From positions 124,001 to 188,000 of the forward strand of contig NZ_JZUE01000001.1 in NCBI RefSeq assembly GCF_000969605.1: DNA of 64,000 nt, given 5' to 3'. The position numbers were made by a program, and so were the translations under genes. Shown in pieces: positions 1-64,000 of the stretch (position 1 is its first letter; each line of letters begins with the position of its first letter). The DNA comes from Aquincola tertiaricarbonis. GTDB lineage: Bacteria > Pseudomonadota > Gammaproteobacteria > Burkholderiales > Burkholderiaceae_C. The notes under the pieces were generated by a model that was not told the origin of the DNA, made no database searches, and saw only the letters and a program-made list of their open reading frames with translations.

Positions 1-191
1 TAGCAACCATGCCCGGTCGCCCGCTCAAGGAGATCAGAGCCATCCCGGGTTGCGGGTACGCCTGGCTCTTCCGGCATGACCGGCAATGGCTCATGGAGAG
101 CTTGCCCTTCTTAAACTACGCTACCGGTCGACGGGAGGCCGCTAGACACCCGACGGCAGGTCATGACCGTATCCCCCCAGCGGTTGCGTGA
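1..191 (+). pseudogene. C-terminal fragment, possibly Tn7-like TnsD/TniQ protein
   Basis: The reading frame is open from the window edge (first ATG at 9) to a stop at 189-191. It contains the stretch YAWLFRHDRQWL, which resembles the 'YAWLYRHDREWL'-type segment I associate with the C-terminal region of TnsD proteins, the target-selecting subunits of Tn7-like transposons. The tail after that segment (rich in R, H and A) looks unlike a normal protein end, so this may be a frameshifted or degraded remnant. Base composition is visibly lower in GC than the genes to the right. Repeats resembling transposon ends follow within 100 bp. The family call rests on one short motif, and upstream sequence is not available. 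Confidence 0.35.
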
Positions 192-195
192 GCGG

Positions 196-280
196 GGATC
201 GGGATGTCAAGTTATTGCGCGAACGGCGGGACAAAGAACGCAGCGTAAGTGCTTGATTCTTGGATCCCCGGTGTCAACTT
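196..280. repeat. Imperfect direct repeats, possible end of a Tn7-like element
   Basis: Two related blocks lie about 67 bp apart: GGATC-N4-TGTCAAGTT at 196-213 and GGATC-N5-TGTCAACTT at 262-280. The segment from 205 ends in GGCGGGACA at 225-233. Tn7-like elements end in TGT/ACA and carry several TnsB-binding repeats near each end, so this could be an element's right end with its terminal ACA at 231-233. The left end is outside the window, so no target-site duplication can be tested. Confidence 0.25.
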
Positions 281-894
281 GATGTTAGAAGGAACCTGGG
301 ATACGCCGGCACCTTCCCCGACTGCGCGATGGCGCTGCTGACCTGCAGCAGCAGCTCCAGGTCCAGCTGCTGCGGGTCGCGCGGGATGAGGTCGTAGAAG
401 CACAGGGTGCCAATGAGCTGGCCATCATCCGGCTGCAGGACGGGCACCCCGCAGTAAGCCAGCACCACGTCCTTGGCGGGGTGGCTGGCCGTGCGGCTGT
501 CCTGGCTGGCGTCGGCGGTGACGAAGGGCTGGCCCGTCTCGCGCACGAAGCTGCAGTAGGTGGCGGTGTCGGGCACCTCGGCGGCCTGGGTGACGGCGAG
601 GTTCTCGCGGTCCACGTGCACCACCGAGGTGGCCTTGCCATCCTTGAAGCGGAAGATGCTGACGAAGCGGTAATCACTGCGCCGCAGCAGCGAATACAGC
701 GCCGCGCGCAGGCCGTCGCTGTCCAGCAGCCGCGAGAACACATTGAAGGCCACCGCGGTGGGGTCGATCTGCCCGCCATCGCTCACCGCCGGCCGCCCCA
801 GCGGCGCGTCGCCGGCCGGGCGTGCGGTCCGGGCCGCTTCCACGGCGCGGCGAAGCGCCTGCAACGCATCTTCGTAGCTGTCCAGCTTGCTCAT
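274..894 (-). CDS. Single GAF-domain protein
   Basis: About 206 residues when started at the ATG at 894 (sequence MSKLDSYEDALQAL), preferred over an in-frame ATG at 921 because the extra nine residues look like leader. After a variable N-terminal 60 residues, one GAF-like fold covers most of the protein. It has the VSIFRF and GTLCFYD strands typical of GAF domains that share a fold with phytochrome and sensor proteins. No kinase, GGDEF or HTH output domain is attached, so it is a stand-alone sensor or binding protein. The last dozen residues (PAYPRFLLTSS) run into the repeats at the left edge, so the native C-terminus may have been replaced by an insertion. Ligand unknown. Confidence 0.75.
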   Translation of the reverse strand: MSKLDSYEDALQALRRAVEAARTARPAGDAPLGRPAVSDGGQIDPTAVAFNVFSRLLDSDGLRAALYSLLRRSDYRFVSIFRFKDGKATSVVHVDRENLAVTQAAEVPDTATYCSFVRETGQPFVTADASQDSRTASHPAKDVVLAYCGVPVLQPDDGQLIGTLCFYDLIPRDPQQLDLELLLQVSSAIAQSGKVPAYPRFLLTSS

Positions 895-975
895 TCGATG
901 ATCCTGTTGCCGAGGGCCCATTGTGTCCTGCAGACCGCATGCCCACCGCGCCGCCGAGAGCTGCGTGCACCCTGG

Positions 976-1251
976 ATGCGATTCAGCTCAATTCATTTGA
1001 TTTCAGTTCGACCTGCGCCCAGCGGCGGCGCCACGCAAGGCGGCGTGGAGTTCGGCACCTTTGGCGGCGCTCCCAACTCGAGCGACAGCGGCTTGTTCAC
1101 GCAGACCGGCGACCGCATCGACGCCTCGCTGGCCGCCTTCGGTTCGTTCGGCGCCAGCCCGCTCGGCGCTACCGCAGGGCTGTTTGGCCACGACTACGGC
1201 ATCACGCTGGCCAACAGCACCGCCACCGACATCGAGGTGGGGCCGGTATAA
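976..1251 (+). CDS. Small orphan reading frame, possibly the 3' remnant of a larger gene
   Basis: The frame is open from an ATG at 976 to TAA at 1249-1251 (91 codons). From about 1015 it has the strong GC3 codon pattern of real genes here and a Gly/Ser/Ala-rich product (GTFGGAPNSSDSGLF, then ATAGLFGHDYGITLANS). The first 15 codons are unusually AT-rich and read like non-coding DNA. That abrupt change suggests a decayed gene that lost its 5' part. I do not recognise the family; the low-complexity style resembles the C-terminal part of a secreted protein. It ends only 7 bp before the WYL regulator. Confidence 0.35.
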   Translation: MRFSSIHLISVRPAPSGGATQGGVEFGTFGGAPNSSDSGLFTQTGDRIDASLAAFGSFGASPLGATAGLFGHDYGITLANSTATDIEVGPV

Positions 1252-1258
1252 GCGCCGG

Positions 1259-1954
1259 ATGTCCCGTGCCGCCCGCCTGCTCGACCTCGTCCAGTTGCTG
1301 CGCCGCCACCGCCATCCGGTGAGCGGTGCGGCCATCGCCGCCGAACTCGGCATCAGCCTGCGCACGCTGTACCGCGACATCGGCACGCTGCAGGCACAGG
1401 GCGCGGCCATCGACGGTGCGCCGGGCCTGGGCTACGTGCTTCGCGAAGGCTTCGTGCTGCCGCCGCTGATGTTCTCGGCCGAGGAACTGGAGGCGCTGGT
1501 GCTGGGCATGCGCTGGGTGGTGCAGCGGGCCGACAGCCGGCTGGCCGATGCCGCGCGCGATGCGCTCGCCAAGATCAACGCCGTGCTGCCGCCCGCGCTG
1601 CAGGCCGAGATGCAGGCCAGCACGCTGCTGGTGGCGCGCCTGCCGCCCGCGGGCGCTGCAGCGGCCACGGACCACACGCCCACCGTGCGCCACGCCATCC
1701 GCCAGCAGCACAAGCTGTGCATCGGCTACCGCGACGGCAGCGGCCGCAGCACGCAGCGCACCGTGTGGCCGTTCGCGCTCGGCTACTTCGACCGCGCCCA
1801 GGTGGTGGTGGCCTGGTGCGAGCTGCGCGGCGACATCCGGCATTTCCGCTGCGACCGCATCGCCTCGGTGGCGCCGCTGGCCGAGCGCTATCCGCGGCGC
1901 CGCGAAGCGCTGCTGCAGGCCTGGCGGGAGCGCGAAGGCATACCGCCGCAGTGA
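1259..1954 (+). CDS. YafY-type HTH/WYL-domain transcriptional regulator
   Basis: 231 residues, cytoplasmic. The N-terminus (about 1-60) is a DeoR/HTH_11-like winged helix with AAELGISLRTLYRDIGTL, the recognition-helix pattern of YafY regulators. The rest is a WYL domain with conserved IGYRDGSG and a later RHFRCDRI segment. WYL domains bind small ligands or nucleic acids and control the attached HTH. The ATG at 1259 is chosen because it opens directly into the HTH. The next gene, 91 bp downstream on the same strand, is a VOC protein; YafY-VOC pairs are common in proteobacteria and suggest local control of that gene. The inducer is unknown. Confidence 0.85.
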   Translation: MSRAARLLDLVQLLRRHRHPVSGAAIAAELGISLRTLYRDIGTLQAQGAAIDGAPGLGYVLREGFVLPPLMFSAEELEALVLGMRWVVQRADSRLADAARDALAKINAVLPPALQAEMQASTLLVARLPPAGAAAATDHTPTVRHAIRQQHKLCIGYRDGSGRSTQRTVWPFALGYFDRAQVVVAWCELRGDIRHFRCDRIASVAPLAERYPRRREALLQAWREREGIPPQ

Positions 1955-2045
1955 GGTGCGCTGCTGACAGGAACTGTCAGGCCGCCCGCAGAGCATGGAG
2001 GCCTGCCGCAGCCCGCGGCGCCCACCATCCTTCCCAGGAGATCCC

Positions 2046-2414
2046 ATGCTCGAAGCCAACCACATCCTTCTCTACGTGGCCGATGCCCGCCGCAGCTGCA
2101 GCTTCTATGGCGCGCTGCTCGGCCTGCAGCCGGTGGAGGCGCAGGACACCTTCTGCATGTTCCGCCTGCCTTCGGGCGTGATGCTCGGCCTGTGGGGCGC
2201 CGCCGGCGTGCAACCCGCGGCCACGCCGCCTGGCGGCTTCGAGCTGGGCTTCGCGGTGGCGGGCGGGCGGGCCGAGGTGGACGCGGTGCATGCGCAATGG
2301 CAGGCGCAAGGCATCCGCGTGCTGCAGCCGCTCACCGCGGTGGACTTCGGCTACACCTTCACCGCCTGCGATGCCGATGGCCACCGGCTGCGCGTGTATG
2401 CGCCCGGCGCCTAG
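2046..2414 (+). CDS. VOC (glyoxalase/bleomycin-resistance fold) family protein
   Basis: 122 residues from an ATG at 2046 with a good AGGAG about 8 bp upstream. The product opens with NHILLYVADARRSCSFYGALLG, the standard first beta-alpha unit of VOC proteins, and closes with FTACDADGHRLRVYAPGA, the usual metal-site strand region ending in 'DPDGNxLRV'. It could be a glyoxalase-like lyase, dioxygenase or drug-binding protein; the fold does not tell which. It probably shares regulation with the WYL regulator just upstream. Its TAG stop shares bases with the stop of the convergent copD-like gene at a CTAG (2411-2414). Confidence 0.85.
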   Translation: MLEANHILLYVADARRSCSFYGALLGLQPVEAQDTFCMFRLPSGVMLGLWGAAGVQPAATPPGGFELGFAVAGGRAEVDAVHAQWQAQGIRVLQPLTAVDFGYTFTACDADGHRLRVYAPGA

Positions 2415-2881
2415 CTTCCGCCCAGCAGCACCGCCACCACGATGGCGAGGCCGATAGCCAGGTTGACGGCCACCCATTGCCGCACCTGGGCCATGGCGGC
2501 ACCGCCGGCCGGCCAGTCCTGCGCCGTGACCGCGCGGCGCAGGCGCTGGAAGAGCGCGAAGCGCACGTGCAGGAAGATGGCCACCATCAGCGTGCCGCCC
2601 ACCGCCATCAGCCACCAGTGCCACGGCATGTCGAAGTTGCCTCCAGCCTGCACCACCCGCCTGGCGATGCGGCCGAGCAGCCACACGCCGCTGGCCCAGG
2701 CCAGCAGCGAGGCCACCAGCACCGCCGCGAAGAAGCGGCCCAGCACCTCGTGCATCAGCTTCAGCCGCAGCGGCGGTTCCAGCGTGGCCACGGCCGGGCG
2801 CAGGAAGAAGTGCGCGAACACCATGCCCCCCACCCACACCACGATGGACAACACATGCAGGGTCTTCAGAAGGGCTTCCAT
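2411..2881 (-). CDS. CopD-like integral membrane protein
   Basis: 156 residues from the ATG at 2881. It is mostly hydrophobic with four predicted membrane helices; the first begins LHVLSIVVWVGGMVFAHFF, the hallmark opening of the CopD/DUF2269-like family, in which the histidine may take part in metal or heme binding. Family members are inner-membrane proteins linked to copper resistance or electron transport, but many are uncharacterised. It lies downstream of the Ser/Thr kinase on the same strand with a 43-bp gap, so they may be co-transcribed. No CopC or other copper gene is nearby, so a copper role is not supported by context. Confidence 0.75.
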   Translation of the reverse strand: MEALLKTLHVLSIVVWVGGMVFAHFFLRPAVATLEPPLRLKLMHEVLGRFFAAVLVASLLAWASGVWLLGRIARRVVQAGGNFDMPWHWWLMAVGGTLMVAIFLHVRFALFQRLRRAVTAQDWPAGGAAMAQVRQWVAVNLAIGLAIVVAVLLGGS

Positions 2882-2924
2882 CGGGGCTCCAGGACGGGCG
2901 TGAACAAAGGGGCAGGCGGGCCGC

Positions 2925-4076
2925 TCAACGCCACCAGTAGAACCCGGCCGCCAGCAGCGCGCCGAGCGCGGCCAGTGCCGCACCCAGCGGCAGCAGCCGT
3001 GGTCGCGCCGCGGGCGGGGGCGCAGGCGCAGGCGCAGGCGGCCGCTCCGGCTGCTGCGCGGTGGCTGGCGAGGCCGCGGCGGCGCGAGGCGGTGCCGGCT
3101 TGCGCGCCACCATGACCGTCTTCGGGAAGCTGCCGCTCAGGCGCTGCTGCAGTGCGGCCATGTCCTGCGGTCGGTCCTCGGGGCGCACGGCCAGGCCGGC
3201 GTCGATGGCTGCCAGCAACTCGTTGGCATAGCGGCCGGCGCCGGCGCGGCTGGCCGGCTCCATCTCGTCCTTCACCGCGCGGGCTACGGCCGAAGGCGGC
3301 GCACGCAGCGCGATGCAGCTCCATAGCACCGCGCTCAGGGCATACACGTCGGTCCACGGGCCCTGGCGGCGCGAAGCCTCGCCTTCGTACTGTTCCACCG
3401 GCGAGTACCCCGTCTTCAGCAGCGCGGTCAGGGCCTGCGTGGCATCGCCCACCACGCGGCGGGCTGATCCGAAGTCCAGCAGCAGCGGGCGCGGCAGCCC
3501 ATCGAACGGGCTGCCGGCCGCGGCATCGTGCTGCAGCAGGATGTTGTCGGGCGCCACGTCGCGGTGCAGGCACTGCCGCTCGTGCAGCACGGCCAGCGCC
3601 TGGGCCAGCTCGGTGGCCAGCCGGCGCAGCCAGGGCTCGGGCGGGCCGGCGGGTGCACGGCGCAGCGCGTCATGCAGCGTGATGCCCTGCACCAGCGGCA
3701 TCAGCATGTAGGCGGTGCCGTTGTCGGCCCACACGCGGTGGATCTTGATGAGCGCGGGATGGTCGAACGCCGCCAGCATGCGCGCCTCGTCGAAGAAGCT
3801 GCGCAGGCCGTGCCGGAAGGTGGGCAGGTGCCGGGCCGAGCGCGCATGCACCACGCCGTTGGCATCGCGCTGGGCCACGGTGGCCGGCATGTACTCCTTC
3901 ACCGCCCAGGCGTGGCCCAGCCGCAGGTCGGTGGCGCGGTAGACGATGCTGTAGCCGCCCTGGCCCATCACGCCGTCGATGCGCAGCTCGTCCAGCCGCG
4001 TGCCCGGCGGCAGCGCCGCATCCGCATCCCGCCGCGGGATGAGCTGCGTGCGCTGGTCGTCGGGCGGCTGCGGCAT
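2925..4076 (-). CDS. Membrane-anchored Ser/Thr protein kinase
   Basis: 383 residues, a Hanks-type kinase. Visible motifs are the glycine loop MGQGGYSIVYRA (38-48), the ATP-binding lysine in WAVKEYMP (K60), the catalytic HRD (D173 in HRDVAPDNIL) and DFG (D201 in LLDFGSAR). All catalytic residues are present. After a Pro/Ala-rich linker, the C-terminus is one transmembrane helix followed by YWWR, which would tether the kinase to the inner membrane with only a few residues outside, so there is no external sensor. The start at 4076 overlaps the stop of the aldo/keto reductase gene as ATGA, implying translational coupling. Substrates unknown. Confidence 0.9.
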   Translation of the reverse strand: MPQPPDDQRTQLIPRRDADAALPPGTRLDELRIDGVMGQGGYSIVYRATDLRLGHAWAVKEYMPATVAQRDANGVVHARSARHLPTFRHGLRSFFDEARMLAAFDHPALIKIHRVWADNGTAYMLMPLVQGITLHDALRRAPAGPPEPWLRRLATELAQALAVLHERQCLHRDVAPDNILLQHDAAAGSPFDGLPRPLLLDFGSARRVVGDATQALTALLKTGYSPVEQYEGEASRRQGPWTDVYALSAVLWSCIALRAPPSAVARAVKDEMEPASRAGAGRYANELLAAIDAGLAVRPEDRPQDMAALQQRLSGSFPKTVMVARKPAPPRAAAASPATAQQPERPPAPAPAPPPAARPRLLPLGAALAALGALLAAGFYWWR

Positions 4077-4975
4077 CAGGGCACCTCGTGGCCCATGCTG
4101 GCCTGCCACACGCGGTACCAGTCCTCGGCACTCAGGCGCAGCGACAGCGCGGCCACGGCTTCCTGCATGGCGGCAATGCGGCTGGAGCCGGCGATCGGCA
4201 GCGGCCGCGACGGATGCCGCAGGATCCAGGCATGGGCGATGGTGGCCATGCCCACGCCATGCTGCTCCGCCAGCGCCTGCAGCACGCCGCGCACGCGCTG
4301 GGCCTGGGCATCCTGCCCGGTGAACAGGCGGCCGCCGCCCAGCGGCGACCAGACCATCGGCCGCAGGCCGAGGTCGGTGCACTGCGCCAGCGTGCCGTCG
4401 GCCAGCGCGCCCATCTGCAAGGCGGACAGCTCCACCTGGTGCGTGGCCAGCGGAAAGCGCCGGTGCAGCATCGCCAGCTCGGCGGGGCTGTGGTTGCTCA
4501 CGCCGAACTGCAGCACCTTGCCCGCGGCCTGCAGGCTGCGGAAGGTGTCAGCCAGCTCGTCGGGGTCCATCAGCAGGTCGGGGCGGTGGATCAGCAGCAG
4601 GTCCAGCCGGTCGGTGTGCAGCGCCTGCAGCGAGGCGTCCACCGACGCCACCACGTGGGCCCGCGAGCTGTCGTACGACTTGACGGCATGGCCGGGCCGC
4701 TGCGCGGACACCAGCTTGATGCCGCACTTGCCCACGATCTGCAGGCGCTCGCGCAGCCCGGGCGAAGCGGCCAGGGCCTGGCCGAACAGCGCCTCCACCG
4801 TGTAGCTGCCGTAGATGTCGGCATGGTCGAAGCTGGTGATGCCCAGCTCGATGCACTGCTCGATCCAGGCCAGCCGCTGCTGCACCCCGAAGCCCCAGTC
4901 GGCCATGCGCCAGGCGCCGGCCACGATGGGGGACAGGGGCAGGTTGGGGGGCGTCAGGGCTGTGGTGGACGTCAT
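4076..4975 (-). CDS. Aldo/keto reductase, YdhF-like
   Basis: 299 residues, a cytoplasmic TIM-barrel NADPH-dependent oxidoreductase. The catalytic tetrad is visible: D50 and Y55 in FDHADIYG, K83 in VGKCGIK and H130 in LLLIHRPD. The C-terminal WILRHPSRPLPIAGSSR is the cofactor-binding segment. Length and sequence resemble E. coli YdhF, whose physiological substrate is not settled. Translationally coupled (ATGA) to the downstream kinase gene. The 69-bp gap to the osmC gene suggests a separate promoter, or one loose operon with it. Confidence 0.88.
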   Translation of the reverse strand: MTSTTALTPPNLPLSPIVAGAWRMADWGFGVQQRLAWIEQCIELGITSFDHADIYGSYTVEALFGQALAASPGLRERLQIVGKCGIKLVSAQRPGHAVKSYDSSRAHVVASVDASLQALHTDRLDLLLIHRPDLLMDPDELADTFRSLQAAGKVLQFGVSNHSPAELAMLHRRFPLATHQVELSALQMGALADGTLAQCTDLGLRPMVWSPLGGGRLFTGQDAQAQRVRGVLQALAEQHGVGMATIAHAWILRHPSRPLPIAGSSRIAAMQEAVAALSLRLSAEDWYRVWQASMGHEVP

Positions 4976-5044
4976 GGGCCGGGCAGGGCGGTGGCAGAGC
5001 GCCGCAGCATAGTGCGTGCGGCGCCGCGCCCGGCGGCCGCCTGC

Positions 5045-5512
5045 TCAGCGCTGCTGCCCGCCCCCGCTGCCGCCGCCTTGCAGCAGCGTGGCTTCCAGGG
5101 TGATCTCGGGCACGCTGGCCAGGGCCTTGGACAGCGGGCAGTCGCGCTTGGCGGTGGCGGCGATCTCCTGGAACTTCGCTTCGTCGATGCCCGGCACGCT
5201 GGCGCTGAGCTGCAGGGCGATGCGGTCGATCTTGAAGCCGTCGCCGTCCTTGACCAGCCGCACGTTGGCGCGGGTGTCCACCTGCTCGGTGGCGAAGCCG
5301 GCCTTGTCGCACGCGAAGGAAAACGCCATGGTGAAGCAGGCGGCATGGGCGGCCGCCACGATCTCCTCGGGATTGGTGCCGCGGCGGTCGTCCTCGAAGC
5401 GGCTGGAAAAGCCGTAGGGATAGTTGTTCAGCGCGCCGGTCTGGGTGCTGATGCGGCCCTGGCCCTTCTGGCCCCCACCTTCCCAGTGCACGCTCGCGGT
5501 TTTCTCGGACAT
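5045..5512 (-). CDS. OsmC/OhrA-family peroxiredoxin
   Basis: 155 residues. OsmC proteins reduce organic hydroperoxides with two redox cysteines, and both are present: C59 in AAAHAACFTMAF and C125 in KRDCPLSKAL. The N-terminal GTNPEEIVAAAHAAC block is diagnostic. The C-terminus is a short Gly/Gln tail (GGGSGGGQQR), which is unusual but looks disordered. It is probably transcribed together with the flavodoxin-like reductase 35 bp upstream, giving a small oxidative-stress pair. Confidence 0.92.
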   Translation of the reverse strand: MSEKTASVHWEGGGQKGQGRISTQTGALNNYPYGFSSRFEDDRRGTNPEEIVAAAHAACFTMAFSFACDKAGFATEQVDTRANVRLVKDGDGFKIDRIALQLSASVPGIDEAKFQEIAATAKRDCPLSKALASVPEITLEATLLQGGGSGGGQQR

Positions 5513-5547
5513 TCAGGTCTCCTTGCGTTGATGTGGGTTCGGGTCGG

Positions 5548-6627
5548 TCACTTGGCGCGCGGCTGCTGCAGCCCGGCGTCGGCGGGCTGCAGCGAGCCAT
5601 CGCGCAGGCCGGTCACGGCGCGGGCCACGGCCCGCGCTGCATTGCGCACTTCCTCCTGCACGGCTTCGTCCGCGTCCAGCGTGTCGTGGCTGTTCCAGTA
5701 GGGCTCGTAGTAGCCGATGTAGCGGTCCAGCCTGGCCTTGCTGCCGGCATCCACCAGGCCCATCCAGTCCAGCCAGTCGGTGAGGTTGCGGCGCTGGGCC
5801 TCCACGCCGGCCACGTCGCCATGCACCACCACGCCGTAGGCGCGGCCGGCCAGGTGCTTGGGATAGTGCCAGCCGGCCTGCTCGATGGCCTTGGCTTCCT
5901 CGGCCTTCTTGCCGTGGGTGCTGGTCACGTCGGGGTTGCCGCCGTCGGCGCACACCATGCGGTCGATCATCAGCTTCAACGGGCTGGGCGACTGGTACCA
6001 GTAGGTGGGCGTCAGGATCATCACGCCGTGCGCCAGCGTCCAGCGCTCGTAGATCTCGTTCATCCAGTCGTCGGCCTGGTCCAGCGAGTGGTTGGGGTAG
6101 CAGCTGCAGGGCCAGTGGCACAGCGGCATGGCGGTGCCCACGCAGCCCTTGCAGGGATGGATGCTGCGGCCGTATTCCGAGGTAAGCAGGCTCAGGTCCA
6201 GCACGTCCGTGTCCATCGATGCCTGCTCGATGACCTCGCGCGCCAGCTGGGTCAGGCGCCAGGTCTTGGACATCTCGCCCGGGCAGGTGCCGTCGTTGCG
6301 CGAGCTGGCGTTGATGAGCAGCACGCGGCCGCGCGTGGCCGGGTCGCGCCAGCGGCGCTCGGCCTGCTGCAGCTTGTCGCGTGTTTCCAGCCATTCCACC
6401 GAGGTGTCGTAGTCGGGGTGCTTGAAGCCTTCGCCCGCCGGGCGGCTGATCGGCGCCTTGCGCCCCTCCTGGAAAGCCTGCCAGGCGATCTCCTCCAGCC
6501 GCGCGATGGCTTCCTGCTCCGGCGCGAAGGCAGGGTCGTAGAAGCGCCGCGTGAAGCGCTGATGGAAGGTCACGCGGTCGAGCTTGTCGGGCGCCTGGCC
6601 CGTACGGACGTGGATGGGTTGGCTCAT
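5548..6627 (-). CDS. Flavodoxin-fold NAD(P)H-dependent FMN reductase
   Basis: 359 residues from an ATG at 6627 (MSQPIHVRTG). After a roughly 115-residue N-terminal region of unknown fold comes a flavodoxin-like domain: VLLINASSRNDGTCPG (phosphate-binding loop), a Cys-rich insert CKGCVGTAMPLCHWPCSC, and ILTPTYWYQSPSPLKLMIDR (the flavin-ring loop of NADPH-dependent FMN reductases). Such enzymes reduce FMN, quinones or azo compounds. The unusually dense cysteine cluster could hold a metal or redox disulfides; that is inference. Probably co-transcribed with osmC. Confidence 0.8.
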   Translation of the reverse strand: MSQPIHVRTGQAPDKLDRVTFHQRFTRRFYDPAFAPEQEAIARLEEIAWQAFQEGRKAPISRPAGEGFKHPDYDTSVEWLETRDKLQQAERRWRDPATRGRVLLINASSRNDGTCPGEMSKTWRLTQLAREVIEQASMDTDVLDLSLLTSEYGRSIHPCKGCVGTAMPLCHWPCSCYPNHSLDQADDWMNEIYERWTLAHGVMILTPTYWYQSPSPLKLMIDRMVCADGGNPDVTSTHGKKAEEAKAIEQAGWHYPKHLAGRAYGVVVHGDVAGVEAQRRNLTDWLDWMGLVDAGSKARLDRYIGYYEPYWNSHDTLDADEAVQEEVRNAARAVARAVTGLRDGSLQPADAGLQQPRAK

Positions 6628-6939
6628 GGTTGGCGGCGGCACAGCAGGGCAGACGATGGTCGGCGGTGGCCCGCCCCCACCGCGTGGGAAGGCGGCGCGG
6701 CCGGGTGTCGGTGGGCGCCGACAGGCAAGCGCCGCGTGCCCTCCGCGACGTGCCAGGTCAGCATTCACCAACCGTGGCTCTCACGCCACAATCCGCGCCC
6801 AGCATCGCGGCGAGCGCGGCACGGGGCCGCCGGCGATGCCTGCGAAAGGCGCGCGGGCGTGTGGGGTGACAGTGGCGACCTGCGATGGCAAGGGCGATGG
6901 CCGGGCTGGCTGCCGGCCGGTGGCGGCCTCGGCAGCCTG
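6628..6939. other. 312-bp divergent intergenic region
   Basis: This gap separates the divergent reductase and diguanylate cyclase genes, so it should hold both promoters. I could not identify a convincing -35/-10 pair or an operator palindrome. All open frames crossing it have poor codon patterns, so I see no gene in it. Confidence 0.5.
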
Positions 6940-8754
6940 ATGCAGCGGCTGCCGCTGCACGGCGCGCTGTGGATGCGCTGGCTGGTGCGGGTGCTTGGGC
7001 TGGCCTGCATGCTGCACGGCGCCCCGGCCGCCGCAGCGACGCCGCCGACGATGCCGGCGCCGGTCATGCTCGATGCATTGCCCGCCGGCCCCCTGGGCCT
7101 GCACACCCAGGTGCTGGCCGAGCCGGCCGAGGCCACCAACGGCCTGACGCTGCAGCAGGCCCTGGCCCGGCTGGCGGCGGGCGATTTCCGGCATTCCACG
7201 CAGCGGGTGCTCAGCCATGGCCTGGGTGCGCCGCCGGTGTGGGTGCAGCTGCCGCTGCACAACCCGCGCAGCCAGCCGGTGACCTTCCGCCTGCTCACCG
7301 GCACCAGCTGGCTGGACCGGCTCGACGTGCACCTGCTGCAGCATGGCCAGCCGGTGCAGCAATGGCAGGCGGGCGACGAGCGCAGCAACATCGGCTTCCT
7401 GGTGCCGGTGCAGGGCCTGGCCTTCGAGCTGGTGCTGCCTCCCGGGCCCAGCATGCTGCTGCTGCGCCTGCAGAGCACCGACCCCTCGGTGCTGCCCATC
7501 GAGCTGCTGCCGGCCGAGGCGGTGCTGCACCGCGAGCGCGTGGTCTCGCTCACGCAGGGCCTGCTCGCCGGGTTCCTGCTGGCGCTGATCACCAGCTACG
7601 GCCTGCTGTGGCTGGTGCTGCGCGAGCGCAGCTACTTCGACTACGTGGTGTACGTGGCCGGCTTCCTGGTGCTCAACCTGTGCCACACCGGTCTGGGCCA
7701 GGCCTGGCTGTGGCCCTCCTCGCCAGGCGTGGGCCGCTACGTGATCCTGGTGACGATGGTGGGCTTCTGCTGCATCGGCCTGATGTTCGCCCGCAACCTG
7801 CTGGACCTCGGGCGCCGCGCGCCGCGGGTGGACCGGCTGCTGCGGGCCGCGCAGCTGGCCGGTGCGGCCGGCATGCTGCTGTTCATCGTCACCGGCCAGC
7901 AGCTGGCGGCCTTGCGGCTGGCCTTCGGCTTCACCACGCTGTTCTCGGTGGGCATGCTGCTGCTGGGGCTGCTGGCGGTGCGCCGGCGCATCGCGGCCGG
8001 CCGCAGCTTCCTGGCGGCGGTGACCTTCAGCGCTGCCGGGGCCTTCGTCACCACCGCGGCGGTGCTGGGCTGGCTGCCCTTCAACCACTTCACCTACCAC
8101 GCGGTGGCGCTGGGCGTGGTGATGGAGGCCACCATCTGGGCGCTGATGCTGGCCCTGCGGCTGCGCCGCCACCAGCGCGACAGCGTGCAGGCGCGCGACC
8201 TCGCGCGGCGGGATCCGCTCACCGGCCTGAACAACCGCCGCGGCTTCATCCAGCAGGCCCAGGTGCGCTGGCAGCAGGCCGCGGCCAAGTCCGGGGTGCG
8301 GCTGTCGGTGGTGATGCTGGACCTGGACCACTTCAAGCAGGTGAACGACCGCCACGGCCATGCGGCCGGCGATTGCGCGCTGGTGGCGCTGTCGGCCCTG
8401 CTGGCGTCCTCCTGCCGGCTGGGCGACGTGCTGGCCCGCTGGGGCGGCGAGGAGTTCGTGCTGCTGCTGCCCGACACCGGCCTGGCCCATGCGCATGCGC
8501 TGGCCGAGCGCATGCGCCAGCGGGTGGAATCGCAGCCGGTGATGGCGGGCAGCGTGGCCCTGCGGCTGACGGCCAGCTTCGGCGTGGCCGACTGCGAGCC
8601 GGCCCAGCCGGGCACCGACCTGGAAACCCTGCTGCGCACCGTGGACGAGCAGCTCTACGCCGCCAAGCGCGACGGCCGCAATCGCGTGGCACTGGCGTTG
8701 CCGGCCGGCGCGCGCCGGGGCGCGGCACCGGCCACCGTCACCAGCGCACCTTGA
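6940..8754 (+). CDS. Diguanylate cyclase with 7TM sensor (7TMR-DISM type)
   Basis: 604 residues from the ATG at 6940; a second ATG at 6973 would leave a tighter signal peptide. After a signal-like segment ending in PAAAA comes a periplasmic beta-rich domain of the 7TMR-DISM extracellular type (about 45-200), then a seven-helix membrane region (about 205-405) and a C-terminal GGDEF domain. The active site RWGGEEFVLLL (about 500) is canonical and the inhibitory RxxD site (RLGD) sits exactly five residues before it, so it should make c-di-GMP from two GTP with product inhibition. The sensed molecule is unknown, probably a periplasmic carbohydrate or small molecule. Its 3' end overlaps the convergent cytochrome gene by 17 bp. 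Confidence 0.9.
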   Translation: MQRLPLHGALWMRWLVRVLGLACMLHGAPAAAATPPTMPAPVMLDALPAGPLGLHTQVLAEPAEATNGLTLQQALARLAAGDFRHSTQRVLSHGLGAPPVWVQLPLHNPRSQPVTFRLLTGTSWLDRLDVHLLQHGQPVQQWQAGDERSNIGFLVPVQGLAFELVLPPGPSMLLLRLQSTDPSVLPIELLPAEAVLHRERVVSLTQGLLAGFLLALITSYGLLWLVLRERSYFDYVVYVAGFLVLNLCHTGLGQAWLWPSSPGVGRYVILVTMVGFCCIGLMFARNLLDLGRRAPRVDRLLRAAQLAGAAGMLLFIVTGQQLAALRLAFGFTTLFSVGMLLLGLLAVRRRIAAGRSFLAAVTFSAAGAFVTTAAVLGWLPFNHFTYHAVALGVVMEATIWALMLALRLRRHQRDSVQARDLARRDPLTGLNNRRGFIQQAQVRWQQAAAKSGVRLSVVMLDLDHFKQVNDRHGHAAGDCALVALSALLASSCRLGDVLARWGGEEFVLLLPDTGLAHAHALAERMRQRVESQPVMAGSVALRLTASFGVADCEPAQPGTDLETLLRTVDEQLYAAKRDGRNRVALALPAGARRGAAPATVTSAP

Positions 8755-9280
8755 CGCCGGTGACCATCGCACGCACCAGCCGCACGCGCTCGATGCGGCC
8801 CATCACCAGCGCGGCCGCGGCATGCACGCCGGCCAGCACCATCAGCATGTCGGCCAGGACCTCATGCCATTCGGCCACGGTCTCGTCGCCCCAGAAGGCA
8901 TCGGTGCCCTGCAACCAGCCGGTGACGCCCAGCGCCAGCACCAGCGCCATCAGCGCCAGCATCATCAGCGCGCCCAGCGGGTTGTGGCCGGCATGCACCG
9001 GCGGGCGGCCTGCCCGCAAGTCGCGCAGGTGCTCGGCCAGCCGGCGCGGCGTGGGCCAGAAGCTGGCGAAGCGTGCATGGGTGCTGCCCACGAAGCCCCA
9101 GGCGATGCGCGCGATCACCAGGCCGGTGGCCAGGTGGCCGGCCCAGCGGTGGGCGGTCTCGCCTTCTTCCAGCACCCACAGGTTCAGCAGCACGCAGGCC
9201 ACCAGCGACCAGTGGAAGCACCGCACGAAGCGGTCCCAGACCCGCACCGCGCCGGCAGCGTCGGGCGGCGACAGGTTCAC
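8738..9280 (-). CDS. Cytochrome b561-family membrane protein
   Basis: 180 residues with four membrane helices and histidines placed for b-heme ligation (VRCFHWSLVAC, AHRWAGHL, WHEVLADMLM, VHAAAAL). The family moves electrons across or within the inner membrane, often accepting from quinol or a partner domain. The start is a GTG at 9280 that overlaps the stop of the upstream PepSY-like gene as GTGA; no ATG fits before the first helix. The coupling suggests the small periplasmic protein and this cytochrome work together. Confidence 0.82.
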   Translation of the reverse strand: MNLSPPDAAGAVRVWDRFVRCFHWSLVACVLLNLWVLEEGETAHRWAGHLATGLVIARIAWGFVGSTHARFASFWPTPRRLAEHLRDLRAGRPPVHAGHNPLGALMMLALMALVLALGVTGWLQGTDAFWGDETVAEWHEVLADMLMVLAGVHAAAALVMGRIERVRLVRAMVTGVKVRW

Positions 9281-9546
9281 TTGCTTTCCAGCACCGCGGC
9301 GGTCACCGGGTCGAAGTAGATCTCCACCTTCTTGCCGGCCTTGTCGTGGCCGTAGATCTCGTAGCACTGGCCCTTGGTCACCTTGAAGGTCTTGATGCGG
9401 TAGCCCTCGGCCTGCAGCTTGGCCTTGAAGTCGGCTTCCTTCATCCACTGCGCCTTCGGCGCCTGGCAAGTGGGGCCGGCGGTGGCGTTGCCGCCGAGCA
9501 GCGGCAGGGCCAGGGCCAGCAGGGTGGAGGCGGTGAGCTTGAACAT
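9277..9546 (-). CDS. Small secreted PepSY-like protein
   Basis: 89 residues with a cleavable signal peptide (LLALALPLLGGNATA) and a single PepSY-like domain: ADFKAKLQAEGYRIKTFKV, then CYEIYGHDKAGKKVEIYFDP. Two cysteines (one near the mature N-terminus, one in QCYEIYG) could form a disulfide in the periplasm. The ATG at 9546 has AAGGAG about 9 bp upstream. Small PepSY proteins paired with cytochrome b561 are frequent in proteobacteria, but their function is not established. Translationally coupled to the cytochrome gene. Confidence 0.85.
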   Translation of the reverse strand: MFKLTASTLLALALPLLGGNATAGPTCQAPKAQWMKEADFKAKLQAEGYRIKTFKVTKGQCYEIYGHDKAGKKVEIYFDPVTAAVLESK

Positions 9547-9570
9547 GGTGGGTGGCTCCTTGGAAGGCAT

Positions 9571-9592
9571 CGGCGGCCGGAAATGGCCGCCG
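9571..9592 (-). terminator. GC-rich stem-loop
   Basis: Perfect 8-bp stem CGGCGGCC / GGCCGCCG around a 6-base loop, lying after the hydrolase gene and before the PepSY-like gene on the bottom strand. There is no U-run, so it could be a weak terminator or a 5' leader structure. Confidence 0.35.
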
Positions 9593-9647
9593 ACGCATTG
9601 AAGCCGCCCTACCTGAAGGCCACCTTAAGCCGGCGGCCCCGGAGGCG

Positions 9648-11834
9648 CTACTGGGGGATGTTCACCGTGCTGCCGGCAAAGCCGATGGCATCGGCCGCCG
9701 CTGGCGTGGTGGCAATGGCCGGCAGGTTGGCCGCGGTCAGCGCCGGTGCTGCGCCGGGCAGGCCGCCGCGCGGCGTGGCACGCACCACCTGGCTGGGCGG
9801 CAGCTCGGTGCCGTTCTTCAGCTTGGCCCACATCGCATCCATCGCCGCGATGAAGTACACATGCAGCGGCACGAAGCGGTTGTCGAAGCCGGGGAAGGGC
9901 AGGAAGCCGTCGAAGTGCTGGGCGTTGGTCACCTCGATGTAGCGCAGCGGGCTGCCGGCGCCTTCGGTCAGCCGGTTGAAGGCCAGGTAGGCCCGCTCGG
10001 AGTGGTTGACCGGGATCAGCGCATCGCTGCGCCCGCCCACCATCAGCGTGGGCTTGCCGCGCAGGTTGCCGTTCAGCAGCACCTCGTTCACGCCGGCACG
10101 CACCGCCTGGCTCTGCGCCAGCGTGGGCGTGCTGCTGGCAGTGAGTGCAGCGCCGGTCACCGCGTCGGTGCCCAGCGCCAGCGAGCGCAGGCACAGCGCG
10201 GAGTCGAGCGACAGGTCGGCCGTGCCGCTGGTGGGCGATACGCCGAACGACCACTGCCGCGCCCCGCCCACCGAGTTGTTGTAGACCACGCTGGCCGGCG
10301 AGCTATTGGCGGTGCCGTTGCCCGCGGCATAGCTGGCGGCCTTGGTGTTGGCCGCCACGGGCACCACCTCGCCGGTGGTGGGGCTGGTGGCCGCCACGCT
10401 CAGGCCGCACACGTTGTCGGCCACCGAGAAGCGGCCGTAGGCGTTGGCATACATCATGGTGATGATGGCCGCGTTGCCCAGCCCATAGTGGGCGTTGTGC
10501 ATCGTGTCGTGCTCGGCGGTGAAGCCGTAGGCCCGCAGGCGGGCCAGCGCGTCGGCCGCCTGTTCGGCGGTGGTGGCGCCGGTGAGCAGGCCGCGTGCGG
10601 CCAGTGCATTGCAGCGGTTGGCCGCCAGCGCGCGGAAGGCGGGCGAACCCATGGTGTTGTAGGTGGAGGCTTCGGCCAGCACCGCAGCCGGCGCCAGCGA
10701 GGCGCAGGGCTGGTACAGGTTGGCATGGGTGAAGTAGTCGAACAGCGGGCGGCCGAAGGTGGGCACCGCCACGCCGCCTACGCTGACGCCATAGCCGGTG
10801 GTGCTGGACGGCTGCGCGCTGGGCTCGCCGGCCACCACGCCGTCGATCAGGCCGTCGGCGTCCTGCTCGGCCGCGCGCAGTACCGCGGCGCCGCCGTTGG
10901 ACACGGAAGCGGCGATCACCAGCGTGTTGTCGCGGGTGAAGCGCACCTCCTTGCCGCTGCCGTCCCAGGCGGCGCGGCCGAACTGCTCGTTCAGCACGTA
11001 CATCGCATAGCGACCGGCGGCCAGGGTGTCGTTGCCCCAGTCCTTCTCGGGGTTTTGCTGCGAATGCGCATGCTTGAGCGCCAGCCGGTTGGGAAAGGCG
11101 CTGTTGAAGGCGGCGCGCGCCGTGTCGCTGAGCGCGGCGGCGAAGTGCGACAACGCACCGGCCACGCTGCGGCTGGCGCGGGTGCCGTCCACCTGGTGCA
11201 CGCTGTCGTCGGTGGGGTCGTACAGGCCCATGCCCTTGCCGGCGTCGGTCAGCGCCACGGCGCAGCCGCGCTTGAGGCCCCATTCGCCGGCCGTGCCGAT
11301 GGCGCCGTACACGCCGCGCGAGCCCGACGACGGCGCCAGCACCAGGCAGGGCGCCTCGGGGTTGAAGCTGGCGGGCACCTGCACCGCCACCACGGTGCGC
11401 TTGTTGCCCCTGCCGTCGTCCAGCGAGGCCACGTACTCGCGCCCCGGCACCATGCCGGCACCGAGGGTGTCGTTGCCGTTGGCATCGATGTTGGGCCCGT
11501 AGAAGCGGCCGTAGCCGCCGTTGGCGGTGAAGTCCACCAGGCCGCGGTAGTTGGAGTGCAGCGCATTGCGGCGCAGCTCTGCGGCAGTGGGCGCGGCGGG
11601 GTCGGCGTAGGCCGGGGCGGCCACCATCAGGCCGGCCTTGCCGAGGCCGCCGGTCAGCAGGTCCTGCGTGGCCGCGGTGCTGCCGGTGCCCGGCGTGGTG
11701 GCGGTGAAGTCGGTCACGCTGTGCTGCGTGAAGCCGGCGGGCAGCTTGTTCAGCTCGGGGCCGTCGTCGCTGCCGCAACCGGCCAGGCCGCCGATCAGGG
11801 TGACCGCCACGGCGGTGCCCAGGGTCTTGTTCAT
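9648..11834 (-). CDS. D-(-)-3-hydroxybutyrate oligomer hydrolase, predicted lipoprotein
   Basis: 728 residues. It hydrolyses 3-hydroxybutyrate oligomers released from poly-3-hydroxybutyrate into monomers. It opens with a lipoprotein signal whose lipobox LAGC places the lipid-bearing Cys near residue 20, so the enzyme is predicted to sit on the outer side of a membrane. The nucleophile region is VIAASVSNGGAAVL, matching the serine motif (SVSNGG) of this family, and the C-terminal VTNAQHFDGFLPF probably holds the catalytic His. An AGGAG precedes the ATG at 11834. No other PHA gene is in the window. Export suggests use of extracellular oligomers rather than internal granules. Confidence 0.88.
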   Translation of the reverse strand: MNKTLGTAVAVTLIGGLAGCGSDDGPELNKLPAGFTQHSVTDFTATTPGTGSTAATQDLLTGGLGKAGLMVAAPAYADPAAPTAAELRRNALHSNYRGLVDFTANGGYGRFYGPNIDANGNDTLGAGMVPGREYVASLDDGRGNKRTVVAVQVPASFNPEAPCLVLAPSSGSRGVYGAIGTAGEWGLKRGCAVALTDAGKGMGLYDPTDDSVHQVDGTRASRSVAGALSHFAAALSDTARAAFNSAFPNRLALKHAHSQQNPEKDWGNDTLAAGRYAMYVLNEQFGRAAWDGSGKEVRFTRDNTLVIAASVSNGGAAVLRAAEQDADGLIDGVVAGEPSAQPSSTTGYGVSVGGVAVPTFGRPLFDYFTHANLYQPCASLAPAAVLAEASTYNTMGSPAFRALAANRCNALAARGLLTGATTAEQAADALARLRAYGFTAEHDTMHNAHYGLGNAAIITMMYANAYGRFSVADNVCGLSVAATSPTTGEVVPVAANTKAASYAAGNGTANSSPASVVYNNSVGGARQWSFGVSPTSGTADLSLDSALCLRSLALGTDAVTGAALTASSTPTLAQSQAVRAGVNEVLLNGNLRGKPTLMVGGRSDALIPVNHSERAYLAFNRLTEGAGSPLRYIEVTNAQHFDGFLPFPGFDNRFVPLHVYFIAAMDAMWAKLKNGTELPPSQVVRATPRGGLPGAAPALTAANLPAIATTPAAADAIGFAGSTVNIPQ

Positions 11835-11914
11835 CGCTTGTCTCCTCGACTGCAGGTGCTGCTATGAGGCCGCAAGCGTAGGGATGCAGCGTGCCTGCGC
11901 GACAGTTGGTGAAA

Positions 11915-12736
11915 CTACGTTCGGGCAATCCCTGTTGTGCCGGCGTCCGGGGCGGTGCCCACGGCGGCGCGGTAGGCATGCCAGGTGGCATGGCCCACCA
12001 CCGGGCCCACCACCAGCAGGCCCAGGAACCACGGCAGCAGCGCCAGGCCCACCAGCAGGGTGATGAGCGCGCCCCACCACAGCATCACGCCGGTCTGGGT
12101 GAGCACCAGCCGCAGGCTGGTGAGGCCGGCGGTGATGGCATCCACCTGGCGGTCCAGGATCATCGGGATGGCCACCACGCTGACCGCATAGATCAGGCCC
12201 GCGAACACCGCGCCCACGCCGCAATAGGTGACGATGAAGCCCAGGTTCTCCGGCTCCACCAGCTTGGCCAGCGAGCCCTGGAAGTCGGGCATGCCGTCGA
12301 AGCTCACCGCGAAGATCACCAGGGCCGCGCGGCCCCACAGCATCTCCAGCACCAGCAGCACGAAGCCGAAGATCGCCAGCGCGCCGGGCTTGGCCGTCCA
12401 GGCCAGCAGGGCATCGCCGAAGTCGGGCTGCTCGCCGCGCTCCAGCGCCTGGCTCACGCGGTACAGGCCCATGCACAGCAGCGGCCCCATCAGCAGGAAG
12501 CCGGCCGACAGCGCCAGCACGTAGGCCGGCGCGGACTGGAAGACCTTCATCAGCGCCCAGCCCATGGCCACGAAGCAGCCGCCGAAGAACAGGCCGATGG
12601 CCGGCGCCCGCAGGAAGTCCTGCAGGCCGCGCAGCAGCCACTGCGGCGGGTCGGTCAAGCGCAGCGGATGCAGCGGTATCTCGAACGGGCTGCCGCCATG
12701 CGGCGCGGGGGAGGGAGCGGTGGGGTCGGGTGTCAT
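11915..12736 (-). CDS. DUF2189-family multi-pass membrane protein
   Basis: 273 residues with six likely membrane helices after a soluble N-terminal 40. The segment WLLRGLQDFLRAPAIGLFFG followed by a hydrophobic GWALM run is the signature of DUF2189 integral membrane proteins. Function unknown. The stop codon lies 80 bp upstream of the hydrolase start on the same strand, so the two could share a transcript, though the hydrolase has its own strong ribosome-binding site. Confidence 0.82.
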   Translation of the reverse strand: MTPDPTAPSPAPHGGSPFEIPLHPLRLTDPPQWLLRGLQDFLRAPAIGLFFGGCFVAMGWALMKVFQSAPAYVLALSAGFLLMGPLLCMGLYRVSQALERGEQPDFGDALLAWTAKPGALAIFGFVLLVLEMLWGRAALVIFAVSFDGMPDFQGSLAKLVEPENLGFIVTYCGVGAVFAGLIYAVSVVAIPMILDRQVDAITAGLTSLRLVLTQTGVMLWWGALITLLVGLALLPWFLGLLVVGPVVGHATWHAYRAAVGTAPDAGTTGIART

Positions 12737-12862
12737 CGGGCGGGGTGCGCAGGCAAGGCGTACGTCCGCGCAACATAAGCGCAAGCGCGCGGTGGATTCC
12801 CCCAGACATTCCCTGGCGTGCGCAGCGCCGATACTCGGGCCGAGCCCGTTGCGAGACCTGCC

Positions 12863-13420
12863 ATGACGATTGCCTCCCTGCCCGCTGTCGTGCCCGACGA
12901 TGTGATCCGCTTCTGGCGTGAAGCCGGCGCCGACCGCTGGTTCGCCAAGAACGATGCCTTCGACCAGCAGTTCCGCGAGCGCTTCACCGAGGCGCACTTC
13001 GCCGCCGCGCGCCGCGAGCTGGACGCCTGGGCCGACACGCCGCAAGGCGCGCTGGCGCTGATGCTGCTGCTGGACCAGTTCCCGCGCAACTGCTTCCGCG
13101 GCAGCGCCCACATGTATGCCACCGATCCGCTGGCCCGCCACTTCGTGCGCGGTCTGCTGGAGCGCAGCTTCGACCACCACATCGAGCCGGAGCTGCGGGT
13201 GTTCTGCTACCTGCCGCTGATGCACTCCGAGCACATGCCCGACCAGCGCCAGTCGCTGGACCTCAACCGCGCGCTCGGCGACCCCTATGCGCGCCATGGC
13301 CAGGGCCACCACGACATCGTGCAGCGCTTCGGCCGCTTCCCGCACCGCAACCGGCTGCTGGGCCGCGAGAGCACGCCGGAAGAGCTGGCCTTCCTGGCCG
13401 ATGGCGGCTTCAAGGGCTGA
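12863..13420 (+). CDS. DUF924-family protein
   Basis: 185 residues, cytoplasmic and helical. Diagnostic DUF924 motifs are present: LMLLLDQFPRNCFRGSA, VFCYLPLMHSEHMPDQ and FGRFPHRNRLLGRESTPEE. The fold is TPR-like and the biochemical function of the family is unknown. The ATG at 12863 gives the expected length and N-terminal VIRFWREAG. The next gene starts 7 bp after its stop, so the two form an operon. Confidence 0.92.
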   Translation: MTIASLPAVVPDDVIRFWREAGADRWFAKNDAFDQQFRERFTEAHFAAARRELDAWADTPQGALALMLLLDQFPRNCFRGSAHMYATDPLARHFVRGLLERSFDHHIEPELRVFCYLPLMHSEHMPDQRQSLDLNRALGDPYARHGQGHHDIVQRFGRFPHRNRLLGRESTPEELAFLADGGFKG

Positions 13421-13427
13421 GCTGCCC

Positions 13428-14195
13428 ATGCAGCCGCTGATCGAACTGCTGGCCGACGCCCGCATGCAGGGCCGCGTGCTCGATACGCTGCCCGCCGGCG
13501 CGCTGCCGGCCGACGAGGCCCAGGCCTGCGACCTGCAGCATGCGCTGCTGGCGCGGCTGGGCCAGGGCGTGGGCGGCTGGAAGGTGGGTGCCAAGGCGCA
13601 TGACGGCCCCATCGCCGGGGCGCCGCTGCCGGCGGATGCGGTGCACCACGGGGCGGCGGTGCTGCCGCTGCATGACGGCTGCGTGCCGGGCGGCCGCCTG
13701 CTGGGGCTGGAGCTGGAGCTGGCCTTCTTCTTCGCCCGCGACATGGGGCCGGGCGACGAGTCGCTGGCCGATGCCGAGGTGCTGTCGGCCATCGACCGCA
13801 TGGCCGCCAGCATCGAGGTGGTGGCCAGCCGCTTTGCCGAAGGCGTGGTGCCGCCGCCGCTGCTGGCCCACGCCGACCTGATGTTCCATGGAGCGCTGGT
13901 GGTGGCCGAGCCGGTGGCCTTCGACCGCGGCCGCTCGCTCACCGATCCGGTGCTGTCCCTCAGCCTGGACGGCCGGCCGCTGCCGGGCCTGCCCGGCCAC
14001 AACCCGGCGGGCAATCCGCTGCGGCTGCTGCCCTGGCTGGTGCGCCACGTGGCGCGGCGCGGCCTGCGGCTGCCGGCGGGCACGGTGGTGACCACCGGCT
14101 CCTACGTGGGCCTGGTGCCGGTGCCTGCGCAGGGCGCGCTGGTGCTGGGCGACATCGCCGGCCTGCCGGCGGTGCGGCTCACGCTTCAGGGCTGA
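13428..14195 (+). CDS. 2-keto-4-pentenoate hydratase / FAH-superfamily protein
   Basis: 255 residues. The family (MhpD/HpaH/decarboxylase-like branch of the FAH superfamily) acts on 2-hydroxy-dienoates in aromatic meta-cleavage pathways. Supporting features are GVGGWKVGAKA near the N-terminus (substrate loop), the metal-ligand helix LGLELELAFFFARD, and TTGSYVGLVPV near the C-terminus matching the family's 'TGSxxG' loop. No other aromatic-degradation gene is near, so the true substrate is uncertain. Its TGA stop shares one base with the inverted-repeat element that follows. Confidence 0.78.
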   Translation: MQPLIELLADARMQGRVLDTLPAGALPADEAQACDLQHALLARLGQGVGGWKVGAKAHDGPIAGAPLPADAVHHGAAVLPLHDGCVPGGRLLGLELELAFFFARDMGPGDESLADAEVLSAIDRMAASIEVVASRFAEGVVPPPLLAHADLMFHGALVVAEPVAFDRGRSLTDPVLSLSLDGRPLPGLPGHNPAGNPLRLLPWLVRHVARRGLRLPAGTVVTTGSYVGLVPVPAQGALVLGDIAGLPAVRLTLQG

Positions 14196-14355
14196 GAACC
14201 TGTGAACGAACCACTCACGCCCGCTCGTCGCGCCCTGACGACCCGGTTCGTCGTTGCAAATGCTCGCCATAGCCCGAGCTATGGCTGCGCTTTGCGCCTA
14301 GACCCAGGCCGCCCTGTCGCGCCGCTCGGTCGCGACCGGTTCATTCACAGGTTCT
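14195..14355. repeat. 161-bp inverted-repeat element between convergent genes
   Basis: The ends are inverted repeats: AGAACCTGTGAA (14195-14206) and TTCACAGGTTCT (14344-14355). With one mismatch the match extends to 18 bases. Inside is a second palindrome, CCATAGC-CCGA-GCTATGG. The element fills the gap between two convergent genes exactly, and its terminal bases contribute to both stop codons. It encodes nothing. It looks like a MITE- or REP-type element and may fold into a bidirectional terminator. Confidence 0.7.
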
Positions 14356-15355
14356 AAGGCGGCAGCACCTCGTCGGCCAGCGGCAGGCCGGCCTCGAAGG
14401 CGCTGATGCTGGCCATGGTGGTGGCGCAGATGGTGCCCATCGCTTCCCGCGTGAAGAAGGCCTGGTGGCCGGTGACGATCACGTTGGGGAAGGAAGTCAG
14501 CCGCTGGATCACGTCGTCCGGGATGATGGTGCTGGACAGGTCGCGGAAGAACAGCCCCGCCTCCTGCTCGTAGACGTCGATGCCCAGGCCGCCCAGGCGG
14601 CCGGTCTTCAACGCCTCGATGGCGGCCTCGGTGTCCACCAGGCCGCCGCGGCTGGTGTTCACCAGCAGCGCGCCGTGCTTGATGCGGCCCAGCAGCGCCT
14701 CGTCCATCACATGGTGGGTGTCGGGTGTCAGCGGGCAGTGCAGGCTGATCACGTCCGACCGCGCCACCAGCTCGTGCAGCGCGACGTAGTGCCCGCCTTG
14801 CGCGATGAAGTCGGGCGACTGGCAGGGATCGTGGCCCAGCACCGTGCAGCCGAAGCCGGCCATGATGCGGCCGAACACCCGGCCTATCTTGCCGGTGCCG
14901 ATCACGCCCACCGTCTTGCCATGCAGGTCGAAGCCCATCAGGCCGTCGAGCGCGAAGTTGGCATCGCGGGTGCGGTTGTAGGCGCGGTGGATCTTGCGGT
15001 CCAGCGCCAGGATCAGGGCCACCGCATGCTCGGCCACCGAATGCGGCGAGTACTCGGCCACCCGCACCACGCGCAGGCCGGCGGCCGCCGCGGCATCGAT
15101 GTCCACGTTGTTGAATCCGGTGCAGCGCAGCGCCAGCAGCCGCGTGCCACCGTGCGCCAGCTGCTGCAGCACGGCCGCGTCGGCATGGTCGTTGACGAAG
15201 ATGCACACCGCGCCGAAGCCCGCGGCCAGCGCTGCGGTCTCGCGTTCCAGCGGCGCTTCGAAGAAGGTGAGTGCATGCGGCCGCGGCAGCGCGTCATTGG
15301 CCTGCTGCAGGAACGTGCGGTCGTAGCGCTGGGTGCTGAACACGGCCACCTTCAT
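14354..15355 (-). CDS. ldhA: D-lactate dehydrogenase (2-hydroxyacid dehydrogenase)
   Basis: 333 residues from the ATG at 15355 ([12 protein letters not shown]), preceded by GAAAGAGG. It reduces pyruvate to D-lactate with NADH, or the reverse. Features are [16 protein letters not shown] (Rossmann GxGxxG), the substrate-binding RCTGFNNVD, and the catalytic Arg in NTSRGGLVD, Glu in [11 protein letters not shown] and His in TGHQAFFT. The YEQE..LFFRD segment is typical of LdhA rather than of other D-2-hydroxyacid dehydrogenases. The stop codon lies within the 161-bp inverted-repeat element. An FNR-like site lies 24 bp upstream of the start. Confidence 0.9.
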
Positions 15356-15378
15356 CGGCAAGCCTCTTTCACATCGGT

Positions 15379-15392
15379 TTGACCTGGCTCAA
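15379..15392. promoter_or_regulatory. FNR/Anr-like box
   Basis: TTGACCTGGCTCAA has the form TTGA-N6-TCAA, the half-site spacing of FNR/CRP-superfamily operators. It lies between divergent ldhA and the DUF485-actP pair. Its centre at about 15385.5 would sit near -41 of a transcript starting around 15427 and heading toward actP. Confidence 0.45.
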
Positions 15393-15468
15393 GCCGGCCC
15401 TGCGGCCATCGTAAGGTGGCGGTCAACGTGGGCGCGCACAGTGGACTCCAGCAGACAAGGAGACAGCC

Positions 15469-15777
15469 ATGACCGACCCGCTCGTCGCGCGCATCGAGGC
15501 GCATCCCAAGTACCACGAGCTGCGCCGCAAGCGCGGCGGCCTGGGCTGGATACTCACCCTGGTGATGCTGGCCGTGTACTACGGCTACATCGCGCTCATC
15601 GCCTTCAACAAGCCCTTCCTGGCGCAGCCGCTGGGCGCGGGCGTCACCACGCTGGGCATTCCCATCGGCATGGGCGTCATCGTCTTCACCATCGTCATCA
15701 CCGGCCTGTACGTGCGCCGCGCCAACAACGTGTACGACCGGCTCACCGCCGAGCTGATGAAGGAGGTGGCACGATGA
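15469..15777 (+). CDS. DUF485 inner-membrane protein (YjcH-like)
   Basis: 102 residues with two membrane helices (about 27-45 and 60-84) between charged ends. The N-terminal [19 protein letters not shown] is the DUF485 signature. In many bacteria this gene (yjcH) sits directly before the acetate permease actP and is thought to act as its partner; its exact role is not established. The start has AGGAG 7 bp upstream. The stop overlaps the actP start as ATGA. Confidence 0.93.
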
Positions 15778-17504
15778 ACCGCAGCACCTCCCGCGCCCTG
15801 GCGGCGCTGCTGCTGGCGCTGTGCGTGCCGGCCGCCCTGGCCGCCGGGGGCGACGTGGGCCAGGCCGCCAAGCAGCCCACCAACTGGATCGCCATCGGCA
15901 TGTTCTCGGTGTTCGTGATGGGCACGCTGTGGATCACCAAGTGGGCTGCTTCGCGCACCCATTCGGCGGCCGACTTCTACACCGCCGGCGGCGGCATCAC
16001 CGGCTTCCAGAACGGCCTGGCCATCGCAGGCGACTACATGTCGGCGGCCTCGTTCCTGGGTATCTCGGCCGCGGTGATGGCCACCGGCTACGACGGCCTC
16101 ATCTATTCCATCGGCTTCCTGGTGGGCTGGCCCATCCTCACCTTCCTGATGGCCGAGCGGCTGCGCAACCTGGGCAAGTTCACCTTCGCCGACGTGGCCG
16201 GCTACCGCTTCCAGCAGACGCCCATCCGCGCCTTCGCGGCCTCGGGCACGCTGGTGGTGGTGGCCTTCTACCTGATCGCGCAGATGGTGGGCGCGGGGCA
16301 GCTCATCAAGCTGCTGTTCGGGCTGGACTACTGGATGGCGGTGGTCATCGTCGGCGCGCTGATGATGCTGTACGTGCTGTTCGGTGGCATGACGGCCACC
16401 ACCTGGGTGCAGATCATCAAGGCGGTGCTGCTGCTGTCGGGCGTCACCTTCATGGCCTTCATGGTGCTGAGCCAGTTCGGCTTCAGCCCGGAGCGGCTGT
16501 TCTCGCGGGCGGTGGACATCCGCACCACCTTCGCCACCAACGCCGGCAAGGCGCCGCAGGAGGCCGCCACCATCGGCGAGGCCATCATGGGCCCGGGCGG
16601 CTTCGTGAAGGACCCGATCAGCGCCATCAGCTTCGGCATGGCGCTGATGTTCGGCACCGCCGGCCTGCCGCACATCCTAATGCGCTTCTTCACCGTGCCC
16701 GATGCCAAGGAGGCCCGCAAGAGCGTGTTCTGGGCCACCACCTGGATCGGCTACTTCTACGTGCTGATCTTCATCATCGGCTTCGGCGCCATCACCCTGG
16801 TGCTGACCAACCCCGAGTTCGCGGACGTCGCCACCGGCGTGATCCACGGAGGGGCCGGTGCTTCCAACATGGCGGCGGTGCTGGTGGCCAAGGCGGTGGG
16901 CGGCAATGTGTTCTACGGCTTCATCTCGGCGGTGGCCTTCGCCACCATCCTGGCGGTGGTGGCCGGGCTGACGCTGTCGGGTGCGTCGGCGGTGTCGCAC
17001 GACCTGTATGCCACCGTGTTCAAGAAGGGCAATGCCGACAGCAAGGCGGAGCTGCGCGTCTCGCGCATCACCACGCTGGCGCTGGGCGTGGTGGCGGTGG
17101 TGCTGGGCATCGCGTTCGAGAAGCAGAACATCGCCTTCATGGTGTCGCTGGCCTTCGCCATCGCGGCCTCGGCCAACTTCCCGGTGCTGTTCATGAGCGT
17201 GCTGTGGAAGGACTGCACCACCCGCGGCGCGGTGATCGGCGGCTTCCTGGGGCTGGTGTCCTCGGTGGGCCTGACGGTGGTGTCGCCTTCGGTGTGGGAG
17301 GTGACGCTGGGCAATCCCAAGGGCTCGGCGCTGTTCCCCTACGCCTCGCCGGCGCTGTTCTCCATGACCATCGGCTTCGTCGGCATCTGGCTGTTCTCGC
17401 TGCTGGACCGCAGCGCCCAGGCCGCGCGGGAGCGCGATGCCTTCCCGGCTCAGCGGGTGCGCTCGGAAACCGGCCTGGGCGCGGCCACCGCCTCCGGCCA
17501 CTGA
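15774..17504 (+). CDS. actP: Cation/acetate symporter ActP
   Basis: 576 residues, an SSS-family sodium:solute symporter with an N-terminal signal-like segment ([10 protein letters not shown]) and about 13 membrane helices. Characteristic pieces are [30 protein letters not shown] and [15 protein letters not shown], all close to E. coli ActP. It imports acetate and other short carboxylates such as glycolate with Na+. Translationally coupled to the DUF485 gene. No acs gene follows. The last 55 bp overlap the 3' end of the convergent diguanylate cyclase gene. Confidence 0.93.
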
Positions 17505-18634
17505 CCGAAGCGCGAGGCGAGGAAGGACGAAGACGGGGCTTCGGCCCCGTGGTCCATCGGCTCGCCGGCCACCACCACGCGGTCGCGGCCCAGGTGCTTG
17601 GCGCGATACAGCAGGCGGTCGGCGCGCTGTATCCAGTCGGCCGCATCGCGCACGTGGCGGTCCAGCGCCACCACGCCGAAGCTGGCCGTCACCGGCTGGT
17701 CGTCCAGCAGCGGATGGCGGTGCAGCGACAGGCGCAGCCGCTCCATCACCTCGCGCGCCTGGGCCGCATTGGTGCCGGGCAGCAGCACGCCGAATTCCTC
17801 GCCGCCGTAGCGGGCCGGCATGTCGATGCCGCGCAGCCCCAGCCGCAGCAGCGCCGCGAAGCGCTGGATGGCCTGGTCGCCGGCGGCATGGCCCCGGCTG
17901 TCGTTGATGCGCTTGAAGTGGTCGATGTCCACCAGCACCAGCGTGGCCACCGGGCCGCCGCGGCCGAAGCGCCGGAACTCCGTCTCCACCAGCGCCATCC
18001 AGTGCGCGCGGTTGAACAGGCCCGACAGCGCATCGTGGCGGCCCAGCCGGGCCAGGTGTTCCCGCTGCGCCTGCAGCTTGGCCAGCAGGCGGTGGGCGGT
18101 GATGCCCACCGCGGCCGGATGCAGCAGCAGCAGCGGGGCGCAGGCCAGCACGTCCAGCATGGTGCTGGCCGGGTGCCAGCGCCAGCCGAAGGCCAGCACG
18201 CCCAGGCCGATGCCGGCCGCATGGGCGGCCATGCCGCGCAGCAGCTGGCGGGCACCGGCGGCGATGGCGCTGTCCATGCTCATCATCGACAGCATCAGCA
18301 GGCTGGGCAGGGCGCTGAAGCCGATGGCCACCGTCCATGCGCCGCCGGCCAGGTGGTCCAGCACCATGTTGCGGCGCTCGGCCGCATGCGGGTCGGCCGC
18401 GCGGCGGGCCAGCCGCCAGCCAATGTGCGGCCAGAGGAAGCCGTGCAGCGCCGGCCCCAGCCAGAACCACCAGGGCGCCGCCTGCTGCCACATGGCGCAG
18501 CCCAGTGTGAGGAAGCCCAGCGCCAGGCCCACCATGCGCCCGCGGTAGCTGGCGCGTGCAAAGCCCAGCCGCCGGCCGTGCTGGACGGCGGCGTCTTCGA
18601 GGGGCCCGGGAAGTGAGGTCGACATGGTCTGCAT
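17450..18634 (-). CDS. MASE2-domain diguanylate cyclase
   Basis: 394 residues from the ATG at 18634, or 391 from 18625. An N-terminal MASE2-type membrane region (about 25-200, six hydrophobic helices; opening [13 protein letters not shown]) is followed by a GGDEF domain. The active site [11 protein letters not shown] is canonical and the I-site RGID lies five residues before it, so it should synthesise c-di-GMP with feedback inhibition, like E. coli AdrA/DgcC. It faces away from a c-di-GMP phosphodiesterase gene across a 240-bp divergent region. A strong sigma-28-type promoter sits about 30 bp upstream of the start. Confidence 0.9.
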
Positions 18635-18663
18635 CCCGCGGCAGGGGCCGTCGGGCTGCCTGT

Positions 18664-18690
18664 TTATCGGCCGGCAGCGGCGGTGCTTGA
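18664..18690 (-). promoter_or_regulatory. Probable sigma-28 (FliA) flagellar promoter
   Basis: On the bottom strand TCAAGCAC (18690-18683), an 11-base spacer and GCCGATAA (18671-18664) match the flagellar sigma-28 consensus: a perfect -10 and the TCAAG-type -35 seen in Pseudomonas and Burkholderiales. It would start a transcript about 20 bases before the cyclase start codon. Confidence 0.6.
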
Positions 18691-18876
18691 CGCCACCGCC
18701 CCGCCTCAAGCCGGGCGCGCGGCAGCCGATACGCCCTGCTGGGCCCCGGTGGGCCGAAGCAGTACCCGATGACCGCACCGATCGCCTTCCATGAGTGCCG
18801 CGGCCGCCCGGCCGGCCAATGGCTTGTCCGCCCGCGCCCGGCGCGGCCCGCCGCCTGACGCCGCGCTGCCGCACCG

Positions 18877-20571
18877 ATGCCGTTGCCGACCCCGCCAGAA
18901 GCCGCGCTGCTGGATGCGATGCTGGACGAGCTGCCCGTGGGCGTGTGCCTGCAGCAGGCCGACGGCCGCGTGCGGCTGATGAACCGCGTGATGGCCGAGC
19001 TGCTGGGCCGGCCGCTGCCCGCGCTGCTGGGCCAGGTGCCCTTCGAGCTGCTGGGCCGCTCGCCCAGCCATGCGCAGCGGCTGCGGCGCGAGTTCCTGCA
19101 GCAGTTCGAGGCCGGCGGCCTGCGCGAGCGCGAGCTGACCGTGCCCGATGGCCTCCGCGTGCGCACGCTGGTGGTCAACAGCCGGCGGGTGCAGCTGCTG
19201 GGCCAGACGCTGATGCTGTCCACCGCGGTGGACGTCACGGAACGCAAGCGGGTGGAGCTGGACCTCACCCGCCGCGCCTTCCATGACGAGCTGACCGGCC
19301 TGCCCCACCGCGGGCTGATGCAGGAAATCGTGGGCGCCGCCGTGCGCCAGCACCAGCGCGGCGGGCACTTCGCGCTGGTGGTGGTGGACCTGGACAACTT
19401 CAAGCAGATCAACGATTCCTACGGCCATGCGGTGGGCGACAGCCTGCTCAAGGCGGTGGCCGGCCGCATCGGCCAGTGCATCCGCGGCGGCGACACCCTG
19501 GCCCGGCTGAACGGCGACGAGTTCCTGCTGCTGCTGGACCCGCTGGGCGACCCCGAGCATCTGCCGCCGCTGCTGGACCGCCTGCTGCAGGCGCTGAAGC
19601 AGCCGTTCGACATCGACGGCCGCCAGCTGCTCACCTCCGCCTCGCTGGGGGCCAGCCTGTTCCCGCTGCATGGCGACAGCTACGACTCGCTGCGCCGCTG
19701 CGCGGATGCCGCGATGGGCCGTGCGCGCGAAGGCCGGCGCGGGAGCGCCGCGGTGTTCGACGAAGCCATGGGCCGCGCCATCGACCGCCGCATGGACACC
19801 GAGCAGCGGCTGCGCACCGCGGTGCGCGAGCGGCACTTCCGCGCCGCCTTCCAGCCCAAGGTGTCGCTGCGCAGCGGGCAGGTGGTGGGCTTCGAGGCGC
19901 TGGTGCGCTGGGTGGAGCCCGACGGCACCGTGCATGCGCCCGGCGCCTTCATCGCGCTGGCCGGCCAGCTGGGGCTGCTGGACGAACTCACGCGCCTGAT
20001 GGTGGACGAGGTGGCGCTGCACCTGCCGGCGCTGCAGGCGCATTTCGGTGCGCAGGTGTCGGTGAGCATCAACGTGTCCGCCCGCCAGGCGGCGGATGCG
20101 GCCTTCATCCAGGGCCTGTGCGACCAGCTGGCCGTGGCCGGCATCGCGCGGCATGTGGTTATCGAGCTGACCGAGGATGCCCTGCTGGCCACCCAGCGCT
20201 TCCAGCAGGAGGCGCTGCCGCAGCTGCGCGAGGTGGGCGTGCGGGTGTCGATCGACGATTTCGGCACCGGCTATTCCTCGCTGGCCACGCTGGCCGACCT
20301 CACCGCCGACGAGGTGAAGGTGGACCGCGCCTTCATCACCGCCATCCATGAGCGGCCGCGCAGCCAGGGCATCCTGCGGGCCATCGAATCGCTGTGCACC
20401 GCGCTGGGCATCGAGGTGGTGGCCGAGGGCGTGGAAACCGCGCAGGAGCTGGCCTACCTGCGCCAGCACACCGGCATCGGCCTGGTGCAGGGCTACCTGT
20501 TCGCGCGGCCGCAGTTCATCGAGGCGCTGCTGTCGATGCCTCCGGAAGGTGTCACCATCGGGGTTTGCTGA
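18877..20571 (+). CDS. PAS-GGDEF-EAL c-di-GMP phosphodiesterase
   Basis: 564 residues, no membrane helix, so cytoplasmic. Domains: PAS (about 5-125, ending in DVTERKRVE), GGDEF-like (about 130-295) and EAL (about 315-560). The GGDEF motif is degenerate (RLNGDEF, Gly to Asn) although an RGGD I-site remains, so this half is probably regulatory, for example GTP or c-di-GMP binding. The EAL half keeps FEALVRW, the metal-binding DDFGTGYSSL and the EGVET loop, so hydrolysis of c-di-GMP to pGpG is expected. Divergently transcribed from the MASE2 cyclase, suggesting opposing control of one local c-di-GMP pool. Confidence 0.9.
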   Translation: MPLPTPPEAALLDAMLDELPVGVCLQQADGRVRLMNRVMAELLGRPLPALLGQVPFELLGRSPSHAQRLRREFLQQFEAGGLRERELTVPDGLRVRTLVVNSRRVQLLGQTLMLSTAVDVTERKRVELDLTRRAFHDELTGLPHRGLMQEIVGAAVRQHQRGGHFALVVVDLDNFKQINDSYGHAVGDSLLKAVAGRIGQCIRGGDTLARLNGDEFLLLLDPLGDPEHLPPLLDRLLQALKQPFDIDGRQLLTSASLGASLFPLHGDSYDSLRRCADAAMGRAREGRRGSAAVFDEAMGRAIDRRMDTEQRLRTAVRERHFRAAFQPKVSLRSGQVVGFEALVRWVEPDGTVHAPGAFIALAGQLGLLDELTRLMVDEVALHLPALQAHFGAQVSVSINVSARQAADAAFIQGLCDQLAVAGIARHVVIELTEDALLATQRFQQEALPQLREVGVRVSIDDFGTGYSSLATLADLTADEVKVDRAFITAIHERPRSQGILRAIESLCTALGIEVVAEGVETAQELAYLRQHTGIGLVQGYLFARPQFIEALLSMPPEGVTIGVC

Positions 20572-20584
20572 CGAGGGAGTTGCC

Positions 20585-21298
20585 ATGGCCGTACGAGCAC
20601 CTCGCATCGCCGCCATCGGGTTCCTGGCCGCCCTGCTGGCCATCACCGCACCGCCTTCGCGGGCCGAGCACGAGACCCGGGAGCTGTCCGGCTTCGACCG
20701 GCTGGAGCTGCGCACCGGCGCACGCATCGTCATCCGGCAGGGCATGCCCGAGGGCATCGAGATCGAGGCCGGGCCCGAGGTGCTGCCGCTCATCGGCACG
20801 CGGGTGGACAACCGCACGCTGCACATCCAGGACGAACAGACCTTCGAGCCGCAGGCCGCCCGCGTCACCGTCACGCTGCGGCAGCTGCGCGGGCTCAGCA
20901 CGTCGGGGCTGACGCAGGTGTCGGCCAGCGGCCTGTCGGGCGGCGAGCTCAGCATCACCGGCGGCGGCGGCAGCGCCATGCGGCTGCAGCGGCTGGAGGT
21001 GGGACGGCTGCGCGTGGCCCTGGGCGGCAGCAGCCGGCTGGTGCTGGACGGCAGCGCGCGGGAGCTCACCGCGCAGCTGGGCGGCAGCGCCGGGCTGGAC
21101 GCCGGCCGGCTGGATGCCGGCGCGGCGATGGTGCAGGGCGGTGGCAGTGCCCGGGCCACGGTGTGCGTGCGCTCGTCGCTCAACGTGGCCATCGGCGGCG
21201 CGGCCAGCGTGGGCTACTACGGCATGGTCAAGCCCACGGTGGCCATCGGCGGCACGGCCACGCTGAAGGCGCTGGGCCCGATGCCGGCCCTGCGCTGA
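20585..21298 (+). CDS. Secreted DUF2807 (GIN-domain) protein
   Basis: 237 residues with a signal peptide ending in SRA before EHETRELSGFDRLELRTGA. The body is a Gly/Ser-rich right-handed beta-helix typical of DUF2807/GIN domains, in which short repeats such as SGLTQVSASGLSGGEL form stacked strands. The family is periplasmic or surface-exposed with unknown function, often adhesin-like. It starts 13 bp after the phosphodiesterase stop with GAGGGAG upstream, so it is probably co-transcribed with it. Confidence 0.85.
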   Translation: MAVRAPRIAAIGFLAALLAITAPPSRAEHETRELSGFDRLELRTGARIVIRQGMPEGIEIEAGPEVLPLIGTRVDNRTLHIQDEQTFEPQAARVTVTLRQLRGLSTSGLTQVSASGLSGGELSITGGGGSAMRLQRLEVGRLRVALGGSSRLVLDGSARELTAQLGGSAGLDAGRLDAGAAMVQGGGSARATVCVRSSLNVAIGGAASVGYYGMVKPTVAIGGTATLKALGPMPALR

Positions 21299-21314
21299 CG
21301 CGGCCGTCCCCGCG

Positions 21315-22538
21315 TCAGGGGCGCCGCTCGGCGCGCACCCACCAGGCCGTCATGCCGGCGGCCAGCACCAGCAGCGGCAGCGTGGCTGCGTTGAGCGTGG
21401 CCCAGCCCACGCCCTGCAGCACCGGGCCTGCGGCCAGCGTGGCCACGGCGGTGGCCGCATAGCGCAGCAGCTCGGCTGCACCCTGCACCCGCGCACGTTC
21501 GGCCGGCCGGTAGCTGCGGGCCAGCAGCGTGGTGCCGCCCACGAACATGAAGTTCCAGCCGATGCCCAGCAGCAGCAGCGCCAGCTCGAAGGCCCGCAGC
21601 GAGGCGCTGCCCAGCGCGACCAGGCAGCACAGCGCGCACAGCGCCATGCCCAGCGCCAGCACCCGCGGCAGGCCCCAGCGCGCGATCAGCGCCCCGGCGA
21701 AGAAGGCCGGCCCGTACATGCCCACCAGGTGCCACTGCATGATGCGCGCGCCGTCGTCGATGGCATGGCCGCAGGCCACGGCGGCCAGCGGCGCGGCCGT
21801 CATCACGAACATCATCGCCATGGCGGCCACCACGTTGTTGGCGACCGCCGCGCAGAAGACCGGCTGGCGCATCACCTCGCGCAGCGGCCGGGCGGGCAGG
21901 GCCGGCGGGGGCGCGGCGGCCGCGGCCACCGGCGCGTCGCCACCGCGGTACAGCCCGGCCAGCAGCAACACCGACAGGCCGCCGAGCAGCGCCACCATCA
22001 GGTAGGCGCCGGCAAAGGCGGACGGGGACAGCCAGTCGCGGCTCCAGGCGGCCAGTGCGGGGCCGGCCAGCGCGGCCAGCACGCCGCCGGTCATCACGCG
22101 CGAGACGGCGCGGGCCTTCAGCGCCTCGGGCACGGCGTCGGCGGCGGCAAGCCGGTAGTACTGGGCGAAGGCCTGGAACACGCCCACGGCCGCGGTGCCG
22201 GCACAGAACAGCCAGAAGTGCTGCTGCATCACCGCCAGCACCGACACCAGGCCGCCCGCCGCACCGCTGGCCGCGCCCAGCACGAAGGCGCGGCGGCGGC
22301 CGATGCGCGCGATGAGCTGCGCCGCGAACCAGGTGACCACCGCGCCGGCCACGGTGATCAACGCAAACGGCAGCGTGGCCAGCGCCGGCACCGGCGCCAG
22401 CTGCTGGCCGGTGAGGCCGGTGAGCGTCAGGTCGATGGAGATGGCGGCGATGTACAGCGCCTGGCAGGCGGCCAGCACCAGCGCATCGCGGCGGCTGGTG
22501 GCGGCAAGGCGGGGCAGGGCAGGGTCGAGGGTGGACAT
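21315..22538 (-). CDS. MFS transporter
   Basis: 407 residues with 12 hydrophobic helices in two halves. The loop ARIGRRRAFVLG between helices 2 and 3 is a variant of the MFS motif A, and the central loop is Ala/Pro-rich (about 185-205). Most likely an inner-membrane exporter of the drug/metabolite type; the substrate cannot be read from sequence. It is divergent from, and 81 bp away from, a GlxA-type regulator that probably controls it. ATG at 22538. Confidence 0.85.
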   Translation of the reverse strand: MSTLDPALPRLAATSRRDALVLAACQALYIAAISIDLTLTGLTGQQLAPVPALATLPFALITVAGAVVTWFAAQLIARIGRRRAFVLGAASGAAGGLVSVLAVMQQHFWLFCAGTAAVGVFQAFAQYYRLAAADAVPEALKARAVSRVMTGGVLAALAGPALAAWSRDWLSPSAFAGAYLMVALLGGLSVLLLAGLYRGGDAPVAAAAAPPPALPARPLREVMRQPVFCAAVANNVVAAMAMMFVMTAAPLAAVACGHAIDDGARIMQWHLVGMYGPAFFAGALIARWGLPRVLALGMALCALCCLVALGSASLRAFELALLLLGIGWNFMFVGGTTLLARSYRPAERARVQGAAELLRYAATAVATLAAGPVLQGVGWATLNAATLPLLVLAAGMTAWWVRAERRP

Positions 22539-22619
22539 GGGCACGGCAGGCGGATTGACGTGTGCCCATGGTGGCCGCCACACTGCGGCAGAAATGCCAA
22601 ACTTCCCGCTTTTTCTGCC

Positions 22620-23600
22620 ATGACGCGCCAGGTGGCCATCGTGGCCTTCGAAGGCTTCGAGCTGCTCGACCTGGCCGGGCCGATGACCGTGTTCCAGATG
22701 GCGGCCACGCTGTCGCCGGCACGGCGCGGGCGGCCGGCCTATGCGGTGCAGGCGGTCTCCTGGCGGGGCGGGTCGGTGGCCAGCGTCACCGGGGTGTCGA
22801 TCGACACCGTCGCCTGGTCCGGGGCCGCACCGGGCACCGTCGTCGTGCCGGGCGGCGCGCCGCTGCGCGAGCAGCGCTGCGGGCCGGCGCTGCAGGCGCT
22901 CACGCCCTGGCTGCAGTCGCTGGCGCGCAGCCGGCGGCGCATCACCAGCGTGTGCACCGGCGCCTTCGCGCTGGCCGACGCCGGCCTGCTGGACGGCCGC
23001 CGCGCCACCACCCACTGGCGACATGCGGCCACGCTGCAGCAGCTGCATCCGGCGGTGCGGGTGGACAGCGACCGCATCTTCATCCACGACGGCCCGGTGT
23101 GGACCTCGGCCGGCATCAGCGCCGGCATCGACCTGGCACTGGCGCTGGTGGAGGAAGACCACGGCACCGCGCTGGCCCAGGCGGTGGCCGGCGAGATGGT
23201 GGTCTACCACCGCCGCGCGGGCGGCCAGTCGCAGTTCTCGTCGCTGCTGGCGATGTCGCCGGGCAGCGAGCGCATGCGCGCGGTGCTGGCCCACATCCGC
23301 GAGCACCTGACCGCCGCCCTGACGGTGGACGACCTGGCGGCGGTGGCCTGCCTGAGCCCGCGGCAGTTCGCCCGTGCCTTCCGTGCGGAGACCGGCCAGA
23401 CGCCGGCCAAGGCGGTGGAGCGCATCCGCGCCGAGGCGGCCCGCTTGCGCATCGAGGCCGGCGACGGCAGCGTGGCCGCGGTGGCCCGCGCCAGCGGCTT
23501 CGGCGACGAGGAACGCATGCGCCGCGCCTTCATCCGCCTGTATGGACAAGCGCCGCAGGCGGTGCGGCGTGCGGCGCGGGGCGGCACTCGCACCGTTTGA
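22620..23600 (+). CDS. GlxA-type AraC transcriptional regulator
   Basis: 326 residues. The N-terminal 190 form a DJ-1/PfpI-like domain (AFEGFELLDLAGPMTVFQMA; elbow cysteine in SVCTGAFALADAGLLDG), which in this family binds a ligand rather than catalysing. The C-terminal 100 residues are an AraC double helix-turn-helix (LAAVACLSPRQFARAFRAE and VARASGFGDEERMRRAF). Such proteins activate nearby transport or catabolic genes. The divergent MFS gene is the obvious target. Confidence 0.9.
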   Translation: MTRQVAIVAFEGFELLDLAGPMTVFQMAATLSPARRGRPAYAVQAVSWRGGSVASVTGVSIDTVAWSGAAPGTVVVPGGAPLREQRCGPALQALTPWLQSLARSRRRITSVCTGAFALADAGLLDGRRATTHWRHAATLQQLHPAVRVDSDRIFIHDGPVWTSAGISAGIDLALALVEEDHGTALAQAVAGEMVVYHRRAGGQSQFSSLLAMSPGSERMRAVLAHIREHLTAALTVDDLAAVACLSPRQFARAFRAETGQTPAKAVERIRAEAARLRIEAGDGSVAAVARASGFGDEERMRRAFIRLYGQAPQAVRRAARGGTRTV

Positions 23601-23667
23601 GGATGACGGCATGCGGCGACGCCGCTAAGTTCAGGGCCCGTGGATCTCCCTGTCAATCAGCAGCACC

Positions 23668-24375
23668 ATGCCGACCTACGCCAAGCCACCTTCCGCGGGC
23701 GAACGACTTCGCTGGTCGCAACGACAGCAGCGCCTGGGTGAACGCCAGACCGCGCGGTTCGACAAGGCGATGGGTGACCGCGCCGGATTCCAGGCAGCGG
23801 CGGGTGAATTCGCCCAGGGCGTTGCCAAGCGCGTCGCCGATCTGGCCGACTTCCTGTACGACAAGCTGGCGGCGCAGGAGGATTCCCGCCATGTCTTGGC
23901 GCTGAGTGATGAGATCGAAGCGCGCTTTGCCCGTGGCGCCCAGGGTGTGTTGATCAGGCGGATCACGCAGCGGGTGCCTGACTCCGCGGGCAACTTCCTG
24001 CCTACCTACCTGGGCATGTCGGTCGTGGGCGAAGGCGACAGCGAAACGCTCGCGATGCTCAGCTACGAGCAGCTTCGCAGGAAGGAACAGGACTCGCTGG
24101 CTGGCCCGAAGCCGACGGTCTGCACACCACTGAATCCGACCGGTCGACCACGCAAGGCCCAGGCAACGCTGCAAGCCGCCCCCGAGGGCTACAACATGGG
24201 CTATGCGGCAGCGCTCGGTGCCAAGGTGATGTCTGCCATGGAGCAGAACCCGGGCAACGTCGGGAAGATCACCTTCGGTGACCAGGCGTCGCCCCTTCAG
24301 CCGCGCGTGTTCCTGGAGGACTCGTTCGTCTTCATCAGCGCGGAGCGCTGGCAGGCGTTGCGCCGGGGCGGCTAG
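23668..24375 (+). CDS. Hypothetical protein, no recognised family
   Basis: 235 residues, starting at the ATG at 23668. No signal peptide and no membrane helix. The N-terminal 80 residues are highly charged and helical (RLRWSQRQQRLGERQTARF, then VAKRVADLADFLYDKLAAQ), possibly coiled coil; the rest contains several Gly-rich loops. I do not recognise a domain. The GC content is visibly lower and the codon choice less biased than in the flanking genes, which points to horizontal acquisition. The stop overlaps the convergent mmsB stop at a CTAG. It sits alone between a regulator and the valine operon. Confidence 0.65.
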   Translation: MPTYAKPPSAGERLRWSQRQQRLGERQTARFDKAMGDRAGFQAAAGEFAQGVAKRVADLADFLYDKLAAQEDSRHVLALSDEIEARFARGAQGVLIRRITQRVPDSAGNFLPTYLGMSVVGEGDSETLAMLSYEQLRRKEQDSLAGPKPTVCTPLNPTGRPRKAQATLQAAPEGYNMGYAAALGAKVMSAMEQNPGNVGKITFGDQASPLQPRVFLEDSFVFISAERWQALRRGG

Positions 24376-25283
24376 GAAGCGTTGCCGGTCAGCATCTTCA
24401 GGATGCTCGAGAAGTCTTCCCCGCCATGCCCGGCCTTGCTGTGCGCCGCGTACAGCTGGCGCGCCAGGCCGCCCAGCGGCACCGAGGCGTTGGCGCCGAG
24501 GGCGGCTTCCAGCGCCAGGCCCAGGTCCTTGAGCATCAGGTCGGTGCCGAAGCCGCCGGTGTAGCCGCGCGAGGCGGGGGCCGCCTCCATCACGCCGGGC
24601 ATCGGGTTGTATTTTTCCAGCGCCCAGTTGCCGCCGGAGCTGCGGCGCATCACCTCCGACAGCACCTTGGCGTCCAGCCCCAGCGCCTGGCCCAGCGACA
24701 GCGCCTCGCTGGTGCCGATCATCAGCACCGCCAGCAGCATGTTGTTGCACAGCTTGGTGGCCTGGCCGGCGCCGGCCTCGCCGCAATGGAACAGGTTGGC
24801 GCCCATGTGCTTCAACACTGGCGTGGCCCGTTCCACCGTGGCCGCCTCGCCGCCGATCATGAAGGTGAGGGTGCCGGCCGCCGCGCCCGCGGTGCCGCCC
24901 GACACGGGTGCGTCGAGAAAGGCCAGGCCGCGCGCCTGGGCGGCCTCGGCCACCTTGCGGGCGCTGGCCGGCGCGATGGTGCTGCTGTCGATCACCAGCG
25001 TGCCGGCGGGCAGCGCGGCCAGCAGGCCGGCCTGCTCGCCCTGCGGCAGGTACAGCGATTCCACATGCCGGCTGGCCGGCAGCATGGTCACCACCACCTG
25101 CGCGCCCTCCACCGCGGCGGCGGCGCTGGGCGCGATGCGCAGGCCTTCGGCCGCGTGGCGGCTGCAGGCCTCGGCGCTGAGGTCGAAGCCGGCCACCTCA
25201 TGCCCGGCCTTCTTCAGGTTGAGCGCCATCGGGCCGCCCATGTGGCCCAGGCCGATGAAGGCGATGCGTTGCTTGTCGTCCAT
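24372..25283 (-). CDS. mmsB: 3-hydroxyisobutyrate dehydrogenase
   Basis: 303 residues. It oxidises 3-hydroxyisobutyrate to methylmalonate semialdehyde with NAD+ in valine breakdown. Motifs: the N-terminal Rossmann loop FIGLGHMGGPMALNL, the substrate-binding LDAPVSGGTAGAA, and the catalytic lysine in GAGQATKLCNNMLLAV. An excellent GAGGAG precedes the ATG at 25283. It is the last gene of the valine operon, 30 bp after the hydrolase gene; a 14-bp perfect palindrome sits just upstream. Confidence 0.95.
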   Translation of the reverse strand: MDDKQRIAFIGLGHMGGPMALNLKKAGHEVAGFDLSAEACSRHAAEGLRIAPSAAAAVEGAQVVVTMLPASRHVESLYLPQGEQAGLLAALPAGTLVIDSSTIAPASARKVAEAAQARGLAFLDAPVSGGTAGAAAGTLTFMIGGEAATVERATPVLKHMGANLFHCGEAGAGQATKLCNNMLLAVLMIGTSEALSLGQALGLDAKVLSEVMRRSSGGNWALEKYNPMPGVMEAAPASRGYTGGFGTDLMLKDLGLALEAALGANASVPLGGLARQLYAAHSKAGHGGEDFSSILKMLTGNAS

Positions 25284-25308
25284 GTTGTCTCCTCGGTGTC
25301 CGTGTCAG

Positions 25309-25322
25309 CTTGTCTAGACAAG
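25309..25322. promoter_or_regulatory. Perfect 14-bp palindrome before mmsB
   Basis: CTTGTCTAGACAAG is a perfect palindrome that contains the TAG stop of the upstream hydrolase gene. The form resembles operators of GntR-family regulators (TTGT-N4-ACAA). A near copy lies at 27244-27257 in the same operon. Confidence 0.4.
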
Positions 25323-26462
25323 ATCCGCCAGCGGATGCGGTCCGTCGTGCCGGGGCTGGAAATGCGCATCCACATGGGCCTGGGTCACCGCGTCCAGCGT
25401 CGGCGGGTCCCAGCGCGGGTTCTTGTCCTTGTCGATGAGCAGGGCACGCACGCCCTCGGCGAAATCGTTGGCCAGGCAGCAGCCCAGCGACACCTGGTAC
25501 TCCAGCCGCAGCGCATCGGCCAGCGACAGCGTGCGCGCGCGGCGCAGCAGCTCGTACGACACCGCCGCCGAGCTGGGCGAGCCCTTGATGAAGCCCTGCG
25601 CCGCCTGCGCCAGCCAGGGCTCGGCATGGTCGGCCAGGCCGCGCAGCCGCGGCGCAATGTCGGCCAGCCGGTCGTGGCCCATGGTCTTGTTGATGAGGTC
25701 GAGGTGGGTGCGCACCGGGGCCGCGGGCAGCTCATCCGGCGTGCCCAGCGCCTCGATCAGGTGGCTGAGCCGGGCACCGTCGCGCTCGGCGTCGCCGCGC
25801 CAGGGCGCTTCGGCCATGGCGGCCAGCAGCGCGGCCTTGTCCTCATGGCGGGCCACGAAGTCGGCCAGACCCAGGAACAGCGCGTCGGCCGCATGCACCG
25901 AGGCACCGGTGAGCGCCAGGAACAGCCCGGTCTTGCCCGGCATGCGCGGCAGGAACCAGCTGCCCGCCACGTCGGGGTACAGGCCGATCGCCACCTCGGG
26001 CATCGCCAGCCGCGTGCGCGGCGTCACCACCCGGTGCGAGCAGCCGGCCAGCAGCCCGATGCCGCCGCCCATCACGATGCCGTGGCCCCAGCCGACGATG
26101 GGCTTGGGGTAGGTGTGCAGCCGGTGGTCCAGCCGGTACTCGTGCTCGAAGAAGGCCTCGGCCAGCGGCGACACCGTGCCCGGCGATTCGGTGCGCAGCG
26201 ACAGGATCTCGCGCGCCAGCGAGGCCACGTCGCCACCGGCGCAGAAGGCCTTGTCGCCGGCCGCGTCCAGCACCACGGCCACGATGCCCTCGTCGTCGGC
26301 CCAGGTGTCGAAGGCGGAGGCCAGGCGCTTGACCATCGGCAGGTTCAGCGCATTCAGCGTGGCGGTGCTGTTGAGCGTGACATGGCCGATGCGGTGGCCG
26401 CTGGTGGTGGCGAGTTCGCGCACCGCCACGCCGTCGGTGGTCATCTGGTCGAGGTCAAGCAT
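25314..26462 (-). CDS. 3-hydroxyisobutyryl-CoA hydrolase
   Basis: 382 residues, the longer ECH_2 form of the crotonase fold, as expected for this hydrolase rather than an ordinary hydratase of about 260. It releases 3-hydroxyisobutyrate from its CoA ester, an unusual CoA-losing step in valine catabolism that limits toxic methacrylyl-CoA. Key segments: AFCAGGDVASL (oxyanion hole), GHGIVMGGGIGLLAG, and MPEVAIGLYPDVAGSWFL with the catalytic acid. The ATG at 26462 overlaps the end of the upstream hydratase gene by 8 bp. Confidence 0.92.
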   Translation of the reverse strand: MLDLDQMTTDGVAVRELATTSGHRIGHVTLNSTATLNALNLPMVKRLASAFDTWADDEGIVAVVLDAAGDKAFCAGGDVASLAREILSLRTESPGTVSPLAEAFFEHEYRLDHRLHTYPKPIVGWGHGIVMGGGIGLLAGCSHRVVTPRTRLAMPEVAIGLYPDVAGSWFLPRMPGKTGLFLALTGASVHAADALFLGLADFVARHEDKAALLAAMAEAPWRGDAERDGARLSHLIEALGTPDELPAAPVRTHLDLINKTMGHDRLADIAPRLRGLADHAEPWLAQAAQGFIKGSPSSAAVSYELLRRARTLSLADALRLEYQVSLGCCLANDFAEGVRALLIDKDKNPRWDPPTLDAVTQAHVDAHFQPRHDGPHPLADLV

Positions 26463-27252
26463 TGCGCCACTCCGGTTGGCGCTTGGCCAGGAAGGCATTG
26501 ACGCCTTCGCGCTGGTCTTCGCTGTCGAAGAGGGCCACGAAGGCCTCGCGCTCGGCCACCAGCACCTGGTGCGCCGGCTGGTGGCGCGCGCCCTGGATGA
26601 GCTTCTTGCACGCGGTGACGCTGGTGGGGCTCTGCCTTTCCACCATCGCGGCCATGGCCAGCGCACGCTGCAGCGCGCCGCCGCGCGGCACCACGTCATC
26701 CACCAGGCCGATGCGCAGCGCGGTAGGCGCGTCCACCCGCTCGCCCAGCAACACCATGCGCTTGGCCCAGCTCTCGCCCACCGTCCAGGCCAGCCACTGG
26801 GTGCCGCCGGCACAGGGCAGCAGGCCGACGGTGGCTTCGGGCAGGGCCATCTGCGCATGTTCCTCGGCCACGCGCAGGTCGCAGGCCAGCGCGCATTCCA
26901 GGCCGCCGCCCATCGCATAGCCGTTGATGGCCGCGATGCTCACGCCGCGGAAGGCGGCCAGCGCCTCGAAGGCTTCGCCGAAGCGGCGCGCCATGGTGGC
27001 GGCGCGGCCCTTGTCGCCATCGGCGAACAGCTTCAGGTCGGCGCCGGCGGAAAAGAACTTTTCGCCGCTGCCGGTGATCACCAGGCTGTAGATCTCGCGC
27101 TCGGCATTGAGCTGGGCCACCAGCCGGGTGAGGGCGCCCAGGCTGGCCTCGGTCCAGGTGTGGGCCGGCGGGTTGTCCAGCGTCACCACGGCGGTGTGGC
27201 CGCGGCGCTCGAGCCGCAGGCCCGTGAATTCAGCGTTGTTCAAGTTGTCCAT
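26455..27252 (-). CDS. Enoyl-CoA hydratase (valine operon)
   Basis: 265 residues of the crotonase superfamily. Expected to hydrate methacrylyl-CoA to 3-hydroxyisobutyryl-CoA. Visible: FFSAGADLKLFADGDKG (first oxyanion-hole loop), INGYAMGGGLECALACD with the first catalytic Glu, and ALPEATVGLLPCAGGTQWL with the second. Overlaps the following hydrolase gene by 8 bp and starts 7 bp after the acyl-CoA dehydrogenase stop, so it lies in one polycistron. The start codon lies inside a GntR-like dyad. Confidence 0.92.
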   Translation of the reverse strand: MDNLNNAEFTGLRLERRGHTAVVTLDNPPAHTWTEASLGALTRLVAQLNAEREIYSLVITGSGEKFFSAGADLKLFADGDKGRAATMARRFGEAFEALAAFRGVSIAAINGYAMGGGLECALACDLRVAEEHAQMALPEATVGLLPCAGGTQWLAWTVGESWAKRMVLLGERVDAPTALRIGLVDDVVPRGGALQRALAMAAMVERQSPTSVTACKKLIQGARHQPAHQVLVAEREAFVALFDSEDQREGVNAFLAKRQPEWRNA

Positions 27253-27257
27253 ACAAG
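27244..27257. promoter_or_regulatory. GntR-like dyad over the hydratase start codon
   Basis: On the bottom strand the sequence is CTTGTATGGACAAC, i.e. CTTGT-N4-ACAAC, one base from perfect arms and matching the palindrome at 25309-25322. It covers the ATG of the enoyl-CoA hydratase. Possible internal operator; inference from two copies. Confidence 0.3.
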
Positions 27258-27258
27258 T

Positions 27259-28419
27259 TCAGCGGAGGGTATCGGTCGCGTTGTCCTGCAGCATGCGGCG
27301 GGCGATGATCACCCGCATGATTTCGTTGGTGCCTTCCAGGATCTGGTGCACCCGGGCATCGCGCAGCAGCCGCTCCAGCGGGTATTCGCGGATGTAGCCG
27401 TAGCCGCCATGCAGCTGCAGCGCCTCGTTGCACACGCGGAAGCCCAGGTCGGTGGCCAGGCGCTTGGCCATCGCGCAGTAGGTGGTGGCGTCGGCATGGG
27501 CTGCGTCCAGCTTGCTGGCGGCCAGCCGCACCATCTGGCGCGCGGCCACCAGCTCGGTGGCCATGTCGGCCAGCTTGAACTGCAGCGCCTGGAACTCGGC
27601 CAGCGGCTTGCCGAACTGCTTGCGCTCATGCAGGTAGCGCTGCGCGGCGTTGAGTGCGCCCTGGCCGGCGCCCACCGAGCAGGTGGCGATGTTGATGCGG
27701 CCGCCGTCCAGGCCCTTCATCGCGATCTTGAAGCCTTCGCCTTCTTCGCCCAGCCGCTGCAACGCGGGCACGCGCACGTCGTCGAAGGCGATCTGGCGCG
27801 TGGGCTGGCTGTTCCAGCCCATCTTGTCTTCCTTGCGGCCATAGCGGATGCCTTCGCTCTTCGCATCCAGCACGAAGGCCGAGATGCCGGCCGCGCCCGG
27901 GCCGCCGGTGCGCGCCATCACCACCAGCACGTCGGTGGCGCCGGCGCCGGAGATGAAGGCCTTGCCGCCGTTGAGCACGTAATGCTCGCCATCCAGCCGC
28001 GCGGTGGTGCGCAAGGAGGCGGCGTCCGATCCGGCGCCGGGCTCGGTCAGGCAGTAGGAGCCCAGCCATTCGCCACGCGCCAGCGGCTGCGCAAAGCGCT
28101 CGGCCACCTCGGGCCGCGCGAAGCTGCCCACCATCCAGGTCACCATGTTGTGGATGGTGATGTAGGCCGCGGTGGAGGGGCAGGCCGCGGCCAGTTCCTC
28201 GAACACCAGCGTGGCGTCGAGCCGCGACAGGCCCAGCCCGCCCGCGGCCTCGGACGTGTAGAGGCCCATGAAGCCCAGCTCGCCGGCCTGGCGCAGCGTG
28301 TCGATCGGGAAGAAGGCCTCGGCGTCCCACTGCGCTGCATGCGGCGCCATCGCGCTCTGCGCAAATTCGCGTGCGGTCTGCTGGAAGGCGCGCTGGTCGT
28401 CGTTCAGTTCGAAGTCCAT
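27259..28419 (-). CDS. Acyl-CoA dehydrogenase, probable isobutyryl-CoA dehydrogenase
   Basis: 386 residues. Expected reaction: isobutyryl-CoA to methacrylyl-CoA with FAD, electrons passing to ETF. Motifs: YCLTEPGAGSDAASL and ISGAGATDVLVVMART (FAD/CoA contacts), and the C-terminal LHGGYGYIREYPLERLLRD and HQILEGTNEIMR segments; in isobutyryl/short-branched enzymes the catalytic Glu lies in the latter region. The substrate assignment comes mainly from its place between mmsA and the hydratase; other short branched acyl-CoAs are possible. Confidence 0.9.
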   Translation of the reverse strand: MDFELNDDQRAFQQTAREFAQSAMAPHAAQWDAEAFFPIDTLRQAGELGFMGLYTSEAAGGLGLSRLDATLVFEELAAACPSTAAYITIHNMVTWMVGSFARPEVAERFAQPLARGEWLGSYCLTEPGAGSDAASLRTTARLDGEHYVLNGGKAFISGAGATDVLVVMARTGGPGAAGISAFVLDAKSEGIRYGRKEDKMGWNSQPTRQIAFDDVRVPALQRLGEEGEGFKIAMKGLDGGRINIATCSVGAGQGALNAAQRYLHERKQFGKPLAEFQALQFKLADMATELVAARQMVRLAASKLDAAHADATTYCAMAKRLATDLGFRVCNEALQLHGGYGYIREYPLERLLRDARVHQILEGTNEIMRVIIARRMLQDNATDTLR

Positions 28420-28435
28420 GGGCCGCGGCGCGCCG

Positions 28436-29953
<1,518 letters not shown>

Positions 29954-29965
29954 GGAATGTCTCCG

Positions 29966-30088
29966 TTGTGAAGGGGCAGGTCTTCACACAGAATCTATCC
30001 ACCAACTTCACAAGCCTCAAGCGTTGCAGAGCAGAAAAGTGCAAACCCTAGTGCGCCCGGAGGCCTGGTTCTTGTGAAGCCTGTGAAG
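29966..30088. promoter_or_regulatory. Divergent mmsA/regulator control region with repeated CTTCACA sites
   Basis: The 7-mer CTTCACA/TGTGAAG occurs five times: 29967-29973, 29982-29988, 30006-30012, 30073-30079 and 30082-30088. Two copies extend to CTTCACAAG (30006-30014) and its complement CTTGTGAAG (30071-30079). Such clustering in a divergent promoter suggests binding sites for the adjacent regulator. Confidence 0.55.
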
Positions 30089-30097
30089 TCGACAGCC

Positions 30098-31543
30098 ATG
30101 CCGCCGGCCGGCCGTAAGCTGTTCGTCGGCGCCCGCGTGCGCCGCCTGCGGGAGCAGCGTGGCCTGAGCCAGCAGCTGCTGGCGCAGCGGCTGGGCCTGT
30201 CGCTCAGCTACGTGAGCCAGATCGAAAATGACCAGCGCCCGGTCACGGCCGCGGTGCAGCTCAAGCTGGCCGAGGTGTTCGGCGGGGATGCGGCGCAGTT
30301 CCCCGAGCACGAGCACCAGCGCCTGCTGGCCGAGCTGGATGCGGCGCTGAACGACCGCACGCTGTCCGCCGCGCCGGTGCCTGCGCCGCAGCTGGCGCGC
30401 ATGGTGGCGCAGGCGCCCGAACTGGTGCAGGCCTTCCTGGCGCTGCACCAGCGCCACCTGCGGCTGCAGGAGGAGCATGCGCAGACCATCGACCGCTTCT
30501 ACGGCGAGCTGGGCGGCGACCACCTGCGCGGCCCCATCGCGCCGCCGCCGCACGAGGCGGTGCGCGAGCACTTCAACAAGCTGGAGAACTACGTCGACGT
30601 GCTGGACCGTGAGGCCGAGCTCATCGCGGCGCAGCACCAGGTGCGGCCCGGCCGCCGTGCCGCAGCGCTGCGGGCGCTGCTGCAGCAGGCCTGCGGCGTG
30701 GAGGTGGTGGCCGCCGCCGGCATGGGCGCCGACGGCAGCCTTCGCCGCTACGAGCGCGCCCGCCGGCGGCTGCATGTGCCGGCGCACCTGAGCGACGCCC
30801 AGCAGGCCTACCAGATGGCCACGCAGTACGCGCTGCTGGCCTGCCGCGAGGCCATCGACGCGGTGGTGGGCGCCGCCGGCTTCGCCGATGCCGACACCCG
30901 CGCGCTGGCCCACCAGGGCCTAGCGCACTACTTCGCCGGCGCACTGATGCTGCCTTACCGCACCTTTCTGGCCGCGGCGCGCACGGTGCGCTACGACATC
31001 GAGCTGCTGGCGCAGCGCTTCCAGGTCAGCTTCGAGACGGTGTGCCACCGCCTGAGCACCCTGCAGCGGCCCGGTGAGCGTGGCGTGCCGGTGTACTTCG
31101 TGCGGGTGGACCAGGCCGGCAACATCAGCAAGCGGCAAAGCGCCACCGCCTTCCACTTCGCCCGCCACGGGGGCGCCTGCCCGCTGTGGCAGGTGCACGA
31201 GGCCTTTACCCAGCCCGGCCGCATCCTCACCCAGGTGGCCGAGATGCCCGACGGCACGCGCTTCTTCGGCATCGCCCGCACCATCGAGCGCGGCGGCGGC
31301 GGCTACCTGGCGCGTCGCAAGCTGTTCGCCGTCGGCCTGGGCTGCGAGCTGGTGCATGCGCACGAACTGGTGTACGCCGATGGCCTGAACCTGGCCGCGC
31401 CGCAGCCGGTGGTGCCCATCGGCCCCGGCTGCCGCGTGTGCCCGCGCGCGGACTGCGTGCAGCGGGCCTTTCCGCCGGCCGGCAAGCCGCTGGTGGTCGA
31501 GACGGACAGCGAATCGCTGGTGTCCTACCGCTTCGATCAATGA
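30098..31543 (+). CDS. Short-chain fatty acyl regulator (XRE HTH, ScfR/RamB-like)
   Basis: 481 residues from the ATG at 30098; a GTG at 30074 would add eight residues. The N-terminus is an XRE-type helix-turn-helix (VRRLREQRGLSQQLLAQRLG, then SYVSQIENDQRP). The middle holds an ImmA/IrrE-like metallopeptidase-related domain with degenerate motif (LAHQGLAHYFAGALMLPY), and the C-terminus a Cys-containing domain with GPGCRVCPRADCVQRAF. This architecture is that of regulators responding to acetyl/propionyl-CoA-type metabolites, which fits control of an operon that yields propionyl-CoA. It is divergent from mmsA and probably binds the repeats between them. Confidence 0.88.
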   Translation: MPPAGRKLFVGARVRRLREQRGLSQQLLAQRLGLSLSYVSQIENDQRPVTAAVQLKLAEVFGGDAAQFPEHEHQRLLAELDAALNDRTLSAAPVPAPQLARMVAQAPELVQAFLALHQRHLRLQEEHAQTIDRFYGELGGDHLRGPIAPPPHEAVREHFNKLENYVDVLDREAELIAAQHQVRPGRRAAALRALLQQACGVEVVAAAGMGADGSLRRYERARRRLHVPAHLSDAQQAYQMATQYALLACREAIDAVVGAAGFADADTRALAHQGLAHYFAGALMLPYRTFLAAARTVRYDIELLAQRFQVSFETVCHRLSTLQRPGERGVPVYFVRVDQAGNISKRQSATAFHFARHGGACPLWQVHEAFTQPGRILTQVAEMPDGTRFFGIARTIERGGGGYLARRKLFAVGLGCELVHAHELVYADGLNLAAPQPVVPIGPGCRVCPRADCVQRAFPPAGKPLVVETDSESLVSYRFDQ

Positions 31544-31555
31544 TGGAAATATAGG

Positions 31556-31619
31556 CCCTCAATCGAGGGATTGCATGTAGATATCATCTGGGCGGATCAA
31601 ATCCACCAGATCTACATGC
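31556..31619 (+). promoter_or_regulatory. Stem-loops leading into the outer-membrane protein start codon
   Basis: A small hairpin CCCTC-AATC-GAGGG (31556-31569) is followed by inverted repeats GCATGTAGAT (31573-31582) and ATCTACATGC (31610-31619), with inner arms ATCTGG and CCAGAT. The ATG of the barrel gene (31616) is inside the right arm, so the folded RNA would hide the start codon. Alternatively this is a protein operator. Confidence 0.45.
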
Positions 31620-32905
31620 GCTTTCCCTTCCTGCTGGCCGGGCTGACCATCGGCTGCGCCTTGCTGGCGCTGACGCACGCCACCGCCCATGCCCAGGCCG
31701 ACACGGGCCTGCGCATCCACGGCTTCGGCACGGTGGGCGTGACCGCCATCAATGCGCCCGACGACTGGGGCATGCGCCGCTCGCACAAGCAGCGGCGCAA
31801 TGACGGCGGGCTGCGCATGGACGTCGACAGCCGCCTGGGGCTGCAGGCCAACTACGCCCTGGGCGACGAGGTGGAGATGGTGGGCCAGGCGGTGCTGCAG
31901 CCGCAGGTGCAGGTGCAGCCGGTGGAACTGGCCTTCGTCGCCTGGCGGCCGCGGCCGGACCTGACGCTGAGGCTGGGCCGCACGAACAACGACGTGGTGC
32001 TGCTGTCCGAGTCGCGCAACATCGGCTTCAGCTACCTGTGGGTGCGCCCCAACCACGACGCCTATGGCCCGCTGCCCATCTATCTGCTGGACGGCATCGA
32101 CGCCACCTGGCAGCACCAGGGCGGCGGCGCCCACTGGAAGGTGCATGCCTTCGCCGGCCGCGGCTCCACCACCGTGGACGGTGCCACCGGCCAGCGCAGC
32201 CAGCGCTACGACATCCAGCGGCTGGCGGGCCTCACCGTCTCCCGCGACCAGGGCGGGCTGCACCTGCGGGGCACGGTGGCTGCGGTGCGCGCGGCCCTGG
32301 GGCGCACCGCGGTGGCCACCCGGGCCCTGCAGACGCTGGGGCAGGTGGCGGCGCTGCCGCTGCCCACGGTGGCGGCCGAGGCAGCCGAGCTGCGCGAGGT
32401 GCTGGGCGGCCTGCTGGATTCGCGGCGGGTCACCTACGTGGGCGCGGGCCTGGCCTTCGACGACGGCGGCCCCTGGATCGCCACCGTGGAGGTGATGCGC
32501 GCGCTGTCCGAGGAGCGGTACATCAGCGGCCGCTTCGGCTATGCCAGCCTGGGCCGGCGCATCGGGCCGGTGACGGTGTACGGCACGGCCGGGGTGGGGC
32601 GCTTCGGCACCGGCTGGCAGACCCTGTCCGACTGGACCGATGCCCTGGCACCGCTGGCCGGGCCGGAGGTGGCCCGCGCCGTGGGCAACGCCGGCGCCGT
32701 CGTGCACCGGGAAGTGCACGGCGGGGCCACCCACCAGCATTCGGTATCGGTCGGCCTGCGCTGGGACCTGCATCCGCGCGCCGCCCTCAAGCTGCAGCTG
32801 GACCGCTTCAGCGTGGAGCGCACCGGCAGCCTGTTCTGGACCACCGGGGAAGCCCGGTCCGCGCGGCCCGTGGTGGGCAGCGTGGTGCTCGATTTCATCT
32901 TCTGA
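31616..32905 (+). CDS. Outer-membrane beta-barrel (porin-like) protein
   Basis: 429 residues with a signal peptide ending in THATAHAQA. The mature protein alternates polar and hydrophobic residues as in beta-barrels: LRIHGFGTVGVTAI, then MDVDSRLGLQANYALGDEVEMVGQAV, and a C-terminal VGSVVLDFIF ending in Phe, the outer-membrane insertion signal. The segment RLGRTNNDVVLLSESRNIGF resembles a porin-type 'R.GR' strand. Not a classical trimeric porin by sequence. It leads an operon with a PstS-like protein and a GGDEF sensor, so it may be part of a sensing apparatus rather than a nutrient channel. Confidence 0.75.
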   Translation: MRFPFLLAGLTIGCALLALTHATAHAQADTGLRIHGFGTVGVTAINAPDDWGMRRSHKQRRNDGGLRMDVDSRLGLQANYALGDEVEMVGQAVLQPQVQVQPVELAFVAWRPRPDLTLRLGRTNNDVVLLSESRNIGFSYLWVRPNHDAYGPLPIYLLDGIDATWQHQGGGAHWKVHAFAGRGSTTVDGATGQRSQRYDIQRLAGLTVSRDQGGLHLRGTVAAVRAALGRTAVATRALQTLGQVAALPLPTVAAEAAELREVLGGLLDSRRVTYVGAGLAFDDGGPWIATVEVMRALSEERYISGRFGYASLGRRIGPVTVYGTAGVGRFGTGWQTLSDWTDALAPLAGPEVARAVGNAGAVVHREVHGGATHQHSVSVGLRWDLHPRAALKLQLDRFSVERTGSLFWTTGEARSARPVVGSVVLDFIF

Positions 32906-32918
32906 TCGACCACCGCGC

Positions 32919-33377
32919 ATGAATCAGCCGAGCCGTTGCTTCTTCCTTGCCGCCCGCTGGCTGCTGGCCTGCGTGCTGGCCGTGGCCGCCGCCGCGCCCG
33001 CCCGGGCCGACCTCTACGTGGTGGTGCATGCCGACAACCCCAGCCGTTCGATGACGCAGAAGGAAGTGCTCGACCTGTACATGGGCCGCAGCCGCGTCTT
33101 CGCCCATGGCGACGTGGCCCTGCCCTTCGACCTGCCGCGCGACAGCAGCGGGCGCGAGCGCTTCTACCAGGCGTTGGCCGGCATGGGCCTGTCGCAGGTC
33201 AACAGTTACTGGTCGCGACTGATGTTCACCGGCCAGAGCATGCCGCCGCTGCCGCTGCCCGGCGAGGCGGAGATGCTGGCCATCGTGCGCCGCAATCCGA
33301 ATGCCATCGGCTACGTGGCCACCGAGCCCGCCGACCGCGGCATCCGCACCGTGCTCGTGTTGCGGGAGCCGCGTTGA
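32919..33377 (+). CDS. Small PstS-like periplasmic phosphate/anion-binding protein
   Basis: 152 residues with a signal peptide (WLLACVLAVAAAAPARA). The mature part has the opening of PstS-like folds: DLYVVVHADNPSRSMTQKEVLDLYMGRSRVF, and FYQALAGMGLSQVNSYWSRLMFTGQSMPP. It ends with the NAIGYVATEPADRG loop typical of 'phosphate ABC transporter substrate-binding' relatives. At 152 residues it is far shorter than true binding proteins (about 300) and no ABC genes are nearby, so it is probably a sensor partner. Its stop overlaps the TTG start of the GGDEF gene. Confidence 0.75.
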   Translation: MNQPSRCFFLAARWLLACVLAVAAAAPARADLYVVVHADNPSRSMTQKEVLDLYMGRSRVFAHGDVALPFDLPRDSSGRERFYQALAGMGLSQVNSYWSRLMFTGQSMPPLPLPGEAEMLAIVRRNPNAIGYVATEPADRGIRTVLVLREPR

Positions 33378-35008
33378 AGCCACGCCGCCGGCGCTGGCGC
33401 GCGCTGGGCCGGCTGCAGGCGCGGCTGCTGCTGACGGTGGCCGGCGGCGCGGTGGCTTTCGCGCTGCTGGCCGCGGCCGCGGCCTATGCCCTGGGCGCCC
33501 AGCGCAGCCAGGCCGACGCCCGCCGCACGCTGGACGACCTGGCCACGGCCGTCGAGAAGACGGTGCAGATCGGCACCTTCAGCAGCGACACCGTGCTGCT
33601 GGGCGAGGTGGCCGGCGGGCTGGTCGGCCATCCGCTGCTCCTGCGCGCCGTGATCCGCGATGCCGCGGGCCGCGTGCTGGTCGACACCGGCACCGCCGCG
33701 CGGCCGCCGGCGGACTGGTCGCTGCTGCGGCCGGTGCTGTCGCCCTTCGATGCGCGTGAACGCATCGGCATGCTGGAGCTGCTGCCCGACGCCGATGAGC
33801 AGCGCCGCAGCGCCCGGGCCGAAGCCCGCACGCTGGCGCTGCCGCTGGTGGCGCAGACGCTGCTGGTGGCGCTGCTCGTGTACGCGGTGGCTGCCCGGCT
33901 GGTATCCGCGCCCATCGTGCACACCGCCGGCGCACTGCGCCGCATGCAGCCCGGCACCGGCGAGCGCCTGCCCACGCCGCCGCTGCACCAGCACGACGAG
34001 ATCGGCGAGCTCATCGCCGGCGCCAACGCCCTGCTGCAGGCCAACCAGCTGACGCTGCAGCGCGAGCGGGCGCTGCGCGCCGAGATCGAGGCGATGGAGG
34101 CGCAGTACCGCGAGATCTTCGACTCCACCAGCGCGGGCATCTTCGTGCTCACGCCGTCCGGCCGGCTGCTCAACAGCAATCCCACCGCGCTGCGCGTGGT
34201 GGGCATGCCGCTGCGCGAGATGCGCGACCTGCGCGAGACCGACTTCCTGCGCGAGGTGTTCGCCTGGCCCGAGCGGGTGGAAGCCATGATCCGCGAGGCC
34301 CTGCGCACCGGCCACACCGTCTCCGGCGACCTGGAGCTGCGCCGGCGCGACCAGGGCCTGCAGTGGGTGCACTGCCTCATCTCCGTGCAGGGCCACGACG
34401 CCGCGGAGGGCGGCCGGCCCGGTGCGCAGCGGCTGATCGAGGCGGTGATGTACGACGTGACCGAGCGCATCCGCACCGAGCACCATGTGCGCTACCAGGC
34501 CGAGCACGACATGCTCACCGGCCTGCGCAACCGCGTGGGCTTCGAGGCGCGGGTCGAGCGCATGCTGGCCGCGCCCCAGCATCCGGCGCTGTGCCTGCTC
34601 TACATCGACCTGGACGGCTTCAAGCGCGTGAACGACGAGCTGGGCCATGCCGCCGGCGACGAGGTGCTGCGTGCCTGCGCGCTGCGCATGAAGCATGCGG
34701 TGCGCCGCGGCACCGACAGCGTGGCGCGGCTGGGCGGCGACGAGTTCGCGGTGGTGCTGCAGCATGCCGGTGGGCATGAGGAGGTGGTGGCGCGCATGGC
34801 CGCCCACCTGCTGGCGGCGCTGTGCGAGCCCATCAAGCTGGTGGACGGCCGCACTGCCCAGGTGGGTGCCAGCATCGGCATCGCCACCGCGCCGCGCCAC
34901 GGCGCCACGCTGCAGGCCCTGGCCGAAGCCGCCGATGCGGCAATGTACGAGGTCAAGCGCACCGGCAAGAACAGCTTCGCCACCGCCTGGCGCGCGCCGC
35001 CGGCCTAG
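33374..35008 (+). CDS. Periplasmic-sensing diguanylate cyclase (HAMP-PAS-GGDEF)
   Basis: 544 residues. No ATG lies before the first membrane helix, so the TTG at 33374, overlapping the previous stop as TTGA, is the likely start. Order: TM helix (about 15-40), a periplasmic CHASE8-like domain (about 40-150), second TM (155-180), HAMP, PAS (about 235-370) and GGDEF (about 370-540). The active site RLGGDEFAVVL is intact with an I-site RGTD five residues before it, so it is expected to make c-di-GMP. The layout resembles YfiN/DgcN, whose periplasmic partner YfiR controls it; the PstS-like protein could play that role here. Confidence 0.85.
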   Translation: MKPRRRRWRALGRLQARLLLTVAGGAVAFALLAAAAAYALGAQRSQADARRTLDDLATAVEKTVQIGTFSSDTVLLGEVAGGLVGHPLLLRAVIRDAAGRVLVDTGTAARPPADWSLLRPVLSPFDARERIGMLELLPDADEQRRSARAEARTLALPLVAQTLLVALLVYAVAARLVSAPIVHTAGALRRMQPGTGERLPTPPLHQHDEIGELIAGANALLQANQLTLQRERALRAEIEAMEAQYREIFDSTSAGIFVLTPSGRLLNSNPTALRVVGMPLREMRDLRETDFLREVFAWPERVEAMIREALRTGHTVSGDLELRRRDQGLQWVHCLISVQGHDAAEGGRPGAQRLIEAVMYDVTERIRTEHHVRYQAEHDMLTGLRNRVGFEARVERMLAAPQHPALCLLYIDLDGFKRVNDELGHAAGDEVLRACALRMKHAVRRGTDSVARLGGDEFAVVLQHAGGHEEVVARMAAHLLAALCEPIKLVDGRTAQVGASIGIATAPRHGATLQALAEAADAAMYEVKRTGKNSFATAWRAPPA

Positions 35009-35079
35009 ACACCCGCCTGCCGACCAGGTTGCCAAGGTAGGGGCTGCGCGCGCAAGCGGGCTGCCTACACTGCGGCCAC

Positions 35080-35952
35080 ATGTTTGCATTGCGCACCGAC
35101 GACGGACTGCCGCTGCACCTGCGACGCTGGTCCGCACCGGGCGCGGCCCGCGGCACCGTGCTGCTGGTGCACGGCCTGGGCGAGCACATCGGCCGCCATG
35201 CCGCGCTGGCCGACGAGCTGAACCGGCAGGGCTGGCACGTGGCCGGCTACGACCAGCGTGGCCACGGGGCCTCCGGCGGTGCCCGCGGCCATGTGGCCGG
35301 CCCGTACAGCCTGCTGTCCGACCTCGGCAAGATGGTGGCCCACTGCCGCGCCCAGTCACCCGGGCCGCTGGTGCTGCTGGGCCACAGCCTGGGCGGCCTG
35401 GTGGCCGCGCGCTACGTGGCCGAGGCACTGAACGCCCAGCCGCATGCCTGGTGCCGGCCGGTGGAAGGCCTGCTGCTGTCCTCCCCCGCGCTGGACGCGG
35501 GGCTGAACGGCCTGCAGCGCGGGCTGCTGCGCATGATGATGTCGCTCAAGCCCGAGCAGGCGCTGCCCAGCGGGCTCAAGGCCGAGTGGCTGAGCCGCGA
35601 CCCGGCCGCGGTGCAGGCCTACCGTGGCGACCCCCTGGTGCACGACCGCATCACGCCGCGGCTGCTGCGCTTCATCGTCGACGCCGGCGTGCTGGTGCGT
35701 GCGCAGGCGCCGCGCTGGAGCCTGCCCACGCTGCTGCTGTATGCCGGCGCCGACCGCTGCGTGGACCCCGAAGGCAGCGCCGCCTTTGCCGCCCGCGCCC
35801 CGCGGCGCTGGGTGCATGCGCAGTGCTTCGATGGCTGCTTCCACGAGCTGTTCAATGAACCGCCGCCGGCGCGCACGCAGGCGCTGCAGGCGGTGCACAA
35901 GGCATTGCAGGCATTGGCCGAGCCGCCGGTCGATGCCCTGCGGCAGGCCTAA
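35080..35952 (+). CDS. Alpha/beta hydrolase, monoacylglycerol-lipase-like
   Basis: 290 residues, cytoplasmic. The nucleophile elbow GHSLGG, the acid in YAGADRCVDPEG and the His in DGCFHELFNEP form a clear Ser-Asp-His triad. The N-terminal LVHGLGEHIGRHAALADEL and YDQRGHGASGGARGHV match the lysophospholipase/monoacylglycerol lipase (Hydrolase_4) family. Likely role: release of fatty acids from mono- or lysolipids; the substrate is not provable here. It has its own 71-bp upstream gap and reads into the M20 peptidase gene. Confidence 0.88.
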   Translation: MFALRTDDGLPLHLRRWSAPGAARGTVLLVHGLGEHIGRHAALADELNRQGWHVAGYDQRGHGASGGARGHVAGPYSLLSDLGKMVAHCRAQSPGPLVLLGHSLGGLVAARYVAEALNAQPHAWCRPVEGLLLSSPALDAGLNGLQRGLLRMMMSLKPEQALPSGLKAEWLSRDPAAVQAYRGDPLVHDRITPRLLRFIVDAGVLVRAQAPRWSLPTLLLYAGADRCVDPEGSAAFAARAPRRWVHAQCFDGCFHELFNEPPPARTQALQAVHKALQALAEPPVDALRQA

Positions 35953-35998
35953 ACTGGCCCGCACGCCTGATCCAGCCCATGCCGAAAGGACCGCCACG

Positions 35999-37474
35999 AT
36001 GAATGCCCGCGACCCCAGCCTGCCCCTGCAACCGGATGAAACCTCGGCCATCGCCAGCTTCGCTGCCCAGGTGTGGGACGAGGAGATCGTGCCCGCGGTC
36101 ACCCGCTACATCGGCATCCCGTGCAAGAGCCCGATGTTCGATGCCGACTGGCAGAAGAACGGCCACATCGAGCAGGTGATGCGCGAGGCCGCCGAGTGGG
36201 TGGAAAGCCGCAAGGTCGAGGGCCTGAAGCTGGAGATCGTGCGCCTGGAAGGCCGCACGCCGGTCATCTTCTTCGAGGTGCCCGCCACCAAGGCCGGCAG
36301 CGACGACACCATCGTGCTGTACGGCCACCTGGACAAGCAGCCGGAGTTCAGCGGCTGGCGCAACGACCTCGGCCCCTGGACGCCCAAGTACGAGGACGGC
36401 CTGCTCTATGGCCGCGGCGGCGCCGACGACGGCTATGCGGTGTATGCCTCGCTCACCGCCATCATGGCGCTGGACCGGCAGGGCATCCCGCGCCCGCGCT
36501 GCGTGGGCATCATCGAGGCCTGCGAGGAAAGCGGCTCCTTCGACCTGCCCGCCTACCTTGATCTGCTGCGCCCGCGGCTGGGCAACGTCAGCCTGGTGGT
36601 GTGCCTGGATTCGGGCGCCGGCAACTACGAGCAGCTGTGGCTCACCACCAGCCTGCGCGGCATGGTCAGCGGCGTGCTGAAGGTGGAGGTGCTGACCGAA
36701 GGCGTGCACTCGGGTGATGCCAGCGGCCTGGTGCCGTCGAGCTTCCGCATCCTGCGCCAGGTGCTCGACCGGCTGGAGGACAGCCGCACCGGCGAGCTGT
36801 TGCCGCAGAGCTTCCATTGCGAGGTGCCGGCCTCGCGCATCGAGCAGGCCCGCGCCACCGCTGCGATCCTGAAGGACGAGGTGTGGAAGCGCTTCCCCTG
36901 GGCCTGCGGTGCCGAAGGCAGCCCCACGCTGCCGACGACGACCGAGCCGGTGCAGGCGCTGCTCAACCGCACCTGGAAGCCCACGCTGTCGGTGGTGGGC
37001 GTCGACGGCTTCCCCGAGCTGAAGAACGCCGGCAATGTGCTGCGGCCGTACACCGCTTTCAAGCTCAGCCTGCGGCTGCCGCCGCTGATCGACGGCAATG
37101 AAGCCGCGCTCAAGCTCAAGGCGCTGCTGGAAGACAACGCGCCCTACAACGCCAAGGTCACCTTCCAGCCCGACGGCCGCGCCGGGGCGTTCGGCGCCAA
37201 CGGCTGGAATGCGCCTGAGCTGTCGCCCTGGCTGTACGAGGCGCTGAACAACGCTTCGCTGGCGCAGTTCGACGCGCCGGTGGGCTTCGTGGGGCAGGGC
37301 GGCACCATCCCGCTGATGAGCATGCTGCAGCAGGGCTTCCCGAAGGCCCAGATGATGGTGTGCGGCGTGCTGGGCCCCAAGAGCAACGCCCACGGGCCGA
37401 ACGAGTTCCTGCACGTGCCCTACGGCAAGAAGCTCACCGCCGCGGTGGCGCAGGTGATGGCTGCCTGCCCTTGA
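35999..37474 (+). CDS. M20-family metallopeptidase
   Basis: 491 residues. The zinc ligands are visible: His and Asp in VLYGHLDKQPEF, Asp in GRGGADDGYAVY, the Glu pair in IIEACEESGSFD, and a later GKSxx-type His in KSNAHGPNEFLHVPYG. The dimerisation domain begins near TSLRGMVSGVLKVEVLTEGVHSG. The length and acidic N-terminus fit the dipeptidase/carboxypeptidase subgroup (CPG2/CNDP2-like), acting on small peptides in the cytosol. The ATG at 35999 is preceded by GAAAGGA. No signal peptide. Confidence 0.92.
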   Translation: MNARDPSLPLQPDETSAIASFAAQVWDEEIVPAVTRYIGIPCKSPMFDADWQKNGHIEQVMREAAEWVESRKVEGLKLEIVRLEGRTPVIFFEVPATKAGSDDTIVLYGHLDKQPEFSGWRNDLGPWTPKYEDGLLYGRGGADDGYAVYASLTAIMALDRQGIPRPRCVGIIEACEESGSFDLPAYLDLLRPRLGNVSLVVCLDSGAGNYEQLWLTTSLRGMVSGVLKVEVLTEGVHSGDASGLVPSSFRILRQVLDRLEDSRTGELLPQSFHCEVPASRIEQARATAAILKDEVWKRFPWACGAEGSPTLPTTTEPVQALLNRTWKPTLSVVGVDGFPELKNAGNVLRPYTAFKLSLRLPPLIDGNEAALKLKALLEDNAPYNAKVTFQPDGRAGAFGANGWNAPELSPWLYEALNNASLAQFDAPVGFVGQGGTIPLMSMLQQGFPKAQMMVCGVLGPKSNAHGPNEFLHVPYGKKLTAAVAQVMAACP

Positions 37475-37484
37475 CGTCGGCGCC

Positions 37485-37550
37485 CAGGCTCGCTGCGCTC
37501 GCGGCCCCCCGAGGGGGTGCCCAAGCCCTTGGGGCGGCCCGGCGGGCTTG
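37485..37550. repeat. GC-rich palindromic intergenic repeat
   Basis: Nested palindromes: a GCTCGCTGCGCTCGC block, a CCCCC...GGGGG hairpin (37505-37517) and CCCAAG-CC-CTTGGG (37520-37533). This combination recurs after genes in many Burkholderiales genomes. It lies right after the peptidase stop and may work as a terminator. A TATAAA at 37589-37594 may be the -10 of the following TRAP operon. Confidence 0.55.
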
Positions 37551-37638
37551 ATAGTGATAACCCGCGTCGGTGGCGCGGGGGCTGCGGCTATAAACGGGGC
37601 CGCCAATTTCCAGCAGGACCCGTTCGTGAAAGCCGACC

Positions 37639-38145
37639 GTGAATGAGCCGCAGGGCTTGCCGCCCGACGAGGCTCCGCCGCCAGTGAAGGTGCCACTGGC
37701 CATTGAAGACTGGCTGGCCGTGCTCATCATGGCCGCGCTGGTGCTCATCACCTTCGCCAACGTGCTGGTGCGCTACTTCAGCAACCAGTCCTTCGCGTGG
37801 ACCGAGGAGATCTCGGTCTTCCTGATGATCGTGATGACGCTGGTGGGCGGCTGCGCCGCCGTCGCGCGGGACATGCACATCAAGATCGAGTACCTGCTGG
37901 ACGTGGGCAGCAGCCAGCGCCGGCGCCGCCTGCGGCGCTTCGGTGCGCTGTGCACCGCGGGCTTCTTCCTGCTGCTGGCGGGCCTGAGCGTGCGCATGGT
38001 GTGGGACGAGTTCCGCTACGACGAGACCACGCCCGCCATCGGCCTGCCGGCCTGGTGGTTCTCGGTGTGGCTGCCGCTGCTGTCGCTGGCCATCGCCGGC
38101 CGGGCCTTCGGGCTGTACCGGCGCCTGCGCCCGACCGAAGCATGA
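37639..38145 (+). CDS. dctQ: TRAP transporter small permease (DctQ)
   Basis: 168 residues from a GTG at 37639. Four membrane helices, with the DctQ signature VLVRYFSNQSFAWTEEISVFLMIVM and AVARDMHIKIEYLLD. DctQ joins DctM in the membrane to import carboxylates using the sodium gradient. The stop overlaps the dctM start as ATGA. First gene of a dctQMP operon; the binding protein gene comes last rather than first. Confidence 0.92.
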   Translation: MNEPQGLPPDEAPPPVKVPLAIEDWLAVLIMAALVLITFANVLVRYFSNQSFAWTEEISVFLMIVMTLVGGCAAVARDMHIKIEYLLDVGSSQRRRRLRRFGALCTAGFFLLLAGLSVRMVWDEFRYDETTPAIGLPAWWFSVWLPLLSLAIAGRAFGLYRRLRPTEA

Positions 38146-39440
38146 TTGCCGCCACGCTGTTCCTGCTGTTCATCGGCCTGATGCTGCTGGGCGTGCCCAT
38201 CGGCGTGGCGCTGGCGCTGGGCGGTTCGCTGGCCATCGCGCTGGCCAACCCCGACACGATGATGTTCGGCCTGCTGGCGGTGCCGCAGAACTTCTACGCG
38301 GGCCTGGCCAAGTACCCGCTGCTGGCCATCCCGATGTTCGTGCTGGTGGGCTCGATCTTCGACCGCTCGGGCGTGGCGCAGCGGCTGGTGAACTTCGCGG
38401 TAGCCATCGTGGGCCGCGGGCCCGGCATGCTGCCGCTGGTGGCCATCGCGGTGGCGATGTTCCTTGGCGGCATCTCCGGCTCCGGCCCGGCCAATGCGGC
38501 CGCGGTGGGCGCGGTGATGATCGCGGCGATGAACCGCGCCGGCTATCCGCCGGCTTACTCGGCCTCGGTGGTGGGGGCGGCCGCAGCCACCGACATCCTC
38601 ATCCCGCCGTCCATCGCCTTCATCGTCTATTCGGTGATGGTGCCCGGCGCCTCGGTGCCGGCGCTGTTCGCGGCCGGCATGGTGCCGGGCATCATGGCCG
38701 GCATCGCGCTGGTGGTGCCGGCGGTGTGGCTGGCGCGCCGCCACCGCATGGGCGCATTGGAAGCCGACATGCCGCGCCCGCCTTTCTGGCCCAGCCTGGT
38801 GCAGGCCTCGTGGGGCCTGGCGGCGCCGGTGCTCATCCTGGGCGGCATGCGGCTGGGCTGGTTCACGCCCACGGAAGCCGCGGTGGTGGCGGTGGTGTAC
38901 GGCCTGTTCGTGGGCATGGTGGTGCACCGCACGATCGGCGTGCGCGACCTGTTCCCCATCCTGCGTGAAGGCGCCGAGCTGTCGGCCGTCATCCTGATGG
39001 TGGTGTCCTTGGCAGGCATCTTCGCGTATTCGCTGTCCACGCTGTCCATCATCGATCCGGTCACGCGGGCCATCGTCAACTCGGGCCTGGGCGAATACGG
39101 CGTGCTGGCGCTGCTGATCGTGGTGATGATCGTCGCGGGCATGTTCCTGGACGGCGTGTCCATCTTCCTGATCTTCGTGCCGCTGCTGCTGCCCATCGCG
39201 CAGCACTACCAGTGGGACCTGGTGTGGTTCGGCGTGCTGCTCACGCTGAAGGTGGCGCTGGGCCAGTTCACGCCGCCGATGGCCGTCAACCTGATGGTGT
39301 CGTGCCGCATCGCCCGTGTGCGCATGGAAGCCACCATCCCCTGGGTGGGCTGGCTGCTGGCCGCGATGGGCAGCGTGATGCTGCTCGTCATCGTGTTCCC
39401 GCAACTGGCGCTGTGGCTGCCGCGGGTGCTGGGTTACTGA
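38142..39440 (+). CDS. dctM: TRAP transporter large permease (DctM)
   Basis: 432 residues with about 12 hydrophobic helices. Family marks include FLLFIGLMLLGVPIGVALAL at the N-terminus, MFLGGISGSGPANAAAVG (the conserved GxSGSxxA hairpin) and LIPPSIAFIVYSVMV. It forms the transport pathway with DctQ. The C-terminal GQFTPPMAVNLMVSCRIA holds the second conserved hairpin. Substrate is set by the binding protein downstream. Confidence 0.95.
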   Translation: MIAATLFLLFIGLMLLGVPIGVALALGGSLAIALANPDTMMFGLLAVPQNFYAGLAKYPLLAIPMFVLVGSIFDRSGVAQRLVNFAVAIVGRGPGMLPLVAIAVAMFLGGISGSGPANAAAVGAVMIAAMNRAGYPPAYSASVVGAAAATDILIPPSIAFIVYSVMVPGASVPALFAAGMVPGIMAGIALVVPAVWLARRHRMGALEADMPRPPFWPSLVQASWGLAAPVLILGGMRLGWFTPTEAAVVAVVYGLFVGMVVHRTIGVRDLFPILREGAELSAVILMVVSLAGIFAYSLSTLSIIDPVTRAIVNSGLGEYGVLALLIVVMIVAGMFLDGVSIFLIFVPLLLPIAQHYQWDLVWFGVLLTLKVALGQFTPPMAVNLMVSCRIARVRMEATIPWVGWLLAAMGSVMLLVIVFPQLALWLPRVLGY

Positions 39441-39471
39441 AGTTCAACCGATCAACCGGAGGAGACGAAAC

Positions 39472-40509
39472 ATGAAACGACGACTGTTGGGTGTGGCGCT
39501 GTCGGCCCTGGCCGCGGCCGTGATGGGCCTGGCCGGCGGTGCCGCGCAGGCGCAGAACTACAAGGCCGAATACAAGCTGTCCACGGTGCTGGGCCCGGCC
39601 TTCCCCTGGGGCAAGGGCGGCGAGCTGTGGGCGGAGCTGGTCAAGCAGCGCACCAACGGCCGCATCAACATCAAGCTGTATCCCGGCACGTCGCTGGTGC
39701 AGGGCGACCAGACGCGCGAGTTCACCGCCATCCGCCAGGGCGTCATCGACATGGCCATCGGCAGCACCATCAACTGGTCGCCGCAGATCCGCGAGCTGAA
39801 CCTGTTCTCGCTGCCCTTCCTGCTGCCCGACTACGCGGCCATGGACGCCATCACGCAGGGCCCGGTGGGGCAGGACATCTTCGCCCTGGTGGAAAAGGCC
39901 GGCGTGGTGCCGCTGGCCTGGGGCGAGAACGGCTACCGCGAGATCAGCAACAGCAAGCGCGACATCAAGCGGCCCGAGGACCTCAAGGGCCTGAAGATCC
40001 GCGTGGTGGGCTCGCCGCTGTTCATCGACACCTTCACCGCGCTGGGCGCCAACCCCACGCAGATGAGCTGGGCCGACGCCCAGCCCGCGCTGGCCAGCGG
40101 CGCGGTGGACGGGCAGGAGAACCCCATGTCCATCTTCACCGCGGCCAAGCTGCAGACGGTGGGCCAGAAGCACGTGACGATGTGGGGCTATGTGGCCGAC
40201 CCGCTGATCTTCGTCGTCAACCGCGACGTGTGGCAGAGCTGGACGCCGGCCGACCGCGAGATCGTCAAGCAGGCCGCCATCGACGCCGGCAAGCAGGAGA
40301 TCGAGATCGCCCGCAAGGGCCTCGCCGAAGCCGACCAGCCGCTGCTCAAGGACATGAGTGGCCTGGGCGTGTCCGTCACCCGCCTGAGCGCAGCCGAGCG
40401 CGAGGCCTTCGTGGCCGCCACGCGCCCGGTGTACGACAAGTGGAAGAACAGCATCGGCGCGCCGCTGGTGACCAAGGCCGAGCAGGCGATCGCCGCGCGC
40501 AGGAAGTGA
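39472..40509 (+). CDS. dctP: TRAP periplasmic solute-binding protein (DctP)
   Basis: 345 residues with signal peptide ending in GGAAQAQ. DctP-family body: LSTVLGPAFPWGKGGELWAE at the start, DLKGLKIRVVGSPLFID and the Arg that pairs with the ligand carboxylate, then ASGAVDGQENPMSIF. A strong GGAGGAG precedes the ATG. Substrate: probably a carboxylate, but DctP proteins vary widely (C4-dicarboxylates, sugar acids, ectoine, keto acids), so it should not be called C4-specific. Confidence 0.93.
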   Translation: MKRRLLGVALSALAAAVMGLAGGAAQAQNYKAEYKLSTVLGPAFPWGKGGELWAELVKQRTNGRINIKLYPGTSLVQGDQTREFTAIRQGVIDMAIGSTINWSPQIRELNLFSLPFLLPDYAAMDAITQGPVGQDIFALVEKAGVVPLAWGENGYREISNSKRDIKRPEDLKGLKIRVVGSPLFIDTFTALGANPTQMSWADAQPALASGAVDGQENPMSIFTAAKLQTVGQKHVTMWGYVADPLIFVVNRDVWQSWTPADREIVKQAAIDAGKQEIEIARKGLAEADQPLLKDMSGLGVSVTRLSAAEREAFVAATRPVYDKWKNSIGAPLVTKAEQAIAARRK

Positions 40510-40585
40510 CGGCCGTTTAACGGCTGCGTCACAGGCGCCCGGCACAGTGCGCCCCTTCGAAGAACCACACATCACAGGAGTACCG

Positions 40586-41623
40586 ATGTCGATGAACTTG
40601 AAGGGGGCCGTGCTGGCCCTGGCCGCCGCCGCCTCGCTGGCCGCACCCTTCGCGGCCCAGGCCGCGCTGAAGACGCTGGACGGCAAGGCGCCGCTGGTCA
40701 TCGCCCACCGTGGCGCCAGCGGCTACCTGCCCGAGCACACGCTCGGCGGCTACGAACTCGCCATCAAGATGGGCGCCGACTACATCGAGCCCGACCTGCA
40801 GCTCACCAAGGACGGCCAGCTGGTGGCCATGCACGACACCTCGCTGGCGCGCACCACCAACGTGGAACAGGTGCTCGGCCAGCGCAACGGCGGCTACCGC
40901 GTGGGCGACTACACGCTGGCCGAGATCAAGACGCTGACGGTCAACCCGTCGGGCGGCTTGTCCAGCACCACCTACCCCGGCTTCAATCCCAGCGCCGCCG
41001 AGCCGTACCGCGTGCCCACCTTCCAGGAGGTGATCGACTTCACCAAGCAGCAGAGCGCGCTGGCCGGGCGCGAGATCGGCATCTATCCGGAAGTGAAGAC
41101 CGCGGGCCTCGAGATCGAGACCAAGGTGCTCGACACCCTGGTGGCCAATGGCTACAAGACCGGCGACAAGGTGTTCATCCAGTCGTTCAATGCCTCGTCC
41201 ATCCAGAACATCAACACCCGCCAGACGCAGCTGGGCTACGACTTCCAGCTGGTGGTGCTGGGCAGCGCAAATGCCATCGGCACGCTGGGCCTGGCCAACA
41301 TCGCCCAGTACGCCGACGGCGTGGGCGTGTCCATCGGCAGCGCCGGCATGGGTGAGAGCTTCATCGCCGCCGCGCATGCAGCCAACCTGAAGGTGCACGG
41401 CTACACCTTCAGCAAGTTCGACGACACGGCCAATGCCCAGTACCTCGAGTGGTATGGCTACGGCATCGACGGTGTATTCAGCAACTACACCGACAAGGCC
41501 CTGGCCGCGCGCACCGAGTTCCTGGCCGCGCAAGTGCCCGAGCCCGGCACCTGGGCGATGTTCGGCCTGGGCATCGCCGGCCTGGCGGTGTTTGCACGCC
41601 GCCGCCAGCAGGCCGCCGCGTAA
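40586..41623 (+). CDS. glpQ: PEP-CTERM-tagged glycerophosphodiester phosphodiesterase
   Basis: 345 residues with a signal peptide ending in PFAAQA. The GDPD catalytic set is present: His in LVIAHRGASGYLPEHT, acidic residues in DYIEPDLQLTKDG and the second His in AMHDTSL. It hydrolyses glycerophosphodiesters to glycerol-3-phosphate plus an alcohol. The C-terminus ends in VPEPGTWAMFGLGIAGLAVF then RRR, a complete PEP-CTERM sorting signal: the Pro-Glu-Pro box, a membrane helix and a basic end, processed by exosortase. This predicts export to the cell surface or extracellular matrix. CAGGAG precedes the ATG. It is 76 bp after dctP. Confidence 0.92.
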   Translation: MSMNLKGAVLALAAAASLAAPFAAQAALKTLDGKAPLVIAHRGASGYLPEHTLGGYELAIKMGADYIEPDLQLTKDGQLVAMHDTSLARTTNVEQVLGQRNGGYRVGDYTLAEIKTLTVNPSGGLSSTTYPGFNPSAAEPYRVPTFQEVIDFTKQQSALAGREIGIYPEVKTAGLEIETKVLDTLVANGYKTGDKVFIQSFNASSIQNINTRQTQLGYDFQLVVLGSANAIGTLGLANIAQYADGVGVSIGSAGMGESFIAAAHAANLKVHGYTFSKFDDTANAQYLEWYGYGIDGVFSNYTDKALAARTEFLAAQVPEPGTWAMFGLGIAGLAVFARRRQQAAA

Positions 41624-41649
41624 CAGCGCTGTAACGCCGGCACGGCCCG

Positions 41650-41665
41650 GGGGCCGATTGGCCCC
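41650..41665 (+). terminator. GGGGCC-GATT-GGCCCC hairpin
   Basis: A 6-bp perfect GC stem with a 4-base loop 26 bp after the phosphodiesterase stop. No U-run, so termination would be weak or rho-assisted. Confidence 0.4.
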
Positions 41666-41708
41666 TGCGGCTGGCGGTTCATTGCGCTTGGGCCAACAAT
41701 GCGCGCCT

Positions 41709-42725
41709 ATGGACCAGTTCAAAGCCATGCGCACCTTCGTGCGCGTCATCGATGAAGGCAGCTTCGCCGGCGCCGCGCGTTCCCTCGATGTGGCCCCGGC
41801 CGTCGTCACCCGCGTGGTGGCCGAGCTGGAAGCCCACCTGGGCACCCGGCTCATCAACCGCACCACGCGCCGCATTGCGCTCACCGAGATCGGCGAGCAA
41901 TACCTGGAGCGGTCGCGGCTGATCCTGGCCGAGGTGGAAGAGGCCGAGGCCCTGGCCAGCAGCGCCCAGCGCGAGGCCCGCGGCATCGTGCGGCTGCGGG
42001 TGCCGCCGGCCTTCGCGGTGCACCGGGTGGCGCAGCTGCTGCCGGCCTTCCACAAGCTCTATCCGCATGTCACGGTGGAGATCAATGCCTTCGGCGCGGT
42101 GGACGACATCGACGACTCGCAGGACATCACCATCCTGTGGAAGCGCGGCCCGCTGGACGGCGAGTTCGTGGCCCGGCGCCTGGCGCGCAGCGAGGTGGTG
42201 CTGTGCGCCGCGCCCGAGTACCTCGACCTGCACGGCCGGCCCAGCCATCCGCGCGAGCTGAGCACGCACAAGATCCTGATCCCGCCGGTGTCGGAGATGC
42301 AGAACGGCCTGACCTTCTACCGCGGCGTGTGGAGCGAAGGCGAGCCCGAGGCCGAGGCGGTGTCGCTGGTGCGGCCCGGCCCGTCGCCGATGAGCTCGCT
42401 CAACACCGATGTCAACTATGCCGGTGCGCTGGCCGGGCTGGGCATCGCCGGCCTGCCGTCCTTCATCGCTGGCGATGCACTGGTGGAGCAGGCGCTGGAG
42501 CGCGTGCTGCCCGAGTGGCAGCTGTTCACCTTCACGCTGTGGGCCTGCATGCCTTCGCGCAAGCATGTGCCGGCGCGCACGCGGGCGCTGCTGGAGTTCC
42601 TGGTCAGCAGCTTCGGCGGCGAGGACCGCGACCCCTGGCTGGAAGCCGCCGGCTGCCCGACGCTGGATTGCGAGGGCTCGGCCGCTTCAGCGCAGCGAAT
42701 AGGCGATCTCGCCGCGCATGCCTGA
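41709..42725 (+). CDS. LysR-family transcriptional regulator
   Basis: 338 residues. N-terminal winged helix: MRTFVRVIDEGSFAGAARSL, then TRLINRTTRRIALTEIGEQYL. The rest is a periplasmic-binding-like effector domain. The protein is about 30 residues longer than usual because of a C-terminal tail (DCEGSAASAQRIGDLAAHA) that runs over the end of the convergent amgK gene (39-bp overlap). The target is unknown; the phosphodiesterase and TRAP operon upstream are possible but unproven. Confidence 0.9.
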   Translation: MDQFKAMRTFVRVIDEGSFAGAARSLDVAPAVVTRVVAELEAHLGTRLINRTTRRIALTEIGEQYLERSRLILAEVEEAEALASSAQREARGIVRLRVPPAFAVHRVAQLLPAFHKLYPHVTVEINAFGAVDDIDDSQDITILWKRGPLDGEFVARRLARSEVVLCAAPEYLDLHGRPSHPRELSTHKILIPPVSEMQNGLTFYRGVWSEGEPEAEAVSLVRPGPSPMSSLNTDVNYAGALAGLGIAGLPSFIAGDALVEQALERVLPEWQLFTFTLWACMPSRKHVPARTRALLEFLVSSFGGEDRDPWLEAAGCPTLDCEGSAASAQRIGDLAAHA

Positions 42726-43742
42726 CAGCGGCTCGATCAGCGGCAGCAGCGGGCCCAGCTCGCGGTAGCGCCGTGCCACCTTGGTGGCATAGGCGAAGAA
42801 GCGCGGCAGGTCCTCGGCGTACTTCGGCTTGCCGTCGCGGTGCTTCAGGCGGCTGAAGATGCCCAGCACCTTCAGGTGGCGCTGCAGGCCCATCCATTCC
42901 ACCTGCCGCCAGAACTCGCCGAAGTCCAGCGGCACCGGCAGGCCGGCCTTGCGCGCCTGCTCCCAGTAGCGGGCGGCCCAGTCGATCTCGCGTTCCTCCT
43001 CCCACGACAGGAAGGCGTCGCGCAGCATCGAGGCCACGTCGTAGGTCAGCGGGCCGCGCACCGCATCCTGGAAGTCGAGGATGCCGGGGTTGGGGTCGCA
43101 CACCATCAGGTTGCGCGGCATCCAGTCGCGGTGCACGGCCACCTGCGGCTGCGCCAGGGCGCTGTCGGCCAGCCGGCGCGTCACATGCGCCCAGTGCTTC
43201 AGTTCGGTCTCGCCCCAGGTGACGCCGAATTCCCGGCCCACGCACCATTCGGGGAACAGCGCCATCTCCCGCTGCAGCAGCGCCTCGTCGAAAGGCGGCA
43301 GGCTGCTGGCGTCCACATGCACCTGCCAGTGCACCAGGGCCTTGATGGCGTCGCGCATCAGCGCATCGGCCTGGCCCGCGGTGGCTTCGGACAGCGCATC
43401 GAGGTAGAGCTGCCGGCCCAGGTCGGTCAGCAGCAGGAAGCCCTGTGCCTCGTCGGCCGCCAGTACCTGCGGCGCATGCAGGCCCGCGCCGGCGATCAGG
43501 GCGGCCACCTTCACGAAGGGGCGCACGTCCTCCTGCGGCGGTGGCGCGTCCATCAGCACGAAGCTGCGGTGCGATGCGCCGTCGATTCGAAAATACCTGC
43601 GGAAGCTGGCATCGGCCGAAGCCGGCCGCAGGCTGGCCACGTCCAGGCCGTGCTGCACGGCCAGCGGGGCCAGCCATTGCTGGAAAGCGGCCTGCCGCGT
43701 GGCGCTGGGCCAGGCGATGGCGGACGGGGAAGTGGCGGTCAT
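42687..43742 (-). CDS. amgK: Sugar kinase AmgK (aminoglycoside phosphotransferase family)
   Basis: 351 residues. Kinase motifs: QVAVHRDWMPRNLMVCDP (catalytic loop) and ILDFQDAVRGPLTYDVASM (metal-binding Asp). The position next to and divergent from lptD is the known location of amgK, which phosphorylates MurNAc/GlcNAc at C1 in the peptidoglycan recycling route that bypasses MurA. The normal partner murU (nucleotidyltransferase) is not next to it; a LysR gene overlaps instead. The name is based on family plus location. Confidence 0.82.
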   Translation of the reverse strand: MTATSPSAIAWPSATRQAAFQQWLAPLAVQHGLDVASLRPASADASFRRYFRIDGASHRSFVLMDAPPPQEDVRPFVKVAALIAGAGLHAPQVLAADEAQGFLLLTDLGRQLYLDALSEATAGQADALMRDAIKALVHWQVHVDASSLPPFDEALLQREMALFPEWCVGREFGVTWGETELKHWAHVTRRLADSALAQPQVAVHRDWMPRNLMVCDPNPGILDFQDAVRGPLTYDVASMLRDAFLSWEEEREIDWAARYWEQARKAGLPVPLDFGEFWRQVEWMGLQRHLKVLGIFSRLKHRDGKPKYAEDLPRFFAYATKVARRYRELGPLLPLIEPLSGMRGEIAYSLR

Positions 43743-43774
43743 AATCGATTCTACAAATCGCCCCGGTGTCGCCG

Positions 43775-46258
43775 ATGCGGCCGCGTGCCGCCCCGCCGGG
43801 GCCGGCTGTGGCCCCCTTGCCCGCCGGACGTTTCCCGCTGCTGCCCGAGTTGCTCTTGACGCGCCCGAATCCATCGCACCTTGCCTGGCTGCGCGCCTGC
43901 ATGCCCACCCCGCTGGCCCTGGCCGCCGCACTGTGCTGCGCGCAGGCCGGCGCCCAGACCGCCCCGGCGCGCGTGCCGGCCGCCGCACCACCGGCACCGG
44001 CCGCTTCCGCCCCGGCACCGGCCGCTTCCACAGCCGCAGGCCCCGCCGTCATCCTGCAGGCCGACCGCATCAGCGGCCGGCCCGACATCGACGCGCAGGC
44101 CGAGGGCAATGCCGAGCTGCAGCGCGGCCCCTTGGTGATCCGCGCCGACAAGCTCAGCTACGACAGCGTGGGCGACCTGGCCAAGGCCCAGGGCAATGTG
44201 CGCATCAGCCGCGACGGCGACCGCTTCACCGGCCCCGAGGTGCAATTGCAACTGCAGCGCTTCGAAGGTTTCTTCCTGCAGCCGGAGTACTACTTCCCCT
44301 CCACCGGCGCCGGCGGCAAGGCCGACCGCATCGACTTCATCGACGACCAGCGCTCCCAGCTGTGGGGCGGCACCTATTCCTCCTGCGGCGCCGACGGCAG
44401 CGGCACGCCCGCGTGGCTGCTGGGCGCCGACCGCATCCGGCTGGACCGGCAGGCCAACGAAGGCGTGGCCGAGGGCGCGGTGCTGCGCTTCTACGGCGTG
44501 CCCATCCTTGCGGCGCCGCGCCTGAGCTTCCCGCTGACCGACGAGCGCAAGTCCGGCTGGCTGCCGCCCTCGCTGGACGTGGACAACAAGAGCGGCGTCG
44601 GCATCGGCGTGCCGTACTACTGGAACATCGCGCCCAACCGCGACGCCACCATCACGCCCACGGTGATGACGCGGCGCGGCTTCTCGGCCGACCTGCAGTT
44701 CCGCTACCTGGAGCCCAGCTTCCGCGGCGAGATCGACGTGCATGCGCTGCCTGACGACCGCGTGACCGACACCTCGCGCCATGCGCTGCGGCTGTTCCAT
44801 GAAGGCGATGCGCCGCAGGGCATCCACTACCGCATCCGCGGCCTGCGGGTGTCCGACGACGAGTACTGGAAGGACTTCTCCTCCCAGGCCAGCTCGTGGA
44901 CGCCGCGGCTGCTGGCCACCGACCTGCAGGCCGACCGCAGCTTCCGCTGGAACGGCATCGACGCCACCGCCTATGCCCGCGTGCAGCAATGGCAGGTGCT
45001 GCAGCAGGATGACGCCCGCATCGTGGCGCCCTACCAGCGCAGCCCGCAGCTGGGGCTGCGCGGCAGCAGCCTGCTGGCCGGCGGCTTCGAGACCGCGTTC
45101 GAGACCGAGGTCAACCACTTCACGCGGCCCAGCAACGGCCAGCTCGATCCGCTGCCCACCGGCACGCGGCTGCATGCGCTGGGCAGCATCAGCCGGCCCT
45201 GGCGCGCGCCGGGCTGGTGGGTGGTCCCGAAGTTCTCCTTCAATGCCGCGCAGTACCAGATCGACCATTCGGCCGGTGGCCGGTATGACAACGAATCGCG
45301 CACCATCCCCACCGTGAGCGTGGACGGCGGCATGGTGTTCGAGCGCCGGGCCAGCTGGTTCGGTGAGACCCTGCGGCAGACGCTGGAGCCGCGTGTGCTG
45401 TACGTCAACACGCCCTACCGGGAGCAGCGCGGCACGCCTAATTTCGATGCCTATGGCAAGGATTTCAATGCCGTCAGCGTCTACAGCGACAACGAGTTCT
45501 CCGGCGTCGACCGCGTCTCCGACACCAACACGCTGACCGCCGGCATCACCACCCGGCTGCTGGACGAGAACACCGGCATCGAACGCCTGCGCCTGGGCCT
45601 GGCCCAGCGCGTGCAGTTCCGCGACCAGAAGCTGGTAGCCAACCCCGACGGCACGCCCAACATCGATTCCACGCCGGAAGGCGAGGGCTCCACGCAGCGC
45701 TTCTCCGACCTGCTGCTGTTCGGCACCGCCACGCTGTCGCCGCGCTGGATGGTGGACGGCGCCATCCAGTACGACCCCGACAGCCGGCGCACCGTGCGCT
45801 CGCTGCTGTCCACGCGCTTTACGCCAGGGCCCTTCCGCACCCTCAGCGCCAGCTACCGCCTCACCCGCGGCCTGAGCGAGCAGCTGGAGGTGGGCTGGCA
45901 ATGGCCGCTGTACCAGCGCGATGCCGCCGCCGCACGCGCGCAGGCCGCAGGTGCCTGCAGCGGCACGCTGTATGGCGTGGGCCGCCTCAACTACAGCCTG
46001 CGCGACAGCCGTGTCACCGATTCCATCGTCGGCCTGGAGTACGACGCCGGCTGCTGGATCGGCCGCGTGGTGGCCGAGCGACTGTCCACCGGCCGCAGCG
46101 AAGCCACCACCCGTCTGCTGCTGCAACTGGAGCTGGTCGGCCTGTCACGTCTCGGTTCCAACCCGCTCAAGGTCTTGAAGGACAATGTGCCCGGCTACCG
46201 CCTGCTGCGCGAAGACCGTGATGCAGGCGCCGACGCGGCCTCCTCGGCCGCCTTCTGA
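43775..46258 (+). CDS. lptD: LPS-assembly outer-membrane protein LptD
   Basis: 827 residues from the ATG at 43775. A later ATG at 43901 gives a textbook signal peptide (TPLALAAALCCAQAGAQ) and may be the true start. The N-terminal LptA-like jellyroll begins at ILQADRISGRPDIDAQAEGN; the C-terminal barrel follows from about 280. Cysteines in SSCGADGSG, AGACSGTLYG and DAGCWIGR could form the disulfides that LptD needs. It inserts LPS into the outer leaflet with LptE, also encoded in this window. It is head to head with amgK. Confidence 0.92.
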   Translation: MRPRAAPPGPAVAPLPAGRFPLLPELLLTRPNPSHLAWLRACMPTPLALAAALCCAQAGAQTAPARVPAAAPPAPAASAPAPAASTAAGPAVILQADRISGRPDIDAQAEGNAELQRGPLVIRADKLSYDSVGDLAKAQGNVRISRDGDRFTGPEVQLQLQRFEGFFLQPEYYFPSTGAGGKADRIDFIDDQRSQLWGGTYSSCGADGSGTPAWLLGADRIRLDRQANEGVAEGAVLRFYGVPILAAPRLSFPLTDERKSGWLPPSLDVDNKSGVGIGVPYYWNIAPNRDATITPTVMTRRGFSADLQFRYLEPSFRGEIDVHALPDDRVTDTSRHALRLFHEGDAPQGIHYRIRGLRVSDDEYWKDFSSQASSWTPRLLATDLQADRSFRWNGIDATAYARVQQWQVLQQDDARIVAPYQRSPQLGLRGSSLLAGGFETAFETEVNHFTRPSNGQLDPLPTGTRLHALGSISRPWRAPGWWVVPKFSFNAAQYQIDHSAGGRYDNESRTIPTVSVDGGMVFERRASWFGETLRQTLEPRVLYVNTPYREQRGTPNFDAYGKDFNAVSVYSDNEFSGVDRVSDTNTLTAGITTRLLDENTGIERLRLGLAQRVQFRDQKLVANPDGTPNIDSTPEGEGSTQRFSDLLLFGTATLSPRWMVDGAIQYDPDSRRTVRSLLSTRFTPGPFRTLSASYRLTRGLSEQLEVGWQWPLYQRDAAAARAQAAGACSGTLYGVGRLNYSLRDSRVTDSIVGLEYDAGCWIGRVVAERLSTGRSEATTRLLLQLELVGLSRLGSNPLKVLKDNVPGYRLLREDRDAGADAASSAAF

Positions 46259-46293
46259 TCCCGCCGCCCCTGCCTGAACCCGCCTCTCGTTCG

Positions 46294-47625
46294 ATGAAAC
46301 AAGCTTTGCTTTCGAAGGCGCTGGCCTTCACCCTGTGCTGCGGGGTCACCCTGGCCGCCTCGGCCCAGGCCACTGCCCCGGGCCGCGTGAGCGTGCGCGC
46401 CGCCGACCACATCGCCGCCATCGTCAACCAGGAGCTGGTCACCGCCTTCGAGGTGGAGCAGCGCCTGGCCCGTGTGCGCGAAGAGGCCGCCCGGGCCCGC
46501 CAGTCGCTGCCCGACGAGCCGGAGCTGCGCAAGCAGGTGCTGGAAATGCTGATCGAGGAGCGCGCCATCCTCAGCTTCGCGCGCGACAGCGGCGTGCGCA
46601 TCGAGGACCCCGAGCTGGACCGCGCGGTGGCAGGCGTGGCCGCGCAGAACCAGCTCACGCTCACGCAGCTGCGTGAGCGTCTGCGCCGCGAAGGCATCGA
46701 GTACTCGCGCTTTCGCAACAACCTGCGCGACCAGATGATGATCGAGCGGGTGCGTGAGCGTGAAGTTCAGTCGCGCATCAAGATCACCGACGTGGAGATC
46801 GACCGCCTGATCGAGCAGCAGCGCCAGGCCGCCGCCGCGCAGCCGGAGCTGAACATCGCGCAGATCCTGGTCACCGTGCCCGAAGGTGCTTCCGTCGCCA
46901 CCGTGGCCGAGCGACGCGCCCGTGCCGAGGCCGCAATGGCCCGGGTGAAGGCCGGCGAGGCCTTTGCCACCGTGGCGCGGGAGCTGTCGGAGGACGCCAA
47001 CCGTGACAAGGGCGGCGAGATCGGCCTGCGCCCGGCCAGTCGCCTGCCGGACGTGTTCGTGCAGGCGGTGGGCGCGCTGAAGGCCGGCGAGGTGGCGCCC
47101 GAGCTGCTGCGCACCGGCGCCGGCTTTCACGTGCTGAAGGTGGTCGACCGCAAGGACGGCGGTGCGCTGCAGGTCACGCAGACCCGCGCCCGCCACATCC
47201 TGCTGCGGCCTTCCGCGCAGGTGCCGGCCGAGGTGGCCGTGCGCCGCCTGGAGGAATTCCGCCGCCAGATCGAGGCCGGCAGCGCCAGCTTCGAGGCCCT
47301 GGCGCGCGCCAACTCCGAGGACGGCAGCGCGCCGCAGGGCGGCGACCTCGGCTGGACCTCGCCGGGCAGCTTCGTGCCGGAATTCGAGGAAGCCATGAAC
47401 CGGCTGCCGCTGGGTGGCATGTCGCCGCCCATCACCTCGCGCTTCGGCGTGCACCTCATCCAGGTGCTGGAGCGCCGCGTGGTCAACGTCGAGCCCAAGC
47501 AGCTGCGCGAACAGGCCCGCAATGCCCTGCGCGAGCAGAAGTTCGACGATGCCTACAACGAGTGGGTGCGTGAGCTGCGCGCCCGCGCCTACGTCGAGCT
47601 GCGCGAAGCGCCGCAGCAGCCTTGA
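46294..47625 (+). CDS. surA: Periplasmic chaperone/peptidyl-prolyl isomerase SurA
   Basis: 443 residues with a signal peptide ending in AASA. The N-terminal chaperone domain starts at [21 protein letters not shown]. Two parvulin domains follow (about 185-285 and 298-395), each with the repeated [12 protein letters not shown] / [13 protein letters not shown] strands and [14 protein letters not shown] / [15 protein letters not shown] blocks. SurA escorts outer-membrane proteins, including LptD just upstream. The stop overlaps the rsmA TTG start as TTGA. Confidence 0.95.
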
Positions 47626-48380
47626 AGCACATCGCGCGCAAGCGCTTCGGGCAGCACTTCCTGTCCGACGGCTACGTGATCGAGGCCATCGTCGATGCCA
47701 TCGATCCGCAGCCCGGCCAGGCCCTGGTCGAGATCGGCCCCGGCCTGGGCGCCATCACCCAGCCGCTGAAGGCGCGCTGCGGCGAGCTCACCGTGGTGGA
47801 GCTGGACCGCGACCTAGCCGCGCGGCTGCGCAAGCAGGACGGCCTGACCGTGGTGGAAGCCGACGTGCTGAAGGTCGACTTCGGCGCGCTGGGCGCGCAG
47901 CGCGGCCAGCCGCTGCGGGTGGTGGGCAACCTGCCCTACAACATCTCCACACCCATCCTGTTCCACCTGCTGGACTCGGTGCACGCGGTGCAGGACCAGC
48001 ACTTCATGCTGCAGAAGGAAGTGGTCGAGCGCATGGTGGCCGCACCCGGCAGCAAGGCCTACGGCCGGCTGTCGGTGATGCTGCAGTGGCGCTACCACAT
48101 GGAGTCGGTGCTGGACGTGCCGCCCGAATCCTTCGACCCGCCACCGCGGGTGGATTCGGCCGTGGTGCGCATGCTGCCCTGGCCCACGCCGGCAGACGTG
48201 CGTTTCGAGCTGCTGGAGGACATGGTGGCGGTGGCCTTTTCGCAGCGGCGCAAGGTGCTGCGCAACACGCTGGGCAAATGGCTGGAGGAGCGCGGATTTG
48301 CCGGCGAATTCGACCTGCAACGCCGCGCCGAGGAAGTGCCGGTGGCGGAGTTCGTGGCGCTCGCCGCCGCCATCAGCTGA
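47622..48380 (+). CDS. rsmA: 16S rRNA (A1518/A1519) dimethyltransferase RsmA/KsgA
   Basis: 252 residues. It dimethylates two adjacent adenines near the 3' end of 16S rRNA. Motifs: [23 protein letters not shown] (SAM motif I), VVELDRDLA (II) and [15 protein letters not shown] (catalytic NLPY). The start is a TTG coupled to surA. In many relatives pdxA lies between surA and this gene; here it does not. Confidence 0.95.
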
Positions 48381-48390
48381 CGCACAAAGC

Positions 48391-48418
48391 ACGACGGCGG
48401 CCCGAAGGCCGCCGTCGT
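48391..48418 (+). terminator. Strong 12-bp hairpin after rsmA
   Basis: ACGACGGCGGCC, loop CGAA, GGCCGCCGTCGT: a perfect 12-bp stem with a tetraloop, 11 bp past the rsmA stop. Likely terminator for the lptD-surA-rsmA transcript despite lacking a U-run. Confidence 0.65.
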
Positions 48419-48447
48419 CAAGACTGAGAACCGAAAGGAGCGCTGCC

Positions 48448-48639
48448 TCAGGCAGCGTTCAGCCACATCGCGGTATCGAAGGCGCTGCTCATCATCGGCA
48501 TGTTCATGCCGAAGTTGCTGTTCGCAGCTGCCTTGGAAGTGCTCTTCGGCTTGGCAGTCGTCGTCTCTTGGGCCGTCTCAGCAGCCCGCTCCCATGACCC
48601 GTTTTCCTGGGAGCGGGCTACTGAAAAGAATAGAAACAT
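48448..48639 (-). CDS. Possible 63-residue protein
   Basis: An open frame from ATG 48639 to TGA 48448 with a hydrophilic Lys/Thr/Ala stretch (TAKPKSTSKAAANSNFG) and Met-rich tail (MNMPMMSSAFDTAMW). The frame continues through the barstar stop region and the strong hairpin at 48583-48619. Its own stop codon sits in the loop of CGCTGCC-TGA-GGCAGCG. It may be a small gene, or a remnant of a larger gene cut by the barnase/barstar insertion. No family recognised. Confidence 0.3.
   Translation of the reverse strand: MFLFFSVARSQENGSWERAAETAQETTTAKPKSTSKAAANSNFGMNMPMMSSAFDTAMWLNAA
48583..48619 (-). terminator. 12-bp hairpin at the barstar stop codon
   Basis: AGCCCGCTCCCA and TGGGAGCGGGCT form a perfect 12-bp stem with a 13-base loop. 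The TAG stop of the barstar gene forms the first bases of the stem on the bottom strand. Likely end of the RNase-barstar transcript. Confidence 0.6.
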
Positions 48640-49013
48640 CGGAAGGGCACCTTCCGATCGGCCCAGAAGTCCGCCGCGTCCCGGAACACGTCGAGCAACT
48701 GCTCGCGGGCCTCGCGGTCGAAGCGTGCGTTGTCGGGCAGTTGCTCGAGCACCACCACGAAGCCGGGCTGCATGCCCGACTTGTGCACCAGGTCCGTCAT
48801 GCAATCGTAGAGCGCATCCAGGTTCTTGCCGAAATGCGCCGGGAAGAGGAACGACTCGGCGATGGCCTCCAGCACTTCCTGCTTCGACTGGGCGTTGGCC
48901 AAGTTCGCGTACAAGAAATGCTGCCCGACCTCCTGGGCGGACTTCATGAGGTCATCGACGCGATAGGCGCGGATGGCCTGGACGATGTTCGGACGGACGG
49001 TCTGCAAGAGCAT
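48618..49013 (-). CDS. Barstar-family ribonuclease inhibitor
   Basis: 131 residues, no signal peptide. Barstar-like core: SFLFPAHFGKNLDALYDCMTDL (the segment that plugs the RNase active site, with the typical 'FG.N.DA..D' pattern) and GFVVVLEQLPDN. It should bind and neutralise the RNase encoded just upstream so that the producer is not killed before export. It starts 39 bp after the RNase stop with AGGAGG upstream. GC is lower than in the housekeeping genes. Confidence 0.9.
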   Translation of the reverse strand: MLLQTVRPNIVQAIRAYRVDDLMKSAQEVGQHFLYANLANAQSKQEVLEAIAESFLFPAHFGKNLDALYDCMTDLVHKSGMQPGFVVVLEQLPDNARFDREAREQLLDVFRDAADFWADRKVPFRCFYSFQ

Positions 49014-49052
49014 GGTCGCGATCCTCCTGGGTTCAAGGGCTGGAAACGTCGC

Positions 49053-49478
49053 TCACTGCACGATGCGGCGGAAGCTCGCGTAGTGGTCGTCGGTGTAGTA
49101 ACAGGCTTCCGGCTGGGTGGGTGGCTGGCCGCCGCACACAATGCGCCGGGCACCGCGGTGGCGGACGCCCGGTGTCTTCACCGTGTACTCGCGGTAATAG
49201 CCTCTCGACTGCCGGGGCAGCAGGCGTTCGCGGTTGCCGAACACGCTGCCGTCCTTCTCGTACGGGAATGGGCCACCTGACCGGATGAGTCGTTCCGTGC
49301 GCTGCGCTTCCACAGGCAACTGCGACAAAGTCACCGTGCTGCCGACTACGCCTGGCTCCGCCGGTGAGGGCTTGGCGAACACGGCCGGAGCCGCGCCTGC
49401 CAACCACACCGCGGCCCCCAGCGTGAGCCCCAACTTGCGAAGAGACTGCACCAAAGAGGACCGTTGGACCTGAGTCAC
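49053..49478 (-). CDS. Secreted guanyl-specific ribonuclease (barnase/N1 family)
   Basis: 141 residues from a GTG at 49478, with a signal peptide (LGLTLGAAVWLAGAAPAVFA). The mature domain has the barnase layout: DGSVFGNRERLLP, the general base Glu in YYREYTV (E97), Arg in RGARRIVCGG (R111/112) and the catalytic His in YTDDHYASFRRI (H132). Cys115 and Cys126 could form a disulfide after export. Expected activity: cleavage of RNA after guanine outside the cytoplasm. The adjacent barstar is its inhibitor. Confidence 0.9.
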   Translation of the reverse strand: MTQVQRSSLVQSLRKLGLTLGAAVWLAGAAPAVFAKPSPAEPGVVGSTVTLSQLPVEAQRTERLIRSGGPFPYEKDGSVFGNRERLLPRQSRGYYREYTVKTPGVRHRGARRIVCGGQPPTQPEACYYTDDHYASFRRIVQ

Positions 49479-49536
49479 GGGGTTAACCCTGAATCCTGAA
49501 AGCGCAAATGGTACCGACTCGGGTGCAAAAGCTCAA

Positions 49537-49563
49537 GCCGCTGCCTCAGTTTCGGGCAGCGGC
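49537..49563. terminator. 9-bp hairpin between maeB and the RNase gene
   Basis: GCCGCTGCC and GGCAGCGGC form a 9-bp stem around a 9-base loop about 100 bp after the maeB stop on the bottom strand. The rest of the 187-bp gap shows no gene; it should hold the promoter of the RNase-barstar pair. Confidence 0.4.
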
Positions 49564-49665
49564 GGCAGGGTATGAGTGCGCGCTAACTATCGGTGTGGGC
49601 CGCAGGTTGCCACGCAGGAGGGCGCACCTGGCAACTGTCAAGCGATTTACATTCCAGCAAGCCGT

Positions 49666-51960
<2,295 letters not shown>

Positions 51961-51981
51961 GGCGTATGGTCCGTGGTTGCG

Positions 51982-52073
51982 GCAAAAGGGGCAGCGATTT
52001 TGCCCCCTCGGGGCGCCGAGTGTCGCGCCGGCGACGTTCCCGATTGATGCGCAAAACTGCGTAGCAGCTTTGC
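51982..52073. promoter_or_regulatory. Paired GCAAA...TTTGC dyads between maeB and the sensor kinase
   Basis: GCAAAA-N10-TTTTGC at 51982-52003 and GCAAA-N13-TTTGC at 52051-52073 are similar dyads in a 140-bp divergent promoter region. They may bind the response regulator encoded downstream; inference only. Confidence 0.35.
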
Positions 52074-52100
52074 CCGGGCGTTGACCCATACTCGTTGGCG

Positions 52101-54176
52101 ATGAGCACCAGCAGCATTCCGCTCCGCCTGCGCCGGCCGCCGCGCCGCGTCAGGCGTGCGCTGCTGTGGGCCACGCTGGTGGCACTGCTGCTGGTGGCGC
52201 AGACCCTGCTGGTGCTGCTGACGCTGAACTACGAGAGCGTGCGCGCGCAGGAGCGGGTGGAAGACCTGGCCGGCGAGGTGACGGCCCAGTTGCGCCGCAA
52301 CATGCAGCGCAGCGTTCAGACGCTGCAGGCCCTGGCCTGGCACGAGCCTTCGCCCGAGCGCTGGCGGGCCGAAGCCGGCGACCTGCTGCGCGGCCGCCAT
52401 GAGCTGCTGCGGGTGGAGCGCCGCAACAGCCAGTTCGAGGTGGACGAGGCGATGGACTCGCCCTACCGAACGCCCATCTTCAACCAGCTGCCGCGCACGT
52501 CGATGGGCATCGAGGCCGAGCTCGCCTGCACCGGTGCCCGCCGTGCCGGCACGCCGATGTTCTCCCGCACCTACTTCGTGCCGCAGGTGGGCGGCACCGG
52601 GCTGGAGGTGCTGGACCTGTGCATCCCGATCGCCAATGCCACACGCGCCCCGCAGTACCTGGTGGCCACGCTGGCACTGGGCGGCCTGCTGGAGGAGGCG
52701 ATGTCGCCGGAGCAGGGCCGGGTACACGAGGTGTCGTTCGTGGAAGGCGACGGCACGCGGCTGGCGCGTGCCGGCGTGCCGCGCGGCGCCGGCGTGTACC
52801 AGGCGCAGCGGGTGCTGGACCTGCCTGGCAGCTCCCTGGTGGTGCGGGTGGACAGCGCCGAGGGCAGCCCGCGCCTGATTCCCAACCTGGCCACGGCACT
52901 GGTGCTGGGCCTGTCGCTGGCGCTGTTCGGCGTGGTGCTGCTGCTGCTGCGCGACGTGCGCAAGCGCGCGCGGGCCGAGTCGGCACTGGCAGAGGCGCTG
53001 GCCTTCCGCAAGGCGATGGAGGATTCGCTGATCACCGGCCTGCGGGCGCGTGACCTGGAGGGCCGCATCACCTACGTCAACCCGGCCTTCTGCGCGATGG
53101 TGGGCTTCGGCCCCGACGAGCTGATGCACACCAACCCGCCGGCCTACTGGCCGACCGACCGTGTCGAGGAATACCGCGTGCGGCAGCAGGCACGGCTGGG
53201 CGCGGTGCGCGACCGCGGCGAGATCCAGCAGGGCTTCGAGACCGAGTTCATGCGCAAGAACGGCGAGCGCTTCCCGGTGATGATCTACGAGGCGCCGCTG
53301 GTGGACACCCTGGGCAAGCAGAAGGGCTGGATGAGCGCGGTGCTGGACATGAGCGCACAGCGCCGGGTGGAGGAGCTCTCGCGCCAGCAACAGGACCGGC
53401 TGCAGGCCACCGCCCGCCTGGCCACGGTGGGCGAGATGGCCTCGCTGCTGAGCCATGAGCTGAACCAGCCGCTGAGCGCCATCGCCAGCTATGCCACCGG
53501 CTCGCTCAACCTGATGGAAGAGCCCGACGAGCAGACGCTGGGCATGCTCAAGCAGGGCCTGTCGCGCATCGCGGAGCAGGCCGAGCGCGCCGGCCGCGTG
53601 ATCAAGAGCGTGCATGACTTCGTGCGCCGGCGCGAGCAGGCGCGCGAAGCCATCTCCGCCTCGCAGCTCATCGATGCGGTGATGCCGCTGGTGCGGCTGC
53701 AGGCCCGCAAGAGCGGCACCCGCATCGAGCTGGACATTCCCACGCCGCCGCCGCGTGTGCTGGCCGACCGCACGATGGTGGAGCAGGTGCTGCTGAACCT
53801 CACCCGCAACGGCATCCAGGCGATGGAGAGCAGCACGCCGCTGGCGCAGCGGGTGCTGACCATCCGCGTGCGGCAGGCGCAGGGCCGGTGGGTGAGCTTC
53901 AGCGTGCTGGACGCCGGCCCGGGCATCGCGCCCGAGGTGGCGGGCCGGCTGTTCACGCCCTTCTTCACCACCCGCAGCGAAGGCATGGGCCTGGGCCTGA
54001 GCTTGTGCCGCACGGTGATCGAGCAGCACGGCGGCGCGCTGGACTTCCATGCCCGCACCGCCGCCGACGGCAGCCCGCTGCAGGGCACCGAGTTCCTGTT
54101 CACGCTGCCGGCCACCGACCCGTCGCGCATGCGCAGCGAGGCCAGCGCGCCAGGCACCGAGACCGCCGCTTCCTAG
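52101..54176 (+). CDS. PAS-containing sensor histidine kinase (DctS-like)
   Basis: 691 residues. TM1 (about 20-42), a roughly 230-residue periplasmic domain, TM2 (about 272-292), PAS (about 305-430), then HisKA and HATPase. Visible: H-box LLSHELNQPLSAIASYATG, N-box NLTRNGIQAM, G1 LDAGPGIAPEV and G2 GLGLSLC. The double-TM/PAS architecture with a FixJ-type partner matches DctS/DctR and TtrS/TtrR systems, which sense external ligands. Location beside maeB makes a C4-dicarboxylate a reasonable guess. Confidence 0.88.
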   Translation: MSTSSIPLRLRRPPRRVRRALLWATLVALLLVAQTLLVLLTLNYESVRAQERVEDLAGEVTAQLRRNMQRSVQTLQALAWHEPSPERWRAEAGDLLRGRHELLRVERRNSQFEVDEAMDSPYRTPIFNQLPRTSMGIEAELACTGARRAGTPMFSRTYFVPQVGGTGLEVLDLCIPIANATRAPQYLVATLALGGLLEEAMSPEQGRVHEVSFVEGDGTRLARAGVPRGAGVYQAQRVLDLPGSSLVVRVDSAEGSPRLIPNLATALVLGLSLALFGVVLLLLRDVRKRARAESALAEALAFRKAMEDSLITGLRARDLEGRITYVNPAFCAMVGFGPDELMHTNPPAYWPTDRVEEYRVRQQARLGAVRDRGEIQQGFETEFMRKNGERFPVMIYEAPLVDTLGKQKGWMSAVLDMSAQRRVEELSRQQQDRLQATARLATVGEMASLLSHELNQPLSAIASYATGSLNLMEEPDEQTLGMLKQGLSRIAEQAERAGRVIKSVHDFVRRREQAREAISASQLIDAVMPLVRLQARKSGTRIELDIPTPPPRVLADRTMVEQVLLNLTRNGIQAMESSTPLAQRVLTIRVRQAQGRWVSFSVLDAGPGIAPEVAGRLFTPFFTTRSEGMGLGLSLCRTVIEQHGGALDFHARTAADGSPLQGTEFLFTLPATDPSRMRSEASAPGTETAAS

Positions 54177-54231
54177 CCGGCCGGCCACCCGCCCGGCGGG
54201 GTTAGCATCGCGGCAACTGCCCGTGATCCCC

Positions 54232-54924
54232 ATGTTGCCCCTGCCTGCCTCGCTCGGCCTGCCGATGGTCTACCTCGTCGATGACGAGGACGTCGTGCGC
54301 GATGCCCTGGCCTGGCTGCTGCGCTCCCGTCGGCTGCTGTCCGAAGGCTTTGCCAGCGCCGAGGCCTTCGACGCCTTCCTCGACGGCCAGTGGCGCCAGC
54401 ATGGCGGTGCCTGGCCCACCTCGCCTTCGTGCCTGCTGCTGGACGTGCGCATGCCCGGCGAAAGCGGGCTGGCGCTGTTCGAGCGCCTGTCCGAGGCCGG
54501 GCGGCTGGTGGCGCTGCCGGTGGTGTTCCTCACCGGCCATGGCGACGTGCCCACCGCGGTGGCCGCCGTCAAGCGCGGCGCCTTCGACTTCGTGGAGAAG
54601 CCGTTCTCCGACAACGCGCTGGTCGACCGCATCGTGCATGCGCTCGAGCTGAGCGCGGCAGCCATCGAGCAGCGGCGGGCCAGCGACACCCTGCGCAAGG
54701 CGCTGGCGGACCTCACCGAGCGCGAGCGCGAGGTGATGCGGCTGGTGATCGAAGGCCGGCCCAACAAGCTGATCGCCGATGCGCTGAACATCAGCGTGCG
54801 CACGGTGGAAGTTCACCGCGCCCGGGTGTTCGAGAAGATGGATGTGAAGTCGGCGGTGGAACTGGCCAACCGGCTGCGCGACGCGGCCATCGACACGCCA
54901 CCCCCGCCGCCTGCCGCGCGCTGA
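54232..54924 (+). CDS. FixJ/DctR-type response regulator
   Basis: 230 residues from the ATG at 54232. Receiver domain: acidic pocket YLVDDEDVVRD, phospho-acceptor Asp in LLLDVRMPGESGLALF and lysine in DFVEKPFSD. The C-terminal LuxR-type HTH has LTEREREVMRLVIEG and NISVRTVEVHRARVFEKM. Starts 55 bp after the kinase gene and is its evident partner. ThiL follows after 6 bp, so this transcript may continue into thiL-pgpA. Confidence 0.92.
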   Translation: MLPLPASLGLPMVYLVDDEDVVRDALAWLLRSRRLLSEGFASAEAFDAFLDGQWRQHGGAWPTSPSCLLLDVRMPGESGLALFERLSEAGRLVALPVVFLTGHGDVPTAVAAVKRGAFDFVEKPFSDNALVDRIVHALELSAAAIEQRRASDTLRKALADLTEREREVMRLVIEGRPNKLIADALNISVRTVEVHRARVFEKMDVKSAVELANRLRDAAIDTPPPPPAAR

Positions 54925-54930
54925 GACGCC

Positions 54931-55890
54931 ATGGCGCTCGGCGAGTTCGATCTCATTGCCCGCTATTTCCAGCGGCCCGGCGGCCAGGCGGTACTCGGCA
55001 TCGGCGACGACTGCGCGCTGGTGGCGCCCACGCCCGGCATGCAGCTCGCCATCTCCACCGACATGCTGGTGGAGGGCCGCCACTTCCTCAGCACCGTGGC
55101 GCCGCAGTGGCTGGGCCACAAGGCGCTGGCGGTGAACCTGTCGGACCTGGCCGCCTGCGGCGCACGGCCGCTGGCCTTCACGCTGTCGCTGGCGCTGCCG
55201 CGGGTGGACGAGGCCTTCCTGGAAGGCTTCTCGCGCGGGCTGTTCGCGCTGGCCGACGCGCATGCCATCGAGCTGGTGGGCGGCGACACCACCGCCGGGC
55301 CGCTGAACATCAGCATCACCGTGTTGGGCGAAGTGCCGCCGGGCCGGGCGCTGCTGCGCTCCGGCGCGCGGCCGGGCGATGCGCTGTGGGTCAGCGGCAC
55401 GCTGGGCGATGCGCGGCTGGCGCTGGAGTGCTTCCGCGGCAGCGTGGCGCTGCCGGGCGAGCAGTTCCAGCAGGTGCGCCGCGCGATGGAGCAGCCGCAG
55501 CCGCGCGTGGCGTTGGGCCAGGCGCTGCAGGGCGTGGCCACCGCCGCGGCCGACGTCAGTGACGGCCTGCTGGGCGACCTGGGCCACATCCTCGCGCGCT
55601 CCCGTGTGGGCGCCGTGCTGCATGCGGATGCGCTGCCGCGCAGCGCGGTACTGGCACAGCAGCCGGTGGCGGTGCAGCAGCAGTGCACGCTGGCCGGTGG
55701 CGACGACTACGAGCTGGTGTTCATCGCACCGGCCGACCAGGCCGCCGCCGTGCAGGCCGCGGGCCGCGCCGCCGGCGTGGCGGTGACCTGCGTGGGCCGC
55801 ATCCAGGCCGAGCCCGGCCTGCGGGTGGTAGACGCCCAGGGCGCGCCCGTTGCCCATGGCCTGGCTTCGTTCGACCATTTCAAGACATGA
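54931..55890 (+). CDS. thiL: Thiamine-monophosphate kinase
   Basis: 319 residues. It phosphorylates thiamine monophosphate to the active diphosphate. Motifs: LGIGDDCALVAP, STDMLVEGRHFL, AVNLSDLAACGARP and VGGDTTAGPLNISI (ATP and metal binding), and AADVSDGLLGDLGH. Its stop overlaps the pgpA start as ATGA, the common thiL-pgpA pairing. Confidence 0.95.
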   Translation: MALGEFDLIARYFQRPGGQAVLGIGDDCALVAPTPGMQLAISTDMLVEGRHFLSTVAPQWLGHKALAVNLSDLAACGARPLAFTLSLALPRVDEAFLEGFSRGLFALADAHAIELVGGDTTAGPLNISITVLGEVPPGRALLRSGARPGDALWVSGTLGDARLALECFRGSVALPGEQFQQVRRAMEQPQPRVALGQALQGVATAAADVSDGLLGDLGHILARSRVGAVLHADALPRSAVLAQQPVAVQQQCTLAGGDDYELVFIAPADQAAAVQAAGRAAGVAVTCVGRIQAEPGLRVVDAQGAPVAHGLASFDHFKT

Positions 55891-56453
55891 ATGACGATGT
55901 GATCGACCTGCCGGCGGCGCCAGCCGCCGGCCCCCAGCGCGCGACCGCGCGTTTCATGCTGCCGCGTCCGCATGCCTGGATCGCGCTGGGCTTCGGCAGC
56001 GGGCTGTCGCCGGTGGCACCGGGTACCGTGGGCACGCTGTGGGCCTGGCTGGCCTTCCTGGTGCTGAACCTGTGGCTCACCGAGTCGCAATGGGGCTGGG
56101 CCATCGGCATCGGCTTCCTGGTGGGATGGTGGGCCTGCACCCGAACCGCGCGCGACCTGCGCACCGCCGACCCCGGCGCCATCGTGTGGGACGAGGTCAT
56201 CGCCTTCTGGTGCGTGCTGTGGCTGATCATGCCGGCGGGCCTGCTGGGGCAGGCGGTGGCCTTCGCACTGTTCCGCTTCTTCGATGCCGCCAAGCCGGGC
56301 CCGGTGCGCTGGGCCGATCGCCGCTTCAAGTCCATCGCCGGTGCGGTGCCGGGCTGGCGCGCGGGCTTCGGCATCATGTTCGACGACCTGGTGGCGGCGC
56401 TGTGCACGCTGCTGGTCATTGCCTTGTGGAGGGCCGTGGCGTCATGGATCTGA
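55887..56453 (+). CDS. pgpA: Phosphatidylglycerophosphatase A
   Basis: 188 residues with several hydrophobic helices. It removes the phosphate from phosphatidylglycerophosphate in the inner membrane. Signature segments: GFGSGLSPVAPGTVGTLWAW, VWDEVIAFWCVLW, KPGPVRWADRRFK and GIMFDDLVAALCT. It overlaps the next gene by 10 bp. Confidence 0.94.
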   Translation: MNDDVIDLPAAPAAGPQRATARFMLPRPHAWIALGFGSGLSPVAPGTVGTLWAWLAFLVLNLWLTESQWGWAIGIGFLVGWWACTRTARDLRTADPGAIVWDEVIAFWCVLWLIMPAGLLGQAVAFALFRFFDAAKPGPVRWADRRFKSIAGAVPGWRAGFGIMFDDLVAALCTLLVIALWRAVASWI

Positions 56454-56935
56454 CTTCCTTCGAGGCGCAGGTGCCGGCGCTGGCCGATGCACTGCGTGCA
56501 CGTGGCTGGCGCCTGGCCACCGCCGAGAGCTGCACCGGCGGCCTGATCGCCGCGGCCTGCACCGCAATGGCCGGCAGCAGCGACTGGTTCGAGCGCGGCT
56601 TCGTCACCTACAGCAACCAGGCCAAGACCGAGCTGCTGGGCGTGGATGCGGGGCTGATCGTCCGGCACGGCGCCGTCAGCCGCGAGGTGGCCTGCGCCAT
56701 GGCCGAAGGCGCGCTGGCGCATTCGCCGGCCGAGCTGTCGGTGGCGGTCACCGGCATCGCCGGCCCGGGTGGCGCAGTGCCGGGCAAGCCGGTGGGCACG
56801 GTATGGCTGGCCATCGGCCGGCGCGGCGCGGCGGCGCAGGCTGAGTTGCTGCAGCTGTCGGGCGACCGCGCGGCGATCCGGGCGCAGACGGTGTCGGCAG
56901 CGCTGCAGCGCCTGCAGCAAGCGGCCGCGGCATGA
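56444..56935 (+). CDS. pncC: Nicotinamide-nucleotide amidohydrolase (CinA C-terminal type)
   Basis: 163 residues, the stand-alone CinA C-terminal domain. It converts NMN to nicotinate mononucleotide in pyridine nucleotide recycling. Motifs: ATAESCTGGLIAAACTAMAG (catalytic Ser/Thr), FVTYSNQAKTELLGV and VTGIAGPGGAVPGKPVGTV. The full-length N-terminal CinA part is absent, as is normal for PncC. ATG at 56444 inside the end of pgpA; stop overlaps the next start as ATGA. Confidence 0.93.
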   Translation: MDLTSFEAQVPALADALRARGWRLATAESCTGGLIAAACTAMAGSSDWFERGFVTYSNQAKTELLGVDAGLIVRHGAVSREVACAMAEGALAHSPAELSVAVTGIAGPGGAVPGKPVGTVWLAIGRRGAAAQAELLQLSGDRAAIRAQTVSAALQRLQQAAAA

Positions 56936-57894
56936 GCGGCGCCGGCCGGCCCCCCGAAGGCGACGCTTTGCCGCATCGGAGCGACGCGATGCAGTTGCTG
57001 CTCACCGGCAGCTTCAGCGCGCAGGAGCGCGACGAGTGGCGCGGCCACCTGCAAGCCGCGCTGCCCGGCGCCCGCTGGTGGCTGGACGACGAGGCCTTTC
57101 CTGCGGCCGAGATCGAAGCCGCCGTGGTGGCCAACCCGGCGCCGGGCCGGCTGCAGGGACTGCCGCGGCTGCGCCTGATCCAGTCCCTGTGGGCGGGCGT
57201 CGACCGGCTGCTGCGCGACGACACGCTGCCCGCCGGCGTGCCCATCGCCCGCATGGTGGACCCGGCGATGAACGAGACCATGGCCGAGACCGCGCTGTGG
57301 GCCGTGCTGTCGCTGCACCGTGGCTTCTTCGATTACGCACGCCAGCAGGCCGAACGCCGCTGGCAGCCACATCCGCTGCGGCGTGCCGGCGAAGTGAGGG
57401 TGACGGTGCTCGGCCTGGGCGAGATGGGCGGCGCCGCGTTGCGGCTGCTGCGCCAGCACGGCTATGACGCTGCGGGCTGGCGCCGCTCCGACGGCGAGGC
57501 CGCGCTGCCGCCGCTGCTGGCGCGCAGCGGCGTGCTCATCAACCTGCTGCCGCTGACGCCGCAGACCACCGGCGTGCTGAACGCTGCGCTGTTCAGCCAG
57601 TTGCCGCCAGGCGCCGCCATCGTCAACCTCGCGCGTGGTGCGCACCTGGTGGAGGCCGACCTGCTGGCGGCGCTGGACAGCGGCCAGATCGGCCATGCGG
57701 TGCTGGACGTGTTTGCCACCGAGCCGCTGCCGGACGGCCATGCGTTCTGGGCGCATCCGCGCATCACGGTGCTGCCGCATGTGGCCGCGCAGACGGATGC
57801 CCGCAGCGCGGCCGCGATCGCCGTGCGCAACCTGGTGGCGCTGCAGCAAGGGCAGCCGCTGTCGAATCTGGTGGACCGGCAGCGCGGGTACTGA
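56932..57894 (+). CDS. ghrA: Glyoxylate/hydroxypyruvate reductase A-like
   Basis: 320 residues; a second in-frame Met at 56989 gives a more usual N-terminus (MQLLLTGSFSAQE). D-2-hydroxyacid dehydrogenase fold: VTVLGLGEMGGAALRLL (NAD(P) loop), the catalytic Arg in NLARGAHLVE, Glu in DVFATEPLPD and His in VLPHVAAQTD. It reduces glyoxylate and hydroxypyruvate. Final gene of the thiL-pgpA-pncC-ghrA chain, all overlapping or nearly so. Confidence 0.88.
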   Translation: MSGAGRPPEGDALPHRSDAMQLLLTGSFSAQERDEWRGHLQAALPGARWWLDDEAFPAAEIEAAVVANPAPGRLQGLPRLRLIQSLWAGVDRLLRDDTLPAGVPIARMVDPAMNETMAETALWAVLSLHRGFFDYARQQAERRWQPHPLRRAGEVRVTVLGLGEMGGAALRLLRQHGYDAAGWRRSDGEAALPPLLARSGVLINLLPLTPQTTGVLNAALFSQLPPGAAIVNLARGAHLVEADLLAALDSGQIGHAVLDVFATEPLPDGHAFWAHPRITVLPHVAAQTDARSAAAIAVRNLVALQQGQPLSNLVDRQRGY

Positions 57895-57919
57895 ACCCAC
57901 GCCGCCGCAGCGACAAGCC

Positions 57920-59005
57920 TTACAGCACCAGCCGCAGCCCGCAGGCCGAGGCGCCCGGCGGCAGCGGCAGCACCCGCTGCATCAGCATCAGCGCCAGGCG
58001 GCGCAGCGCATCCCAGGCGTCGGTGGGCCAGTCGGGGTGCTTCAGGCCCTTGACGATGCCGTCGCACACGCTGGCGCCTTCCACCAGCAGCGCCACGTCG
58101 GTGGGGCTCAGGGCGGGCAGCACCCGCTCGAACAGCCGTTCCTTCACGCCCCACACCCGCTGCTCGCGCAATGCCATCGGCAGCGGCTTGCCATCGGCCA
58201 TGGCGTCATGCACCCGCTTGATGGCGCGGATGTCCTCGGCCAGCGTCCAGTGCACCAGCACCGCGGCCTCGCCCTCCGCACGCAGGCCGTCCAGCATGCG
58301 CAGTGCACGCGCCACCTGGCCGGCGAGCACCGCCTCGCCCAGCTTGAAGACGTCGTACCGCGCCACGTTGAGCACCGCGGCTTCCACCTCGGCATAGGCC
58401 AGCGCCCGCTGCGGATACAGCAGCGCGAGCTTCTGCAGCTCCTGGTGGGCGGCCAGCAGGTTGCCTTCCACGCGGTCGGCAAAGAATGCCAGCGTCCGCT
58501 GGCCTTCCTCGCCCGCCGCCACCTGCTGGCCTTGGGCAGCCAGACGGCGCGCGATCCAGGTGGGCAGGTCCCGCCGTTCCACCGGCTCCACGCGCACGGT
58601 GACGCCGGCACCGTCGAGCGCGCCGAACCAGCTGCTCTTGAGCTGCTGGCCATCCAGCCGCGGCAGGTGGATCAGGGTCAGCACGTCGTCCGACAGCGTC
58701 TGGCAATAACGCTGCAGGGCCTCGGAGCCTTCCTTGCCCGGCTTGCCGCCGGGGATGCGGATCTCGATCAGCTGGCGGTCGGAGAACAGGCTCATCGCCT
58801 GCGAGCTGCCCAGCAGCCCGCTCCAGTCGAAGTGCTGGCCGCTGACGGTGAACACCTTGCGCTCGGTGTAGCCGGCGGCGCGGGCCGCAGCGCGCACCGT
58901 GTCGGCGGCCTCCTGGGCCAGCAGCGGCTCGTCGCCGTGCACCACGTACAGCGGCTTCAGGCCCTTGGCCAGGTGGCCGGCGAGCTGTTCTGTGCGTACC
59001 TGCAT
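57920..59005 (-). CDS. holA: DNA polymerase III subunit delta
   Basis: 361 residues, the clamp-loader subunit that opens the beta clamp. Typical start QVRTEQLAGHLAKGLKPLYVVHGDEPLL and middle RPDW-like lid region; conserved IRIPGGKPGKEGSEAL and VEGNLLAAHQELQKLALL. The order leuS-lptE-holA is conserved in beta- and gammaproteobacteria. Starts 7 bp after the lptE stop. Confidence 0.93.
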   Translation of the reverse strand: MQVRTEQLAGHLAKGLKPLYVVHGDEPLLAQEAADTVRAAARAAGYTERKVFTVSGQHFDWSGLLGSSQAMSLFSDRQLIEIRIPGGKPGKEGSEALQRYCQTLSDDVLTLIHLPRLDGQQLKSSWFGALDGAGVTVRVEPVERRDLPTWIARRLAAQGQQVAAGEEGQRTLAFFADRVEGNLLAAHQELQKLALLYPQRALAYAEVEAAVLNVARYDVFKLGEAVLAGQVARALRMLDGLRAEGEAAVLVHWTLAEDIRAIKRVHDAMADGKPLPMALREQRVWGVKERLFERVLPALSPTDVALLVEGASVCDGIVKGLKHPDWPTDAWDALRRLALMLMQRVLPLPPGASACGLRLVL

Positions 59006-59012
59006 CGTGGCT

Positions 59013-59510
59013 TCAGGCGCCCGGCTGCACGGCGGCCAGGCGGCGCAGCACCTGCTGGGCGACGTCGGCTTCCATCGCGCGGTAGAGCTGGGCTTCCTCC
59101 TGCTCCTTGGCCAGCGCGGCGGTCTCGTTGTAGCTCATGTCCCGCGTCAGCAGCAGTTCCGACGGCGGCAGCATCACCCGGCCGCCCTTGGCGTTCACGC
59201 GGAAGTTGAAGCGCGTGCGCAGCTGCACCTCGCGCACCTGGCCGGCGGCGGTGGTGGCCACCACGCTGCGTTCGCGGGCGTCGGCCAGCGCATGCAGCAC
59301 CACGTCGGCCTGGGCGGGGATCTCGGTCACCTGCGTGGCGCCCAGCCGGCTGCGCAGCTCGGCCAGCAACGGCGATCGCGGGTTGAAGCCAGTGAGCGCG
59401 ATGCTGCGGAACGGCAGCACCGGCGGCTGCTGCAGCTTGAAGCCGCAGCCGGCCAGCAGGCCGCCGCCCAGCAGGGCCAGCGAGGAGTGCAGCAGATGGC
59501 GTCTGTGCAT
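59013..59510 (-). CDS. lptE: LPS-assembly lipoprotein LptE
   Basis: 165 residues with a lipoprotein signal and lipobox LLAGC before GFKLQQPPVLPFRSIAL, the typical LptE start ('CGFxLRG'). It plugs the LptD barrel in the outer membrane. The ATG overlaps the leuS stop as ATGA. LptD is encoded 13 kb away in this window. Confidence 0.93.
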   Translation of the reverse strand: MHRRHLLHSSLALLGGGLLAGCGFKLQQPPVLPFRSIALTGFNPRSPLLAELRSRLGATQVTEIPAQADVVLHALADARERSVVATTAAGQVREVQLRTRFNFRVNAKGGRVMLPPSELLLTRDMSYNETAALAKEQEEAQLYRAMEADVAQQVLRRLAAVQPGA

Positions 59511-62134
59511 CACACCACCACGTTCACCAGACGGCCCGGCACCACGATGACCTTCTTCGCGGACTTGCCTTCGGCAAAGCGAATGAATTCCGGGTGCGCC
59601 AGGGCGGCGGCCTCGATGGCGGACTTGTCGGCACCGGCCGGCACCGTCACCGCGCCGCGCAGCTTGCCGTTGACCTGCAGCACGAGCTCGATGCTGTCCT
59701 GCACCAGCGCGTCGTCGTCCACCTCGGGCCAGGGCGCATCCAGCAGGTCGCCCAGGCGGTCGGCGTAGCCCAGCTGCTGCCACAGGCCGTGGGTGATGTG
59801 CGGGCAGGCCGGGTACAGGCCGCGCAGCAGCACCGAGAAGCCTTCGCGCAGCGCCGGCTCGTCGCCCGGCGCGGGCTTGAAGTCTTCCAGCGCATTCAGC
59901 AGCTTCATCGCGCCGGAGACCACGGTGTTGTACTGCATGCGCTCGTAGTCGTAGCTGATCTGCTTGAGCACGGTGTGCACCTCGCGGCGCAGCGCCTTGG
60001 CGGCCGGCGACAGCTCGCCCGCCACGTCGCCCGCCGCGGTGATCGCCGCCGCGTTCTTCGCGCCGAAGCCCCACACGCGCTTGAGGAAGCGGTGCGCGCC
60101 TTCCACGCCGGCGTCGTTCCACTCCAGCGTCTGCTCGGGCGGCGAGGCGAACATCACGAACAGCCGCGCGGTGTCGGCGCCATAGCGGTCGATCAGCTCC
60201 TGCGGGTCGACGCCGTTGTTCTTCGACTTCGACATCGTGCCCACGCCTTGGTAATCCACTGCCGAGCCGTCGCTCTTGAGCTTGGCGCCGGTGATCTTGC
60301 CGGCGGCGTCGAAGGTGTTCTCCACCTCGTGTGGCCAGAAGTACTCCACGCCGCCCTGGGCACTGCGCCGGCTGTAGATATGGTTGAGCACCATGCCCTG
60401 GGTGAGCAGCCGCTTGAAGGGCTCGTCGATCTTCACCAGGCCCAGGTCGCGCATCACCTTGGTCCAGAAGCGGGCGTACAGCAGGTGCAGGATCGCGTGC
60501 TCGATGCCGCCGATGTACTGGTCCATCGGCATCCAGTACGCGGTGCCCTCGGCCACCATGCGCCGGGTGTTGGCCGGATCGCAGTAGCGCATGAAGTACC
60601 AGGACGAATCGACGAAGGTGTCCATCGTGTCCGTCTCGCGCTTGGCGGGCTTGCCGCACTTGGGGCACGCGACGTTGAGGAACGATTCGCACTTGTTCAG
60701 CGGATTGCCGCTGCCGTCGGGGATCAGGTCCTCGGGCAGCACCACCGGCAGGTCGCTTTCGGGCACCGGCACCGGGCCGCAATCGGCGCAGTGGATGATG
60801 GGGATCGGCGTGCCCCAGTAGCGCTGGCGGCTGATGCCCCAGTCGCGCAGGCGCCAGGTGGTCTTCTTCTCGCCCAGGCCCTTGGCGGCCAGGTCGTGCG
60901 CGATGGCGTCCACCGCTTCCTTGTAGCGCAGGCCGCTGTAGTTGCCCGAGTTGATGACCACGCCGCGCTGCTTGTCGCCGTACCAGTCGGCCCAGGCGTC
61001 GTAGCTGTAGTGCTCGCCGTCCACCGCCACCACCTGGGTGATCGGCAGGCCGTACTTCTTGGCGAAGGCGAAGTCGCGCTCGTCGTGCGCCGGCACGCCC
61101 ATCACCGCGCCGTCGCCATAGCTCATCAGCACGTAGTTGCCGACCCACACCTCCACCGCATCACCCGTCAGCGGGTGCTGCACGAAGAGGCCGGTGGCCA
61201 TGCCTTCCTTGTCCTTGGTGGCCAGCTCCGCCTCGGTGGTGCCGCCCTGCTGGCAGTGCTCGATGAAGGCGGCCAGCGCCGGATTGCCGCGCGCGGCATG
61301 CGTGGCCAGCGGGTGCTCCGGCGCCACGGCGCAGAAGGTCACGCCCATGATGGTGTCGGCGCGCGTGGTGAACACGTACATGCGGCCGCCCTGGATCGGC
61401 TGGCCGTCTTCACCGCGGATGTCGTGCGGGAAGGCGAAGCGCACGCCTTCGCTCTTGCCGATCCAGTTCTCCTGCATCAGCTTCACCCGCTCGGGCCAGC
61501 CGGGCAGGTGCTGCTGCACATGCTCCAGCAGCTCGTCGGCGTACCTGGTGATGTTCAGGTAATAGCCGGGGATCTCGCGCTTTTCCACCAGCGCGCCCGA
61601 GCGCCAGCCGCGGCCATCGACCACCTGCTCGTTGGCCAGCACCGTCTGGTCCACCGGGTCCCAGTTCACCACCTGCGTGCGGCGCTCGGCGATGCCGGCC
61701 TGCAGCATCTGCAGGAACAGCCACTGGTTCCACTTGTAGTAGGCGGGCGAGCAGGTCGCTACCTCGCGGCTCCAGTCGATGGCCAAGCCCATCGCCTGCA
61801 TCTGCTTCTTCATGTAGGCGATGTTGGAATAGGTCCACTGCGCGGGTGGCACCTTGTTCTTCATCGCCGCGTTTTCGGCGGGCAGGCCGAAGGCGTCCCA
61901 GCCCATCGGCATCAGCACGTTCATGCCCTTCATCCGCAGCTGGCGGGCGAGCATGTCGTTGATGGTGTAGTTGCGCACATGCCCCATGTGCAGCTTGCCG
62001 CTGGGGTAGGGCAGCATCGAGCAGGCGTAGAACTTGGGCTTGCTCGCGTCTTCGGTCACGCGGTAGGCGTCGCGTGCGTTCCAGTGGTTCTGTGCCGCGG
62101 ATTCGACGTCGGCGGGCATGTACTTGTCGTTCAT
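59510..62134 (-). CDS. leuS: Leucyl-tRNA synthetase
   Basis: 874 residues, the usual length. Class I motifs: the HIGH-type [14 protein letters not shown] near the N-terminus and the KMSKS-type [13 protein letters not shown] near 625. Between them lies the CP1 editing domain with [20 protein letters not shown] and the conserved [15 protein letters not shown]. All functional segments are intact. First gene of the leuS-lptE-holA operon. Confidence 0.97.
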
Positions 62135-62174
62135 GCGGCCGATTGTAGGGACGGGTCACGTCCCAAGCCGTTGC

Positions 62175-62594
<420 letters not shown>

Positions 62595-62606
62595 GGCGGC
62601 GTGGCT

Positions 62607-63266
62607 TCAGGAATCGGCGCTGCGCGCCAGCATCATCTCGCGCAGATCGTGCGCGAAGCCTTCCAGCTCGGCCTCGCAGCCGCTCACCCACTTGCCGAAC
62701 AGGTTGTAGGCCAGCACTGCGGGGATGGCCACGGCCAGGCCGGCAGCCGTCATCACCAGCGCCTCGCCCACCGGGCCGGAGATGCGCTCGATGGTCACGC
62801 CGCCCTCGGCCGCCATGCCGGCCAGCGCGTGGTAAATGCCCCAGACCGTGCCGAACAGGCCAATGAAGGGCGCCGTGCTGCCGATGGAGGCCAGCAGTAC
62901 CTGGCCGAACTGCAGGTGCGCCAGGCCGCGGTGCAGTGCATCGCGCAGCCGCCGCGTGAGCTGGGATGACAGGTGCGCGTCGGTGGCCAGCGTGCCCGGC
63001 TGCGAAGGCGCGGTGGCCGCATCCACCAGCGGCGCCAGCAGGCCCTCACGGTCCAACGCCGCGAGGCGTTCACGGCCGGAATCCAGCTGCCGCGCCGCCC
63101 AGAAGGCGGGTACCGCGCGCTGGATGTCGGTGGCCGCGCGGCGCAGTACCCAGGCCTTCCAGACGATCACCACCCAGGCGCTGACCGACATCAGCAGCAG
63201 CAGCGCCGCCACTGTGCGGCCCACGCCGTCGCTGGCGTGCCAGAACGCCCCGAAGCCGCTGTCCAT
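62607..63266 (-). CDS. exbB: MotA/TolQ/ExbB proton-channel family protein
   Basis: 219 residues from the ATG at 63266, with three membrane helices. Family signature: LASIGSTAPFIGLFGTVWGIYHALAGM and EALVMTAAGLAVAIPAVLAYN. It forms the proton channel with the ExbD protein 12 bp downstream. Gene order dapB-exbB-exbD-leuS is frequent in Burkholderiales. Confidence 0.9.
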   Translation of the reverse strand: MDSGFGAFWHASDGVGRTVAALLLLMSVSAWVVIVWKAWVLRRAATDIQRAVPAFWAARQLDSGRERLAALDREGLLAPLVDAATAPSQPGTLATDAHLSSQLTRRLRDALHRGLAHLQFGQVLLASIGSTAPFIGLFGTVWGIYHALAGMAAEGGVTIERISGPVGEALVMTAAGLAVAIPAVLAYNLFGKWVSGCEAELEGFAHDLREMMLARSADS

Positions 63267-63274
63267 CGCGGCGG

Positions 63275-64000
<726 letters not shown>

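Follow-up and report, generated by a model that had tools for sequence, protein, structure and literature searches.

Candidate divergent FliA-type promoters between a MASE2-GGDEF diguanylate cyclase gene and a gene for a probable c-di-GMP phosphodiesterase

In the window analysed here, a stretch of 64,000 nucleotides (64 kb) of the Aquincola tertiaricarbonis genome, a sequence resembling a sigma-28 (FliA) promoter precedes a gene for a diguanylate cyclase. This raises the question of whether the synthesis of c-di-GMP, a signal that usually represses motility, might belong to the late flagellar regulon, as the first-pass annotation of this DNA had proposed. The answer depends on what the putative promoter faces, on how it compares with the flagellar promoters of the same genome, and on whether it recurs elsewhere.

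The divergent region and the genes it faces

The features of the locus are the following.

17450 to 18625, minus strand: MASE2-GGDEF diguanylate cyclase, 391 aa, with an alternative ATG at 18634 (from Pfam, open reading frames and motifs)
18635 to 18876, no strand: divergent intergenic region of 242 nt containing both candidate promoters (from the sequence)
18664 to 18690, minus strand: sigma-28 (FliA)-type promoter TCAAGCAC-N11-GCCGATAA (from the sequence, a core-pattern match and matrix ranks)
18706 to 18732, plus strand: second, divergent sigma-28-type promoter TCAAGCCG-N11-GCCGATAC, facing the PAS-GGDEF-EAL gene (from a scan for sigma-28-like sites)
18877 to 20571, plus strand: PAS-GGDEF-EAL protein, 564 aa (from Pfam, motifs and the best solved relative, 5m3c)
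20585 to 21298, plus strand: DUF2807 gene (Pfam DUF2807, 113.9 bits, scanned from 20600)

Reading of the bottom strand confirms the element with the -10 box and the spacing that had been described for it: positions 18690-18683 are TCAAGCAC, 18682-18672 an 11 nt spacer and 18671-18664 GCCGATAA. The cyclase has two candidate starts, ATG 18634 and ATG 18625, and the 30 bases said to separate the box from the start codon correspond to the former, which sits 29 nt past the box. A longer frame that would enclose the site (GTG 18874, 474 aa) was rejected because the MASE2 domain begins at residue 27 of the version starting at ATG 18625; it is also disfavoured since the extension would cross the divergent region. 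The octamer GCCGATAA is unremarkable by itself, its single copy in the 64 kb window being near chance level (mean of 0.44, with at least one copy in 37 of 100 shuffles), and it becomes remarkable through its combination with the -35 box at this spacing.

The predicted cyclase gives Pfam scores of 80.8 bits for MASE2 and 130.2 bits for GGDEF and has a GGEEF motif at residue 274 and an I-site RxxD, in the form of RGID, at residue 265. All the parts expected of an intact c-di-GMP synthase, as which it had been annotated, are thus present. Enteric DgcC/AdrA shares this MASE2-GGDEF domain plan and is driven by CsgD within the biofilm programme, unlike the gene described here with its FliA-type box. 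The cyclase gene is probably monocistronic because the 3′ end of a convergent symporter gene (plus strand, ending at 17504) overlaps its own 3′ end.

What had been overlooked is the copy on the plus strand. The two sites have the exact sequence TCAAGC-N13-GCCGATA in common and their -35 boxes lie back to back, 15 bp apart; the plus box has C as its final base and is separated by 144 nt from the ATG of the PAS-GGDEF-EAL gene. The sequence supports an object larger than the one first noted, a putative divergent pair of FliA promoters for the cyclase and a probable phosphodiesterase. Downstream of the plus-strand box, the leader of the PAS-GGDEF-EAL gene also contains an ATG frame of 29 codons (18769-18858, plus strand), which might encode a leader peptide or be due to chance.

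The PAS-GGDEF-EAL protein scores 214.6 bits for EAL, 137.0 for GGDEF and 30.7 for PAS. NGDEF replaces GGDEF at 212 and, with the signature motifs of EAL phosphodiesterases as the yardstick, EALVRW (340), DDFGTGYSSL (460), KVD (481) and EGVE (from 517) are kept, so that the protein is probably a c-di-GMP phosphodiesterase. The DUF2807 gene begins 13 nt after its stop codon and is possibly part of the same transcript. Since the partner gene encodes an EAL domain with these motifs, the outcome of expressing both genes may be turnover of c-di-GMP and not a simple rise. The first interpretation, which considered the cyclase alone, was in this respect incomplete.

The sigma-28 promoters of this genome and the scores of the two sites

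Two FliA-class sigma factors, on contigs C22 and C12, lie above the TIGR02479 cut-off. Two sets of flagellar genes lie on these contigs, and FliA, MotAB and FlhAB each occur twice; in the stretches read, flhDC, two fliC-like stretches and cheYZ are on C22 and fli/flg structural genes on C12. With the E. coli K-12 flagellar proteins, motA, cheY, fliC and fliS were located on C22, all of them preceded by TCAAGT-N13/14-NCCGATAA in the following boxes.

own motA box: TCAAGTGA-N11-ACCGATAA
own cheY box: TCAAGTCC-N11-TCCGATAA
own fliC box: TCAAGTCG-N12-TCCGATAA
own fliS box: TCAAGTCA-N12-GCCGATAA

The octamers of both new sites are spaced by N11, as in motA and cheY (N12 in fliC and fliS), and their -10 boxes, GCCGATAA on the minus strand and GCCGATAC on the plus strand, agree with the flagellar NCCGATAA. 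The -35 box is TCAAGC in both, and the genome's own flagellar and chemoreceptor sites have TCAAG(T/C). The 29 nt from the minus box to the ATG resemble the distances of about 29-55 nt seen for cheY, fliS and the sites on C10, C47, C20 and C31.

The pattern TCAAG-N15/16-CCGATA matches 18 times in the 6.32 Mb genome and its reversed control once. Flagellar (4) or chemoreceptor (7) genes follow 11 of the 18 matches, and two are the divergent pair itself. The seven chemoreceptor sites (C4:175456, C5, C7, C10, C20, C31 and C47) are found ~0.6-1.5 kb upstream of a signalling domain on the same strand; at C4:175456 a frame of 155 aa, named Cache-like by eye, comes before this domain. The remaining five matches are not followed by a flagellar or chemoreceptor gene: one precedes a GGDEF cyclase gene (C4:158003), three others precede genes for what by eye are a sensor-kinase-like protein on C14, a small PAS-like protein on C15 and the C1:435454 protein, and a further match is on C33. 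By coordinates, three of the genome's 54 GGDEF matches each lie downstream of a site from this set of 18. These 54, together with 51 matches to chemoreceptor domains, make up a rich c-di-GMP and chemotaxis repertoire. On C15 a FliA-type box (L136, C15:30307, plus strand) is found just upstream of a short frame which by eye resembles photoactive yellow protein, and light sensing inside the flagellar regulon would then be possible.

A matrix made from 11 of the genome's own flagellar and chemoreceptor sites gives the plus site 21.3 (first in the window) and the minus site 21.2 (second), the next score being 15.3, but because seven of these 11 sites were collected with a pattern fixing the core, the values are inflated and partly circular. 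The best score in 100 Markov-simulated windows averaged 14.3 with a maximum of 18.4, and about four sites scoring at least 18 with this matrix are expected from the Markov background per whole genome. Three smaller sets were also used: four own sites from the C22 cluster, four flagellar sites of G274, a genome of another genus, and five E. coli K-12 class 3 promoters, with E. coli fliC left out because the scan yielded no site for it. The G274 set was likewise found via the core pattern, whereas the E. coli set is independent of it. All three matrices put the minus site at the top of the window, and the plus site comes second with the own-cluster and other-genus matrices and third with that of E. 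coli. In the same order of matrices, the expected number of sites at least as good per 64 kb is 0.06, 0.02 and 0.04 for the minus site, estimates based on no more than 3, 1 and 2 hits in a simulated sequence of 3 Mb, and for the plus site 0.13, 0.04 and 0.68. The sigma-28 call made in the first-pass annotation for the minus-strand box thus holds at the sequence level against all three promoter sets.

Could both sites nonetheless have arisen by chance in GC-rich DNA, with ordinary housekeeping promoters driving the two genes? The five of 18 matches that lack a flagellar or chemoreceptor gene would fit such an explanation, as would the poor conservation of the box over homologues described below. 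Against it, two scores of ~21 in a single 242-nt region, each facing its gene, would be a very unlikely coincidence, and the agreement between the own-genome, other-genus and E. coli matrices, together with the paired occurrence, makes pure chance unlikely. An ordinary sigma-70 promoter was rejected as the alternative, since no sigma-70-type site was found in 18500-19000 using a consensus that suits GC-rich genomes poorly. We consider a chance origin of both sites highly improbable.

It also seems quite improbable that the minus site works alone, with the plus copy being accidental or decayed and the PAS-GGDEF-EAL gene relying on another promoter in its 144-nt leader. The plus site does score below the minus site with three of the four matrices, its C-terminated box is farther from the ATG than most sites are, and the expectation of 0.68 sites of this quality per 64 kb with the E. 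coli matrix is not negligible. However, the common core is retained exactly, and within ~251 nt just 0.0002-0.003 sites of at least this quality are expected, depending on the matrix. The terminal C is also seen in four of the seven own chemoreceptor training sites and a long leader in the own fliC gene, whose site is ~236 nt from its ATG, and no sigma-70-type site that could serve in its place was found nearby.

A different question is which sigma factor would use the two promoters. With two FliA-class genes above the cut-off and two flagellar gene sets, the C12 factor from the second flagellar cluster might be responsible instead of the C22 one encoded near motAB, cheYZ and flhDC. The grammar of the boxes matches the C22 cluster genes, however, and in 100 kb of C12 scores above 16 were obtained only at 30209 (TCAAGTCG/GTCGATAG, 19.4) and at one site preceding a chemoreceptor gene (17.7), which makes the C12 factor an unlikely candidate.

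Homologues of the cyclase and other GGDEF genes of the genus

A MASE2 relative (E ≤ 1e-10) was found in at least 61 of the 399 genomes of the family sample, the present one included, with at most eight candidates scored in each. The upstream scan covered 29 of the other 60 MASE2-bearing genomes, a score of 18 or more being taken as a strong box. Such a box was absent in 28 of the 29, and the sole exception was the homologue L154 in G274 with a score of 20.9, the next best reaching 13.8. Among 13 near-full-length homologues, five of whose genomes are also in the set of 29, there was no strong box (best score 14.1). Broad conservation of the box as a member of the FliA regulon was thus not observed (1/29 and 0/13).

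The L154 protein is 40% identical to the cyclase over the MASE2 part. Its box, TCAAGCAT-N11-GCCGATAA, lies 132-162 nt before the candidate starts, in the gap that separates the cyclase gene from a transporter-like gene ending upstream of it. In G274 the pattern matches 26 times, against none for the control, and the box is also present at the cheY, flagellin, fliD-like and fliS-like genes, as named by eye, so that this genome is a credible instance of a FliA-type box at a MASE2 gene.

FliA is over the cut-off in 28 of the 30 genomes checked, including G001, the one other genome of the genus, and its absence therefore does not explain the missing boxes. Eight of the 29 genomes (G274, G441, G435, G293, G361, G067, G216 and G047) show a clear excess of the core pattern, with at least 12 matches against no more than three in the control, and all of these but G274, seven of the eight, are without a strong box at the MASE2 gene. 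Since G274 is the only enriched genome with such a box, the link cannot be regarded as a trait of the whole family. In view of the FliA and enrichment counts, the idea that boxes are missing because the genomes of the closest homologues lack the FliA system could be true for some genomes at most; in genus g40 the numbers of pattern and control matches were 7/1, 6/6, 4/1, 2/2 and 4/3.

No MASE2 cyclase was found in G001, where all 75 candidates were scored, and no close PAS-GGDEF-EAL relative among the 11 of 101 candidates scored there. In G017, no MASE2 gene was recognised in 4.7 kb beside a longer PAS-GGDEF-EAL relative (56%), and a related-locus search of genome contigs yielded no relative. 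The C33 match is kept in G001 but, as the whole neighbourhood is conserved, it provides no useful footprint. Weak conservation alone is not evidence against function: the upstream regions of bifA in Pseudomonas putida and P. aeruginosa have no significant similarity (PMC5300878), and provide a precedent for a poorly conserved box.

Boxes of this kind do occur before other GGDEF genes of the genus. The C4 cyclase gene, whose box is at L135 (C4:158003-158029, minus strand), has a relative in G001 (L212) with 57% identity over 636 aligned residues. Both are preceded by TCAAGC-N-CCGATA with equal spacing, at 279 and 48 nt from the respective starts, within flanking DNA that appears unrelated by eye. 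A further G001 site (L177, G001:C1:164512-164538, minus strand) consists of TCAAGCCG-N12-GCCGATAA and lies 33 nt before a candidate start of another GGDEF protein. Taken together, these sites indicate that FliA-type boxes before GGDEF genes recur in the genus.

A model for flagellar control of c-di-GMP turnover

We have combined these data in a model in which divergent FliA promoters place a diguanylate cyclase and a probable phosphodiesterase in the late flagellar regulon, a reading that we think likely from the sequence. FliA would become active late in flagellar assembly, and RNA polymerase carrying it would transcribe in both directions from the 242-nt region. The leftward transcript, with a short leader, would encode the membrane-bound MASE2-GGDEF cyclase, and the rightward one the PAS-GGDEF-EAL protein, which most likely would hydrolyse c-di-GMP. 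Synthase and hydrolase would then be made alongside flagellin, motor and chemoreceptors and might form a c-di-GMP turnover module in swimming cells. A change in the input to the MASE2 or PAS domain could shift the net level of c-di-GMP and thereby put a brake on the motor or prepare the cells for attachment. The sequence itself shows the two boxes, their match to the genome's own flagellar promoters, the intact cyclase and EAL motifs and the FliA genes; transcription by FliA, its late timing, the enzyme activities, the net direction of the change and the action on motility are all parts that we infer. For the late timing, the hook/FlgM checkpoint is carried over from enteric bacteria; an E. 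coli FlgM query had no match in the genome stretches searched.

Control of c-di-GMP genes by FliA is known from several systems, which we compare here as far as the available parts of the cited papers go. Loss of fliA in P. putida lowers the activity of three promoters 2- to 3-fold, those of PP1144, PP3711 and morA, which encodes a putative cyclase (PMC5026340), and a cyclase influenced by FliA is consequently not new, morA being partly FliA-dependent. Like the present candidates, these promoters precede genes for GGDEF/EAL proteins, but their dependence is partial, with high FliA-independent basal expression, and no divergent cyclase/hydrolase pair is described in the text consulted. In E. 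coli, the hydrolase PdeH (YhjH; PMC5635695, PMC8669469, PMC4183435) and the PilZ protein YcgR (PMC4183435, PMC8669469) depend on FliA. Both are c-di-GMP genes of the FliA (class 3) set, and the yhjH -10 box is GCCGATAA (PMC4183435), but they are a hydrolase and a receptor, whereas the locus described here includes a synthase, putatively paired with a GGDEF-EAL protein. The phosphodiesterase genes of P. putida BifA (PMC5300878, PMC5026340) and P. aeruginosa PA4367 (PMC4866697) are at least partly FliA-controlled; each is a single gene for which the accessible text describes no paired cyclase. FlgZ is FliA-dependent and also involves sigma-54 (PMC6093933). E. coli NfrB, which is controlled by c-di-GMP, co-regulated with flagella by FliA and able to impede motility, is also comparable, but it is a glycosyltransferase effector, and the part of that report consulted (PMC8669469) does not present DgcJ, its cyclase, as driven by FliA.

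The FliA-controlled c-di-GMP genes in the literature examined, as far as it was accessible, are thus mostly those of hydrolases, receptors and effectors, with one putative and partially dependent cyclase, morA. Titles and the beginnings of abstracts in the openly licensed literature revealed no divergent synthase/hydrolase pair on FliA boxes. The present locus would differ by its combination, in one short divergent region, of a predicted synthase gene, whose FliA box is near-perfect, with a gene for a probable hydrolase.

It is conceivable, although we would put this somewhat below an even chance, that the late flagellar sigma factor of this lineage runs a dedicated c-di-GMP turnover module and that further GGDEF proteins, namely the C4 cyclase, its G001 relative and the second one in G001, belong to its regulon. 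Completion of the flagellum would then set up the means of its own stopping, whereas E. coli makes only a hydrolase, PdeH, which keeps cells swimming. Since a single fragment of 242 bp carries both candidate promoters, the model of the divergent pair is directly testable. If it is true, c-di-GMP turnover in newly motile cells would be started by flagellar completion itself.
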